From: Erinaceus europaeus
Lineage: Eukaryota > Chordata > Mammalia > Eulipotyphla > Erinaceidae
DNA: 64,000 bases
Direction: 5' to 3'
Assembly (NCBI RefSeq): GCF_950295315.1
Contig: NC_080176.1
Coordinates: 33,941,006-34,005,005, forward strand
The notes below the pieces were generated by a model that did no database searches, had not been told where the DNA came from, and was given only the letters and a program-made list of their open reading frames with translations. The position numbers and the translations under genes are program-made. Shown here piece by piece: positions 1-64,000 of this stretch; positions within the stretch are counted from its first letter, which is position 1; every line of letters begins with the position of its first letter.

Positions 1-839
1 TGAATATTTTCAGAAAGATTCTCTGCCCCAAACGAAGGAACAGCACAGATTTAAATAGCATTTTACAGCATGAATACATTTCCATTACAAATGAACAAGA
101 CCAGATTGGCTTTCACAGGGATATAGTCAGGATTAATGTGTTACTTTGACACAAAGCAACTTGGCTCTGGGAGGAGCATGGAAACTTCCCCTGGCTGGAA
201 TTGCCCCCCTTGGTACTGGCTTGATTAAGAGCTCTTATGTCACAGCATGCCCCCGGTGCTAACCAGCATGAATTCCTTAACAGCTCTCATCTCACAGGAT
301 ACGCCCTGGTGCTGTTCTGCTCAGGATAGGTGGAGGTGGGGTCAGCAGCAGCAGCAGCAGCAGCAGCTTCTATTTGCCATCAGACAAAAGAGAAATAAGA
401 GTACAGGTTATGCTAAAGGAATAGGCATCTACTATCTACATCACTCCTAGACTGCCTTCTGCTCTCGGCTTTCTCTACTTTGCTAAATACATCACTATAT
501 TTCTAAAACAATTGAGCAGAAGCACGGTGTACAGAATGCAGACTTCAAGAACATGGCACACCTCACTTTTTATGACTGGCTCCAGACTCAGAGATGCTGG
601 GCAGGGAGACAGGAAGAGGAGAGGGCAGAAATCAGACCCCTTCTCTCTCAGGTGGATTTTCTGTTTGGGGCTGGTAGTTGTGGTGAGAGTCATATGTTGC
701 TCATGGCTCAAAGTCTAGGCCTGGAACTTTGATACTGCTAGAGGGAAATATACCTCCAGCATCATGACTAAAAGAACAAGTGTAATTATTTGAAGGTGAC
801 AACTCCCCAAAGACAAAAAACTCTGCTCCTCACCCAAAA
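1..839. other. Unique sequence, no gene seen
   Basis: No recognised repeat apart from a CAG run at 343-366. The short open frames here overlap on both strands, lack splice-site context and show no known protein similarity, so I call no gene. Confidence 0.6.
343..366 (+). repeat. (CAG)8 microsatellite
   Basis: Eight uninterrupted CAG units. It lies in a 67-codon open frame (247-450) that would read Gln, but nothing around it supports coding. Confidence 0.9.
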
Positions 840-1765
840 AACATGCCTGTGGGGAGTGGGTGCAAGTCCTGGAGATACCCTTCCCTGATTTATCTCACCT
901 GCCCCAAGGCCAGGACTACACATGCAGCATCAGGCATGACCCAAGGCCATAGGACAAGCTGATTGCCTGCTCATTTCCCCAGGCACCTGCTTTCTCAGGC
1001 AGGAAGGCCTGACTGGGCCTTCTCTGAGAGCAAGAGCTTCCTGTTTTGAGAGTTCCTCCATTTTAGAGACTTGTTTTTCAGTTAAAACTTGAGAAACAAG
1101 CTGACCTTTCCCCAGAAATGCCCAGGCCATCTGGGCAGTTACAGATAACTAGTTGAAGCCTGCAAGAGTGATGATGATGCAAATTAATTTTTTTGTGTGA
1201 CAATTAAAATTTAAAAGTTCTTGCTCAACTTTACCCTCTCAGTTTGGTTCTGAATACCTGCTTTGCTGAGATAAAGATTGGTACCATATACAGAGATTAG
1301 AGTGCACTGTTTAGATAAAGAATAGGGTGGAATGTGCCCTCTCAAGGTAAAGATTAAAATGTAATGTGCAACTGTATTCCTTTTTTAAAAAAGAATTTAT
1401 TTATTAATGAGAAAGAGGAGGAGAGAGAAAGAACCAGACATCACTCTGGCACATGTGCTGCCAGGGATTGAACTCGGGACCTTGTGCTTGAGAATCCAGT
1501 GCTTTATCCACTGTGCCACCTCCTGGACCACCATCTATATTCCTTAGATAAAGACATGCTGCTTGTGTAACCCCCATCCCTTGAAAGTATAAACATAGGT
1601 CTCAGAGTTGCCAAAGTTCCTAGCCCAGGGAGCTGTCACAGCTAGTGTGCCCTCAGCGCTGAGTTCCCCTGTATGTGTGTGTCTGTGATCTTTGAACATC
1701 GTTACTCTGTCCGTGTCTGTCTTGGTTTTGCGGTCAGGCTTGGTCAGTGGTATCTTAACATTCTC
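840..1765 (+). mobile_element. Possible old LTR, interrupted by a SINE
   Basis: A moderately GC-rich block. A 'gtataaa' TATA-like site near 1585 is followed by a C/T/G-rich stretch resembling R-U5. The SINE-D copy at 1383-1534 sits inside it. No terminal TG...CA pair or flanking duplication could be fixed, so both the boundaries and the identity are weak. Confidence 0.22.
1383..1534 (-). mobile_element. SINE-D (tRNA-derived)
   Basis: The minus strand reads the typical head, with 'gcactggattctcaagc', 'gagttcaatccctgg' (B-box-like) and an AATAAATAA tail at the left end. Imperfect duplications 'ctgtattcctt' (1372-1382) and 'ctatattcctt' (1535-1545) flank it. Confidence 0.8.
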
Positions 1766-2368
1766 TGCACATTTTCTCCACACTTTCACACATTCCAGTT
1801 CAATATTCTCATCTAGAAGATGAGTATACTAAACCATACTGTGTAATGTTGAAAGGTCTAATAATCTGCAGGGAAAATTCTTTTACATTCCTGGGCACAA
1901 GGAAACATGACTGGTTGATCTAAGCATTCAATGCCCTGAGGTTCAGCACAAGGGCCAGTATATCCTGGAATCCCTGTAGTTCAGAGCTGTTGTCCCTCTC
2001 CTGTCTTTCTTTACAGCCACTCAACTCTTCTACTGCCATCTATCTGTTTAGCTTTATAGTCAAGATAATCTCTATTTCTTCAGACAAGTAGCATTTGTCT
2101 TTAATAAACAAAGAAATCCTGGCCCTTCTTCATGACCCTCCCCAATTCTCTACCTAGTTTTGAGAGAAGGAGTCTGAAGAAGATGCTATTTGTCAATTCA
2201 GTTTGATGTCTTATGTTTCTCCTCCCTGTTCTTCATTCAGTTGCACAGATTTCAAAGACTGACCAGGCTGGCAAAGATCTGGCATGAATCCTGGTCACCA
2301 TTGCCCTGGTGCCAGAGCGGACAGCAGCAAACACTGGCTGTTTCTCCAGGTCTTTGAAAACAAGGTTT
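1766..2368. other. Unique sequence, no gene seen
   Basis: AT-moderate sequence with no recognised repeat, open frame or RNA gene. Confidence 0.55.
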
Positions 2369-2590
2369 TAGGGAGTTGGGTGGTAATGTAGTGGGTTAAG
2401 CGCATGTGGTGCAAAGCGCAAGGACTGGCATAAGGATCCTGGTTCGAGCCCCCCGGCTCCCCACCTGCAGGAGAGTTGCTTCACAAGCAGTGGAGCAGGT
2501 CTCCATTTCTCTCTGTCCTATCTAACAACGACATCAATAACAACAATAATAACTACAACAAGGGCAACAAAAGGGAATAAATAAATATTA
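2369..2590 (+). mobile_element. SINE-A, short form
   Basis: The head contains 'gtgggttaagcgcatgtgg' and a B box 'ggttcgagccc'. The linker contains 'caacaacg' and 'gggcaacaaaaggg', and an A-rich tail follows. Part of the pyrimidine-rich body is deleted. Confidence 0.9.
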
Positions 2591-2776
2591 GAAAGAAAAG
2601 AGTTATTATGCAAATAGATTAAAATGTTCCTGATTCCATAAGGCATTCATGTCTTTGATTATAATTACCAACTAAAAATATTATAGTGGGATTTCTTAGA
2701 TATTAAATATCGTAATTACTAAAAACTAGATAAACTGAGGTGAGGTCATCAATTTAGGATAATCAACCCACTTAGT

Positions 2777-3086
2777 TATTTTTATTTTATTTTATTTTAT
2801 GCCTCCAAGGTTATTGTTGGGGATCGGTGCCTGCACCACGAATCCACTGCTCCTGGAGGCCATTTCCCCCCCTTTTTGTTGCCCTGTTGTTTATCATTGT
2901 TGTTGGATAAGACAGAAATGGAGAGAGATGGGGAAGATAAAGACAAATATCTGCAGACCTGTTTTATCACTTGTGAGGCAACCCCCCTATAGGTGGGGAG
3001 CTGGGGGCTCAAACCAGGATCCTTAGGCCGGTCCTTGCACTCTGTGCCATGTGCACTTAACCTGCTGCACCACCACCTGGCTCCCT
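2777..3086 (-). mobile_element. SINE-A, long form
   Basis: Starts at the left with a (TTTTA)n tail, then the inverse of the long 3' end (gttattgttggggatcgg, ctcctggaggcc), linker, body and head. It ends at the right in 'caccacctggctccc'. Confidence 0.9.
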
Positions 3087-3330
3087 AACAACCCACTTAG
3101 TTTTCAGCCTTGGATTTGGATTGTGTTTTTCAAACTGCTCAGGTTGCCTTCAGGCCATGCCTTAGCTCTGGCTCAACTACAAGTAATGAATTCTACCTTG
3201 GAAAAAAGAGCCAGCAAGCCAGGGAGACGAAGGAGAGGCCTCAGGGCCAGGAGAAGTTACAGCTGCTTTTACAGGTGTGCCACCCAGACCCAGCCCAGGC
3301 AACACCTCACGATAAAAGATTTGATCTTGG

Positions 3331-3391
3331 CCTCTCTCTCTCTCTCTGTGTGTCTCTATCTCCCTCCCTCTCTCTCCCTCTCTGTGCCTAA
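3331..3391. repeat. CT-rich simple repeat
   Basis: (CT)n and (CCCT)n tract with an A16 run shortly after, at about 3412-3428. It probably marks a decayed SINE body and tail, but no head can be recognised. Confidence 0.7.
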
Positions 3392-3669
3392 ATATCTTGT
3401 CTGCATCTGTTTAAAAAAAAAAAAAAAAGCCTTGTCTGTAACTTTTTTAAAAAGTCAGCTTTGGGCCACCCTGCTGCTATCCCTGTCTTGTTAAAGGCAC
3501 ATAAAGCAGCCCCAGGACAGCAATAGCAGATCTTCAAGTCACAGACTTGGCAGTGGTCCTGCCTTCACCTTGGGCTCCATGTGTGGTGTCCAACTTTGTA
3601 AATTTTATTAGAGGTAGAGAAGAAACATTCAGAGGCAGAGCCAGGGAAGTAGTTGAGTGGTGACGTGGC

Positions 3670-3687
3670 GTTCACGTTCACGTTCAC
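3670..3687 (+). repeat. (GTTCAC)3 hexamer repeat
   Basis: Three perfect copies of GTTCAC next to a weak SINE-like head ('agtagttgagtggtgacg'). Confidence 0.85.
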
Positions 3688-3699
3688 GTCTTAAGGCCA

Positions 3700-4850
3700 A
3701 GACTAAGCATCTCACAGTAGAGGACTTCATGTCAGGCCAGCAACCCCTCTTCACTCAGAGAAGAAGTATGGGGGCCTCTGTCTGGGGGGTCGAAGAGGGT
3801 GCATTACAAGGTTGATGGATTACCAGGGGTTATACAGAACCAAGACAAGCCTTGGTCACAGGACAGGCCCATCAGACACCCCACCCCACACTGTAGGGGT
3901 GTGGCCTACCCTGGCTCACCACAGGTCAAGTTGAACCCAGAGCCAAAGCTGAGAGGGTGTAGAGGTAGAGCAGCACTAGTCGGCAGGCAACAAAAGGGTA
4001 CTGCATAGATGCCTGCAGGATGGGGTCATTCCCACGGTCGCTTCCCGGGGGACCACACAGCCCAATGGACCATGTGCACGGTGCAGAGCCCCAGAGTTGC
4101 TGGGGGTGTGCAGCGCTCAGGGATATGCCTCCCCCCAGGGGACAGGGTGCTGAACCTGGGAGGGAGGATGGGGTCTCTATACAGAGCAGGGAAACCGGCA
4201 GCATCCCTGCCCAGCGTGGTCCACGACTGGGACATGTTTGTGGACTGGCATATAAAATGATTTCAGCACACCTGTTGGTGGCTTTCCATCCACCATCATG
4301 TTAGAAATGGGCCACCATTGTAACCCAGGCAGAAATAAGCCCCCAGCAAGGCCCACAGCACCAGCCTTAAGCCAGACTCACGCAACAGCTCCACTGGGGA
4401 CAGAAAGGCTCACGGCTGCAGTGGGGCCCCAGAACAGGATGGCCTGGGAGTGTCCCAGCACAGTGAGGACAGAATGCTGTGTATCCCTGATGGGTCCAGA
4501 ACATCGCAGCTCACTCTCCTTCCCGGGGACAGGCCCCTCATGTGGTGGCCTCCCAGGACTTGCAAGAGATGGCTTCCTGTGCCTGCAGAGGTTGTGTCTC
4601 CAAGTGAACATACCAACAAGTTGCCTCAGACTCCAAGATGGAAATGTTGGGGCCTGGGAAGAGGGGTGTGGTGACTACAGGAAGGCGGAGTGTAAGGAGA
4701 GGCCCCAGGTGATGAACCTGCAGGTGACCCTGCCTGTGAATAACAGAGGCCTTGGTCCCCACATCAAGGCCACTATGTGTGTGGTCCAGACCCCAGTAGT
4801 GTGCACCCCATCGTGATCTGAGTGAGACTGGCCACTCTCTGGAGTAAAAG
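3700..4850. other. GC-rich stretch, no gene seen; may be part of a long LTR U3
   Basis: Clearly richer in G+C than its surroundings. Overlapping open frames occur on both strands (for example 4298-4816 plus and 4538-5011 minus), as expected from high GC rather than coding. No domain is recognised. Because a fossil LTR and primer site end at 5.67 kb, part of this may be U3 of a long class II LTR, but the left end could not be placed. Confidence 0.4.
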
Positions 4851-5669
4851 CCGAACACCTCCCACTTGGTTCTTGAATCTGTATACCTTTGGGGGAGGCC
4901 TGGCAACTCACAGGACTGCTTCCCCAACTCCCAACACAGGCTCCCACTTGGGTCCCTGTTGGAGGCTGGCTCTGTGTTGGGCCCTGGGGGTGGCAGGCTG
5001 CCCCTTCCCATTCCCTCACACTGCCTGCCTGCTCAAGCCCTGGGGTTGTGGGGGTGGGTTAAGGAAAAGGGCATGCACCTGTGTCCTGTTACCTGGGGCA
5101 GGGTGCACAGAGCATGGGGAGGGGGCAGGGAATGGGGTGGAGTCCTGAGGGCAAAACACCTGCATCTGACCTGGTCCCCCTGGCTGGCCTGGACACATGC
5201 CAGCACAGGAAGCATCTCCCCCTCAATACATCTTTTTGAAATGTGACCCCAACAGGAGTTTGGGACAATTAGCATATGAATGACATCAGCCTGAGGCAGA
5301 GGAGACTGACAAGGGGTTGTATTTAAGAACAGACTTGTAGCAGCTCCTTCTCTTGATTAGATGACCTTCACCATAGACTCTCCATTTGGCGTGGCTCTGG
5401 ATTGATCCTGGTCTTTTCACATGGTGATCTTGGGTAACTTGGTTTATAGACTTTGGACTTTTGCCTATTTTCCTAGCTAGATTTCTCTCCTCACATTCTC
5501 AGTTATTTTATGAATAAACCTCTCTTTTGCTTATTTTGCAGCACCTAGATATTTGCCCTTCACCCTGTATCAACCCAGATAAAGCCTTGAACTGTTTAAA
5601 CCTGTTCTCAGCATCCCATAGTCAGTCCTTTACACCCTGCAGCTAAAGCGCCTTTTAAGTTACAACAAT
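4851..5669 (+). mobile_element. Fossil LTR of a class II (ERVK-like) endogenous retrovirus
   Basis: Read on plus: a 'tatttaag' TATA-like element near 5321, an AATAAA signal near 5512, then a U5-like segment ending 'gttacaaca' (CA end) two bases before a tRNA-Lys-type primer site at 5670. The left end is uncertain; 'tgttg' candidates occur at 4271, 4958 and 4972. Internal retroviral sequence after the primer site is lost within about 30 bases, and SINEs follow. It is an old truncated provirus end, called from signal order rather than alignment. Confidence 0.5.
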
Positions 5670-5687
5670 TGGTGCCCAATGTGTTTT
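5670..5687 (+). promoter_or_regulatory. Retroviral primer binding site remnant, tRNA-Lys type
   Basis: 'tggtgcccaatgtg' matches 12 of the first 14 bases of the tRNA-Lys primer site used by betaretrovirus-like elements. Both mismatches are C-to-T changes at the two CpG positions of that site, as methylated CpG decay predicts. Confidence 0.65.
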
Positions 5688-5709
5688 CTTCCTCCTCTAC
5701 TACTGCTTC

Positions 5710-5734
5710 TCCTTCTTTTGATAGTGGGTGAAAG

Positions 5735-5771
<37 letters not shown>

Positions 5772-5905
5772 GAAGGCAAGATACCTGCAGCACTGCTCCA
5801 CCTCTCATGAAGCTTCCCTTCCCTGTAGGTGAGGACCAGGGGCTGGAACCCAGGTCCTCATATATGGCAATGTGTATACTCTATTGTGTTCACCACCACC
5901 CAGCC
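5710..5905 (-). mobile_element. SINE-B with (GA)n expansion
   Basis: Reverse copy: a (GA) run (about 5735-5766), 'cacctctcatgaagcttccc', 'gtgaggaccaggggctgg' and 'ccaccacccagcccc'. The purine tract is expanded relative to other copies. Confidence 0.8.
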
Positions 5906-5930
5906 CCAAGGAAGGCTTTATTTTATTAAT

Positions 5931-6281
5931 TTTTTTTTTTCCTCCTCCAGGGTTATTGCTGGGCTCGGTGCCTGCACCATGAATCCACCGCTCCTGGAGG
6001 CCATTTTTTTCCCCCTTTTGTTGCCCTTGTTGTAGCTTCGTTGTGGTTATTATTATTATTGCCCTTGTTGATGCAATTTGTTGTTGGATAGGACAGAGAG
6101 AAATGGAGAGAGGAGGGAAGACAGAGAAGGGGAGAGAAAGATAGACACCTGCAGACCTGCTTCACCGCCTGTGAAGCGACTCCCCTGCAGGTGGGGAGCC
6201 GGGGGCTCGAACTGGGATCCTATGCCGGTCCCTGCGCTTTGCGCCACATGCGCTTAACCCACTGCGCCACCGCCCGACCCC
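5931..6281 (-). mobile_element. SINE-A, long form
   Basis: Complete reverse copy from the T-rich tail through 'cctccagggttattgctggg' to 'cgccaccgcccgacccc'. The tRNA-like part keeps a B box (gggctcgaactggg on plus). Confidence 0.92.
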
Positions 6282-6372
6282 CTATTTTATTAATTTTTAA
6301 AAATAATTTTCCCCTTTTGTTGCCCTTGTTGTTTATCATTGTTGTTGTTGTTATTGTTGTTATATTGCTACC
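6282..6372 (-). mobile_element. SINE-A 3' fragment
   Basis: Only the tail and CAACAA linker remain ('ccccttttgttgcccttg' and TTG-rich repeats); the tRNA head is missing. It abuts the previous SINE. Confidence 0.75.
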
Positions 6373-6412
6373 ACCCAACCACAGAAAATGCTTTTTTAAG
6401 CATTTATGTTGG

Positions 6413-6612
6413 GGGTCTGCAGGTGTCTTTCTCTCTCCCTCCTCTCTCAGTTTCTGTCTGTCCTATCCAACAACAAGGACAGCAATGACAATAATGGTGA
6501 CCACAGCAACGATGAACAACAAGGGCAACAAAAGGAAAGAGGGTAGCCTCCCGGAGCAGTGAACCACAGTGCAGGCACCAAGCCCCAGCAATAACCCTGG
6601 AGGCAAAAAAAA
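6413..6612 (+). mobile_element. SINE-A, long form, head missing
   Basis: Begins in the body ('gtctgcaggtgtctttctc') and runs through the linker to 'cagcaataaccctggaggc' and an A tail. The 5' tRNA-like part is absent. Confidence 0.85.
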
Positions 6613-6639
6613 AATCAACAACAAAAAAGACATTTATGT

Positions 6640-6804
6640 CAAGGAGAAGGGCAGGGTGGGTTAGGGCATATGTTACCATGCATAAGGACCTGGGTTCTAG
6701 CCCCTGATTCTCCCTTTCAGGGGAGTGAGTCACTTTTGGTGTAGAACAGTAGGACAGTAGGTCTCTCTCTGACTCTCCTTCCCCTCTCAATTTCTTTTTT
6801 TTCC
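6640..6804 (+). mobile_element. SINE-B, diverged
   Basis: 'gggttagggcatatgttacc', 'aaggacctgggttctagcccc' and a pyrimidine-rich 3' part. The tail is replaced by the (AT) run that follows. Confidence 0.65.
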
Positions 6805-6830
6805 ATATATATATATATATATATATATAT
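6805..6830. repeat. (AT)13 microsatellite
   Basis: Perfect AT dinucleotide run between two SINEs; it probably grew from their A/T tails. Confidence 0.9.
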
Positions 6831-7140
6831 AATCTCCGGGGTTATCACTGGTGCTTGGTGCCTCCACTATGAATCCACTGCTCCTAGAGGCCATTTTTTC
6901 CCTTTTTGTTGCCATTGTTGTTTATGGTTGTTGTTGGTATTGCTGTTGTTGTTGTTGGATAGGACAAAGAGAAATTGAGAGAGGAGAGGAAGACATACTG
7001 ATACCTGCAGACCTGCTTCACCGCCTATGAAGCAACACCCATGTAGGTGAGCAGCCAGGGGCTTGAACCAGGATCCTTATGTTGGTTGTGGGCTTCATGC
7101 CATGTGCACTTAATCTGTAGTGCTATTGCCTCCCCCCCCC
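6831..7140 (-). mobile_element. SINE-A, long form, diverged
   Basis: Reverse long-form copy (ggttatcactggtgcttgg ... gtgctattgcctcccccc) with more substitutions than its neighbours, so an older insertion. Confidence 0.85.
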
Positions 7141-7404
7141 AATTTCTTTCTGTACTGTCAAATGAATAGATAAATAAGTAAATTATTTTAAAAAATTAAA
7201 TAGAATGTAATTTCTTGAAGGAAAAAAAGAGGAAGCTTTGAGACCAGGAGAAAAGTTCAGTGGGTAGAGCACCTGTCATGTGTGAGAATGTGGCTGTGAC
7301 TTCCTCCCCCAGATGGAAGCAGCCTTGATAGCACCAAAGTGAACTCCAAGGATGGTAGGCTAGTGCTTTGTGTCTTTTCCTCTCTTCTATTAAGCACAGA
7401 GACT

Positions 7405-7691
7405 TTTAAAAATATTTATTTATTCCCTTTTGTTGCCCTTATTGTTTTATTGTTGTAGTTATTGTTGTTGTAATTGATGTCATCACTGTTGGATAGGACA
7501 GAGAGAAATGGCGAGAGGAGGGGAGGACAGAGAGGGGGAGAGAAAGATAGACACGTGCAGACCTGCTTCGTCACTTGTGAAGCGACTCCCCTGCAGGTGG
7601 GGAGCCAAGGGGCTTGAACTGGGATCCTTACGCTGGTCCTTGCACTTTGCACCACCTACACTTAACCCACTGCACTACCGCCCGACTCCCT
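7405..7691 (-). mobile_element. SINE-A, short form
   Basis: Reverse copy with 'tttattcccttttgttgccc', TTG-rich linker, body, 'gaagcgactcccctgcagg' and 'actaccgcccgactccc'. Confidence 0.92.
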
Positions 7692-7724
7692 GTATTTAGT
7701 TTTTTAGAATAACTTAATTTAAAA

Positions 7725-7905
7725 ATATTTTGTTTAGTAAAAGAGAGATACAGAGAGACCACAGAGCACTGTTCAGTTCTGGCTGATGATGACATTGGGG
7801 CAATATTGACACTGAGTATTTCAGTATTTCAGATACTGAGACTTTAGAGTTTCAGGCATAAAATCTTTTGAGTCACCATTATGTGGTCTCCCCACCCTTG
7901 AACTT
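7725..7905 (-). mobile_element. SINE-E, diverged
   Basis: Reverse copy: 'cagagcactgttcagttctgg' and 'gagtcaccattatgtggtctcc'. A short internal duplication of 'gtatttcag' is present near 7820. Confidence 0.65.
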
Positions 7906-7949
7906 ATTTTTAGAGATCTTAAAATAACTGGAAAGTTATTTTACATACA

Positions 7950-9312
7950 TAAAGGTTCAGGAAACTCAGAGGGTACCAAAGAAAATTAATTCAGACTTAA
8001 AGACACCAAGACACATCATATTTACAATGGAAAGGAATAAGGATAAAGAAAGGATCTTGAAGGCTGCAAGAGAAAAACAAAGAGTCACATACAGAGGAAA
8101 TCCATAAGATTAGCAGCAGACTTCTCCACACAAACACTACAGGCCAGAAGAGAATGGCAAGATATCTATTGAGTGCTCAATGAGAAAGGCTTTCAACCAA
8201 GACTACTGTATCCTGCTAGAGTGTCATTCAGACTAGATGGAGGCATAAAAGTCTTCTCAGAGAAGTAACAGTTGAAGGAATCAACTATCACCAAGCCTGC
8301 GCTGAAAGAAGTTCTGAAAGGTCTCCTATAAACAATCGTATCACCATGGCCCTGCCATATATCAGAACACTTTAAAAATCTACAATAATGACATTAAAAT
8401 TTATTCAATCTATAATATCAACAAATGTCAATGGCCTGAATTCACCTATTAAAAGTCACAAAGTAGGAAGATGGATCAGAAAACACAACCCAACCATATG
8501 TTTGTGGGAATCTCACCTAACTCAATAAGACAAACACAGACTCAAAATGAAAGGATGGAAAGCCAATGGACCACAAAAAAAAAAAAAAAAAAAAAAGGGC
8601 AAGAATAGCTATGCTCATATCTGGGATGATAGACCTTAAAATAAATAAAATTTTAAAAGATAGGGATGGACATTACTTAGTGCTCAGAGGATCAATCAAG
8701 CAAGAGGACTTAATAATTATCAACATCTATGCACACAAGGAGAGGCCATCTAAATACATAAAAAATCTATTGAAAAGAGCTACAGCAATATATTAACAGC
8801 AACACAGTAATAATAGGGGACTTCAACACCCCACTCTCTCAACTTGACAGATCCTCCAGGCAGAAAATCAACAAAGAAACGAAGGAGCTAAATGAAGAGA
8901 ATGATAACTAGAACTACTGGACATTTTCAGAGTAAATCACCATTTTTAGCCCATCTTGGATGGAGCTTGAAGAAATCATGTTAAGTGAATTAAGTCAGAA
9001 ACAGAATGATGAATACGGGATTATTTCATTCATAGGCAGAAGTCAAAAAACAAAATCAGAAGATAAAACACTAAGTAGAACTTCAACGGGAATTGGTGTG
9101 TTGCATCAAAGTAAAAGACTCTGGGGTGGGTGTTAGAGGGGGTGGGTGTTGGGGGGAGGGTGAGTTCAGGTCCTGGAACAGGATGGCAGAGGACTTAGTG
9201 GGGGTTGTATTGTTGTGTGGAAAAATAAGAAATGTTTTACATGTACAAACTATTGTATTTACTGTCGAATGTAAAACATTAGTCCAATAAAGAAATTTAA
9301 AAATAAATAAAA
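7950..9312 (+). mobile_element. L1 copy with large internal deletion
   Basis: Plus-strand L1. 7957-8335 corresponds to the end of ORF1 (C-terminal domain), about 8400-8935 to the start of ORF2 (endonuclease), and from about 8945 the sequence jumps to the last codons of ORF2, then a 3'UTR ending in AATAAAGAAATTT and an A-rich tail. The reverse transcriptase and most of ORF2 (about 2.9 kb) are missing. Frames are broken and a 22-base A run (8575-8596) interrupts the endonuclease part. The same L1 segment without this deletion lies at 44.3-49.6 kb on the other strand, which is how the junction was recognised. Confidence 0.85.
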
Positions 9313-9470
9313 AGGAGTTACCATTGCAAGTGAAAATATGCTAGATTGGATTTCAGGTTTCACTAAGTGTGGCTCTCTCACCCCCGTTAAGTATGTAAGA
9401 CAAGCTTAGCCTTAGGCTGCATTTTCATCCCATGTACCAGGTATACAGTGTTAACACTAAACAAAGCTAT

Positions 9471-9553
9471 GTCTATAGCCATACCACCCTGAACACACCC
9501 ACTCTGATCTCAGAAGCTTAGCAGGGCCGGGCCTGACTAGCTTTTGCTTGGGA
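9471..9553 (+). pseudogene. 5S rRNA pseudogene
   Basis: Starts 'gtctatagccataccaccct' and continues through 'agaagcttagcagggccggg' to 'gcttgggaga', matching roughly positions 1-91 of vertebrate 5S rRNA. There is a short deletion around position 35, several CpG-type changes, and the last quarter is missing. The internal promoter A block is mostly readable but the C block is damaged. Probably a retroposed copy; no convincing target duplication was found. Confidence 0.85.
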
Positions 9554-9727
9554 GAAAATAAAGTTAAGCAATAACCCCTCCCTGTCTCCCAAGGAGAATG
9601 ACAGACAGAGGTATTTCAGGTTCATCTACCCATATATAATCTAAAATAAGTGAGGGAGTTGACAAAATTAAAAAGTAAAACATGGCAAGAAACAAAAACT
9701 CAAAGAAACAACAACAAAAAAGCCTTT

Positions 9728-10460
9728 CTGTGGGATAATTGTGAAAGCATAGGGGAACTCCCATCATAAAGATGGAGGTCTGAAAAGATACCCCACCTAT
9801 CAGCCTCTCCCTTTCAGGGGTTGATCATGGAGGATTAAAGCTTTCCTGACTCAGTTTCCTCTTGCCAGTCTCCCAAGCTTCACAAGAACCTACACCCCCT
9901 AACACTTAACTCAACTTGTTACAAACCAAATGGTTGCCTGCTTAAAGTTCACTACAAAGTCACCATCTTTGATCACATACAAACTATACTCCATCATCCT
10001 ACCCTGTCAGTAGAATAACAGTAAGGCCCACTCTCCATTTCTTCATTCCTTGATCACATATATTCCATATATCAATATTCTGCCTTGACCAAAAGGCTCC
10101 TGTCTGCCTCTCCCTCGCTGGTATAACTAACATGTTTTTCTAAATACCTTTAGCTAATTGACTCTCTTACCCAATAGCCACTAATCATTCCTGAACTTTC
10201 CTCTACCCCTATCAATTCTCTTCATTCCTTAGATCCTTCACCATGAGGGTTCTGACCTTTAAAACCCATCATTATTGTTACATGTGAAAAATGTCCTTTG
10301 TTCCCTTCTTCTACTTAAACTCTGCCTTCTGTACAATAAACAGATCATTTGTGACTAAATGAGTTCCTTGTCTTTTCCTGTTGTTAGCCACTAGAGTTAA
10401 CATGAGAGGCCAGTACTAAGGCTTACCTCTGTTGTGAGGCCCCCTACACGAGTACCAGCA
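9728..10460 (+). mobile_element. LTR, related to the LTR at 48420-49144
   Basis: Shares ordered blocks with the LTR at 48420: an early 'gatggaggtctgaaaagata', a long A/C/T-rich U3, and a late AATAAA (10335) followed by a U5-like stretch. The start 'tgtggg' is placed by that comparison; the right end is approximate. No open reading frames. Diverged, so older than its relative. Confidence 0.6.
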
Positions 10461-10879
10461 CCTTTCCAGACAAATGGGAGTCAACAAACCCTATGGTTTG
10501 GCGTCAATAAACCCTGAAAAGGGTTTATTATTATTATTAACAGTTAAACTTGAATTGAACTCACACATTTGCTGACAGATAAATGATACCACAATGTTCC
10601 AAAAATAGCAGGTAAGACAGGAGTTCTTTTGGGTGCAGGCAACTAAATTATCCAAACTGCCCCAGCTTAGACAAGAAGTCAGTGAGGACAGAGGTGGAAT
10701 TAGACTTCCTGAGTTTCTGATACCATTTTGTTTACATCAGAAGATGAAAACCAAAGTCGGTAGATGAAATTCCATCAATCACTGGTTTGTTTTAAAAATC
10801 AAGTTCCTTGTCAGTTTGAAAGTAAAGTAACTCCACCAGAGTTTGAAATTCTAGTTTCTCTTGAAAGTTTTACTATTGG
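10461..10879. other. Unique sequence, no gene seen
   Basis: Contains a short (TTA) run near 10528 and nothing else recognised. Confidence 0.5.
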
Positions 10880-11055
10880 TTGGGCAAACAGCATAATGAT
10901 TATGCAAAAGACTTTTCATGCCTGGGCAGGGAAGATAGCATAATGGTTATGCAAACATACTCTCATGCCTGAGGCTCCAAAGTCCCAGGTTCAATCCTCC
11001 CCCCCCCCCCAACCACCATAATCCAAAGCTGAGTAGTGCTCTGGTGTTTTAGCAA
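10880..11055 (+). mobile_element. SINE-E with duplicated head
   Basis: A full head 'gatagcataatggttatgc' (from about 10934) with B box 'ggttcaatcc' and a C10 run. It is preceded by a partial head ('gcataatgattatgcaaaag', from 10891), so two SINE-E starts lie 43 bases apart. Confidence 0.8.
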
Positions 11056-11895
11056 TTGTTATGGAAGAGGATATCAATAGCTAAATGATAAATGATTCTA
11101 AAACCTGCTAGTTTTAGATTCAGTTGCCATTACCTATAATTTAAGTATCTTTAATCATTCACCCAGGGTTGTTGTAATTCTCATCCAAACCTACCACTTT
11201 GTATCTGAAACTCCAGATGTTTTGTAAACCTTGTTCAGAAAAAAACCGTGGGCTTAAAGGAAACGTGTTTTTTGCTGGCCCTCTCTTGCTTCTATGATGG
11301 TGCAGGTCAATGAAAGGATACCTGCAGGGCCTCAGTTAGACACAGAACTAGTTCCTTTTAATAGTCTTTGGGGAAGCCTATGTTTTCAAGCCCCTCCTAC
11401 AAGTGGAATCATCTGGCCAGGCCCTTGCCGCAGGTTCAACTATAAGGCCTGCTTTGTTTCTGGCCAGTGGGATTTTAATCACAGGACATATGCTTGCAGT
11501 GGGATTACACTTTGCCACTTGCTCTCCTGAAGCTTTTATATCATCATGAGAAAATGCTCAGGCTATCCTGCTGGAAGGGGTGGGGTAGATGCCTGCCCCA
11601 GGGACTTCAGTTTGCATGAGCTGATCAAGCAGCTGTGTCCAGACAATCTACAAACAACTCAGCTGAGCCTGATCCATTAGATTCTTAGACTGGGAAAAAA
11701 AAAAAAAAGCGCAAATGCCAAGTCCATTGCCCAGTCATTGAAAAACAAAAAGCCCAGCTTTGTCCTTCTCTATCCTATTTCTCTTGCGCCACCCTCGCCC
11801 ACCTCCATGCACAAAAAGGATGGGTTTAATGCCACAGTATTCCTTATGTACTCATTTATTTACCAGCAAAGATTGATACAATAAATACCATAGGC
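11056..11895. other. Unique sequence, no gene seen
   Basis: No repeat head recognised except an A15 run near 11694. A 78-codon frame at 11294-11530 has no recognisable domain. Confidence 0.5.
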
Positions 11896-11899
11896 ATTA

Positions 11900-12215
11900 A
11901 ATACATAAGTATCTTGTGTATCTTGTGTATGTATTTTATATTGTCTAGACTAGGGAAGTTATCATCTGTTATGTGCTGTAGAATGCTTTCTTCCCCTCCC
12001 TGTCTTCCTCTGGTAGGCCTATAGTGCATATATTATTTCTTTTCTTTTTTAAAAAATATTTATTTATTCCTTTTTGTTGCCCTTATTATTTTATTGTTGT
12101 GGTGCATATATTATTTCTTTTGAAGTCATCCTATATTCTCTGTTGTTGTTTTCAGTATCTCTTAATCTCTTTTTGAGATCTCTTACTTCTTTCTTAGTTT
12201 TCTCTAATTCATCCT
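11900..12215 (-). mobile_element. L1 ORF1 fragment
   Basis: Parallels 51890-52095 of the large L1 ('gaatgctttcttcc', 'cctctggtag', 'cagtatctcttaatctcttt'), covering the coiled-coil coding part of ORF1 on the minus strand. Split by a small SINE-A fragment at 12044-12101. Confidence 0.75.
12044..12101 (-). mobile_element. 58-bp SINE-A 3' fragment with full target duplication
   Basis: Only the tail and linker of SINE-A, yet flanked by perfect 20-bp direct repeats (12024-12043 and 12102-12121, beginning gtgcatatatta). It therefore inserted as a 5'-truncated copy rather than being eroded later. Confidence 0.85.
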
Positions 12216-12234
12216 CAGGTGGAATATAGAGTAT

Positions 12235-12990
12235 GTTGTTCAGCCTCCCTTAGGAGGATGGAACACTCTCTGTTGTTGATCCACATTGAGGGCAAGGCCC
12301 TATGGGGGCCCACAAAGGGGTTTATTGTGTTGTTTCTGATAGAGATGACTGGTAACAATGGAGAGAGGAATTTTTTCAAGGTCTAATACCATCATGTATG
12401 TTTGAGAATCATAAGACTCCCTGACTATGGCCCCAGCTGCCCACTGTCCCAGGAAGTCCAGGCCATTGTTTCCATGAGGTCCAAGCAGGTTGACTCTCAA
12501 CTCTCCCTTCAGGTCAAGAGGAGGGTAGGTAGACCCCCTTACCTCCTAAACTAATGATAGATGGCTTCTCCAGAGTGGGTAATACCTTTATGCACATGCC
12601 TCTCTTCTCCCCTTAAAACAAAGGCCATGAATTACTGTACATTGTGTTTGGCTTAACTTGAAAGCCACCACATATGTTCTTGCTCAGTTGTCCACTCCTC
12701 CTCCCACTTCCTCTGAGGTGCCTGTAATTTACCCTGAAGTACCTATAATTTACCCTGGGGGTAACATGCATTGTGAAGCTTGTGATCAAATCTTGTATGG
12801 TAATTCTTCGAATGTGATCAAATAGTTTATAGGTCAACATGTGGCTTCTACCTGGGCAATGGGTATATGTACCTACTTTCTCTTTCAATAAATGAATTGC
12901 TCCATTGAGGCTCTCCCAGAGCTGACTGTCCTGTCTCTCTGTGCACTTTGCCCTCGACATGCTGAGGTGCCCCAGGACCCCTGGGGGCCA
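12235..12990 (+). mobile_element. LTR-like segment
   Basis: Signals in LTR order: CT-rich U3, 'ccccttaaaac' near 12611, AATAAA at about 12887, then a short U5-like block. 'tgggggc' at 12982 resembles the first bases of a tRNA-Pro primer site, but the rest does not match. No flanking duplication found. Confidence 0.4.
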
Positions 12991-13254
12991 CTTTTGACCT
13001 CCACCTCCCAAAGACTGGGGAGATAGGTGGACCCAGAGCGAGCCTGCACCAGCTGATGGGGTGGCCTGATACTGACTAAAGAGTCAACGTTAAAGTGTGC
13101 CAGTCTCTTGCCCTTATTCATCTTTTGCAGTCCTTACTTTGATAAGGTTAGCTTTGGAGTGACTGAGGGAAGTGTAATAGGAAGTAGGTGAGGAGGGTCC
13201 TAAGTCTCAGTAGACATTATTTCATTAGGAACTTTATGGTGTCTTTTTAGGTCT

Positions 13255-13765
13255 TTCTACTTGCTTGCTGCATATACTGACTCACTGCAGACTATTGTGC
13301 ACTTTTGCTTTCAGGTATATAATTTGTCCTAATTTATGGATACATGTGAACATATGCCCTATCTCATGGGACCTGTTCTATATCTAGGTTTTGGGGCTTT
13401 GTTAGGAAGTGAACCACCTGGAAGGGAATTAGAGAATCCTATGACAGGAAAGGCCTCACCGATTAATGATGCTGAGGGGTTGACATTCCACAGCTAACTG
13501 GCGTGGACACCTTCTGAAGTGAAGCATATTGAGGTGGTATTCATTGCATTTAATAGGCTGGGATCAGCAGACATAGTATCAGTTGGTATGAATTGAGAGA
13601 AGCATGCTGGAAAGTGACCCCCACCCTACCGGTTCCAGGATTGGGGAAAATTTGGGCTTTATAGAGGAGGCAGGAGGTTCCTGCTATCTTAGGGTTTAAG
13701 AAGGCAATAGACAGTTATTGCTATAATCAGATTGGGTTGACTTTGAACCCCCTGTGCTTCTTGAT
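13255..13765 (-). mobile_element. L1 3'UTR fragment, old
   Basis: Follows the same order of blocks as the 3'UTRs of the L1 copies at 14.7-15.2 kb and 50.5-51.3 kb ('gcttttgctttcaggtatat', 'gaagtgaaccacctgg', 'gaagtgaagcatattgaggtgg', 'gaggttcctgctatcttag') but with many substitutions. Confidence 0.75.
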
Positions 13766-14015
13766 GACTATTTCTTGTTTATTCCAATAACCTTTCTATA
13801 GCTCTTAAAAATTGTAATGATAAAATAAGATGCCATGCAACTTTTTGTTTAACAATGTACATGATCTTGCATACAACATGGGAGCACTACCTCAGTTTGA
13901 TGAGTCATGAATTCATGGCATGAATTTAATCCAAGTTCTTATTTTGCTAGCTTTGTTTTACATAATATAGTAGTGGCCATTCTTTCTGCATATTTTGTGT
14001 GACCATTTTTGATTT
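13766..14015. other. Unique sequence, no gene seen
   Basis: AT-rich, no recognised element. Confidence 0.5.
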
Positions 14016-14019
14016 GTTT

Positions 14020-14209
14020 CCAATTTATTGGACAGAGACAGAGTAAGAGAGGGAAGTAGGTGATGGAGAAGGAGAGATAAAGAGATAACTGGAGCCTTGC
14101 TTCATTGCTCACTAAGCTTTCGCTTTGCAGTTGGGGTCCAGGGACTCAAACCTGGGTCCATGCACATTGAAACTTGTGTGTTATGTTGGGTGTGCTACCA
14201 CCTGGACTC
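14020..14209 (-). mobile_element. SINE-B, diverged
   Basis: 'ttattggacagagacagag', 'gttggggtccagggactcaaacc' and 'gctaccacctggactcc' in the usual reverse order. Confidence 0.8.
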
Positions 14210-14220
14210 CTGTGTTTTAT

Positions 14221-16199
14221 TTATTTATTTATTTATTTATTTTAAGAAAGGATAAATTAACAAAACCATAGGGTAGGAGGGGTACAACTCCACACAATTC
14301 CCACCACCCAATCTCCATATCCCATCCCCCCCCTGATAGCTGTCCCACTCTCTATCCCTCTGGGAGCATGGACCCAGGGTCATTGTGGGTTGTAGAAGGT
14401 GGAAGGTCTGGCTTCTGTAATTGCTTCCCCTCTGAACATGGGCGTTGACTGGTCCGTCCATACTCCCAGTCTGCCTCTCTCTTTCCCTAGTATAGTGGGT
14501 CTCTGGGGAAGCGGAGCTCCAGGCCACACTGGTGGGGTCTTCAGTCTAGGGAAGCCTGGCCGGCATCCTGATGACATCTGGAACCTGGTGACTGAAAAGA
14601 GAGTTAACATACAAAGCCAAACAAATTGTTGAGCAATCATGGACCCAAAGCTTGGACTAGTGGAGAGGAAGTGTTAGGGGGATACTCACTGCAAACTCTA
14701 GTGTACTTCTGCTTTCAGGTATATATTTTGCACTAGTCTATGGATACGTGTGAACATATGCTCTCTCTCACAGAAACTGGTGTATATCTAGGTTTTGGGA
14801 CTTTGTTAGAAAGTGAACCACCTGAGATGGAATTAGAGTATACTATGAAAGGAAAGGTCTCACCCGAGTAATGAAGCTGAAGGGTTGTCATTCCACACGT
14901 GAAGTCTCTGGATACAGTCTGAAGTGAAGCATGTTGAGGTGGCCATCGTTGTGTTGATTAGGTTGTGATGGGTAGATGCAATATTATTTGATATGGATTG
15001 GGAGAGGCATATGGGAAAGTGGGCCCTATCCAAGGGTTCCAGGACTGGGGGAAGTAGAGGCTCTCTAGTGGAGATGTGAGGTTCCTGCTGTCTTAGGGTT
15101 CAAAAAGACAATCGATAGTTAATGTTATCATCACATTAGTTGGTAATTGGGTTAACTTTGAAAAGTCCTTTTGTTAGGGTTTGCTGTACAGTACCCAGTA
15201 TTTTGTGTATAGCTGTGCTATTGGTTGCTTCTGATCTATTTGGTCTAGGCTTTTGAGAGAGTCCACCTATCAAATACACAGCCTATATATTAAAAAGACT
15301 CAAGTCTGTGTTTTAAAAAACTTCGAGACATACAATTAATTTTCCCCCTCTCATATTAAATAGTGATTTATATGACTACATTTTACTAGGAGTGTACATA
15401 AACACCATTCCCACCACCAAAAGACTGTGACCCATCCCTCCCACCCACTCCCACCCCCCACTGGCCCAGGAAGCTGCATATCTACCCCTCACCATAGGGC
15501 TTTTACTTGGCCCTACTTACAATTTGGTCAGGTCCTGCTTTTAGTTTCCCTTTCAGATCTTCTTACTCAACTTCTGTTGATGAGTGGGATCATCCCATAC
15601 TCATCTTTATCTTTCTGACTTAGCTCACTTAACATAATTCCTTCTAGCTCTGTCCAAGATGGGTCAGAGAAGGTGGGTTCATTGTTCTTCATAGCTGTAT
15701 AGTATTCCATTGTGTATATATACCACAGCTTTCTCATCCACTCATCTGTTGTTGGGCACCTGGGTTGCTTCCAGGTTTTAGCTATCATGAATTGTGCTGC
15801 TATGAACATAGTACACACCTCTTTTTGGCTGGGTGTTATGGTGTCCTTGGGGTATAACCCCAGGAGAGGAATTACTGTATCATATGGAAGGTCCATGTCT
15901 AGCCTTCTGAGAGTTTTCCAGACTGCTCTCCACAGAGGCTGTGCCAATTTACATTCCCACCAGCAATGTAAAAGGGTTCCTCTGTCCCCACAACCTCTGC
16001 AGCATTTGTTGCTGCTGTCCTTTTTGATATATGCCATTCTTACAGGAGTGAGGTGGTATCTTAGTGTTGTCTTAATTTGCATTTCTCTGACAATCAGTGA
16101 CCTAGAGCAGTTTTTCATATGTTTGTTAGCCTTTTGGGTGAATGTTTTGTTCATATCCTCTGCCCATTTTTTGGATGGGGTCATTTTTTTGGTGCTAAG
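14221..16199 (-). mobile_element. L1, 5'-truncated, recent
   Basis: Minus-strand L1 with an (AAAT)n tail at the left, a 1.3-kb 3'UTR and the last 211 codons of ORF2 at the right. Imperfect direct repeats 'ctgtgttttat' (14210-14220) and 'ctgtgtttgat' (16200-16210) flank it, so the 5' truncation is the insertion point. Its 3'UTR ends differently from the L1 copies at 9.2 and 43.8 kb. Confidence 0.92.
15567..16199 (-). pseudogene. L1 ORF2 C-terminal part, open frame
   Basis: The C-terminal end of L1 ORF2, the endonuclease/reverse transcriptase that copies L1 and SINE RNAs. The uninterrupted frame runs from the truncation point to a TGA at 15567. It contains the conserved basic stretch '[17 protein letters not shown]', the Cys-rich region '[18 protein letters not shown]' and '[13 protein letters not shown]'. 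All are typical of the segment after the reverse transcriptase. The endonuclease and polymerase parts are missing, so the copy is dead. The lack of stops over 200 codons points to a recent insertion. Confidence 0.92.
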
Positions 16200-16210
16200 C
16201 TGTGTTTGAT

Positions 16211-16372
16211 TTTTTTAAAAAAGTTATATTTTATTTTAATGAAAGAGATATAGAGAGGATGAGAGAGAGACCAGAGCACTGCTCAGCTCTGGCTTGTGGT
16301 ATGGACACTGGAGCCTCAGGCATGAAAATCTTTTTGCATAACCATTAGGTTATCTCCTCTACCATGCATTTG
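16211..16372 (-). mobile_element. SINE-E
   Basis: Reverse copy: T-rich tail, 'cagagcactgctcagctctgg', then 'cataaccattaggttatctcc'. Confidence 0.85.
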
Positions 16373-16462
16373 AACTTTAAATATATTAAATTTAATTTAA
16401 TTATTTTATTACTATTAATTTTTTTTTTTACCAGAATACAGTGTTAAGCTCTGGTTTATGGT

Positions 16463-17409
16463 TCTTCTTCTAGCGTTTGCCCTTCTTCCGTAGCCAGTCA
16501 GCAGCGTCAGGTTGAGCCTGATGTAAAGTTTCGAGACCTCCTTTGAATCTGGAGAGGTGGCAGTCGTTGATTATGTGGGTCATAGTCTGTCTGTAGCCGC
16601 AGGGGCAGTTCGGGTCGTCTCTGGCTCCCCAGCGATGGAACATAGCAGCGCACCGGCCATGGCCTGTTCGATAGCAGTTGAGGAGGGCCCAATCATAACG
16701 TGCTAGGTCAAAGCCGGGTTGACGCTTGCAGGGGTCTGTGATAAGGTGTTTGTTCTTTACCTCAGCTGACTGCCAACTCTGTTTCCAAGAGACTGGAACA
16801 GAGAAGTTCAGTGTAGGCGTAGGGGACCAGATTGGGTGACGAGACGTCAACCGTTGAACAGGGTGGGCGAAGATATCTGCGTATATTGGCAGGTCCGGTC
16901 GAGAATAGACGTGGGAAATGAACTTAGATGATGCCGCATCCCAACGAATATCTGGCGGGGCGATGTTGCTAAGAACTGGCAGCCATGGAACCGGGGTGGA
17001 ACGGATGGTTCCAGAAATTATCCTCATGGAGGAATATAATTTGGAATCGACCAAGTGGACATGGGGACATACTGGGGCACAGTATTCTGCAGTGGAATAG
17101 CATAATGCCAGAGATGATGATCGTAGTGTGGAAGCGCTCGCGCCCCATGAGGAGCTGGCCAGTCTTGCAATGATGTGATTCCTCGCGCCCACCTTTGCTG
17201 CAGTTTTTATGAGATGTTCGTGAAATGACAGGGTGTGATTGAGAGTAACGCCAAGATAGACTGGCTGGGCTTCATGCAGGATTCTCGTATCGTCAAGCTG
17301 CACATTAAGCTCACGCGAGGCCGAGGCATGGTGTAGATGGAAAACAGATGATACCGTTTTTGCAGTGCTAGGGATTAGTCGCTATTTTTTACAGTAATCA
17401 GATATCAGA
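16463..17409 (-). mobile_element. Jockey/CR1-like non-LTR retrotransposon fragment (not L1)
   Basis: 947 bp inserted inside a SINE-E copy, flanked by perfect 11-bp direct repeats 'tggtttatggt' (16452-16462 and 17410-17420). Its sense strand is minus. The 5' end is truncated within the reverse-transcriptase-coding region. The 3' end follows the stop codon by only a few bases and consists of GAA repeats (minus strand 'tagaagaagaa'), with no long poly-A. G+C is visibly higher than the flanks. The protein is unlike L1 ORF2 and belongs by motif to the Jockey/CR1 group common in arthropods. Confidence 0.88.
16470..17409 (-). pseudogene. C-terminal part of a Jockey/CR1-like reverse transcriptase
   Basis: The frame runs from the truncation point (17409) to TAG at 16470-16472, about 312 codons, with one internal stop (17382-17384) after 'SDYCKK', where related proteins usually have Trp. 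From the GTG at 17303 there are 277 open codons. Seen: 'YLGVTL' (residues 16-21 of that part), which follows the polymerase core in this group; 'STAEYCAPV' (70-78); and a C-terminal zinc-knuckle-like Cys-x-Cys-x7-His-x4-Cys (C233, C235, H243, C248). The polymerase active site lies upstream and is absent, so this copy cannot function. The near-intact frame suggests recent arrival. Family-level placement (Jockey, CR1, L2 or Daphne type) is from memory of motifs and is not firm. Confidence 0.82.
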
Positions 17410-17507
17410 TGGTTTATGGTGATTTGGGGGATTGAATATGGGTCTTTGGAGCCTCATTCATGAGAATCTCTTTGCATAACCATTATACTATCTCCCTCAC
17501 CCCTGAT

Positions 17508-17645
17508 TTTTTTTTTTAGTAAGGACTTATTTATGATAGAGAACCAGAGCATCTCTCTGGCACATGTGATGCCATAAGTTGAATTTAGGACCTTCTGCTC
17601 TCCAGCCCAGTGCTTTACCTGGTGTACCACCACCATGGCACACCA
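17508..17645 (-). mobile_element. SINE-D
   Basis: Reverse copy: T10 run, 'catctctctggcacatgtga', 'cccagtgctttacctggtg'. Abuts the split SINE-E. Confidence 0.75.
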
Positions 17646-17779
17646 CACACAATCCAGTTCATGATTCAGTTACTATCAGGATCTGGACTAGGATTCATTG
17701 TGACCAGGGTTTTTATTGGGACTTGGTGCCTGAATGACGAATCTAGCACTATTGTCGGCCATTACTCTGCTCCCTTTTA

Positions 17780-17782
17780 AAA

Positions 17783-17804
<22 letters not shown>
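17780..17804. repeat. (AT) microsatellite at a SINE tail
   Basis: AT run continuing into a T11 stretch at the tail end of the following SINE-B. Confidence 0.85.
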
Positions 17805-17813
<9 letters not shown>

Positions 17814-18212
17814 TTATTTGATAGAGTCAGAGAGAAATCGAGAGGGAAGGAGGAGACAGAGAAGGAGAGAGAAAGGGAGACCCCTGCTGCACTTCTTTAA
17901 GAAAATTTTTTATTACTATCTTTATTTATTGGGTAGAGACTACCAGAAATTGAGAGGGAAGGGGATTGTAGAGGGGGGGAGAAAGACAGAGATACACCTG
18001 CAGTCCTGCTCCCTGCGGGTGGGGACCAGTGACTGGAACCTGGGTCCTTGTGCATGGTAATCCATGTACTTAATTAACCAGGTGTGCCACCACCTGACCA
18101 CCTGGCCCCCAGCACTTTTTCAAAGCTCATGAAGGTGAGGGAGGGAGGGCTTAAACCTGGATCTTTGTGCATGGTAACATTTGTACGCTCTACAATGCTC
18201 AGCCCCAATGTA
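17805..18212 (-). mobile_element. SINE-B interrupted by a second SINE-B
   Basis: The outer copy is 17805-17900 (tail and body) plus 18111-18212 ('ctcatgaaggtgagggaggg' ... 'caatgctcagcccc'). The break in its middle carries similar short sequences 'gcacttct' and 'gcactttt', consistent with a mutated target duplication. Confidence 0.75.
17901..18110 (-). mobile_element. SINE-B nested in SINE-B
   Basis: Complete reverse copy from 'tatctttatttattgggtag' to 'gtgccaccacctgaccacc', lying inside the older SINE-B. Confidence 0.8.
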
Positions 18213-18569
18213 TATAGTACTTGAAGTCTAGGTTCTGGGATAAAGATTATGTGTGCACTTAGAAATTTGCTAGATATTTTAAAATTTCATTTTTAAAGAT
18301 GTGCCAATTTAAACTGCCTTCACATGGAGATGGAAGAAACATACCCAGGATGATGGAATGGATAGAATACTTTGATTATTGTTTTGCTAATTCTATTCCT
18401 TATTACTTCCTTCTTTTGGAATTTGTTGACTCATCTTAATGTTAAGTCTTCCAAAACTGAGTAAATACTCTCCTTTGTGTTTCTAGTGATGAGTTTCATC
18501 TGCATTGTGGTGATGGTCTTATATCTGTCTGAGATTGAATTGCCACACAATTTCCATATTGTGATTGAC
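18213..18569. other. Unique sequence, no gene seen
   Basis: No recognised element. Confidence 0.5.
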
Positions 18570-18710
18570 GATTTTTTCTTTTTTTTAAATTTCTTTATTG
18601 AGGGATTAATGTTTTATATTTGACAGTAAACACAATTGTTTGTACATGCATAACATTTCTCAGTTTTCCACATAACAGTACAACCCCCACAATTTATTAC
18701 TTTCTAATTA
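18570..18710 (-). mobile_element. L1 3' end fragment
   Basis: 'tttctttattgagggattaa' and 'tgtacatgcataacatttct' match the 3'UTR end of the L1 copies at 9.2 kb (inverse) and 43.8-44.2 kb. Tail at the left, truncated at the right. Confidence 0.75.
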
Positions 18711-20010
18711 CAAAACAAAAGTACATTCAGCATTACTTGTTAACAACTAGAAGTTGATTTCTAGACAGGGACACTTTTTTTGTTTGTTTTGTTTTTTTCA
18801 ACTCTGGGTCTTCAAAGCTCTGGGCTGCTTTTCCTATGAGTAGGGAAGGGAATCCACAGACAGAAGCTTCCTGCAGCTTCCTTCCAGTGGGTACTCTGCT
18901 CCAACCTGGGTCCCTTACTATGATGAAGCATCATCACACTACCCACAGGAATGATTTTACCAGCTCCTGGGAAACAGCTCTTTTTAATTTTTTTTCTACT
19001 TTCACCTATAAAATTAACTTAGAATTTCTTAGAACTTAATAATTTTTATGATTTAGGAGGTACTTGGGAAACTTAAATGTAGATTTTGTACATTCGGATA
19101 CCTCATATACATAATATTTTAGCTTTAGCTCCCTTATTAATAGTGTGAGTTAATTCTTTGAATGTTAATTTATTAGTGTGAAAGAAAAACATTTTTAGTG
19201 AGTAGCAAGCCTACTTTATCATGCTGGATATCAGATAAGTATAGTAGCAATTCTTATATGAGTTGAGCATTTGGGAAATGAAATCATGTGTGTACCTAAG
19301 AAATTGCAATACACATTAACATTTAAAAGCATGAAATTCATTTAAGTATGACATTAGGCCTTGGTGGTGGGCCTAGAGTTAAATTATACTGAACTGTGAA
19401 GGGAGTGGTTTAATTCAAGGAAAATAAATATACTCAACAACCCTTTCCTATCTGAGTTGTTAATATAGAGTGTGAAATCCCTTCTATAAGTACGAGCTTA
19501 TAGAATACGAGCTTGTTTCCATTGGCTTCAGGCTATTCCTTCCTCTAGCAGAGAGTTTCTTCCTTGGGAATTCCCCACCCCACAATTTTCATTCTGTTAA
19601 AACAGTAGACTCTCAATGTTATTTTTTTTCTCCTCCAGTAGACTGGAGAAACATGCCACTAATTCAACAGAGCAATGATTTTGTCCTGTCACCTGTAAGT
19701 TATGTGGAGGCACACCTGCCATGATCTATGTGAGTATGTACAACTCAGAATCTTTTTCACAAGTAGCTCAGATGGACTCTTTGGTGAAAACCTCTCAGTA
19801 TTAGCATCTTTACTGCTATGGAGTATATCATACCTAAAACTGTGGGTATGTAGTATGCCAGCTGTCACATGATTTATCTGAATCTTCCTATTTATATTCT
19901 GTAAGTATTCCAAGTACATGATAATGCTCCCCATCTGTCACCTTGTAATCAGTGTGTGCCTATCCAGAGAGTGACCTGAAGAGTGTTTTTTTTTCCTCTC
20001 TCTCTTTCTT
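18711..20010. other. Mostly unique sequence, no gene seen
   Basis: AT-rich intron-like DNA. 18770-18990 has a C/T-rich patch with no clear family. Confidence 0.5.
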
Positions 20011-20011
20011 T

Positions 20012-20211
20012 CTTTAAAATCTTTTTATTTTTTATTGGATAGAGACAGAGAATTTGAGAGGGGAGGGAGTAGTAGAGAGGGAGAGAGACACCATACAGCC
20101 CTGCTTCACCACTCATGAAGCTTCCCCCCTGCAGGTGGGGACCAGGGGCTTGAACCCAGTTCTTGCACACGGTAATGTGGACATTTAACCAGGTGCGCCA
20201 CTGCCTGGACC
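20012..20211 (-). mobile_element. SINE-B
   Basis: Reverse copy with tail 'tttttattttttattggat', body, 'ctcatgaagcttcccccctg' and 'gcgccactgcctggacccc'. Confidence 0.9.
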
Positions 20212-20399
20212 CCTTTTTTAAAATTTATTTTTATTTATATATTCTCTCTCTTTTTTGAGACTGTGCTGCTGTTTCTCCAAGCCATCTTCCTGTGTAACCT
20301 GCTACATATATATCAGTCCTAGGACAGATTAATGTATTTCAATCAAAGTTCAAGTGCCTTGTTGATATTAGTAGTATTTCTCTTTTAAAGTTTAACATT

Positions 20400-20675
20400 T
20401 GCTGCGGGTTAAGCACATATGGCACAAAGTGCAAGGATGGGCTTAAGGATCCCAGTTCAAGCCCCCAGCTCCCCACCTGCAAGGGAGTCGCTTCACAGGC
20501 GGTGAAGCAGGTCTGCAGGTGTCTATCTTTCTCTCCCCTCTCTGTCTTCCCCTCCTCTTGCCATTTCTTTCTGTCCTATCCAACAACGATGACATCAACA
20601 ACAATAATAACTACAACATCATAAAAACAACAACAAAGGCAACAAAAGGGAAAATAAGTAATAATAATATATTTT
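20400..20675 (+). mobile_element. SINE-A, short form
   Basis: 'gcgggttaagcacatatggc', B box 'agttcaagccccc', body, linker and A-rich tail. The first dozen bases of the head are missing. Confidence 0.9.
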
Positions 20676-20697
20676 TTTAATTTAACATTTGCTTAGA

Positions 20698-20858
20698 AGG
20701 CCGGTGAGAAAATAGCTCATCTGAGTAGTTGTGAACTGCTTTGCCAAGTGCACAACCCGGGTTCGAGCCCAGCCTCCACCACATTGAATGAAGCTGCATT
20801 ACTGTCTTTTTCTCTCTCTCTCTCTATTTCTCCAACAAATAAAATAAAAATAGTATTT
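20698..20858 (+). mobile_element. SINE-F
   Basis: A different tRNA-like head ('aaggccggtgagaaaatagc', 'gaactgctttgccaagtg') with B box 'gggttcgagcccagcc', a CT run and an AATAAAATAAA tail. A second member lies at 30602. Confidence 0.75.
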
Positions 20859-21299
20859 CCTACAAAATTAGACACACTGTTTTCCTGTAGGAGGGTATAA
20901 AATTTATTTTTATTAATTTTTTAGTAACTTAAATTTCTTATAAATGGTATTATTGCCAAACCTCTGGAAATGGGTGAGTTATATATCCATTTAAATATTT
21001 CACTCGAGTTTAATTTTTGTGAATGTTGTATAAAAAGTCATGTTGGGTCATGTTTTGATGGCCTTTCCTTTAAGTACAAGTAATCTCACTTGTACTGCAT
21101 GAGTATTACTAATCACCCTGAAGTTAAGAACCATTCACACTTAATTTATAAACTTAATTTATAATTTATAAACTTCCAACCTTAATTACTCTATGTGTAG
21201 GCCTCTCTGTGAATAGTGATGTGTCAGAGAATCAGCGATGGGGTCTGTGGCGCTGAAAGGAGAAGCATATCCTGTCTTCTCAGTCTCTGATACTTTCTT
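20859..21299. other. Unique sequence, no gene seen
   Basis: AT-rich. A tandem 'taatttataaactt' duplication occurs near 21142-21170. Confidence 0.5.
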
Positions 21300-21485
21300 T
21301 GTAAGTGTAGGATGTCTGAGGCACTTTGCTGTATTAGCGTACTTAATTCTCTCAACCATCCTGTTAGCCAGTGACTCTTATTATCTTAATTTATAAAATG
21401 AAAAATCTGGAGTACTGAATGGCTTCTAACTTGCTCAAGATCTCATAGCTAGTTAGATGCAAGGATAGAATGTCATCACTAAAGC
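21300..21485 (+). mobile_element. MIR-like ancient SINE
   Basis: Block order of mammalian MIR is readable: 'cttaattctctcaacc', then 'attatcttaatttataaaatg', then 'aacttgctcaagatctcatagctag'. Old and diverged, as expected for a repeat shared by all mammals. Confidence 0.6.
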
Positions 21486-21693
21486 CAGTATCAGATTGGT
21501 TGTGTTGTGTATGTATTTTTGATGCTGTGGAAAAAATATACATATATATATACTGGTAGAACCAGGGCTTCCTTTAAATCTGCACAGTTTCACTGCTTTG
21601 GACTGTGTTTTCATTCATATATAGAGAAAGAGACATCACAGCATTGAAGTGTTCCCCAGTGCCATGTCATCTCCCTTGGGGTGTCAGGATTTT

Positions 21694-22008
21694 TTTTTTT
21701 TTCCTCCAGGGTTATTGCTGGGCTCGGTGCCTGCACCATGAATCCACCACTCCTGGAGGCCATTTTTTCTCCTTTTTGTTGCCCTTGTTGTTGTAGCCTT
21801 ATTGTGGTTATTATTGTTGCCATTGTTGATGTTGTTCGTTGTTGGATAGGACAGAGAGAAATGGAGAGAGGAGGGGAAGACAGAGAGGGGGAGAGACAGA
21901 TAAACACCTGCAGATCTGCTTCACCGCCTGTGAAGCGACTCCCCTGCAGGTGGGGAGCGGGGGGGGGGGGGGGGGCTCAAACCTACCCACTGCGCCACCG
22001 CCCGACCC
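21694..22008 (-). mobile_element. SINE-A, long form, with G-tract and head deletion
   Basis: Flanked by perfect 17-bp direct repeats (21677-21693 and 22009-22025, 'tggggtgtcaggatttt'). In the tRNA-like part about 43 bases are missing compared with the copy at 5931-6281, and a 17-base G run (21959-21975) lies next to the gap. Confidence 0.93.
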
Positions 22009-22025
22009 TGGGGTGTCAGGATTTT

Positions 22026-23355
22026 AACCTGGGCCATGCACTTGTCAAGGCATGCAGTCCATCTACTGAGTGATCTCTTTGGCCTTGAATTTATATATCT
22101 GAAATTTGGAGTGTTGGTTCAAAGTTTGAGAGGTTGTATGATTTACATCATTAAAGCAGATTTTGGAGATTGATTGAAACATAGAAGTCTGCTCTATGTA
22201 CAAGCCATTAGCTTAACACTTGGTACAATGTTCATAATGAGCATTAGGTAGACTTGTACATAATGAGCATTAGGTAGACTTGTAGAGCCAGAATTGGGAA
22301 GAAATCTGGTTGTGAATCAGGACAGGCATTGACAGATTGCTGAAGTCAGTCCTATCTGCCAGTAAATTATGTGGTGGATTCTACAAATCGCCTATGCCAG
22401 CATCTATTTTCCTTATCTTTAATAATAGCCATGGATAGGCAATGGCTTTTCTTGTATCTAATGAGCCATGTAGTCTTTGGACTCTTAAGAATTTCATGAC
22501 TTCCAGATCCTGCCCTTCTACATTATTTCTTACATTGAGAATTTCTTAGGTGAACTTTGTGGGGAAAGTTTTCATCCTGATGCTTACTCTGAAGATCTGA
22601 AACATATTATACTCCTGTGTTAAATATAAATAGCACAGATAATGAACTTATGGTTGGACTAATTCTAGAACCATACATTCTTACCCATGAGAGAACATGG
22701 TCTTTTTGTTGTTATTGTTGTTACACTGTGAAAATGAAAAGACTATACTGGTTATCTCATTTACAAGTTGATCTTAAGAAACAAGGAAAGGAAGGAATAC
22801 TTACACTAGGCATGGTCTGTTACAGTAAGGTGAAGGGTAGGGGTCCTGGGGGTAGGGGATGGAATAGTGGGTATTGGAGATTCAGTGCTCCATGGGCTAG
22901 GACTTAGGTTGGTGGTGGGTGTGATCTGCCAACGCCTATCATGGAAAGGTTAGAAGTTGTATTTAAGTGAAGACAACCATCTTGTAGATCATTATTTCTC
23001 TAGTAAGCAAACAAAACAAACAAGCAAATAAAACACAAAAAGACTAGTCAACATAAAAAGTTAATTCCTTATGCAGTTGAAATTTGAACTTTAACAGGTA
23101 AGAAATGAAAGAAGTTGATATTCAGTGTAAAACAAAAATATACTTCTTAATTCAAATTAGCAGATTTAATAAGTTCATCTTTTAAGAAAAAGATTGGTTA
23201 ACATGTAGCTATTTCAAGTTAGAGCTCAGAGACTTGCTTTAAGACGTAATTTTTCTTCTAATTAAGTATTATGATTGGAATTTCCTTTTGGAAATAAATA
23301 TTATTTTACCATGTGGCACATGGACTTTGGAAGAATTTGAATGTTAAATAATAAA
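22026..23355. other. Unique intron-like sequence, no gene seen
   Basis: A perfect 31-bp direct repeat, at 22232-22262 and 22257-22287 (overlapping, period 25), contains 'cataatgagcattaggtag'. No coding signal. Confidence 0.5.
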
Positions 23356-23480
23356 GTCTGGTTTCCCACCTGCAGGGGGGGTCATTTCACAAGCAGTGAA
23401 GCAGGTCTGCAGGTGTCTTATCTTTCTCTCCACCTCTCTGTCTTCCCCTCCTCTCTCTATTCTCTGTCCTGTCCAACAAT
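23356..23480 (+). mobile_element. SINE-A fragment
   Basis: Begins at 'tttcccacctgcagggggg' and keeps only the body. Head and linker are missing. Confidence 0.75.
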
Positions 23481-23589
23481 AGTTCACTGAATCTGCTAAA
23501 ATAGACCAACCAACATTCATTAATATCCAACTTGTATTCTTTCTTGCTTTGTTTCTGAAGTCTCACTCATGACTGAAATAATTTGGTAT

Positions 23590-23770
23590 TTGCTCTTCTC
23601 TTTCTGTCTTAATTCCCTCAGAGTGATCTTCATTTTCCTTCTATGTTATAACAAAAGGGAAGATGTCATCTCTTCTTACAGCTGAACAGTATTTCACTGT
23701 GTGTATAGACTACAGTTTCCTTATTGATCCACCTGCCCTCAGGCATTTGGGTTATTTCCAGATCTCATCC
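23590..23770 (-). mobile_element. L1 ORF2 3' fragment, old
   Basis: 'cagctgaacagtatttcact', 'tatagactacagtttcctta' and 'atttgggttatttccag' parallel 15690-15775 of the recent L1 on the same strand, at lower identity. Confidence 0.6.
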
Positions 23771-24544
23771 CACTTTGTTCTGTTTTGTTTCATTTATTTG
23801 GTAACTACCAAGAGGGAAGTTAGCAATCTATTATTTTTAGCATTTTCTTTTTGGTTAGCATAGTCTAGATCTTAAAAATTAAATTTTTAATGTCACATGT
23901 CTTAAGATTTTATTCAGGGAGTCAGGTGGAGCAGCGGGTTAAGCGCATGTGACGCAAAGCGCAAGGACCGGCATAAGAATCCTGGTTGAGACTACACTAG
24001 AGTTTACAGTGAGTACCTCCCTAACACTTCCTCTCCACTATTCCAAGCTTGGGATCCATGATTGCTCAACAAATTGTTTGGCTTCATATGTTAACTCTCT
24101 TTTCAATCACCAGGTTCCAGATGCCACCAGGATGCTGGCTAGGCTTCCCTGGATTGAAGACCCCACCAATGTGTCCTGGAGCTCAGCTTCCCCAGAGTCA
24201 CACCCTACTAGGGAAAGAGAGAGGCAGACTGGGGGTATGGACTGACCAGTCAACGCCCATGTTCAGCGGGGAAGCAATTACAGAAGCCAGACCTTCTACC
24301 TTCTGCAACCCTCAACGACCCTGGGTCCATGCTCCCAGAGGGATAGAGAATGGGAAAGCTATCAGGGGAGGGGGTGGGTTATGGGGATTGGGTGTTGGGA
24401 ATTGTGTGGAGTTGTACCCCTCCTACCTTATGCTTTTGTTCACTAATCCTTTCTTAAATAAAAAATTAAAAAAAAAAAGAAAGGAGACATTAACAAAGCC
24501 ATAGGATAGGAGGGGTACAACTCCACACAATACCCCCATTGTAT

Positions 24545-24715
24545 TTTAATGATAGTCAGAGAGTGACGAGAGCAACAGAGAGGGAGTTAGACATCTGCAG
24601 ATCAGCTTCACTAATCATGAGTCATCCGACATGCAGATGGGGAGCTGTGACTCAAACCCAGGTCCTTGTGCACAATAATATGTGGGCTCAACTGGGTGTT
24701 CCACTGTCTGGTACT
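24545..24715 (-). mobile_element. SINE-B, inside the composite insertion
   Basis: 'agtcagagagtgacgagagc', 'gatggggagctgtgactcaaacc' and 'gtgttccactgtctgg' in reverse SINE order; diverged. Confidence 0.7.
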
Positions 24716-24937
24716 TTTTATGCAATGCAGATGTGATAACACCTGCTTTATTCTTTAATTGCTTGAGATACTTGGTTTGGTTTTTGTGACTGCATACGAA
24801 TTTTAGAGCTCCTTTCTATTTCTGTGCTTTTTACATACTTATTGTAGACCTTTTCTCTAGATGTTGAACTGCAATATTGAGATCTTGCTTATTCCACTTA
24901 ACATTTTTAGTACCAAGTATAATACTAAGAAAATAAG

Positions 24938-25154
24938 GGGTCGGGTGGTGGCACACCTGGTTGAGTGCACATGTTACAATGTGCAAGGACCCAGGTTCGA
25001 GTTTTCCCAATCCATCCCCACCTGCAGGGGAAAATCTTAAGCAGTGCTTTAGGTGTTTCTCTGTCTCTCTTCCTCTCTATTCCTCCCATTCCCTCTTGCT
25101 TTCTGGCTGTCTCTACCCAATAAATAAAGATAATAAAAAATTAAAAAAAAAAAA
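24938..25154 (+). mobile_element. SINE-B, 3' end of the composite insertion
   Basis: 'gtggtggcacacctggttga', 'aaggacccaggttcgag' and tail 'aataaataaagataataaaa' followed by A13. This tail is where the composite insertion ends. Confidence 0.85.
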
Positions 25155-25394
25155 AAGAATCCTGGTTGAGCCCCCAGTTCCCCACCTGCAGGGGAGTCGC
25201 TTTACAGGTGATGAAGCAGGTCTGCAGGTGTCTATCTTTCTCTCCCCGTCTCTGTCTTCCATTCCTCTCTCCATTTCTCTCTGTCCTGTCTAACAACAAC
25301 GACATCAATAATAACTGCAACAAAAGGGAAAATAAATAAATAAATAATAAAATTTAAAAATAAAGAAAAGATTTTATTCCAGGGACGTAGAAAT

Positions 25395-25797
25395 CTGTAC
25401 TTCTTCCCCAAAACAACCTTGATCCATACTCCCAGCAGGGGAGAAGTGATAGTATGAAGATAAGAGGGCTCTGAATTCCAGCCCCATTAGCACCTCCAGA
25501 GAGAGAAGGAAAAGGAGAGGGACATATGGAGGTAGTTATGCTGTCCTGAGTGGTGTGAAGGGGAAGAGAGGATTGAATCGGAAAAAAAGGGGAAACTAAA
25601 TGTGGACAGATAGTTGTAGAGATGATGGCTGGCCCATGTCTACAACCTTAGGGTGATTGTGGTGGATTGCAGTGGGGAGACTGAATATTCAGAACTCTAG
25701 TGGTTGGAATGGTGTGGATCCAAACCCCTGTTGACATGTAATTCTGTAATATAAAATAAATATATAGGAATAAATAAAATAAATAAAAATAAGTCAG
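25395..25797 (+). mobile_element. L1 3'UTR fragment
   Basis: 'catactcccagcaggggag', 'agaactctagtggttggaat' and an AAATAAA-rich end match the block order of 26.8-27.2 kb and 55.7-56.3 kb. Confidence 0.7.
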
Positions 25798-26019
25798 TCA
25801 CCACTGCTCTCTCTCTTTCTAGCCTTCTTCTACCTTAAAATCCTTAATCTCATCTACTCTAATCCTAGTTTTTGCTTCCTGTTCATTAACCATCTTGTCT
25901 CAACTTAGATCCTGCCACCTTCTCTCTCTCTCTCTCTCTGCCTACCTGTCCTTTAGTATATATATAAAAAGGAAATCTGTATTTACACTTGTATAACTGT
26001 TTTATAAACCATTCTTTTT

Positions 26020-26335
26020 TTACTTTTTTAATTTTTTATGTATAAAATGGAAATATTGACAAGATCATAGGATAAGAGGAGTACAATTCCACACAGTTTC
26101 CATCACCAGAACTCTGTATCCCATCCCTTCCCTTGAAAGCTTCCCTATTCTTTAACCCTCTGGGAGCATGGACCCAGGGTCATTATGGGAAGCAGAAGGT
26201 GGAAGGTCTGGCTTCTGTAATTGCTTCACTGCTGAATGTGGGCTTTGGCAGATGGCTCCATACACCCCGCTTGTCTCTCTCTTTTCCTAGTGAGGCAGGG
26301 CTTTGGGGAGACAGGTCTCCAGGACACATTGTAAA
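26020..26335 (-). mobile_element. L1 3'UTR fragment
   Basis: 'gataagaggagtacaattcc', 'ccctctgggagcatggaccc' and 'tggcttctgtaattgcttc' are the inverse 3'UTR end also present at 14.25, 50.05 and 60.45 kb. Confidence 0.85.
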
Positions 26336-26799
26336 ACATTATTTCTTCCAATAAAATGATTTGAAAAGTGAGATCATCTGGCATTGTCTTCTTGTGGATT
26401 GATTCCTTACTCTGAAGAGACCATTTGGATAATTATAATCTTTTACATACATGTGCTAACAAACAGTGTCACATCTGGTCACATGGTTTTCTAGAAATAG
26501 AAGTTTTTGAATCCATTTAGAGCTTTTCTGATACTGAGGCAGCTCAGTAGTCACTGTGATAACTGCTCAGTTTCATGTCTGATAGGGATGTAGATTCCCA
26601 AAGAAATGTTTAAAAGTGATGAAGAGTTTCTCCTTTCCTTTGTGTTGATCTTGCTATGTTTGTTAGCATGAATAACATAGGAATCAAACATTTTGGCCTG
26701 GTTTGGGAAGTCCAGAGATAGTAGACATCTCCTCATTTTAGTAATTAAATGTATATGTATTACATGTAGTAACAGATGCTATTTTTGGTTCTTAAAATA
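26336..26799. other. Unique sequence, no gene seen
   Basis: No recognised element. Confidence 0.5.
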
Positions 26800-27210
26800 C
26801 CAAAGATGACTAGAGAGCTCTGAACTCCAATTCCATCAGGACCTAGAGAGGGAGAAAAAGAAGGAGGAGGAGGCGGAGGTAAAGGTGGAGGTAGAGGTGA
26901 AGGAGGAGAAGGAGGAAGTGGAGGTGGAGGAGAAGAAGGAAAGGCAGGTGGGAGGGGAGAAGGACACTCAGAAGTAGTAGGTATGACTTTGAAAGGAAGA
27001 GAAGGCAGAACCATAGGAAAAAATGGGCAAGTATATAAATGTAGATAGATAGTTATAGAATAATAGTCAGCCTATCTCTGTACTCTTGAGAGAGCTACTA
27101 CAGTTTCCAGTGGAGGGAATGGGGACACAGAGGTCTGGTGGTGAGAATAGTGTGCAGTTATATCCTTGTTATCTTATAAATATTAAATCACTAATGAAAA
27201 ACTAAAAAAT
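26800..27210 (+). mobile_element. L1 3'UTR fragment with purine-rich tract
   Basis: 'gagagctctgaactccaatt' ... 'gaggtctggtggtgagaata' ... A-rich end. Between them, about 26855-26955 is almost pure purine (GGAGGA/GGAGGT units). Its reverse strand gives a Pro/Ser-rich open frame that is an artefact. Confidence 0.75.
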
Positions 27211-27220
27211 ACATCAGCTT

Positions 27221-27431
27221 AGGAGGTGAGGTGCACCTGGTTAAGTGCACACATTATAAAGTGCAGGGACCTGGATTCAAGCCCTGAGTCCCCCACCTGC
27301 AGGGGGGAAGCTTCATGAGTAGTGAAACAGTGCTGTGTGCATCTCTCCCTCTTTATCTATCTTCCTCTTCCCTCTCAAGTTCTTTCCATCTCTATCCACA
27401 AATAAATAAATAAATACTAAAAAATATATAT
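27221..27431 (+). mobile_element. SINE-B, first of a back-to-back pair
   Basis: 'ctggttaagtgcacacatta', B-box-like 'gattcaagcc', body and AAATAAATAAATAA tail. 'atcagctt' precedes it (27213-27220) and follows it (27432-27439). Confidence 0.88.
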
Positions 27432-27439
27432 ATCAGCTT

Positions 27440-27650
27440 GGAGGAGCGGAGTCATGGTCACCTGTTGAGTGCACATGTTATCCACAAGAACTCTAGTACA
27501 AGTCTCCAGACCTCACCTGTGAGGGGGAAGCTCCCCAAGTGGTGAAGCAGTGCTGCAAGTGTCTCTCTCTCTTTCTCCCTCTTTGCCTCCCCTTCTCTCA
27601 ACTTTTTCTCTGTGTCTCTCCAATAGATAGATAAATATTTTTAAAAATAT
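27440..27650 (+). mobile_element. SINE-B, second of a back-to-back pair
   Basis: 'ctgttgagtgcacatgttat', body, tail 'aatagatagataaat'. Bounded by 'atcagctt' at 27432-27439 and again at 27651-27658, so three copies of the target flank two SINEs. Confidence 0.85.
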
Positions 27651-27782
27651 ATCAGCTTACTACTTTTGTATTCCCAAATATAACAGTTCAGTTTCTCCCT
27701 TGCCCATGCACTTTGTGAACCCTGGTATTTCAGAAATAGCTTTTGTACAGACTTGACTATTTGTACTTAGAATAAATTTGTG

Positions 27783-28210
27783 GCCCAGGATTTGGTACAG
27801 TGGATAAATCCTTGGACCTGGAAGCATGAGGTCCCAAGTTCAATACCTGGCATCACATATGCCAGAATGAGGTTCTGGTTCTCTCTGTCATGTTAACTAG
27901 TATTAAGTAAGAATCTTTTAAAATATTTATTTATTTATTTCCTTTTTGTTGCCCTTGTTGTTCTTGTAGTTATTATTGTTATTGATGTTGTCATTGTTGG
28001 ATAAGACAGAGAGAAATGGAGAGAGGCAGGGAAGACAGAGGGGGAAAGAAAGATAGACACCTGCAGACCTGCCTCACTGTCTGTGAAGGGACTCCCTTGC
28101 AGGCGGTGAGCCGGGGCTGGAACTAGGATCCTTAGGCCAGTCCTTGACTTTGCGCCTCGTGTACTTAACCCACTGTGCTACCATCCAACTCCCAATAAAT
28201 AAGAATCTTA
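27783..28210 (+). mobile_element. SINE-D with SINE-A inserted in its tail
   Basis: 'gtacagtggataaatccttg', 'ggtcccaagttcaataccttg'-like B region and a CT body. The tail is split: 'agtaagaatctt' before and 'aataagaatctt' (from about 28197) after the SINE-A at 27918-28195. Confidence 0.8.
27918..28195 (-). mobile_element. SINE-A, short form, in the tail of SINE-D
   Basis: Reverse copy from TATTTATTTATT tail to 'ctaccatccaactccc', flanked by the 12-bp near-duplicate of SINE-D tail sequence. Confidence 0.88.
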
Positions 28211-28260
28211 AAAAAAAAAAAAGGTAGAGATAATTAATCTCTCTTCATTTTAATCCCTAG

Positions 28261-28387
28261 TTAAAAGAAAGCTTGGAACAATCAGTCGCTCAACTGCGCA
28301 GCCAACGTGTATTGAGAAACTCAGGAGGGAGAAGTATTTCTATTACAAGTCTAAGTGCAAGTGACTTTGACAATGGCACTACAACAC
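28261..28387 (+). CDS. Candidate internal exon of an unidentified coiled-coil protein gene
   Basis: A 127-base open segment preceded by a pyrimidine-rich tract ending 'ttttaatccctag' and followed by a GT donor ('cacgtaaac'). Read in phase 0 from the acceptor it gives 42 codons with no stop: a heptad-like start (LKESLEQSVAQLRSQ), then a basic/Ser-rich part (GGRSISITSLSASDFD), ending in phase 1. It is the one non-repeat segment whose codon content and charge pattern look like a real protein. It contains CpG-bearing codons amid AT-rich intron-like DNA. I do not recognise the gene. If real, the window lies mostly within introns of a plus-strand gene. Confidence 0.5.
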
Positions 28388-28502
28388 GTAAACACTTAAG
28401 ATGTTTTAAAAACATTTTCATTCAAAAATACTCCTGTTTTATTAAATATATTTTTTGGAGCTATACAACATATACATAAACTCATTCAAAGAAACTATTA
28501 GC

Positions 28503-28685
28503 AAAGGGGGAGGGCTATGGTGTACTTGCTTGAGCACACATATTAAAATGCTCAAGGACTTGGATTCAAGGCCCTTGTCCCCACCTTTGGGGAGAAGCTT
28601 CACAAGTGGTAAAGCAGTGCTGCAGGCATCATTTTTTCTCCCTCTCCCAATTTCTTCTTTTATCAAATAAATAAATTTAAAAAGG
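28503..28685 (+). mobile_element. SINE-B
   Basis: 'ttgcttgagcacacatatta', 'gcttcacaagtggtaaagcagtgc'-type body and 'caaataaataaattt' tail. Confidence 0.85.
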
Positions 28686-28689
28686 AAAG

Positions 28690-29110
28690 AAGGTGTTAAC
28701 ACATGTAGATAGCAGAGATTTTTATAGTGAACATTTTGAAGTAAGTCCAGTGGAACTTTGCTATTTATTTGTTCTCATACTCTGTAGATCCTATAGAGTA
28801 CCACCTGACAGAACTTGCATTTACTTGTTCCCCACCAGTCAAAACAAGCATACATATAGACTTTATTTACCACATGGTGTGCTTCCTATATTAGTAGTCT
28901 TGTTCTAGCTTCATAGTTAAGTCTGCTTATGAGAGGACCTATGACACTTGTCAATAGCAGGCAAGCTTTAGATTTGGGGTACAAGCAGATTTTCGTGGCA
29001 AGATTAAAGGTGACACCACTTAGTTCATTTATAATTAAGCTTGCTTGTCCTTTCTTGCTGTCCTGAGGTTCACACTTGAACAGAAAAGGCTTAAGATAGA
29101 AAAGACTAGA
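28690..29110. other. Unique sequence, no gene seen
   Basis: No recognised repeat. Open frames on both strands are under 90 codons and lack splice context. Confidence 0.5.
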
Positions 29111-29111
29111 A

Positions 29112-29400
29112 AACATGGTGCGAAGCACAAGGACCCACACAATGACCCCTGTTTGAGCCCCCAGCTCCCCACCTGCAGGGGGGGGTCACTTCACAAGTGA
29201 TGAAGCAGGTCTGCAAGTGTCTGTCTTTCTCCCCCTCTCCGTCTTCCCCTCCTCTCTCAATTTCTCTCTGTCCTATCTAACAATAACAACAAAGGCAACA
29301 AAATGGCAAAAGTGGCCTCCAGGAGCAGTAGAATTGTAGTGCAGGCAACCAAGTCTCAGAAATAACCCTGGAGGAAAAAAAATAATAAATAAATAATTTT
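29112..29400 (+). mobile_element. SINE-A, long form
   Basis: Head starts late ('acatggtgcgaagcacaagg'). B-box-like 'gtttgagcccccagc', body, linker, 'agaaataaccctggagg' and an A-rich tail. Confidence 0.88.
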
Positions 29401-29498
29401 TTTTTAAAGACTAGGAAAATATGCAGTTAAGAGAGCTGAGTTAGGCTCAGTGAACATTGGTTGCTGGCATTGGTGCTAGTGCTCTTGCTCGTGATAAC

Positions 29499-29843
29499 TG
29501 TCACTTTCGGCTGCAGGACACAGAAAAAGGAGGTTTGGAACAGAAAGGGAACACAATCCTTTATTTGCGCTGGCACCTCAGAGTTGGGTGAGAGAGCAAC
29601 AGTATGGGCCACGTGGAGGTAGCAAAAATGGCCGCCTCGCGGAGCAACCTTCCCTGCGTCTAATCACCAAAGTGAAAGGCGGGCAAGAGAGTGAGGTGCG
29701 GAAGAAGGGCTTTTATAGGAATAGCTCTCGTGAGAATGGGAAGGGGGAGGAGTAACCAAAGCATTCCAACTATCTCAGGGAATCAGTAGTGCCCTGAGGG
29801 CACAACATGGCAGATGTGACTGCATCTGCACAATTTCCCAGCA
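29499..29843 (-). mobile_element. Solo LTR, class II ERV family (divergent member)
   Basis: The minus strand starts 'tgctgggaaattgtgcagat' and ends 'ggctgcaggacaca...tgaca'-like with CA, in line with the LTRs at 37366 and 62921. TATA-like 'ctataaaag' and AATAAAG are readable on minus. Near-identical 6-bp repeats 'gataac' (29493-29498) and 'gataat' (29844-29849) flank it, the size expected of class II elements. Shorter than its relatives (345 against about 469 bp). No internal sequence, so a solo LTR. Confidence 0.8.
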
Positions 29844-29849
29844 GATAAT

Positions 29850-30600
29850 CATATATTTAAATTGATTTTTAAACATCATTTAGTTTCTAGATTAATTTTT
29901 ATTGGAAAAATTTGATCAGTACTAAGACATGTATTTATAGAGTTACAACATTTTTTTAAACTTTGCAATTTATTGTGTTTATATGGAGAAATATTGCTTC
30001 TTTGGAAATATAGTGAATGAGAATTTTTGTTATATTGTTTTCAAGTTATTTCTGTTTACTTTATCTGCTATAGCAGTGAGCTTAGTGCCAATGTCGTCCA
30101 ATTTTATGGCCAAAGTTAAGTACTGGGAAGTAGTCTGGGTAAAGGGTATGTTCAGATATTCTTGTCTATGATCTGTATACCAAGTAAAGTTTTAAAATGT
30201 TCTCACCAGTGTTTTATGTCTCTTTTTCCTTTTCCTTGTAAAGAGAGCCACCATTTTCCACCTGCCTCACCTCTGAAGGACTATGGGGACCTACAGGGGT
30301 CTGAACTGAGTCATGCCTAGAGTTAGTGGTGTCCGCTTTCAGGGGACAGATGGCGTGGGCCAGGTACTTTCTGGACATTCTGTAGTCTGTAGTTCCTACA
30401 TCACTGTGTAATAAATCAACAGCTGAATTTTATGACTGTTTCAACCAAGAGTTTTATCAGTTTTCTTGGTACTTTTGTACTAGTTTTTTGTTTTAGAACA
30501 GCAAATGTCCTTGTTTTCACTGTAGTAACTAACCATCATCATACATTTCTTTGGAATTTTGTCAGGAAGAATTATACTTTCTAGAACATTTAGAAGTGAA
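29850..30600. other. Unique sequence; low-copy segment with polyadenylation signal
   Basis: AT-rich up to 30237. The 30238-30425 part is less AT-rich and ends with 'gtgtaataaatcaac', resembling a transcript 3' end or an unrecognised LTR on plus. No coding frame is supported. Confidence 0.4.
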
Positions 30601-30601
30601 T

Positions 30602-30682
30602 TAGGAGCCGGTGAAATAACTCACTTGGTTAGTGCACTGCTTTGCCATGTGAGCCATGCAGGTTTGAACACACACACACGCA

Positions 30683-30745
<63 letters not shown>

Positions 30746-30835
30746 TCCTACATTGCAAGGTCAGGCTTGAATCTGGGTAAGAGACATGGCAAAGCAGTCC
30801 ATTACTGTTTTTTCAGTTGTTGAGTCATTGATGGA
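30602..30835 (+). mobile_element. SINE-F head, (CA) expansion and an inverted SINE-F head
   Basis: 'gagccggtgaaataactcac' and 'gcactgctttgccatgtgag' on plus, a (CA) run (30669-30743), then the reverse of a similar head ('gacatggcaaagcagtcc' at 30783-30800). The two heads point toward each other across the CA tract. Confidence 0.6.
30669..30743. repeat. (CA)n microsatellite, about 37 units
   Basis: CA repeat with a few CG interruptions at its left end. Long enough to be length-variable. Confidence 0.95.
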
Positions 30836-31054
30836 GCCACTTTAATGTTATTTATCTGCTATACTATATATGTATTTGGCGCTGGGGCTTGCAGTTTTTT
30901 CTTGATCTTCACTCAGATTCTCTGCCCCTGAGCTATACCCACTGCTAAATTCAGTTTTTTCTATTAGAATATTTAGTAATAGCAGTCAAAAAAATCCTCC
31001 CACTGTTATTATTACTGCTATTACAATAATAACAATAATCACTGTAATCATTAT

Positions 31055-31172
31055 TTTTGTTCACTAGACCACTGCTCAGCTCTGGCTTATAGTGGTGCTA
31101 AGGACTGAACCTGGAACTTAGGAGCCTCTGGCATGTGAGTCTCTTTGCATACCTACTGTGCTATCTCTTCCA
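31055..31172 (-). mobile_element. SINE-E
   Basis: 'accactgctcagctctggct', 'gactgaacctggaacttagg' and 'catacctactgtgctatctc'. Confidence 0.8.
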
Positions 31173-31189
31173 CCTTCCTAGTTAACAGT

Positions 31190-31300
31190 AATTTAACCCT
31201 TGTCTTATGCTAGCTATAAATAGGTTTAATTCTTGAAACAACCTTAATGGAGTAATTATTTTTATTATTCATTTCTTAATTAAGCAGTAGGAACATGAAT
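31190..31300 (+). mobile_element. Possible MIR fragment
   Basis: 'ttaattcttgaaacaacctt' followed by 'ttattattcatttcttaatt' has MIR block order, but identity is low. Confidence 0.3.
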
Positions 31301-31559
31301 TTCAGGAAATAATTATTCTATAGGGAGATACAGAGGAAGTTGCAAGTGTGTGCACTGTTGTATTGGGAGTCTTTGGACCATGGGCTCATACCATCAGTTA
31401 GACGGAAAAAGCTTTATTTAATTCAGAATAGTAGTCAGTTGTGAAACCTTTGTGGGTTTTTTTGTACTACAAATTCTTAATTAGTGTTTATGAAAATACT
31501 GAGCAGGAAGTTGGAAGGTTTATCTTTTCATTTGATTTAGAAAAATAGGTAATCTCTTA

Positions 31560-31769
31560 TTTTAAAAAATATTTATTTATTTATTTATTATTGGATAGAG
31601 ACAGAAATTGAGAGGGGAGAGGGTTAAAGAGGTAGAGAGACAGACATGGGCAGACCTGCTTCACCACTTGTGAGGCTTTCCATCCTGCAGACGGGCACCA
31701 GGAGCTTGAACTAGAGCCTTGCTCACTGTAATGTGAGCACCTAACCAGGTGCACCACTGCCTGGCCCCT
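31560..31769 (-). mobile_element. SINE-B
   Basis: Tail TTTATTTATTTATT, 'attggatagagacagaaatt', 'tgcaccactgcctggcccc'. First of four SINE-B copies in the same orientation within 950 bp. Confidence 0.9.
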
Positions 31770-31894
31770 GAAAGGTTGGTAATCTCAATTACTACTTTTT
31801 CTTGATATTTATTGCATAGCATATATTGAATGATAAAATTTTTCCACATGCAAGAGTTAAAAAGTGATTTTTAAAAACTATTTTTTCTTTCTCT

Positions 31895-32092
31895 TATTAA
31901 AATATTTTTATTTATTATTGGATAGAGACAGAGAGAAATTGAGAGGGGAGGGAAAGACAAAGAAGGAGAAAACAGAGAGACACCTGCAGCCCTCTTTCAC
32001 TACTCATGAAACTTTCCCCCTGCAGGTGAGAACCAGGGGCTTGAACTTAGGTTTTTGTACGCAGTAATGTGCACCTCCACTTTGCCCCAGAT
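31895..32092 (-). mobile_element. SINE-B
   Basis: 'ttattattggatagagacag', 'actcatgaaactttccccct', with the very end of the head degraded ('tccactttgcccca'). Confidence 0.88.
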
Positions 32093-32094
32093 AC

Positions 32095-32298
32095 TTTATA
32101 TATTTTATTTCTTTATTGACTAGAGGCAGAAAAATTGAGAAGGAAAGGAGAGGTAGAGAGGGAGAGTCATAGTAACATCTCAGCACTTGTTTACCACTCA
32201 TAAAGCTTCTCCCCTATAAGTGGGGAACAGGGTCTTGAACCAGGGTTCTTGCATATTGTAACATGTGTACTCAACTGATGTGCTGCCACCTGGCCCCT
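32095..32298 (-). mobile_element. SINE-B
   Basis: 'atttctttattgactagagg', 'actcataaagcttctcccct', 'gtgctgccacctggcccct'. Confidence 0.88.
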
Positions 32299-32307
32299 AG
32301 AAGTTTT

Positions 32308-32508
32308 TTTTTTTTTCAGTGTTTTTGTTACCTTTACTTATTGGGTAGACACAGCCATAAACTGAGTAGAGAGAGAGAGAAAGAGACAGAGAGACACCTA
32401 CAGACCTGTTTTACCACTCTGCTTTTTCCCCTCTGTAGGTGGGGACCAGGGGCTTGAACTCAGGTCCTTTTGCACTGTAACATATGTGCTTACCCACTCC
32501 CTCCTAGA
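32308..32508 (-). mobile_element. SINE-B
   Basis: 'tacttattgggtagacacag', 'gtaggtggggaccaggggct', head end degraded ('cttacccactccctcc'). Confidence 0.85.
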
Positions 32509-32509
32509 A

Positions 32510-33104
32510 AATTATTTATTTTTAAGTTTATTCTGAGAGCTACTAATTTAGAGAACTAGTCAGAACACTACTGTGGCATATGGCAGTTAGTGTCAGGGTA
32601 CCACATATGTGAATCCTATGTTCTACCACTAGAGCAAGCTTCTGGGGGAGAATTTATTAATGTGTATTTCAGAACTCTCCTATTTTTGGATTCCCTATTG
32701 GAAATTGATTTGAGTACCATGAGTTCAAAGACTATTATGTTAGCATGAGAGAGGTCTTTAATGTCTTGACTAGGAGAAATGGTTAGTGAAACTTTTCAAG
32801 ATTTTTTCTTTGCCTGTTATTGAGATTGAAAATACAAAGTTTGCCATTCAGCTGGCATAGTTATTGGGTCAGGGATAAGGGAGAACAGATCAAAGATGGC
32901 TACCAGATTTCTGACTTGAGTAACTGAGCAAGTGCTAATTCTACTTCCTAAATACGGGAGATGAGTGGGAACTGGTGAGTTGGAGAAGAGTCAGGCGTTG
33001 ACTGTGAGATTCAAGATATCTGTGAGACACCCTAGTGGAAATGGAGATTATGCTGTTCAAAGGAAAAGTTCCTTTCAGAGAATAAATTCAGAAATGTTCG
33101 GTAG
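32510..33104. other. Unique sequence, no gene seen
   Basis: No recognised element apart from a weak SINE-like patch near 32540-32650. Confidence 0.45.
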
Positions 33105-33225
33105 ATGCCACAGTAGAACTCCAGACTGAGGGAACCTGGGCTCCCGAGTTTAGTCTCTAGCATTGCATATGTCAGGCTCTGCCCTGGTTCACTGTCTTGC
33201 TCTGGTGAAATTAAAGACACAACCC
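33105..33225 (+). mobile_element. SINE-D, diverged
   Basis: 'gccacagtagaactccagac' and 'gtttagtctctagcattgca' parallel the SINE-D head and B region; tail lost. Confidence 0.45.
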
Positions 33226-33769
33226 TAGGAAATAGAAATAGCATCTTTTTTCCTGAACTTGAAGACTTGTGTGAATTAAATATTTCAAAATAGTAGTCAA
33301 CCAGAATTGTCTAGCATTGAAGACTGATGGAGAATTTTACCTGAGAGGTGTTTTACTTGCCATATGGGTTTGCAACCTGTGAGCATTCTTGTCACAAGAG
33401 CTTTAATCAATACTCGAATACCCTCCCTGTTCTCCTGAGGTCCTGCTTGATCTGAATATACCATGGGCATATCCAGTTAAATGATAACGCTGATTTTTGA
33501 CATAGCTAGGTGTCTGAGATGGTTTAAGTCTTGCATCAAAAGTAATAATTTCCACAGGGCACATCACATTTGTTAAATTTCATCTTTCAGCATGTTATGA
33601 GAGAATTTATAATGAACAGAATCATCATTTTATTTCCATTTTTTTCTTATAGAAAATAAGGTCACCAAGTACTGTCTGCATATACTGGAGTATTAATGTG
33701 AGTTTGAAGTACCATTGAGTTAAAATAGCTGAATTCAAAGAAATCATATAGCCCTTTTTTTCTTTTGTG
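33226..33769. other. Unique sequence, no gene seen
   Basis: No recognised element. Confidence 0.5.
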
Positions 33770-33976
33770 TTACTTTTTTTAATTGATAGGATACAGAAAT
33801 TGAGACAGAAGGAGAGGGAGGTAGGGAGAGAAAGAGACATACCTCTAGCACTGTTTCGCTGCTTCACTGCTCAAGAAGCTTCCCCCACTACAAATGGGTA
33901 CCAGGAATTTGAATCTGGGCTCTAAGAGTACATGGAAACATTTGCATTCAGCTGGGTGTGTTACCACCTGGGCCAT
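33770..33976 (-). mobile_element. SINE-B, diverged
   Basis: 'ttttaattgataggatacag', 'tcaagaagcttcccccacta', 'gtgttaccacctgggcc'. Confidence 0.82.
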
Positions 33977-33999
33977 TTCATATAATTTTATCCATTCAT

Positions 34000-34362
34000 G
34001 GGGGCCAGGCAGTGGCACATCTGTTTAAGTGCTCATGTTACAGTATGCAAGAACCCAGGTTCAATTTGTCTGGGAGGTGGTGCAGTGGTAAGGCTTTGGA
34101 CTCTCAAGCATGAGATCTCGAATTCAGTCCCCACCAGCACATGTACCAGAGTGATGTCTGGTTATTTCTCTCTCTCCTATCATTTCTCATGAATAAATAA
34201 TATCTTTAACAAAAAAAAAAAAAAAAAACAGGTTCAAGCCCCTCATCCCCACCTGCATGTGAGTCAGTTCTGCAGGTGTCTCTCTGTCTCTCTTCTTCTC
34301 TATCTCCTCCTCCCATTTCAATTTCTCTGTCTCTACCCAATAATAAATAAAAATATTTTTAA
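34000..34362 (+). mobile_element. SINE-B interrupted by SINE-D
   Basis: Head at 34000-34064 ('gggccaggcagtggcacatc'), remainder at 34229-34362 (from 'ggttcaagcccctcatcccc' to an AATAAATAAA tail). The B-box sequence 'caggttcaa' is present at both edges of the inserted SINE-D (34056-34064 and 34229-34237). Confidence 0.88.
34065..34228 (+). mobile_element. SINE-D inserted in the B box of SINE-B
   Basis: 'gtctgggaggtggtgcagtg' head, 'gaattcagtccccaccagc' B region, CT body and an A18 tail, flanked by the 9-bp duplication described for the host SINE. Confidence 0.88.
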
Positions 34363-34604
34363 ATAATAATTTAAACCATTCATCAAGAGTGAGTCCTGAT
34401 CTGGTAAAGCAGTAGTTGCACAAGTGGATGTCACACCTCATAAGTGCTCAGGTGTAATGGCTGTGAATAGTTCCTTACTTATCCATAGTTCACCAGCTCA
34501 TGAGAACAACTCATCCATTTATAATGTCTAAATTCAGGAAACTGTACACATTTGATTGTGTGCCTTGTTGAATCCACCAATCCCTCACATTAAGTTTGAT
34601 GTTA

Positions 34605-34646
34605 TGGAGAGAGAGAGAGGGAGAGGGAGAGAGAGACAGAGAGAGG

Positions 34647-34678
<32 letters not shown>

Positions 34679-34679
34679 A
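34605..34679. repeat. (GA)n-rich simple repeat
   Basis: GAGAGA/GGGAGA units. Open frames across it on either strand (Arg/Glu or Ser/Leu rich) are artefacts. Confidence 0.92.
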
Positions 34680-34680
34680 A

Positions 34681-35614
34681 TTCCAAAGTAAAGTTGTCTC
34701 CTGAGAGAGGGAATTTCAACCCCAAATTGAAGCAATTTTCCAATGCATAGCATAAAAATAATATTGTTTAATTTTAGAAGATCTTTCAAAGGCCACATAA
34801 TGTCTGCTTCCAGTTTGCTGAAGGCTTAAAATAGATTCTGTGACTCATTTATTCCAGTTGAAGCCAACATTTAATACCTTTTAGAACTGTTTGACATATT
34901 GTGTTGTATCAGTGAATTCATGATAGCATGCTGTCAGAATAGATGCCGTTTTGTTATTTGAGTGTTAAACTTCTCAGAGGCTGCAGCTGTTTCCCTCCCC
35001 TGATTTAAGTTTAAAATAAAATTACCAAGGTGATGTATGCTCCCTGTGGAAAACTTAAATATTGTACAAATAGATAAAGTAACATGGGTTACTGTCCCTT
35101 TCTTGTACCAATTTCATTTTTTGCTTGGTTACCACTGCTAATCACATTTACTGTGCATTACTCTGAGGTTACAATTGTTTATCAAACATTTTCTCAGAAA
35201 TTAAATTTTATCTTGAAAATTTATAGAACCTATTTTTCTTTGAGAGCAAAATGTATTGGTTTTTATCATCCATGCCAAGATCTGATTTCTTACCCTCTGT
35301 GAATTGTAAATTTTTGTTTCTTTGTCTCTTGCATGTTGTTTACTGAAAAAGAATAGATATTATTTATTGCATGATCTGTTGGAAACTGATTTTTGTTAAC
35401 ATTTAATTGTGATATTAATCAATTCATGTTGCTTGGGCGTCATACCACTGGGGACGCTCCAGCTCACTAGCGGTCTGCAGTTCATCCAGTGGAGTGTGTG
35501 CAAGTGTGACTTTTCAAGCAGGCAATAGGAAATTCACAAAGTCAAAATGTGAACATAAGTCATCTAAGAACTTACTGAAATCTTAAGAATTCTTTCTAGA
35601 TTTTAGTTAGGATA
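34681..35614. other. Unique intron-like sequence, no gene seen
   Basis: No repeat recognised. A slightly GC-rich patch at 35430-35520 ('gcgtcataccactggggacg') has no long frame. Confidence 0.45.
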
Positions 35615-35715
35615 TTATTACCCAGACTCTGGTGCTTCCATGTGGTGCTGGGGTTTGAATGCAGGACCTTGTGCACAGTGAGGCATTCACTCTACTGGGC
35701 AAGCTACTTGCTACA
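35615..35715 (-). mobile_element. SINE fragment, E/D-like
   Basis: 'gtggtgctggggtttgaatgc', 'ggaccttgtgcacagtgagg' and 'ctactgggcaagctacttgc' have the reverse tRNA-like layout; the family is unclear. Confidence 0.5.
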
Positions 35716-35754
35716 GTAAACGTTTTATGAAATGGATTTGAAAAAAAGCAGATG

Positions 35755-35940
35755 TTGGTCTGGGCAGTGGTGCAGTGAATAAAGCATTCGACTCATGATG
35801 TCGTGAGTCTGATCCCCAACATCACATGTGACAGAGAGATGATCTGGTTTTCTCTCTCTCTTTTTTTCTCCTATCTCTTCCACTCTCTTTCCATCCCCGG
35901 TGTTAATATAAAAGATAAAGATACATATATTTTTTTAATA
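35755..35940 (+). mobile_element. SINE-D
   Basis: 'gtctgggcagtggtgcagtg', 'gagtctgatccccaacatc', CT body and A/T tail. Confidence 0.82.
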
Positions 35941-35983
35941 GCAGGTATTTTCAAATATCTGAGGAATTGGCAAATTGAAAAAA

Positions 35984-36290
35984 CAGAATACAGGAGCTGG
36001 TGACAGCCTACTTGGGAGAGTGCGCGCCAGGCCCTGTCCCCACCTAAATGGGGAGAGTCATGAGCAATCTGCCTCGTCCTCTTCCTTCCCTCCCAATCTC
36101 TAATAAGTAAATGAACAAACCATTAAAAAAGACATAATACAGGGGCTGGTGATGGCCTACTTGGGAGAGTGTGCACCAGCCCCTGTCCTCACCTAAAGCG
36201 GAGAATCACAAGCAATCTCCCTCTTCCTCTCCCTCTCCTCCCAATCTCTAATAAGTAAATGAACAAACCATTTAAAAAGACAGAATACAG
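35984..36290 (+). repeat. Tandem pair of a small tRNA-like SINE, unit about 149 bp
   Basis: Two copies of a short element ('gagctggtgacagcctactt' / 'gggctggtgatggcctactt' ... 'aatctctaataagtaaatga'), each preceded by 'ca[gt]aatacagg', with a third 'cagaatacagg' after the second. Spacing is 149 and 148 bases. Either a tandem duplication or two insertions at one site. Confidence 0.85.
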
Positions 36291-36732
36291 GTCCACAATT
36301 AGATTAGTTTTACTTGTTTCACCACTTTTCATTAAAAGATAACATTAAAGCTATTCTTTCATTCTTGCTAGGTTGCTATTTTTGTAACTATATATGTGTA
36401 TATCATTTTCAGTATCTCAAGAAATTAATTAATATTTGACTGATGAAAATGAATTTTTTAGTATTTGTTGGTACTTTAAACATTTTTATATAAGTTCTCA
36501 TAAATAGACATAAAATGAGGAGACACTTAATAAACATACACTTTAAGCTAATAATTATCTTAGTTACAGTGAATTATACTAGCATTCAGAAGTTACAGGT
36601 GTAAGCGGTATTATTAAATGCTGAGCCACTGCCCTTCTATTTAGAAATGTTTCACTTGTTCTTCTTTTGCCCTTCCCCATCTCAGGAATGTCAACATCGT
36701 TATATATCCAGTAGCCACCTAGGGTTCACTCT
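36291..36732. other. Unique sequence, no gene seen
   Basis: AT-rich, no recognised element. Confidence 0.5.
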
Positions 36733-36857
36733 AACTTTTTTTTTTTAACAGAACACTGCTCAGCTCTAGTTTATCGTGGGGCAGGAGATTGAACCTGAGA
36801 CTTTGGAGCCTCTGGCTTGAGAGTCTCTGCATAACCATTATGCTATCTGGCCCTACC
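36733..36857 (-). mobile_element. SINE-E
   Basis: T10 run, 'gaacactgctcagctctagt', 'cataaccattatgctatctg'. Confidence 0.88.
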
Positions 36858-36898
36858 CTAAACTATTTTCTTCATTCCATGCCTCTAACCTATTGTGT

Positions 36899-36947
36899 GG
36901 AAGGAAGGAAGGAAGGAAGGAAGGAAGGAAGGAAGGAAGGAAGGAAG
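36899..36947. repeat. (GGAA)12 microsatellite
   Basis: Perfect tetranucleotide run followed by degenerate GAAGGAA sequence to about 37000. Confidence 0.95.
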
Positions 36948-36989
36948 AAGGAAGAAAAGAAGGAAGGGGTGGAGGAGAAAAAATAGAAA

Positions 36990-37105
36990 GAAGAAAGGAA
37001 GGTTGCTCAACTCTGGCATTATGCAGTGCTGGGTATTGAACCTGTGACCTCTCACATGCCAGCCCTGTGTGCAGCTCCTGTACTGTCAGTGAGGCCCTGC
37101 TTCTC
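36990..37105 (-). mobile_element. SINE-E-like copy next to the GGAA repeat
   Basis: 'gttgctcaactctggcatta', 'gggtattgaacctgtgacct' and 'cctgtactgtcagtgagg' in reverse order. The purine run occupies the place of its body and tail. Confidence 0.5.
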
Positions 37106-37262
37106 TTTGCTCCTGTTCTGAATTCCTCACCGTGGCTTACAGTGTCCATATTATCTGTCTCTGGACTTCAGGTTGCCAAACTCATTCTGATACTAGGGTC
37201 TTTGCACTGATTTCTCTTGTCTTGATCCCAGGTTTCCATGGCTGGTTACCTCTTTGTGCCTC

Positions 37263-37265
<3 letters not shown>

Positions 37266-37315
<50 letters not shown>
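37266..37315. repeat. (CA)25 microsatellite
   Basis: Uninterrupted CA dinucleotides just left of the ERV LTR. Confidence 0.95.
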
Positions 37316-37316
<1 letters not shown>

Positions 37317-37365
37317 TTTGAATAGAGGCATAGACATAGAGAGAGGGTGAAGAAGATCACAGCAC

Positions 37366-37834
37366 TGTCGGGTTGCATCACAAGGGAGAGAGAAGAGACC
37401 AGGAACTTGTGGCAGAGTGGGAATACAAATCTTTATTCATGCGGGCGCCCCAGAATTGGGTGTGGGCACAGCAGTTCAGGCCATGTGGAGATAGCAAAAT
37501 GGCCACCTCCCACTATGTCCAACAGCCCTTCTCCAGGTCAGGTCGCGGAAGAGAAAAGAGCAAAGAGAGTGAAAGCGGAAATAGGAGAGGCTTTTATGGG
37601 AGGATTCTGGAAGTGGCAAGTCAGGACAGGATTGGATAGGAAAGGAGGTGGAGAGAGGCAAAAGGCATGTTGGGAAGGTAGAAGTGTCTTTAGCAACTGT
37701 TGCAATGGTTTTAACTGAATTAGCAATACCCTTAGGGGATAACGTGATGGATAACTGTAAATAATACTTGCATGGAAATATAGTGGTTTGTGGGCCCTGC
37801 CAATGTTCGACCACATCTCCACAATTTCTCAACA
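37366..37834 (-). mobile_element. 3' LTR of a class II endogenous retrovirus
   Basis: The minus strand begins 'tgttgagaaattgtggagat' and ends 'gatgcaacccgaca' (TG...CA). On minus it has 'cccataaaagcctctcct' (TATA region) and AATAAAG in R. It aligns along its whole length with the solo LTR at 62921-63388 (about 90% by eye). It is directly preceded (minus sense) by a polypurine tract, so it is a 3' LTR with internal sequence upstream rather than a solo copy. The 5' LTR is not in place. Confidence 0.88.
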
Positions 37835-37850
37835 CCTCCCCCTTTCCTTT
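37835..37850 (-). promoter_or_regulatory. Retroviral polypurine tract
   Basis: Minus strand 'aaaggaaagggggagg' immediately before the LTR's TG. This is the expected plus-strand primer for reverse transcription. Confidence 0.85.
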
Positions 37851-39353
37851 TATCTAATGGCCATAGTATAGGAAATTTAGAGTGCAGCAGGCTTAATGTT
37901 TTTTAAGGAATGCCAGGCTCCAGTGGGAAGATGTAGGATGTTTTTGTGGGGGAGGGAAGACTTACATAGCCACCAATCTTGTGAAATTATGTGTCCCCCC
38001 TTTTGCTCAACCCTTTCTGTAGAGAGAGAGACTTACCTGGAGGGACTCATCTCATAGGTTAAGTTCTGCCAGGCTCCACCATCTCCTCACAATATTTCTA
38101 CATCTTTCCGTTATCTTTCTTTCTAATTGTCACATTTAAATGGGTCAATGTCTGTAAAAGACTCCATCTCTGACAGAGGAATAGTAGTGTAGGGGTGAAC
38201 AGAAACCTTTTGGGCATAAACCTGAATGATATCATGCAGGCATTTTCAAAAGAATTGGAACAAGACAGGAAGGGACAAGTAGGAGAGCAGCAAGAGCCAG
38301 TGTGATGCCAAGGGGAGGCCTGGTGGGCAAAGGGGCATTTCCTGCCTCTGGGGGCATCTCCTGCCTCTGGGGGCAGGGACTAGTAACGAGGGGGGTTTTC
38401 TTGACTCTGGGGACAGGGCCTGCAGGCGAGGGGACATGGCTTATAGAGTCCCAAGACAGCAACCTGTAATGTCCATGGACTGCTGCAGTCAGTCTTTGAG
38501 AAACCCAGCAGTGTAAAGAGAAGCTGTTATAAGTGGTGTAAAGTATCCAAGAGGTGTACCAGCAAGTCCAATAGAAGTGTCAGTCCAATGCTGGTGACCA
38601 GGGGAAGAAATGCCAGGGGATGAAACACTGCACAACTATCTCAATAGGGAAGGTCAGCCACCGGAATTCTGCTTTTCTGTAGAGAGTGAGCTGGAAACAC
38701 CAAAACATGACAGGCAAAGCAGAAGCAGGAAGGGCAGACAGCAATGGGTGAGAGAGAGGCAGTAAGAAAGTTCTGTTCTTGGAGTCTGTGAATCAGGTTC
38801 TTCAGATCGTGTCAGGTCACATCATAGGTTTTGGGTGGTGCACTGTAGTCATGTCATCTTGTGGGCAATGGCAGAGGACAGGGGTCCAAATGGATTTCTG
38901 GGGATTCCTGTGAAAGAAACACAAACAAATCTGCTTTCCGTGGTTAGCAGGGCATCCAGTTTGAATTTGTATAGATATTAAAAGAGGTTTAATGTAGTTG
39001 GTGCCTTAGCCAACTGAATATTGGGGGGATGTATCCCCCTTTTTTTCTTTACTTAATTGGGCCTAGGGGTTTGGTGGGCTTTTTCAACAACTGTTTGTCT
39101 TTGGGGGTTGTTAGGGATGTCTGTAGCATGAGAGATGTTATAAAGGAAAAAAGTCTTTAAATTGTTGGCTGAAAAAGGCATGCCTATGGTGGCAAAAGGA
39201 GATACACCAGTGAAATGTAGAAAAATATGTGAATGTTGTTAATTTATGTAAGTTGTATATGTGGGAACTTCTTATTTAGCTTAATATCTTATCATATGAG
39301 CACATCCTTCTTCATGTGAAGGCTTTGACATAGTTGTAGTCAGTTACTTGTGA
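37851..39353 (-). mobile_element. ERV internal region, non-coding remains
   Basis: Sequence between the polypurine tract and a SINE. No env-like frame can be recognised. 38335-38374 carries a short tandem duplication ('catttcctgcctctggggg' / 'catctcctgcctctggggg'). The part at 38955-39200 is a diverged copy of integrase-coding sequence, so this provirus seems to have lost env and most of pol. Confidence 0.65.
38955..39200 (-). pseudogene. Second, more decayed integrase remnant
   Basis: Matches 40950-41225 in order ('gtttaatgtagttggtgcc', 'tatccccctttttttcttta', 'gtcttt..ttgttgg', 'ggcatgcctatggtggcaaa'), roughly 70% identical by eye, with a deletion of about 30 bases. Frames are broken. Its divergence from the other integrase copy implies a different, probably older, related provirus. 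Confidence 0.7.
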
Positions 39354-39369
39354 AGAAAAAAAACTTTTA

Positions 39370-39667
39370 AAATTTTTTTAAAAAAATATTTATTTTATTT
39401 ATTTATTCCCTTTTGTTGCCCTTGTTGTTTTATTGTTGTAGTTATTATTGTTGTTGTCATTGTTGGATAGGACAGAGAGAAATGGAGAGAGGAGGGGAAG
39501 ACAGAGAGGAGGAGAGAAAGATAGACACCTGCAGACCTGCTTCACCGCCTGTGAAGCTCTTCGACTCCCCTGCAGGTGGGGAGCCGGGGTTTGAACGGGG
39601 ATCCTTATGCCGGTCCTTGTGCTTTGCGCCACCTGCGCTTAACCCACTGCGCTACAGCCCAACTCCC
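39370..39667 (-). mobile_element. SINE-A, short form, recent
   Basis: Near-consensus reverse copy with perfect 16-bp direct repeats 'agaaaaaaaactttta' at 39354-39369 and 39668-39683. Confidence 0.95.
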
Positions 39668-39683
39668 AGAAAAAAAACTTTTA

Positions 39684-40620
39684 ACAAGTTACAAGTTTAC
39701 TATAATTGATAACTCGATGATTATAATTGGTTTAAGTATCTTTATAATTTTGTTTAAAGGTCATCTTATGTGGCCTTGTGTAGCAGTCTCTGTACAGCAG
39801 GATCTTCAAACCACATTTAGTTAAAATATATATTGATTTTTAAACTATTTTTACTTTGGACTTTAAACAAACTCAGGTTACTTAGAGAGTTAACACGTTA
39901 GTGACAATGTTTTCTTTTTTTTTTTTTTTTTTGAAGATTTACAATGTCAGATTGATGCCAGATTTGTTGTGGATTAATTTCCACAAGATTAGTTTACAGG
40001 GCACTTTTGGGGGCCCTCCAAAAATGTCCTGTATAGAGAATTTGTATTTTAATTGTGGGGATTAATTGTCACATTAAATATTTAGACTTTACCTTAAATA
40101 CTCAGTTACTTTAGCAAATTAATTTTACCTTTTTAAGAATCATGTTGACTCCTTCTTTTAACTCTGCCTGATAAGAATGTAGCTTCAAAGTTACACTTTT
40201 AACCATTAAATTAATGTTTACCAAACTTGAAACACACACACAAACATGTAGTTTATAACACACAGGAGAAAAACTTTTGTTACAAAAACATATCATTTCA
40301 AACACGAATTTAGATCTGTACTCTTAGTTGAACCATCTTTACTCAAATAGTTTAAGACTAAATGTTTCACATTTATACCAAGACATAAAAAAAAATCAAA
40401 AGAGGAGAAAAACAATTTTTTGACTGTTTCTGGACATCTCCAGAAAACATGGATGCGTCCATCATTTTTATATAAAGTCAATTTAGTTTCAGAGTACTCT
40501 GAGCAAAATGGGTCATACAAAAAAATTTGGTCATTCAACTCACTCAAAAAAATTTTTTTTGTCATTCAACTCACTTTCTCACAAAACACAACTGGCCAGT
40601 CATAGCATAAGATATTCAGA
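39684..40620. other. AT-rich sequence between ERV parts, no gene seen
   Basis: Includes a T18 run near 39910 and a repeated 'gtcattcaactcact' (40530 and 40561). It may be decayed ERV 3' sequence; nothing can be read as env. Confidence 0.4.
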
Positions 40621-40679
40621 GAAGGGGTGGGGGAGAGGGCTCTGTGAACCAGAATTTTCAGATTCCACCATGTCATATT

Positions 40680-41480
40680 ATAGGTCCTGGGGTGCGTCCT
40701 GCAACCAGTCGTCTTGCAGTGTTTCTTGTTCCTCAGGGATAGCAGTGCCATCATGTGGGTATTGCCGGACATGGCGGGCAGGAAACCAGACAGGTTTTGA
40801 GTAATTCTGCCGAAAAACACATGCAAAACCCTCCCATGGTCAATAGGGGGTCTGGCCCTTTCCATATTTTATCGAGGGGGTCTTTCCATTTGACCTTAAT
40901 AGCTGGAAGGGTGGATGGTGTTTGCCAATGAAGAATAATAGGAGATTGGTTCGAGTTTTTGTAAATAGTAAAGAGATTTAATGTAGTTAAGGCTTTTACC
41001 AGGTGAATATTATAGGGTATATTCCCCCTTTTTCTTTATTTAATTGCGCTTTAAGGGTTTGATGGGCCCTCTCGACAATGCCTTGTCCCTGTGGATTATA
41101 GGGATTGCCTGTAGTATGAGTATTGTTCCAGAGGGAACAAGAATCTTTAAATTGTTTGCTGGTAAATGTAGACCCATTGTCAGTTTTAATTTGAAGAGGT
41201 ATGCCCATTAAAGCAAAACAGGAGAGCTTATGGCTTATAAGATTTTTTAAGCTTTCTCCCATCTGAGCTGTCACCCACATAAATTTAGAAAAGGTATCAA
41301 TTGAGACAAACACATATTTTTGTTTGCCAAAGTTGGGTATGTGGGTGACATCAATTTGCCAAAGAACATTGGCTTTTAAACCTCGGGGGTTAACTCCAAG
41401 AGTTTGAACAGCAATTGTCTTGATTAGACCTGCACAGGAGGAACATGTAGCAAGAATACGTTTCAACTTTGCCAGAGGAA
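40680..41480 (-). pseudogene. ERV integrase
   Basis: Integrase joins retroviral DNA to the host chromosome. The open part at 40996-41466 (156 codons) contains the zinc-finger end 'CSSC', then the catalytic triad in correct spacing: D39 (in 'DVTHIP'), D96 (in 'TDNG') and E132 (in 'VERAH'), D-to-E distance 36. Downstream, past a frame break, 40680-40950 still encodes the C-terminal Trp/Gly/Pro-rich DNA-binding part in another frame. Disabled by frameshifts. Described only; old endogenous copy. Confidence 0.88.
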
Positions 41481-41499
41481 CATCAGGAAATCAAGCTTG

Positions 41500-42190
41500 A
41501 AGTCCTTTAAGATTAACATGGGTTAGGGAATGAAAATCAGCAGGATTAGAGACAGAGGATAGGAGAATTCCTGTGGAGGCAAGGCAGTCAGCCGCAGCAT
41601 TCCCTTTAGACAGGGGACCAGGAAGAGGGCTGTGGGAACGAAGGTGTTGAACATACAGTGGTTGGGTTCAAGAACAGAGCATAGAGGCAATTTGAATTAA
41701 GAGAGGAGAAAGTGGGTTGTAATCAATTCTCACATAAGAACAAGCAATCCATGGAAATAAGTTAACAGTATATAGACTGTCAGAAAAAAGGTTGAAGGCT
41801 TCTGGTACAGCTTTTAATGCAAGGAAAACAGCATAAAGTTCTTTGTACTGAGGGGAGTTATCACGAAGCTCAATAAAGGGAGATTTGGGGTATTGCTTTT
41901 CTGGATAATATATAAGGGCAGCAGCTCCCTTTTTTCCACCATCAGTGAAGATTGTAGGAGAAGAGTGGATGGGATCTTGAATAAAAGTTTAGGTACTAGT
42001 AGAGGCAAAAGAGGTAAAGAAGTAATCAATTTATCAGAAGCAAAATGATTATCTAATTGTCCTGGAAAGCCCATTAAACTATGGCAAAATGAGAATGGTG
42101 GTGTATGAGCCACTCTGTATCTGTGGGAGAAAATGGAAGAATAATTGAATCCGGTTCCCTTCCTACGACATATATCAATCTATTTCTTCC
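41500..42190 (-). pseudogene. ERV RNase H region, broken
   Basis: Lies between connection and integrase as in class II pol. Frames of about 100 codons (for example 41814-42113) are offset from one another. Assigned mainly by position, with few conserved residues readable. Confidence 0.55.
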
Positions 42191-42468
42191 TTATCGAACC
42201 ATGAATTCTAAGGCATCAATCTCAGTAAGAAGTCTTGGAGATCCCCCTACTGGTCTATGAAGCCATTCAAGAATGCCATACTTTTGCCACAGTGCCCCAA
42301 CTACCGTGGGGGTGGAGTTAAAGATTAGAAGATCTACCAGAGAGGAGGGGGAGAACTGAACGAGGTGCATGTCCTGGAGAGCTTGGTTAACCCTTTCCAG
42401 TGTCAAGGAGGCTTCACAGGATAATATACGCTTTGAGGAAGGATGTTGGTTTCCTTTTAACAGATCAA
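42191..42468 (-). pseudogene. ERV RT thumb/connection part
   Basis: Continues the RT frame beyond the inserted LTR ('DLLKGNQHPSS' is the first readable motif), ending at 42191. It carries 'LWQKYGILEWLH', typical of the connection region of class II pol. Confidence 0.75.
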
Positions 42469-43026
42469 TGTTAGTGAGCAAAATCAAACCACCATCCACT
42501 GCAAGGAAGCAAAAGATGTTTATTCACGAATTCGAATCCGGGCCGAGAGGTGACTGACAGCAGTCCACCAGCTCGACCCTGAACAAGCCTCAAACCACAC
42601 AATTTATAGGAGTACATTCTGGGTGGGGAATATGCAAAACTAGAATTCTATCACACACTCAATAGCATTTTACAGAAAACACAGGATCCAATCATTTCAG
42701 ACATTATCATACCCTAAGCAGCCTATAAGAATTGTCTAATTTCAAGCCTTTATTCAAAATAGGGTCACCACACTTTCTCGTTGTCAGCCAAGACCACCTG
42801 GCTATCAGCTCCCTTGACCTTGAGCAAGTGGTTGGGTTTCAAGGACTTGGTTAGGCTAGCTATTCTCTTTAAGACAAACAACAGGTGGCTTACATCTTGG
42901 TGTGTGGGTTTTGTCTAGCCCCCCTTTTTTTACAGGACTTTTCAACTGCAGGCAGAAAAGCAACTATACTTATAACTTATGCTTAAAACTTTACTTAAAG
43001 CAATTCTAGAATTACTGCTTCTAACA
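42469..43026 (-). mobile_element. Solo LTR of another ERV family, inserted in pol
   Basis: 558 bp with perfectly inverted ends TGTTAG...CTAACA. The AATAAA on the minus strand (42519-42524 region) sets its orientation. Five-base flanks on minus are 'ttaat' and 'ttgat' (one mismatch), consistent with a 5-bp target duplication in the RT-coding sequence. Unrelated to the LTRs at 37366 and 62921. Confidence 0.85.
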
Positions 43027-43640
43027 ATTAAACAATGGTTGGAGGCAGCTAGTAGGCAGATAACAATATTGCCTAAGCCAAATTAAATTTCCAAGAAAAC
43101 TTTGTAAAGAAGCAAGAGTGAGATTAGAAGGAAAAGTAACACAAGGTTTTAAGGGATGAATCTGCATTAGAGAAATCTCTGAGCCTAAGAAAGAAATTGG
43201 AGGAATTAGCTGTACCTTCTCAGGAGCTACATTAAGACCGCTTTTCTTTAAGGTAGGGATAAGAAAATCACGTAGGGCAGAGAGATCTGTATCTAATTTT
43301 CCCCATATAAAGACATCATCCATATAATTAAAAACCTTAAGGCCCTTATGAATATATGGGAAAAGGGCAGATTTAATGGCCTCTTGACAAATAGTAGGAC
43401 TATTAGCCATGTCCTCAGGCAGTACCACCCATTCAAATCTATCATCAGGACTGGCGTTATTAATAGAAAGAACAGAGAAGGCAAAACGTTTACAATCTTG
43501 TGGGTGCAAGGGAATAGAGAAAAAACAGTCCTGTATATCAATAGCTATGATTGGAATTCCCATGGGAATTGCAGAAGTAAGAGGCAAACCCCTTTGGGGG
43601 AGCCCCAAACCTGCATGGTTTTATTAACCACACTGAGATC
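43027..43640 (-). pseudogene. ERV reverse transcriptase, N-terminal and palm parts
   Basis: The open frame from 43608 (195 codons) has the first catalytic Asp at residue 24 in 'IDIQDCFF', the 'LPEDMANSP' block (usually LPQGMANSP, so altered here) and the YMDD box at 95-98. It is the polymerase that copies retroviral RNA. The frame is offset upstream of 43620 and cut downstream by the inserted LTR, so it is inactive. Described only. Confidence 0.9.
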
Positions 43641-43850
43641 TTAGAGGAGGTGCCATTTTCCTGAGTGCTTTTATTTTTTTTTGCCCTAGGCAGTATGCCT
43701 GTATATCTTTCTTGAGGAATGGTAGATAAAGGCATATGGTATGTGTACTTGATTTTTTTTTAAGTTGGGTCTGCTGTTTTTTTTTTATTTTTGTTTTATT
43801 TTTTTAAATTGAGGAATGTTTTACATTCAACAATAAATACAATAGTTTTT

Positions 43851-44143
43851 TTTATAAATTTTTTAAATATTTATTTTATTTATTTATTCCCTTTTGTTGC
43901 CCTTGTTGTTTTATTGTTGTAGTTATTATTATTGTTGTCGTTGTTGGATAGGACAGAGAGAAATGGAGAGAGGAGGGGAAGACAGAGAGGAGGAGAGAAA
44001 GATAGACACCTGCAGACCTGCTTCACCACCTGTGAAGCGACTCCCCTGCAGGTGGGGAGCCGGGGTTCAAACCAGGATCCTTATGCCGGTCCTTGTGCTT
44101 TGTGCCACCTGCGCTTAACCTGCTGCGCTACAGCCCGACTCCC
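43851..44143 (-). mobile_element. SINE-A, short form, in the L1 3'UTR
   Basis: Near-consensus reverse copy with perfect 15-bp direct repeats 'aatacaatagttttt' (43836-43850 and 44144-44158). Confidence 0.95.
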
Positions 44144-46911
44144 AATACAATAGTTTTTACATGCATAACATTCCCCAGTTTCCCATATAACAAAACAACC
44201 CCAACTAGGTCCTCTGAATCCTTCCTGGACCTGTATTCTCCCCACCCACCCACCCCAGAGTCTTTTACCTTGGTGCAATATGCCAATTCCGTTTCAGGTT
44301 CTACTTCTGTTTTCTTTTCTGATCTTGTTTTTCAACTTCTGCCTGAGAGTGAGATCATCCCATATTCATCCTTCTGTTTCTGACTTATTTCACTCAACAT
44401 GATTTTTTCAAGGTCCATCCAAGATCAGCTGAAAACAGTGAAGTCACCATTTTTTACAGCTGAGTAGTATTCCATTGTGTATATATACCACAACTTGCTC
44501 AGCCACTCATCTGTTGTTGGACACCTGGGTTGCTTCCAGGTTTTGGCTATTACAAAGTGTGCTGCCAAGAAAATATGTGTACACAGATCTTTTTGGATGG
44601 ATATGGTGGGTTCCTTAGGCTATATCCCCAGGAGAGGAATTGCAGGATCATAGGGTAGGTCCATTTCTAGCCTTCTCAGAGTTCTCCAGACTGTTCTCCA
44701 GAGAGGTTGGATCAATTTACATTCCCACCAGCAGTGCAGGAGGGTTCCTTTGACCCCACAACCTCTCCAGCATTTGTTGCTGTTACCTTTTCTGACAAAT
44801 GACATTCTCACAGGAGTGAAGTTTTGTCTCTGAGTGAAGTGATATCTCAGTGTTGTCTTTATTTGTTTTTCTCTGACAATCTAAGACTTGGAGCATTTTT
44901 TCATGTGTTTCTCAGCCTTTTGGATCTCTTCTGTGGTGAATATTCTATCCATATCCTCCCACCATTTTTGGATGGGGTTATTTGTTGTCTTGTTGTTGAG
45001 TCTGGCAAGCTTTTTATATATGTTGGTTATTAAACTCTTGTCTGATGTATGGCATGTATAGATCTTCTCCCATTCTGTGAGGGGTCTCTTGGTTTGGGTA
45101 GTAGTTTCTTTTGCTGTGAAGAAGCTTTTTAATTTGATGTAGTTCCATAGGTTTATACTTGCCTTAGTCTTCTTTGTAATTGGATTCATTTCATTGAAGA
45201 TGTCTTTAAAATTTATGCGGAAAAGAGTTCTGCCAATATTTTCTTCTAAGTATCTGATAGTTTGTGGTCTAACATCCAAGTCCTTGATCCACTTGGAATT
45301 TACTTTTGTATTTGGTGAAATACAGTGGTTGAGTTTCATTCTTCTGCATGTTTCAACCCATTGTTTCTAACACCATTTGTTGAAGAAACTCTGCTTCCCC
45401 ATTTAATAGTCTGGGCACCTTTGTCAAACATTAGATGTCCATAGGTGTGGGGGCTCACTTCTGGGCTCTCAATTCTATTCCACTGGTCAGTGTGTCTATT
45501 CATGTTCCAGTACCAAGCAGTTTTGATGACAATGGCCCTATAATACAGTTTGAGATCTGGGAGTGAGATGCCTCCGGTTCTGTTCTTTTTTCTCAAGATT
45601 GTTTTGGCAATTCTAGGTCTTTTCTGGTTCCAGATAAGCATTTGTAGCATTTGTTCTATTCTCCTAAAAAAATGTGCTTGGGATCTTGATGGAGATAGCA
45701 TTAAATTTGTAGATGGCTCTGGGTAGTATATTCATTTTGATGATATTAATTCTGCCAAGCAATGAACATGGGATATCTTTCCACTTCTTTGTGTCTTTTT
45801 CAATTTCTTTGAGTAGTGACTCATAATTTTCAGTATATAAGTCTTTCACTTCTTTGGTTAGGTTTACTCCTAGATATTTTATTTTATTTATTTATTTTTT
45901 TGCTATAGTAAAAGGAATTGATTTCTGGATTTCAATTTCTTCTAGCTTAGTGTTTGCATAGAGGAATGCCACTACTTTTGAATGTTAATTTTGTAGCCTG
46001 ACACCTTACTGTATTGCCTGATGATTTCCAAAAGCTTCTTGCTGGATTCCTTAGGTTTTCTGTGTATACTATTATGTCATCTGCAAATAGTGAGAGTTTG
46101 ACTTCTTCTAATCTGTCTCCCTTTAATTCCTTGCTCCTGCCTGATTGCTATGGTAAGAACTTCCAACACTATGTTGAATAATAATGGTGATAGTGGGCAG
46201 CCCTGTCTAGTACCTGATCTGAGGGGAAATGCTTCCAGTTTTTCACCATTGAGTATGATGTTGGCTGTGGGTTTGCTATATATAGACTCCACTATCTTAA
46301 GGAATTTTCCAACTATTCCCATTTTTTGTAGTGTTTTGATCATAAAGGGATGTTGTATTTTGTCAAAGGCTTTCTCTGCATCTATTGATATGACCATGTG
46401 GTTTTTGGTCTTGCTTTTGTTGATGTGGTGGATCACATTGATTGATTTACGTATATTAAACCAACCTTGCATGCCTGGGATAAACCCCACATGGTCATGA
46501 TGAACAATCTTTTTAATATACTGCTGTATCCAATTGGCTAGAATTTTGTTCAGTATTTTTGCATCTATGGTCATCAGAGATATTAGTCTGTAGTTTTCTT
46601 TTTTGCTTGTGTCCCTGTCTTCTTTTGATATCAGAGTGATGTTGGCTTCATAGAAGCTGACAGGGAGTATTCCAGTGTCTTCAATATTCTGGAAGACTTT
46701 TAAAAGTAGAGATATTAGTTCTTCTTTGAAAGTTTTGTAGAATTCATTTGTAAAACCATCTGGTCCAGGACTTTTATTTTTGGGGAGATTTTTGATAACT
46801 GTTTCAATTTCATTAGCTGTGATGGGCCTGTTCATGTTATCCACTTCCTCTTTACTTAGTTTTGGAAGTTGTTAGGTATCTAATAAATCGTCCATTTCTT
46901 CCAGGTTTTCT

Positions 46912-47211
46912 TCTTCTTTTTTTAATCTTTTTTTATATTTATTTTATTTATTTATTCCCTTTTGTTGCCCTTGTTGTTTTATTGTTGTAATTATTATTGT
47001 TGTTGTCATTGTTAGATAGGACAGAGAGAAATGGAGAGAGGAGGGGAAGACAGAGAGGAGGAGAGAAAGATAGACACCTGCAGACCTGCTTCACCACCTG
47101 TGAAGCAACTCCCCTGCAGGTGGGGAGCCGGGGTTCGAACCGGGATCCTTATGCCGGTCCTTGTGCTTTGCGCCACCTGCGCTTAACCTGCTGCGCTACA
47201 ACCCGACTCCC
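46912..47211 (-). mobile_element. SINE-A, short form, in L1 ORF2
   Basis: Reverse copy with perfect 15-bp direct repeats 'tcttccaggttttct' (46897-46911 and 47212-47226). Confidence 0.95.
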
Positions 47212-48419
47212 TCTTCCAGGTTTTCTAGCTAGGTGGCATATAGTTGTTCATAGAAACCTCGCATGATATGTTGAATTTCTGCGGTGTCTGTTGTGATATC
47301 TCCTCTTTCGTTTAGTATCCAATTTATTTGCGCCTTCTCCCTTTTTTGTTTTGTGAGTCTGGCTAAAGGTTTGTCGATTTTGTTCACTCTTTCAAAGAAC
47401 CAACATTTACTTTCGTTGATCTTTTGTATGGTTTTCTTATTCTCAATGTTATTTATTTCTGCCCTAACTTTAGTGATTTCTGTCCTTCTGGTTGCTTTAG
47501 GGTTCCTTTGTTGTTCTTCTTCTAGGTCTTTAAGATGTGCAATCAGGCTGTTTATTTGTGCTTTTTCTTGTTTCCTAATGTGTGCTTGTATAGCTATGAA
47601 CTTCCCTCTCAGTACTGCCTTAGTTGTGTCCCAAATATTTTGATAGCTTGTGTCTTCATTTTCACTGAAGTCTTGAAACATTTTGATTTCTTCCTTGATT
47701 TCCTCTTTGAACCAGAGGTTATTAAGAAGTGTACTGTTGAGCTTCCACATTTTGAGACTATTACTAATCTTTTGTTGATTGTTAAGTGTTAGTTTAGTTC
47801 CACTGTGGTCTGAGAAGATGTTTGGGATGATTTCAATGCTCTTGAATTTGCTGATGCTGTCTTTGTGGCCTAACATATGGTCTGTCCTTGAGAATGACCC
47901 ATGTGGATTTGAGTAAAATGTGTATTCCAGTTTCTTGGGATGAATGACTCTGAAAATGTCCAATAGTTCTAGTTTATCTATCTCTTCATTTAGCTCCCTC
48001 TTGTCTTTATTGATTTTCTGCCTGGATGATCTGTCAAGTTGAGAGAGTGGATTGGTGAAGTCCTCTACTATGACTGAGTTGCTGTTAATATATTGCTGTA
48101 GCTCTTTCAGTAGACATTTGATGTATTTAGATGGCTTCTCATTGGGTGCATAGATGTTAATAATGTTAATGTTGATCCTCTGAGCATTGAGTAGTGTCCA
48201 TTCCTATCTTTTTTAATCTTATCTATTTTAAAGTCTTTTGTGTCAGATATGAGAATAGCTGTTCCTGGCCTTTTTTGTGGGCCATTCATTGGCTTGTATG
48301 ATAGTTTTTCATCCTTTCACATTAAGTCTGTGTTTGTCTTGTTGAGTTAGGTGGGTTTCCTGTAGATAGCATATTGTTGGGTTGTATTTTCTGATCCATC
48401 TTCCTACTCTGTGTCTCTT

Positions 48420-49144
48420 TGTTGGGACCATATGTAAGCCTGATAGAGCTTAGGGAGAACCATCCCCGTCTTTGGATGGAGGTCTGAGAAGATAACCTCT
48501 TGGTAAGTCTCTCTCAACCGATGTGAGCATAAGGAGGGGAAACTCAGACTTGGTTCTTTCCTTCTTGACTCTCAGGCCCACAGAAACCCCAGTACTTCCC
48601 TCCATAACTGCAGGGCACATGGCCACAGATTCACTTATTCAAAGTCACCTTCTGATCACAGAAGAACACACCTTATCACACACTTCATCACACACCTCAG
48701 ACCCCAGACAAGAGAAATTCCAAACTATATGGCCTTTTGATATCCATCTTCTTTCTGTCTCACCCTACGGGTTTAACCCCTATGCTTCTCTCAAATACCT
48801 TTGGATAATTAAGTTGCTTGTGTCATGGAGAATAACTGTCTTGTATCTCATCAATTCCTGTTATACCAGCCCCCTACCTTAGGGGTATGCTGACCGTTAA
48901 GAAACCTGTAATTTCTGTCATATTTCAACAATAATTAACTTCATTGCTTTTCTATTTAACTCATGTCCACTTTGCTAATAAACGGATTCTACGGATTCTG
49001 GTATTCTAGGATTCTAGAGTTCTAGGCATGCTAAGAGTCCCCTGGTGTCTTTTACTTCGTGTCACCCCTGTCGTGAGCAAGAACCAGCCCGTTACCTTTC
49101 CCCTGGAGACCACCCCAAGCCAGAGAGAGAGATAGATACCAAAA
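48420..49144 (+). mobile_element. Solo LTR inserted at the start of L1 ORF2
   Basis: About 725 bp starting 'tgttgggacc', with AATAAA on plus (48978 region), so plus orientation. Flanked by 'tctctt' at 48414-48419 and 49145-49150, a 6-bp duplication of L1 sequence. The 3' terminus ('ataccaaaa') is not a clean CA. A related, more diverged LTR lies at 9728. Confidence 0.8.
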
Positions 49145-49269
49145 TCTCTTAATAGGTAAATTCAGGCCATTGACATTTATTGATATCAAAGATTGAAGAC
49201 ATTTTAACACCATTCTTGTAGATGTTTAGAGTGTTCTGATATATGGCCTATTTATGGAGGTCTGTTTAT

Positions 49270-49638
49270 AGGAGACCTTTTAGAACTTCTTTCAGGGCAG
49301 GCATGGTGATTGTTGATTCTTTCAACTGTTGCTTGTCTGAGGTTTTTATGCCTCCATCTAGTCTGAATGACAGTCTAGCAGGATACTGTAGTCTTGGTTG
49401 AAAGGCTTTCTCATTGAGCACTCAATAGATACATTGCCATTCCCTTCTGGCCTGTAGCGTTTGTGTGGAGAAGTCTGCTGCTAATCTTATGGGTTTTCCT
49501 CTGTAGGTGACACTTTGTTTTTCTCTTGCAGCCTTCAGGATCCTTTCTTTATCCTTATTCCTTTCCATTGTAAATATGATGTGTCTTGTTGTCTTTAAGT
49601 CTGGATTAATTCTGTTTGGTATCCTCTGGGCTTCTTGA
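49270..49638 (-). pseudogene. L1 ORF1, C-terminal domain
   Basis: ORF1 is the RNA-binding chaperone of L1. Minus-strand reading (with frame changes) gives the C-terminal domain pattern: 'ILKAAREKQ', 'TYRGKPIRLAADFS', 'QARREWQ', 'YPARLSF', 'PALKEVLKGLL'. Separated from its N-terminal part by the nested L1. Confidence 0.82.
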
Positions 49639-49674
49639 ACCTTTATGTCTTTTTTTTAAAATTTTTTTTTCTTT

Positions 49675-50023
49675 TTTTTCTCCTCCAGGGTTATTGCTGA
49701 GCTCGGTGCCTGCACCATGAATCCACCGCTCCTGGAGGTCATTTTTCCCCCTTTTTGTTGCCCTACTTGTTGCAGCCTCGTTGTGGTTATTATTGCCATT
49801 GTTGACGTTGCATTGTTGTTGGATAGGACAGAGAGAAATGGAGAGAGGAGGGGAAGACAGAGAGAGGGGGAGAGAAAGATAGACACCTGCAGACCTGCTT
49901 CACCGCCTGTGAAGCGACTCCCGTGCAGGTGGAGAACCAGGGGCTCGAACCAGGATCCTTACGCCGGTCCCTGCGCTTTGCGCCACGTGCGCTTAACCCA
50001 CTGCGCCACCGCCTGACCCCCTT
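49675..50023 (-). mobile_element. SINE-A, long form, in the A-tail of the nested L1
   Basis: Near-consensus reverse copy from 'ctcctccagggttattgctg' to 'gcgccaccgcctgacccc'. Confidence 0.93.
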
Positions 50024-50749
50024 AATTTATTTTTTATTTAAGAAAGGATAATTTAACAAAACCATAGGGTAGGAGGGGTACAACTCCACACAATTCCCAT
50101 CACCCAATATCCATATCCCATCCCCTCCCCTGATAGCTTTCCCATTTTCTATCCCTCTGGGAGCATGGACCCGGGGTCGTTGTGGGTTGCAGAAGGTAGT
50201 AGGTCTGGCTTCTGTAATTGCTTCCCCACTGAACATGGGTGTTGACTGGTTGGTCCATACTCCCAGTCTGCCTCTCTCTTTCCCTAGTAGGGTGGGTCTC
50301 TGGGGAAGTGGAGCTCCAGGACATATTGGTGGGATCTTCAGTCCAGGGAAGCCTGCCAGGCATCCTGATGGCATCTAGAACCTGGTGGCTGAAAAGAGAA
50401 TTAACATACAAAGCCAAACAAATTGTTGAGCAATCATGGACCCAAAGGTTGGAATAGTGGAGAGGAAGTGTTAGGGGAATACTCACTGCAAACTCTAGTG
50501 TACTTCTGCTTTCAGGTATATATTTTGCACTAGTTTATGGATACGTGTGAACATATGCTCTTTCTCACAGAACCTGGTCTATATATAGTTTTTGGGACTT
50601 TGTTAGAAAGTGAACCACCTGGGATGGAATTAGAGAATACTATGAAAGGAAAGGTCTCACCCGAGTAATGAAGCTGGAGGGTTGTTGTTCCACACCTGAA
50701 GTCTCTGGACACAGTCTGAGCTGAAGCATGTTGAGGTGGCAATCATTAT

Positions 50750-51112
50750 GTGTTGGTATGCTTCTAGTTCTGCTGCTGGGATCTCTTCTGTTATGTTGCT
50801 TGACGTTGTGGTCTATTTACATGGTCATTCTGTTACATTGGTTTGGTCTCACTCCCCCTGCCTCCGGGAGATTTGGTTTAGCCCTTGCTAGTTTCATGCT
50901 TTTTCCTTCTCCCCGCCCCCTATCCCTACATACTTCCTGGGTTACTGACGCTGCCGCGGGAGGAGAAAGATGGAGGAGCATATTGTGTGGTGATTAGGTT
51001 GTTGGACTGTTTGCCCGCTGGTGAATAAAGATTAAACTGCGTTCTCATCTCAGCCATGTGTCCCTGGTCATCTGTTACCCACCCATGAAGCCAACCTGAA
51101 GAAAACAACAGT
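50750..51112 (+). mobile_element. Solo LTR inside the nested L1's 3'UTR
   Basis: Found by comparing 50700-51130 with the homologous 3'UTR at 14920-14960: an extra 363 bp starts 'tgttggtatg' and ends 'gaaaacaaca'. It has 'gtgaataaagattaaactgc' (polyadenylation signal on plus) and a GC-rich U3, reminiscent of class I (gammaretrovirus-like) LTRs. No clean duplication seen. Confidence 0.8.
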
Positions 51113-52088
51113 TGCATTGATTAGATTGTGATCGGCAGATGCAATATTATTTGATATGGATTGGGAGAGGCATGCGGGAAAGTGGGCCCTATCCTAAGGT
51201 TCCAGGACTTGGGAAAATATAGGCTCTATAGTGAAGATGTGAGGTTCCTGCTGTCTTAGGGTTCAAAAAGACAATGGATAGTTATTGTTATCATCACATT
51301 ATTTGGTAATTGGGTTAACTTTGAAAAGTCCTTTTGTTAGGGTTTGCTGTATAGTACCCAGTATCAGTACACAGTATATAGCTGTGCCACTGGTTGCTTC
51401 TGATCTACTTGGTCTAGGCTTTTGAGAGAGTCCACATATCAAATACACAGCCTATATATTAAAAAGACTCAAGTCTGTGTTTAAAAAATTTCGAGACATA
51501 CAATTAATTTTCCCTCTCTCATATTAATTACTGATTTATATGACTACACTTTACTAGGAGTGTACATAAACACCATTCCCACCACCAAAAGACTGTGTCC
51601 CATCCCACCCACCCACTCCCACCCCCCACTGGCCCAGGAAGCTGCATGTCCACCCTCCCCCTTACCACAGGGTTTTTACTTTGGTGCCCTACTCCATATT
51701 TAGTCAAATCCTGCTTTTAGTTTCCCTTTCAGATCTTCTTTCTCAACTTCTGTTGGTGAGTGGGATCATCCTATACTCATCTTTATCTTTCTGACTTAGC
51801 TCACTTAACATAATTCCTTCTAGCTCTGTCCAAGATGGATCAGAGAAGGTGGGTTCATTGTTCTTGATAGCTGTATAGTAACCTTTATGTCTTTTATGTT
51901 GTCTAGATTAGAGAAATTTTCAGCTATTATGGTCTGAAGAATGCTTTCTTCCTCTCCGTCTCTTTCTTCCTCTGGTAAGCCAATAATGTGTATATTGTTT
52001 CTTTTGAAGTCATCCCATAGGAGTCTGTTGTTGTTTTCAGTATCTCTTAATCTCTTTTTGAGATCTCTTACTTCTTTTTAAATTGTCT

Positions 52089-52478
52089 CTAATTTGTCCT
52101 TGATCTTGCTAATTTTGTCTTCAGCCTCATTGATTCTATTCTCTCTTCCTCTACTGTTTTCTGGAGTTCATCTATTTTGTTGCCCTGTTCTGATACTGTT
52201 TTAGCTTGTTCAGCTAGTTGTGTTCTTAGCTCAGCTATTTCAGCTTTCAGCTCACTAATAACCTTGAGATAATTAGTCTTTTCTTCCAGATTCTCATTTA
52301 TTGTTCCTGTATTTCTGATGACAATTCTTTCAAACTCTTTACTCACTCCTGTGCTTATTTCCTTAACTAGTGTTTGGATGTTGACCTCATTATTTTGTGC
52401 TTCAACCTTTGGGGGGATTTTAGCTGGATTCTTGTCCTTATTCATTTCTCCAATATTTCTTCTTATTGGTTTAACCAT
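52089..52478 (-). pseudogene. L1 ORF1, N-terminal coiled-coil part
   Basis: 130-codon open frame starting ATG at 52476-52478. It is a charged N-terminus followed by heptad repeats ('LKVISELKAEIAELRTQLAEQ', 'IDELQKTVEEE'), the trimerising coiled coil of ORF1 proteins. The frame breaks at 52089; the downstream part is cut by the nested L1. Confidence 0.85.
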
Positions 52479-52479
52479 T

Positions 52480-53231
52480 TTATATATTATATTATGAGTT
52501 CCCTCTCTCAGTACTTTTCAAATTACTGATCACTATTTCCTGGATTGACTTGTGTCTAAGTAAGGTAATTAAAGGGTCCACAGTGGTGGAAGTTAACAGT
52601 TGTTTCAATAGTATTTTAATCCCTGATTTGGAGCTCAATGGCTTAAAATTCTCTTTTGTGCTTTTTCTTCTCTGTAGGCTATGGGAGCCTGAGGGCTTTT
52701 AAACTATAAGTAGGCTTTTTAGCTTAATCACTGACTCCTGACCAAGAGATAAAGCAGGGTGTGGCAGAGATAACCCAGTGGTTTTGCAAAGGACTTTCAC
52801 AGCCCCAAGGCTATGCTGCCAAGGTATAGATCTTCTGAGTTTCCTGGTTAGAGCTCTGTGCCCTGATGTCCCTCCCTGCTGCTGCTCCAGATTCTGAGGG
52901 CAGTAGTAATGGAGACTCAGAGTTGCACTTGTTGAGTGTCCAGGGAATCCTCTCCTCCCTTCAGCAGTCCCCCTTGTTGGTGGAACAGACTGGAGGTGGT
53001 GTCTCTGATAAACTACCATACTGTTACCAGCCACTTAATCTCTCCCTAGGCTCCTCTGTCCACCAGCCACATGTGTTTGCACTCACTGGTGATTTTGTGG
53101 GTTCCTGAAGTCATTCTAGTTCTGTCTTGTTTCGGTCCCAGGTGGTCTCCTTTGGTATTCCTAGTTGATCCGGGAGAGGAGAGGAAAGAAACAGATCTGC
53201 TGCTGCTTGTAGCCCCACCTCCAGAAGTCTC
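52480..53231 (-). promoter_or_regulatory. L1 5'UTR (internal promoter region)
   Basis: Upstream of ORF1 in minus sense, ending at about 53231 where sequence becomes unrelated. G+C is higher than in the L1 body ('gccccacctccagaagtctc' at the outer end). A near-complete 5'UTR is uncommon among copies here, most of which are 5'-truncated. Confidence 0.65.
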
Positions 53232-53274
53232 CTAAATATTGAGATATTGACTATTTTTAACTCAGAAATGAATT

Positions 53275-53463
53275 TCCATGCCTTATTGAGGAGGATGGGA
53301 GAGATAGAGAGGCAAGGAAAAAGAGAGAGAGAGAGAGAAACTTGCAGTATTGCTTCGTCACTTTGGAAGCTTCCTTCTTTGCATGTGGGATGCAGGAACT
53401 GGAGCCTAGGTCCTTGTGAGCTACGACATGCACACTCAACTGAGTGCACCACTGCCTTGCCCT
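53275..53463 (-). mobile_element. SINE-B, diverged
   Basis: (GA) run, 'ggaagcttccttctttgcat', 'gtgcaccactgccttgccc'. Confidence 0.8.
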
Positions 53464-53944
53464 TCAACCTTTTTGTTAGAGTTTCTTTCATGCTTCATAC
53501 TCAGGGTTATGGTTCCTCCCTCTCTCCCTCCCTCCATTCTTCCTTCCCTACTTCCCTTCTTTCTTCCCTCTATGAAAGGTCTTTTTAATATCATAAAGCA
53601 AATAGTTTATAATTTGATTGAATACTTTATTTCACAGGAACCACGTAGCATACATTTTGAACATTTCAGTTTTCAAGCTATACAGAAGTATCTCAAAAAC
53701 ATTTTCTGTATTTGTCTTATATAGATCTGTTTTCTTCTCTTTAATAAGCATTGCTTTTACATCCTGTTTGTTTTCCACCCACACTTTCTCCAAATAATCT
53801 TACACCGTTTAGACATTTCTTTCTTTGGCTAACCTTGCTTGTTTGTTTTCCTCTATTTGACAGAAAAGCAATTTTTATAGCTCACTTATGAATCATTGCA
53901 TTTCTAGTCAATTTATATTTATACTCTGTGCCCTGAATTCTTTT
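53464..53944. other. Unique sequence with CCCT-rich patch, no gene seen
   Basis: 53517-53572 is C/T rich. A 'tttcacag' before 53639 resembles a splice acceptor, but the following frame has no coding character. Confidence 0.45.
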
Positions 53945-54160
53945 AAAAAATTTTTTAATATTTATTTTCTCTTTTGTTTCCCTTTTTTTTATTGTTGTTG
54001 TAGTTAGTACTATTGTTGTTCTTGATGTTGTAGTTGTTGGATAGGACAGAGAGAAATGGAGAGAGGAGGGGGAAAGAAAGATAGACACCTGCAGACCTGC
54101 TTCACCACCTGTGAAGTGACTCCCCTGTAAGCAGGGAGCTGGGGGCTCGAACCGGGATCC
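53945..54160 (-). mobile_element. SINE-A, short form, 5'-truncated
   Basis: Tail, linker and body, stopping in the tRNA head at 'ggctcgaaccgggatcc'. Similar 18-base flanks ('tgtgccctgaattctttt' before, 'tgtgctctaaattctttt' after) show it inserted truncated. Confidence 0.85.
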
Positions 54161-54179
54161 TTGTGCTCTAAATTCTTTT

Positions 54180-54451
54180 TTAAATACTGAAGCTGCATAC
54201 CTTCCTAATACCTCTGTCTATATTGTAGTCAGATTACAACAGTGTTTATGGCTATAGTCTTATTATGTCATTTGACAGGTCTTATCTAACCACGAGAATT
54301 ACTCAGTTTCATGTTTATTTTATCATCTGAGACTGAGGTCCAGTGGTTTTGCTGGCAAATATAAGTCTTGTGTGGCAACCAAGGTAAGTCAAGATTCTGA
54401 AACACCCTTTTGTTTCTTCCCCTTCCTTGTCTCAGGACTTGCACACTGGTG
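54180..54451. other. Unique sequence, no gene seen
   Basis: A strong donor-like 'ccaaggtaagtc' at 54378-54389 ends a short 17-codon open stretch, but no convincing acceptor lies before it. Confidence 0.4.
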
Positions 54452-54467
54452 CTGAATTTTATCTTTT

Positions 54468-54716
54468 GAGAGATTGCCTGGAGGGTCTAGCAGGGGAGTG
54501 CAACTACTCCCCTTTACTGAAGTATGCCCTTTACTGAAGAAGGTCTGTCTCTGTTTGGGGAAGGTTGTTCTCTTCAGCCAAACCCACAACTTTGGGAGGG
54601 ATGCAAATGGAGCGGTGAGGGAGGAAGGGGACACCTGCCTAGCCAGACAGATCAGCGAATCAGCCCTGGCGATCAGTGGGGTGACGGATGTCACAGCCAG
54701 ATTGCCCTCACATCCA
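54468..54716 (-). pseudogene. RN7SK pseudogene: 7SK RNA pseudogene, 3'-truncated, without poly-A
   Basis: 7SK is the nuclear RNA that restrains the transcription factor P-TEFb. The minus strand starts 'ggatgtgagggcaatctggc' and follows 7SK through 'ccccttcctccctcaccgct', to 'cccctgctagaccctccagg' and 'ctctc', about 250 of the usual 331 nt. A 17-base tandem duplication ('cttcagtaaagggcata') lies near the middle. Flanks are 16-bp repeats with one mismatch (54452-54467 'ctgaattttatctttt', 54717-54732 'ctgagttttatctttt'). There is no A-tail, so it is a tailless retro-copy. No promoter elements are retained. Confidence 0.92.
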
Positions 54717-54839
54717 CTGAGTTTTATCTTTTTATGTGGCTCTTTCTACTAAGTGACCTGTATCATTTATTTTCTTTTTAAACAGATAGATACTTCACTT
54801 GATAACAAAATAATTTAGTATTTTGACAATTTTTTTTAA

Positions 54840-55036
54840 TTTTAATCTATATTTATTTATTAGATAGAGACAGTCCAGCAATCAAGAGAGAAGGGGGAGA
54901 TAGGGAGAGAGACACCTGCAGCCCTGCTTCACCACTCACAAAGCTTTCTCCCTGTAGGTGGGGACCAGTGGCTTAAACCCGGGTCCTTGTGCATTATAAG
55001 GTGTGAACTTAGCCAGCTGCGCCACCACCAGCCCCA
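54840..55036 (-). mobile_element. SINE-B
   Basis: 'atttatttattagatagaga', 'ctcacaaagctttctccctg', 'gcgccaccaccagcccc'. Confidence 0.9.
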
Positions 55037-55194
55037 TATTATGAAAACTTTATTCTTTCCTTTATGCCTTCTCCATTTCTCCCATTCTTTATATTGAGCT
55101 CATCATCATTAAATCATGAGCTTCATTTTAAAACTATTTTTTGAGTTGGTCAACAGCTCACTCCCTCTACCACTGTCACTCTTTTCTGTTGTCA

Positions 55195-55594
55195 TGTCAC
55201 ACTTTTATTTGTTTATTTATTTTGCCCCACTAGGACCTCACACCTGTGTGATTCCACAGTTCCTGGCAGCCCCAACTGCCCACCCCTTTAACTGTAGGCA
55301 GAGACAGAGGCAAGAAAAAAAGGAGACATCACAGCATGCCCCACTGCACATGGAGTGCCCCTTAGCTCCGTGCATGCCCTTGCTTTGTGGTCTGGGGCTC
55401 AGCCATGCACCACAGCATGTTCCACTGCTTATGGCGTACCCCTTAGCTCCATGCATGCCCTTGCTCCGTGGTCTGGGGACTCAGACCATGACCTTGTGCA
55501 AAGAGAAGTGTGAATTCTACCAGGAGAGCCATCTCCTGATCCACATTACTGTTACTGTTTTCTGGCTGGACAAGTGCAGTAGCCTCCTTGCTTC
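55195..55594 (-). repeat. Unclassified repeat containing an 81-bp tandem duplication
   Basis: T-rich left end (tttatttgtttatttatttt), then two copies of an 81-bp unit (55330-55410, 55411-55491) sharing 'ccccttagctcc', 'tgcatgcccttgct' and 'gtggtctgggg'. It ends with a tRNA-like reverse head ('gagagccatctcctg'), so it may be an older SINE with an internally expanded body. Confidence 0.6.
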
Positions 55595-55595
55595 C

Positions 55596-55670
55596 ATTAA
55601 AAAATATTTTATTTATTTTTGTTTATTTTAGATAGGGACAGTGAGCAATTCAGAGGGAAGGGGGAGATAC
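55596..55670 (-). mobile_element. SINE-B 3' fragment
   Basis: Only the tail and purine-rich part ('ttttagatagggacagtgag') before L1 sequence begins. Confidence 0.6.
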
Positions 55671-56312
55671 CCTGGGCAGATGAACTCACCAACGTGTCCC
55701 CAGAGCCCTGCCCCACTAGGGAAAGACAAAGATAGGCTGGGGGTGTGGATGCACCTGCCACTGCTTATGTCCAGTGGAGAAGCAATTACAGAAACCAGAC
55801 CTCTCTCCTTCTATACTCCCAAAACACTTTTTGTCCATATTCCCAGAGGGCTAAAGGATAAGGGGAGAACACCAAAGGGCTCTTTGAGTCCCAATTCCAC
55901 CAGAACCTGAAGCCTTTGTCACTAGGAATCTTGTTTTTGTACCATCATAGAACCTGGAAAACACCAGAGGAAGCTTAGACGCTATTTCTTTTATCAGAGA
56001 GAAGAAGAAAAAAAGAAATGACACACAAAAGTAGTAATAAGTGTAGGTGTGACTTAGAAAGGACGTGAAGGCAGCAATAATGGGGGAAATATATGTAGAA
56101 ATAATGGGGGGAAATATAGATATATAGACATACATGTAGGTAGATTGTTATAGATATAAAGTCAAATCGTGTCTGTGACCTTGAGAAAACTGAATTTTCC
56201 AATGGAATGGAGGAGGACACAGAACTCTGGTGGTGGGAATGTTATTATCCCTATTATCTTATAATTTTGCAAATCAATATTAAATCACTAATAAAAATAT
56301 TGGGGAAAAAAG
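55671..56312 (+). mobile_element. L1 3'UTR fragment
   Basis: 'ccctgccccactagggaaag', 'agtggagaagcaattacaga', 'agaactctggtggtgggaat' and 'attaaatcactaataaaa' give the 3'UTR order on plus. It contains a longer middle section than the copies at 25.4 and 26.8 kb. Confidence 0.78.
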
Positions 56313-56314
56313 AG

Positions 56315-56385
56315 ACACACCTGCAACACTGCTTCACCATTTAAGAAGCCCCCCCCAGCCCCAGCAGTGCTACTGCCTGGTCTCT
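56315..56385 (-). mobile_element. SINE-B fragment
   Basis: 'gacacacctgcaacactgct' to 'cagtgctactgcctggtctc', with the middle deleted. Confidence 0.55.
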
Positions 56386-56439
56386 AACTGTTGTTCTTTA
56401 AAATTCTTCCATGTCTACCAACTTATACTTTTCTTTTTT

Positions 56440-56652
56440 TAATTAAAAAATGTTTAATTATATTTATTTATTTGATAGAGACAGACAGAAATCTATCTGC
56501 ATTCTCAGGGAAGGGGAGATAGAGAGATACCTGCAGCCCTACTTCAGCACTCATGAAGCTTCCCACCTGCAAGTGGGGACCAGAGGCTTGAACTTGGGAC
56601 CTTGAGCACTTTAATGTGTGCACTTAGCCAGGTGCGCCACCATCTGGCCACC
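56440..56652 (-). mobile_element. SINE-B
   Basis: 'atttatttatttgatagaga', 'ctcatgaagcttcccacctg', 'gcgccaccatctggccac'. Confidence 0.9.
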
Positions 56653-56896
56653 TATGCTTTCTTACCATTCAAGAATTTCTGAAAGATCTATAGTTTTAGG
56701 ATGCCTTCCTGAGTTGATTAGTTGTGTTGCAATCTTTTGGGTTCTACTCTTAGCGAAGCTTAGTCCTTGTATAGTTTTTCCATTTTCATCCCCCTATTTT
56801 GTTTGCTCTCTCTAGATTCTTGAAGAGTCAGTACATACTTCTGTTATGGTTATTAGGGCCTGTGACTCCTTCCTTTTTTTTCACCATCCATTCTTT
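56653..56896. other. Unique sequence, no gene seen
   Basis: No recognised element. Confidence 0.5.
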
Positions 56897-56912
56897 AAAT
56901 ATTTACATCAGT

Positions 56913-57069
56913 GGTCCGGGAGGTGGTGCAGTGGTAAAGCACTGGATTCTCAAGCATGAGGTCCCAAGTTCAATCCCTGGCAGCACATGCACCAGAGTGA
57001 TGTCTGATTCTTTCTCTCTCCTCCTATCTTTCTCATTAATAAATAAATTCTAAAAATAAATAAATAAAT
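56913..57069 (+). mobile_element. SINE-D, recent
   Basis: Near-consensus copy ('ggaggtggtgcagtggtaaa', 'caagttcaatccctggcagc') with an AATAAATAAA tail. Perfect 16-bp direct repeats 'aaatatttacatcagt' at 56897-56912 and 57070-57085. Confidence 0.95.
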
Positions 57070-57085
57070 AAATATTTACATCAGT

Positions 57086-57934
57086 ATCCTTAAAAAGTAC
57101 CTTAGCCCCTGCCTGTAAATAGCTGAGACCTTTACTAGAAATAAATGCTCTCATTCCTGCTGTGAGTTGATTTATGTCTGACACATATTTTATGTTCCCA
57201 CTACATAACTATAACAAAAAGCAGAGTGTTGTTTAATCATACTTATTTCACCATATTTACTCATTTATCCTCACTAATATTGTCACTGGAAAGTACAACA
57301 AATAAAGAAGGCTCGCACATCTCTGTGTGAGTGTCTTTGTGTGGGACCACAGGCAGATGGCCATGTAGTGCTGGTGATGCTGTGACAGTCATGAGCAGGG
57401 TGTCAACATTGCAGGCTCAACAGCTGCCTGAAAGCAGGCTTAGAGTTTCTGAGTATAGGACTTGTTCAGTGTTTACTTTAGGCTTTTCTTGAAGAGTGAA
57501 ACATTTCTGTCTGCATTCTCAGTGAATTTATCCAAGGCCATCTGTTTATTAAGCCCCTATCCATCATCAATTAATACTTATTGGGTAACTACAAAGTGCA
57601 TAATAATATTGTATAAACAAAGACCATCCTGCTACTGATAGACTTATTCATTGACCTGATACTGTTTTATTTTGTTTAGAAAATATTTTTAAAAAACCCA
57701 CCAAATCCAAAGGCATAAACTAACATTCTCTAAATCTGAACAATGAAAGATGTTGCACACTTATTTATATGGCATTCTGCTCAAATACATGTAAGACTTG
57801 GGATAGTCCAAATTAAATTTCCATAGCTATCTGTGATGCCCTGTTTGTCAATAAGTCAAAGTCAGTGGTCCCATATTTATAAAGTCAAATGAAGTATCAC
57901 ATTGCTCTGGGGTTTCTAATAAAACTACTTGAAT
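57086..57934. other. Unique intron-like sequence, no gene seen
   Basis: A weak MIR-like patch at 57560-57610 ('acttattgggtaactacaaa'). No coding frame. Confidence 0.45.
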
Positions 57935-57948
57935 AAAAATAGAACCTC

Positions 57949-58251
57949 GGGGAGTCGGGCTGTAGCGCAGCGGGTTAAGCGCAGGTGGCGCAAAGCACAA
58001 GGACCGGCATAAGGATCCGGGTTCGAACCCCGGCTCCCCACCTGCAGGGGAGTCGCTTCACAGGCGGTGAAGCAGGTCTGCAGGTGTCTATCTTTCTCTC
58101 CTCCTCTCTGTCTTCCGCTCCTCTCTCCATTTCTCTCTGTCCTATCCAACAACCACAACAACAATAATAACTACAACAATAAAAAAAACAACAAGGGCAA
58201 CAAAAGGGAATAAATAAATAAAATAAGTAAAATTTAAAAAAATTAAAAAAA
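57949..58251 (+). mobile_element. SINE-A, short form, best preserved copy
   Basis: Full head, body, linker and A-rich tail, with perfect 14-bp direct repeats 'aaaaatagaacctc' (57935-57948 and 58252-58265). Both pol III promoter boxes are intact, so of all copies here this is the likeliest to be transcribable. Confidence 0.96.
57963..58030 (+). promoter_or_regulatory. tRNA-type pol III A and B boxes of SINE-A
   Basis: A box 'tagcgcagcgg' (57963-57973) and B box 'ggttcgaaccc' (58020-58030), 46 bases apart. Both match the tRNA gene consensus, which identifies the family as tRNA-derived. Confidence 0.85.
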
Positions 58252-58265
58252 AAAAATAGAACCTC

Positions 58266-58617
58266 CACTAAGCACATTTGCCTTTTGATTTTGAAGGAAA
58301 TCCTGGAAAGTGCACTCGCTGGGCCCACATTTAAGTTTCCTTGCAAGATTTTTTTTTTTTATTAAGTAAAAAATTACGTAAACATGTCATGTCTTCCAGT
58401 AAAAACAATGGCATATTAGGGGATAATACTCATTACCATTGTTGCTTTTGAATTAAAGAAGTCAGAAAACTTGACTGTCTTTTCAGCCAACCAACTTTGG
58501 GGGGCAGTAATGAAGGTTTGGTGTTGAAGACTAGCAATTTCAATAACACTGGAGGAATGAAATTCTGACACTAAATTGTTGTAAATTAACTTAAAAAGAG
58601 GTATGGGGGTTGGGGCT
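58266..58617. other. Unique sequence, no gene seen
   Basis: No recognised element besides a T12 run near 58350. Confidence 0.5.
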
Positions 58618-59150
58618 GCTTGTGGCACATATAGAAGAATCCACAGCGGGAGCTGGGAACTGGTTTAATCAATACAAGGTTTATTAGGGTGAAACAGGTA
58701 AAAGGCAAAATAAGCAATTATTATCAAGGGTTAAGTGTACACTAGGTCTATAAAGTCTGAATATGGTTATCAAAGTTTAGTCCCATAAGATAAACAATTA
58801 TAAGCTTTAGTAAAGGTTGCTCATGGCTGTAGAGGGGTCTAAAAATTTACTGGCTAGCAGAGTCGCACGTGCTCAGTTCCCAGTAGACATGGCGGATGGA
58901 TGCCTGGGGCACCTCCGCTGAGAGGCATCTGACCAGGAGAAGAAGCTGTAGCCAAAGAGCCCCAGAGTTCCGGCTGGCTGTCCTTTTAAGTCTATTCAGC
59001 CTACCCACAATGCTTTGCACACCAGCCGTCTGGATTCACCTACAGTCCACCATGCGCCTGCATAGATCACTGCATACTCTGTCAGCCTTCTGTCGCCAAA
59101 GCTGACGTCACCACTGTGTCAGGGCATATAGCATCACCACACTAGATAAT
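58618..59150 (-). mobile_element. LTR-like element on minus strand
   Basis: The minus strand starts near 'tgtggtgatgctatatgccc', then a GC-rich U3 holding a palindromic CRE 'tgacgtca' (about 59103-59110), 'cttaaaaggaca' as TATA region, and 'ctaataaaccttg' (polyadenylation) near 58677, ending in 'tgccacaagca'. CpG-rich for this window. No flanking duplication could be fixed and no internal retroviral sequence is present. Confidence 0.6.
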
Positions 59151-59797
59151 TGGGATTTCACTTTTGAGATGTTTTTTACTGTCAGGGTAGTGGATTTTTG
59201 CTGATTCCTCCTTGGTCTCTGGCCTAGAATATCCTTCTTATGGGCCTTTGTGCACGGTTCAGGGTAAACACTATGACCGCGGAACAGAGCAAAGCTTCCA
59301 TAGTGCGTGAAACCGTGACCTTGGTTAACTTCACTGGTGCAGGTTGCCTTAATCAGTCTCAGAAGTATGAACAGTGGATTAGTAAGATTATTTGTTGGGT
59401 GAAATTACATCAGTAATAACCCTATCACAAGCACCAAAAGAATTCTTGTGGATTGCTGTTATAATAAATCTAACTAGAATGGGGAGGTAGGGTGCATGCT
59501 AGATCACAATCCATAAGGAGAGCTTTTTTACTTGTTTGTTTGGTCATTTCCATAGTGTCATTGCTCCACCTGCCTTCTTTCCAGAGAGGCAGAGCTGGGA
59601 AGGAAGCAGGACTTCAAAGCTCCCTGCAGTGCAGTGGGTACTGGGCTTTGGACCTGCTTCACACACATGGCAAAGCAACATTCTATTCAAATAAGCTATT
59701 TGCTGGCCCAAGAAGTTTTGAGATTTATCTTTCGAAACTTCAGATACCTTTAAAGTACATTAAAAAATATTGTAATTGCCATTAAAAATAATACCAA
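59151..59797. other. Unique sequence, no gene seen
   Basis: 59560-59690 has a reverse SINE-F-like end ('acatggcaaagcaacatt') but the family is doubtful. Confidence 0.4.
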
Positions 59798-60100
59798 TAT
59801 GTCTTGGAACCCCACCTCCTCAGAGTTCTACTCCACTAGGGAAAGGGAAAGGGGGTATGGATCAATCAACCTTTCAATACTTATGTCCAGCAGGGAAGCC
59901 ATTCCAGAAGCCAGACCTCCAACTTTCTGTGATCTATACAGATCTTCAGCGTATACTCCCAGAGGGATAAAGAATAGGGAACTGTCCAATGGAGGGGATG
60001 GGATATGGCAATACGGCATTCTGGTGGTGGGGATTGTATGAATTGTACCTCTCTCATCCCACAGTCTTGTTGATCATTATTAAATCAATCATAATAACAG
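59798..60100 (+). mobile_element. L1 3'UTR fragment
   Basis: 'cttggaaccccacctcctca', 'ctccactagggaaagggaaa', 'gcattctggtggtggggatt' in 3'UTR order, ending in 'attattaaatcaatcata'. Confidence 0.8.
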
Positions 60101-60104
60101 AAGT

Positions 60105-60212
60105 TGAAAAATAAGAAAACACGAAGCAGAACTTGGACTGGGTTTGGTGTATTGCACCAAAGTAAAAGACTCTAGGGTAGGGGAGTAGGGATCAGGACAA
60201 AAAAAAGTACCA
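60105..60212 (+). mobile_element. L1 3'UTR fragment of the other 3'UTR type
   Basis: 'agcagaacttggactgggtt' and 'ttgcaccaaagtaaaagact' match 9070-9130 of the deleted L1. Lies directly behind a 3'UTR of the other type. Confidence 0.75.
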
Positions 60213-60216
60213 GTAG

Positions 60217-60412
60217 TGGCCAGGTGTTGGTATACCTGGCTGAGTGTACCTTACCATGTGCAAGGATCCTAGTTAAAGCTCTCAGACCCACCTGCGGAGT
60301 GGACGCTTCACCAGTGGTGAAGTAGTGTTGAAGGTGTCTCTTCTCTCCCTCTTTATTTCCCCTCCCATCTCAATTTACCTTCTCTTTCAATACAAAAGAT
60401 ATTAAAAATGCT
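60217..60412 (+). mobile_element. SINE-B
   Basis: 'gccaggtgttggtatacctg', 'ctagttaaagctctcagacc', CT body and AAAAGATATTAAAAA tail. Confidence 0.85.
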
Positions 60413-60419
60413 AGTATAT

Positions 60420-60690
60420 ATTTTTTAAATTTTTATTTATAAAATGGAAATATTGACAATATTATAGGATAAGAGGGGTACATTTCCACACAATTCCCAC
60501 CACCAGAGCTCCATATCTAATACCCTCCATTGATAGCTTCCCTGTTCTTTGTCCCTCTAGGAGTATGGGCCCAGGATCATTATGGGGTGCAGAAGGTAGA
60601 AGCTCTGGCTTCTGTAATTGCTTCTCTGCTGAACATGGGTGTTAGCAGGATCCATACTCCCAGCCTGTCTCTCTCTCTCTCTTTCTCTTT
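60420..60690 (-). mobile_element. L1 3'UTR fragment
   Basis: 'taagaggggtacatttccac', 'ccctctaggagtatgggccc', 'ctggcttctgtaattgcttc' as at 14.25 and 50.05 kb. Confidence 0.85.
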
Positions 60691-61155
60691 TTATAGCTGC
60701 TTTTTACTGGGTTAGTTTTAATATAATTCTGAGTTGCTTAATCTATGTCAAATGGAAAAGAAATTCAGGGCAGCCTTGCACACTTGAAAAGGAGAGTGAA
60801 TGAATTAAGTTATTATTAATGTTTAAAAATTACTCATAGTTTTGATTCAGTTAATGTTTCAGATGCTTTCCTTTAAGTATTGTCTATTTTGTCAGGAGTT
60901 TGAAGTGCATTACTAGGTACTTAATAAGTCTAAAGGGTTAGATTTTCTTTGTTTTTTATTTTGAAGTACCTAATGTCAAAATTGACTTAATAGGCTGTGC
61001 TAGATTACTGATATGTATTTTACTTGGTTACTGACACATGGTACTTAGGAAGTAGAAATAGTGTTCAAACTTAATGATATTTCTAGATAATGTAGTGAAA
61101 ATGTAATAATGTGCTTTGGATTGCTCCTCAATACCTTTCTTTTGTTCCTTTACAG
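60691..61155. other. Unique AT-rich sequence, no gene seen
   Basis: No recognised element. Confidence 0.5.
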
Positions 61156-61195
61156 AAAAAAAAGAAACCCACAATATTTCAGTTATTGTTGACTA
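61156..61195 (+). other. Weak candidate terminal exon
   Basis: Preceded by a very good acceptor ('ctttcttttgttcctttacag'-type tract). In the phase left by the exon at 28261-28387 (one base carried over) it reads about 13 codons and then TAA at 61193-61195. Purely positional; no protein similarity is recognised. Confidence 0.18.
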
Positions 61196-61499
61196 AGTTT
61201 CCTAGGGCTTACATAAGAGTAAAAGGAAAAATGAAAGAAAAAACAGAATATTAAGCAACATTTGAGGCATCACTTAGAAACTATATTATTTTAGAAAAGT
61301 GATATTATAAATAGCTGGCCAGATGGTGAAGGTGGAATATGAGCAGGAAAGGAAAATTATTGAATTTTTTTTTAGGTATCCAAGAGAATTAGAGTTTTTT
61401 CTCTTTTTTTCAACTCACTTAAATAGGGAAATTTAAGTTTAAAAAATAGTCAATTGACTTACAACAAAATTATATTTTAATGGAGAAGAATAGAGTAGA

Positions 61500-61700
61500 C
61501 CATAATAGAATATTCAATAGAATAATAATAAAATTATTAATAAAATAATATAAATATAATATATTATATAAATAAAATATAAATATAATGATGTAATGGA
61601 TACTATATAATATTATAATATATAATAAATATAATACATAATATATTATTGTTATATAATATATAAATATAATATAAATATATAAAAATAATAATAAATT
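61500..61700. repeat. AT-rich low-complexity tract
   Basis: ATAATA/TATAAATA units with almost no G or C over 200 bases. Confidence 0.9.
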
Positions 61701-61724
61701 AATAATTTAATAGACTAATTCTAT

Positions 61725-61930
61725 GGGGGACAGGTGGTGGTACACCTAGTTGGATGCACATGTTATACAGAAGGACTATGGTTCAAGCCCCTGGTCCCCA
61801 CCTTTAGGGGGAAAGCTTAACAAGTGGTGAAGTAGTGGTGTAGGTGTCTTTCTGTCTCTCTCCCTCTCTGTCTCCCCTTTCCTCTCAATTTCTGTCTGTC
61901 TCTATCAAATAAATAAAGATTTTTTTTTTA
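61725..61930 (+). mobile_element. SINE-B
   Basis: 'acaggtggtggtacacctag', 'tatggttcaagcccctggtc', CT body, 'caaataaataaagattttt' tail. Confidence 0.9.
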
Positions 61931-62539
61931 ACTTCCAGGTAGTAGAAAATACAATCTGATTAAAGTTCAACTTAGTGACTTTTTTTTACTCCTTCAATAC
62001 CATGTGATGTGCTTATTTATGTATTTACTAATTAGGTGTTTATTTATTTATCTACTAATTATGCACAATGAAGGTGAAATATTTCTTAGTGTGAGGATGA
62101 AAATAATGATTTCTTATAATACCCATTAAGAGGAATGAATCCTGGTAGCTGATGTTTTTTCTTTTGGGGTGGGAATTAAGAAAATATTGGGTGTGGTTAT
62201 GAGAACAGGTGTTTAAACCTGAAAACTGGAGTAGAAGCAAATTGCTTTGTATGCCACAGGCAAGGGCATTTAGAATGCTCTGGAAGGAAGTGAGGGAGCT
62301 GCAGCAAGCAAGCAAAAGCAAAGAACAAGCAATGACACTGGACAGAGACAAGTAGGGGAAGGACTTAACAGTTGGGTAGCCCAGAAGAACCAAGAGCATG
62401 GTCATGCCTGTTGGGAGATCTGATGAATTGTATCTGTCCACCTGTACAGTTTTATGTGAGTTCTAGATCACTCATTAATTATTTTGTCTAAGTATGTCAT
62501 ATTAGAGTGAATTCAAAGTATTTACCAGTGAGCATTGAC
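61931..62539. other. Unique sequence, no gene seen
   Basis: Contains a 128-codon minus-strand frame (62055-62441) with no recognised domain or splice context; not called as a gene. Confidence 0.45.
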
Positions 62540-62550
62540 CTATGCATTCA

Positions 62551-62640
62551 TTTGCTAGTAATCTGGGTTTCATTAGATTTCATTAGATTTCATTAGATTT
62601 CATTTGCTAGTAATCTGGGTTTCATTAGATTATAAAATTT
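62551..62640 (+). repeat. (TTTCATTAGA)4 within a duplicated block
   Basis: A block 'ttgctagtaatctgggtttc' occurs twice (62553 and 62604), with tandem 10-mers TTTCATTAGA between. It looks like replication slippage. Confidence 0.88.
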
Positions 62641-62914
62641 GAAGATGGAACAGAAGTCATAGGCCAAACAAGAACTGACTGTTTCATAATTAATCTGGAA
62701 TGACCTAAATTGGTTGGTGAAATGTTAAGGAAAATTGTATAAGTTCAAATTATTTCCTTAAATATGTGTGTTTTTTTTCATTTTACTTTATTTTTTGTAG
62801 CAATTCTAGCATATTTCCACATCTTCTTCGATATTCTACCTGTAGAAGGCAGTTTCATACTGGTCCCCTTAAGTAGAAAAGGACTTAATGATTTTTTTTC
62901 TAGCAGATAGAGTG
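62641..62914. other. Unique sequence, no gene seen
   Basis: AT-rich, no recognised element. Confidence 0.5.
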
Positions 62915-62920
62915 GAAAGG

Positions 62921-63388
62921 TGTCAGGTTGCATCTCAGGGGAGAAAGAAGAGACCAGGAACTCATGGCAGAACGGGAACACAAATCTTTATTTACGCAGA
63001 TGCCCCAGAATTGGGTGTGAGCACAGCGATTCAGGTCACGTGGAGCTAGCAAAATGGCCACCTCCCAGTATGCCCACCAACCCTTCTCCAGGTTGGTCAC
63101 AGAAGAGAAAAGAGCAAAGAGAGCGAAAGTGGAAACAGGAGAGGCTTTTATGGGAGAATTCTGGAAGTGGTAAGTCAGGACGGGACTGGCTCGGAAAGGG
63201 GGTGGAGAGAGGCAAAAGGCAAGTTGGGAAGGTGGAAGCATCCTTAGCAACTGTTGCAATGGTTTTAACTGAATTAGCAATACCCTGAGGGGATAACGTG
63301 GTGGATATCTGTAAATAATACTTGCATGAAAATATAGTGGTTTGTGGGCCCTGCCAATGTTTGACCACATCTGCACAATTTCCCAACA
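62921..63388 (-). mobile_element. Solo LTR, class II ERV family
   Basis: 468 bp. The minus strand starts 'tgttgggaaattgtgcagat' and ends 'gagatgcaacctgaca'. 'cccataaaagcctctcct' (TATA) and 'aataaagatttgtg' (polyadenylation) are readable on minus. Perfect 6-bp direct repeats 'gaaagg' (62915-62920 and 63389-63394), the class II size. Same family as the 3' LTR at 37366. Confidence 0.95.
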
Positions 63389-63394
63389 GAAAGG

Positions 63395-63626
63395 AAAGAA
63401 TATTATGTTATGGTAGGGAAACTTGGCAGACAGTCTTACCTTAATAAGTGATTACCATCACCAGTCATGTTGGAATGAACAGAATGCCATGAGCAAGACA
63501 TTTCTGTGGTGTTATTTCATCACGTTTATGGACTCTGGCTAATCATGAGAAGACACCAGACAAAACCAAAGTTTAGGGACATTCTACAAAAGACCTGCTG
63601 GGAACATTCCTAGAGAAGCTCTTCAA
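63395..63626. other. Unique sequence, no gene seen
   Basis: No recognised element. Confidence 0.5.
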
Positions 63627-63639
63627 AAATGTTGAGAGT

Positions 63640-63942
63640 GGGAGTTGGGCTGTGGCGCAGCAGGTTACGTGTACGTGGCACAAAGCACAAGGACTGGCTT
63701 AAGGATCCCGGTTCGAGCCCTCGGCTCCCCACCTGCAGGGGAGTCGCTTCACAGGTGATGAAGCAGGACTATAGGTGTCTATCTTTCTCTCCCCCTCTAT
63801 GTCTCCCCTCCTCTCTTGATTTCTCTCTGTCCTGTCTAACAACGACGACATCAACAACAACAACAATAACTAAAAAAACAATGGCAACAAAAGGGAAAAT
63901 AAATATAAAAAATTTAAAAAATGGCAACAAAAATTTTTTTTT
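63640..63942 (+). mobile_element. SINE-A, short form
   Basis: 'gggctgtggcgcagcaggtt', B box 'ggttcgagccc', body, linker 'caacgacgacatcaacaaca' and A/T tail. 13-bp direct repeats with one mismatch (63627-63639 'aaatgttgagagt', 63943-63955 'aaatgttaagagt'). Confidence 0.93.
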
Positions 63943-64000
63943 AAATGTTAAGAGTATAAAACAAGAAGACATTATAATAGAAACTCTGATGGTTTGGAGA

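Follow-up and report, generated by a model that had tools for sequence, protein, structure and literature searches.

Introduction

Jockey and CR1 are LINE-type non-LTR retrotransposons with an endonuclease and a reverse transcriptase (RT). Vingi elements, unlike Ingi elements, are not known to carry RNase H. The abstract of the 2011 Vingi paper reportedly names Vingi-1_EE and Vingi-1_AAl and states that 33 other mammal genomes lack such elements; the paper is said to propose horizontal transfer and not to exclude vertical descent. Clade listings give Vingi as an Ingi-related clade, separate from Jockey and CR1 (PMC3391268 and PMC5753468, both in excerpt). A Vingi LINE has undergone a recent expansion in hedgehogs (Kojima et al. 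2011, by its title), and PMC3183009 (in excerpt) gives 311 copies of Vingi-1N3_EE that are <1% diverged in Erinaceus europaeus, and places hedgehog Vingi TEs among the ‘older likely horizontal transfers in mammals’. The text of PMC5857283, a review of mammalian elements, mentions neither Vingi nor the hedgehog.

RTE1_Sar of the common shrew is also a LINE, reported to have been transferred between parasitic nematodes and a eulipotyphlan, but it belongs to the RTE clade and is reported as undetected in the hedgehog (PMC6542046, in excerpt). Mariner_Tbel of the European hedgehog and the tree shrew is similar in that an insect-to-hedgehog-lineage transfer has been proposed; it is, however, a DNA transposon dated to ~100-69 million years ago (PMC3517439, in excerpt), unrelated in mechanism and age. 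Hedgehog Vingi is a good case of a LINE possibly crossing into one mammal family.

Here we describe a LINE fragment in a 64-kb stretch of the Erinaceus europaeus genome (the window), which a first-pass annotation had labelled as Jockey/CR1-like and as a candidate for horizontal transfer. It is very probably a genomic copy of the hedgehog Vingi LINE, of which Vingi-1_EE is the autonomous family, and was truncated at its 5' end and dead on arrival.

Anatomy of the insert

The insert is the 3' end of a LINE on the minus strand. It is bounded at 16463-17409 (947 bp), because a perfect 11-bp duplication, TGGTTTATGGT, stands at both sides (target-site duplication copy 1 at 16452-16462, copy 2 at 17410-17420). 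Both this duplication and the length agree with the first-pass annotation, as does the nearly open frame: read across the whole insert on the minus strand, it has 313 codons, with stops at the 9th and, terminally, at the 313th. The internal stop lies close to the truncated 5' end (17382-17384, minus strand). Downstream of it, an open frame of 303 residues with its stop codon (16470-17381, minus strand), recognised as an ORF and by homology, covers the end of the RT region and the C-terminal domain. Of 20,000 sequences simulated with a first-order Markov model of the insert's own transitions, 38 had no more than two stops in whichever of the three frames was most open. As judged by sequence comparison, it is homology (E = 2.1e-103 to protein P0001) rather than these frame statistics that settles that the insert is a real LINE coding remnant.

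The C-x-C-x7-H-x4-C end described earlier resembles a zinc knuckle and lies at 16560-16607 (minus strand). All 31 aligned sequences (30 of the 120 relatives among the matches listed, plus the window frame) share its four Cys/His residues without exception. In the alignment, the end of the open frame coincides with that of its relatives, slightly beyond the CCHC region. The stop codon is followed immediately by a GAA-type 3' tail of seven bases (AAGAAGA; 16463-16469, minus strand) with no poly(A). GAA repeats had been reported directly after the stop codon, and these amount to ~2.5-3 units, because just seven bases fit before the duplication. The assignment to a non-L1 LINE also held. The relatives are endonuclease and RT proteins. 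A retrocopy mobilised by L1 was rejected for want of such a tail.

The G+C content of the insert is 0.511, compared to 0.409 for the window, and is thus above that of its surroundings, as had been noted. A search for a further copy of the insert in the 64-kb window found none.

These features suggest how the insert most likely arose. A complete Vingi element elsewhere in the genome would have supplied the endonuclease and RT, and this enzyme would have nicked an old SINE-type repeat. Synthesis of cDNA would then have been primed at the GAA-type 3' end of the element's own RNA (target-primed reverse transcription) and have halted after ~0.95 kb, leaving a 5'-truncated copy. Repair of the staggered nick would have produced the 11-bp duplication. 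Slight later decay, comprising ~8-11 missense changes, a single in-frame deletion and a single nonsense mutation, would account for the present frame. We infer self-mobilisation of the element in this way from three traits of the product (its 5' truncation, its 3' tail and the flanking duplication) and from how LINEs generally behave. The fragment itself should not move on its own, because it lacks an endonuclease and keeps no more of the RT than its end.

Protein relatives

The 303-residue frame matched 248 of 1,217 candidate proteins at E<=0.001, with P0001 the best. A Pfam search with the insert's own frame, which takes in the C-terminus but, of the RT region, just the end, gave no domain match. 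In contrast, the full-length relatives P0224, P0225 and P0250 have RVT_1 and Exo_endo_phos domains, so the endonuclease and RT of a Vingi-type element are present in the insert's relatives and not in the fragment itself. RNase H was absent at E<=0.01 from all five proteins scanned, and from the precomputed domains among the matches listed (120 in each of three protein searches). A PDB search with the window frame found no match; with P0225, the top match was the LINE-1 ORF2 protein (E = 5.7e-18), and R2 proteins came next. Scans of viral and genome contigs with the 31-sequence alignment and with P0127 gave 16, 48, 2 and 32 stretches, none of which was confirmed as a relative.

Few rows bear organism names. 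Among the matches listed, these were 2 of 120 in the first protein search (Trachemys, a turtle, whose protein is P0029, and Latimeria), 9 of 120 in the second (a pseudoscorpion, seven insect rows and the eel Synaphobranchus) and 3 of 120 in the third (Phlebotomus, Cordylochernes and Nilaparvata, the last two recurrent). None of these named rows is from a mammal, tick, flea or helminth; because so few rows among the matches listed are named, the lack of mammals is a weak negative.

The closest protein among the matches listed was P0127 (ENA, 582 aa, one member, from a 2,072-bp contig), which fell outside the length limits of the first protein search and surfaced in the second. It is identical to the insert at 292 of 306 aligned positions (95%). 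The next-closest protein had 56% identity, among the 158 rows covering >=85% of the query, and half-length partial relatives reached up to 63% among the matches listed. P0127 has an RVT_1 domain and shares with the insert the same C-terminus and CCHC end. It differs in having a longer RT region, in having no internal stop and in retaining three residues that the insert lacks. The site of this in-frame deletion is at 17067-17072 (minus strand; coordinates derived from the frame), and most aligned relatives have the missing residues.

The similarity of P0127 to five relatives starts at residue 20. Its residues 1-19 correspond to the same element read in antisense (window 16832-16888), with 15 of 19 positions matching, a score that none of 40 shuffles equalled. 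Because this head is antisense to the element that it precedes, P0127 is a rearranged, nested or chimeric copy rather than a whole element. The sequence suggests that it adjoins or sits within an inverted, diverged copy, or else that it is a chimera. If P0127 is real, two or more copies would be present in its source, in line with hedgehog DNA, though short of proof. We regard it as quite improbable that P0127 comes from another animal, such as a parasite, prey or some other donor; were that so, hedgehog Vingi would have a very close non-mammalian relative, one that would lead towards the donor. Either way, this 95% match is a concrete lead, towards further copies or towards a donor.

Phylogeny

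A tree was built from the 158 of 224 rows that covered >=85% of the query columns, with 66 rows dropped and with no clade labels on the rows. The query and P0127 form a pair (SH-aLRT 100) within a clade of 91 rows (SH-aLRT 98) that includes the turtle protein, and all seven arthropod-named rows lie outside this clade. The pair sits away from the other rows on a long stem of 0.51 changes per column. Latimeria, Synaphobranchus and Uroleucon are among the dropped rows, and the tree is silent on all three. No donor can be read from the tree, because its deepest split is weak (SH-aLRT 25) and it comes from a quick search without bootstrap.

Age of the insert and its target

The insert has retained CpG dinucleotides. 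Its CpG observed/expected ratio (o/e) is 0.774 (946 of 947 bases scored), compared to 0.176 for the window. The left flanking kilobase has no CpG at all, and the right one has five (o/e 0.119). When 947-bp windows were slid along the whole stretch in steps of 100 bases (n = 631), five had a CpG o/e >=0.7, all of them overlapping the insert; the highest value in those not overlapping it was 0.47. Together with the single internal stop in 313 codons, the ratio in the insert led us to reject an ancient CR1/L3 relic; the first-pass annotation had likewise set the element apart from old, decayed relics of that kind.

The target is an older repeat, which we take to be a hedgehog-lineage SINE. Alignment of the joined flanks places its left part at approximately 16411-16451 and its right part at approximately 17421-17517 (longest match). 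With the site itself excluded, the joined empty site aligns over the junction to three stretches of the window, which are 70.0, 73.8 and 74.6% identical to it. Because the other matches are only this similar, the target repeat looks much older than the insert. The earlier view that the insertion post-dates the repeat is supported.

Compared to P0127, the frame of the insert has 11 missense changes, one three-residue in-frame deletion and the stop; one of the 11 adjoins the deletion and hinges on gap placement. Judged by the commonest residues in the family, the window appears to carry the derived state at eight of the 11 positions, and the others look ambiguous or derived in P0127. At one position P0127 has His, where the window and 57% of the other tree rows have Arg, a possible CpG change on the P0127 side. 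The missense divergence is 1.3-1.7% (8-11 changes over 633 nonsynonymous sites; 95% Poisson limits 0.55-3.1%). Mammalian neutral rates are 2-5 per billion years per site, and this divergence would then correspond, roughly, to an insert age of a few million years. Recent activity of the element is supported by its insertion into an older repeat, its retained CpG and its low missense divergence.

The composition of the insert, unlike that of its surroundings (CpG o/e 0.77, G+C 0.51), could also be taken as a sign of arthropod or parasite DNA fused into a mammalian contig, as a contaminant or an assembly chimera. This is extremely improbable in view of the perfect 11-bp duplication at the exact ends of the insert and the tail at its 3' end. 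Moreover, a CpG change in the window could explain 5 of the 11 missense differences between the insert and P0127, which would suit a genome with CpG methylation. An assembly chimera was rejected on the perfect duplication.

Identity and origin

What kind of LINE is the insert? It resembles Vingi-1_EE and its non-autonomous derivatives (for example, Vingi-1N3_EE) in its Erinaceus host, in being a young copy, in its non-L1 LINE type and in that RNase H was not found in its relatives. The name Vingi is thus most likely right, and it comes from the host, the anatomy and the literature rather than from alignment to the Vingi-1_EE consensus. The label ‘Jockey/CR1-like’ is probably wrong. Vingi fits best and is a separate clade (PMC3391268 and PMC5753468, in excerpt), a comparison made from clade listings.

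A naming that does not come from a consensus alignment, and the long stem that carries the query and P0127, would both suit another LINE lineage (of Jockey or Ingi type, for example) that is active in this genome, is separate from Vingi-1_EE and has yet to be described. We consider such a lineage very unlikely, in that it would be coincidental for a single mammal lineage to harbour two different families of this general type with recent activity, and the host, the absence of RNase H and the youth of the insert all match the published Vingi family.

For Vingi, the literature suggests a horizontal transfer into the hedgehog lineage, and this is plausible. Horizontal arrival is not a new proposal, however, because PMC3183009 (in excerpt) already calls the hedgehog Vingi transfer likely. 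The novelty put forward by the first-pass annotation was in print by 2011, and the insert most likely represents a typical Vingi-1_EE copy with a truncated 5' end; one further copy of a published family changes little.

The same element could, alternatively, have reached hedgehogs by descent, if an amniote Vingi lineage was inherited vertically and persisted in hedgehogs while in other mammals it disappeared or became inactive, with no horizontal transfer. This history, which is compatible with a Vingi-1_EE copy, is unlikely on balance, given that PMC3183009 (in excerpt) speaks of likely transfer and that mammals are missing from the organism-named rows (2, 9 and 3 of 120 among the matches listed), the latter being a weak negative. 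It keeps a minor share of the probability because ancient Vingi relics are listed in human, namely X12_LINE (PMC5753468) and one pre-amniote protein fossil (PMC9004415), each as given in an excerpt. The turtle protein P0029 is a relative, which also favours descent.

Other features of the window

Besides the Vingi-like copy, the window holds several other candidate repeats. Adjoining the insert, an open frame of 215 residues at 15567-16214 (minus strand) resembles, by eye, the C-terminal end of L1 ORF2, with no Pfam match. Separate frames at 44881-48203 (minus strand) resemble pieces of an L1-type element by eye, and an RT piece at 46149-46808 (minus strand) weakly matches 7 of the 120 relatives among the matches listed. 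At 40996-43620 (minus strand), separate broken frames resemble, again by eye, the integrase and reverse transcriptase of an endogenous retrovirus. The sole match in an Rfam scan of the window lies outside the insert, at 54381-54715 (minus strand), and is a 7SK RNA (RF00100, whole model, 167 bits) that is probably a retrocopy.
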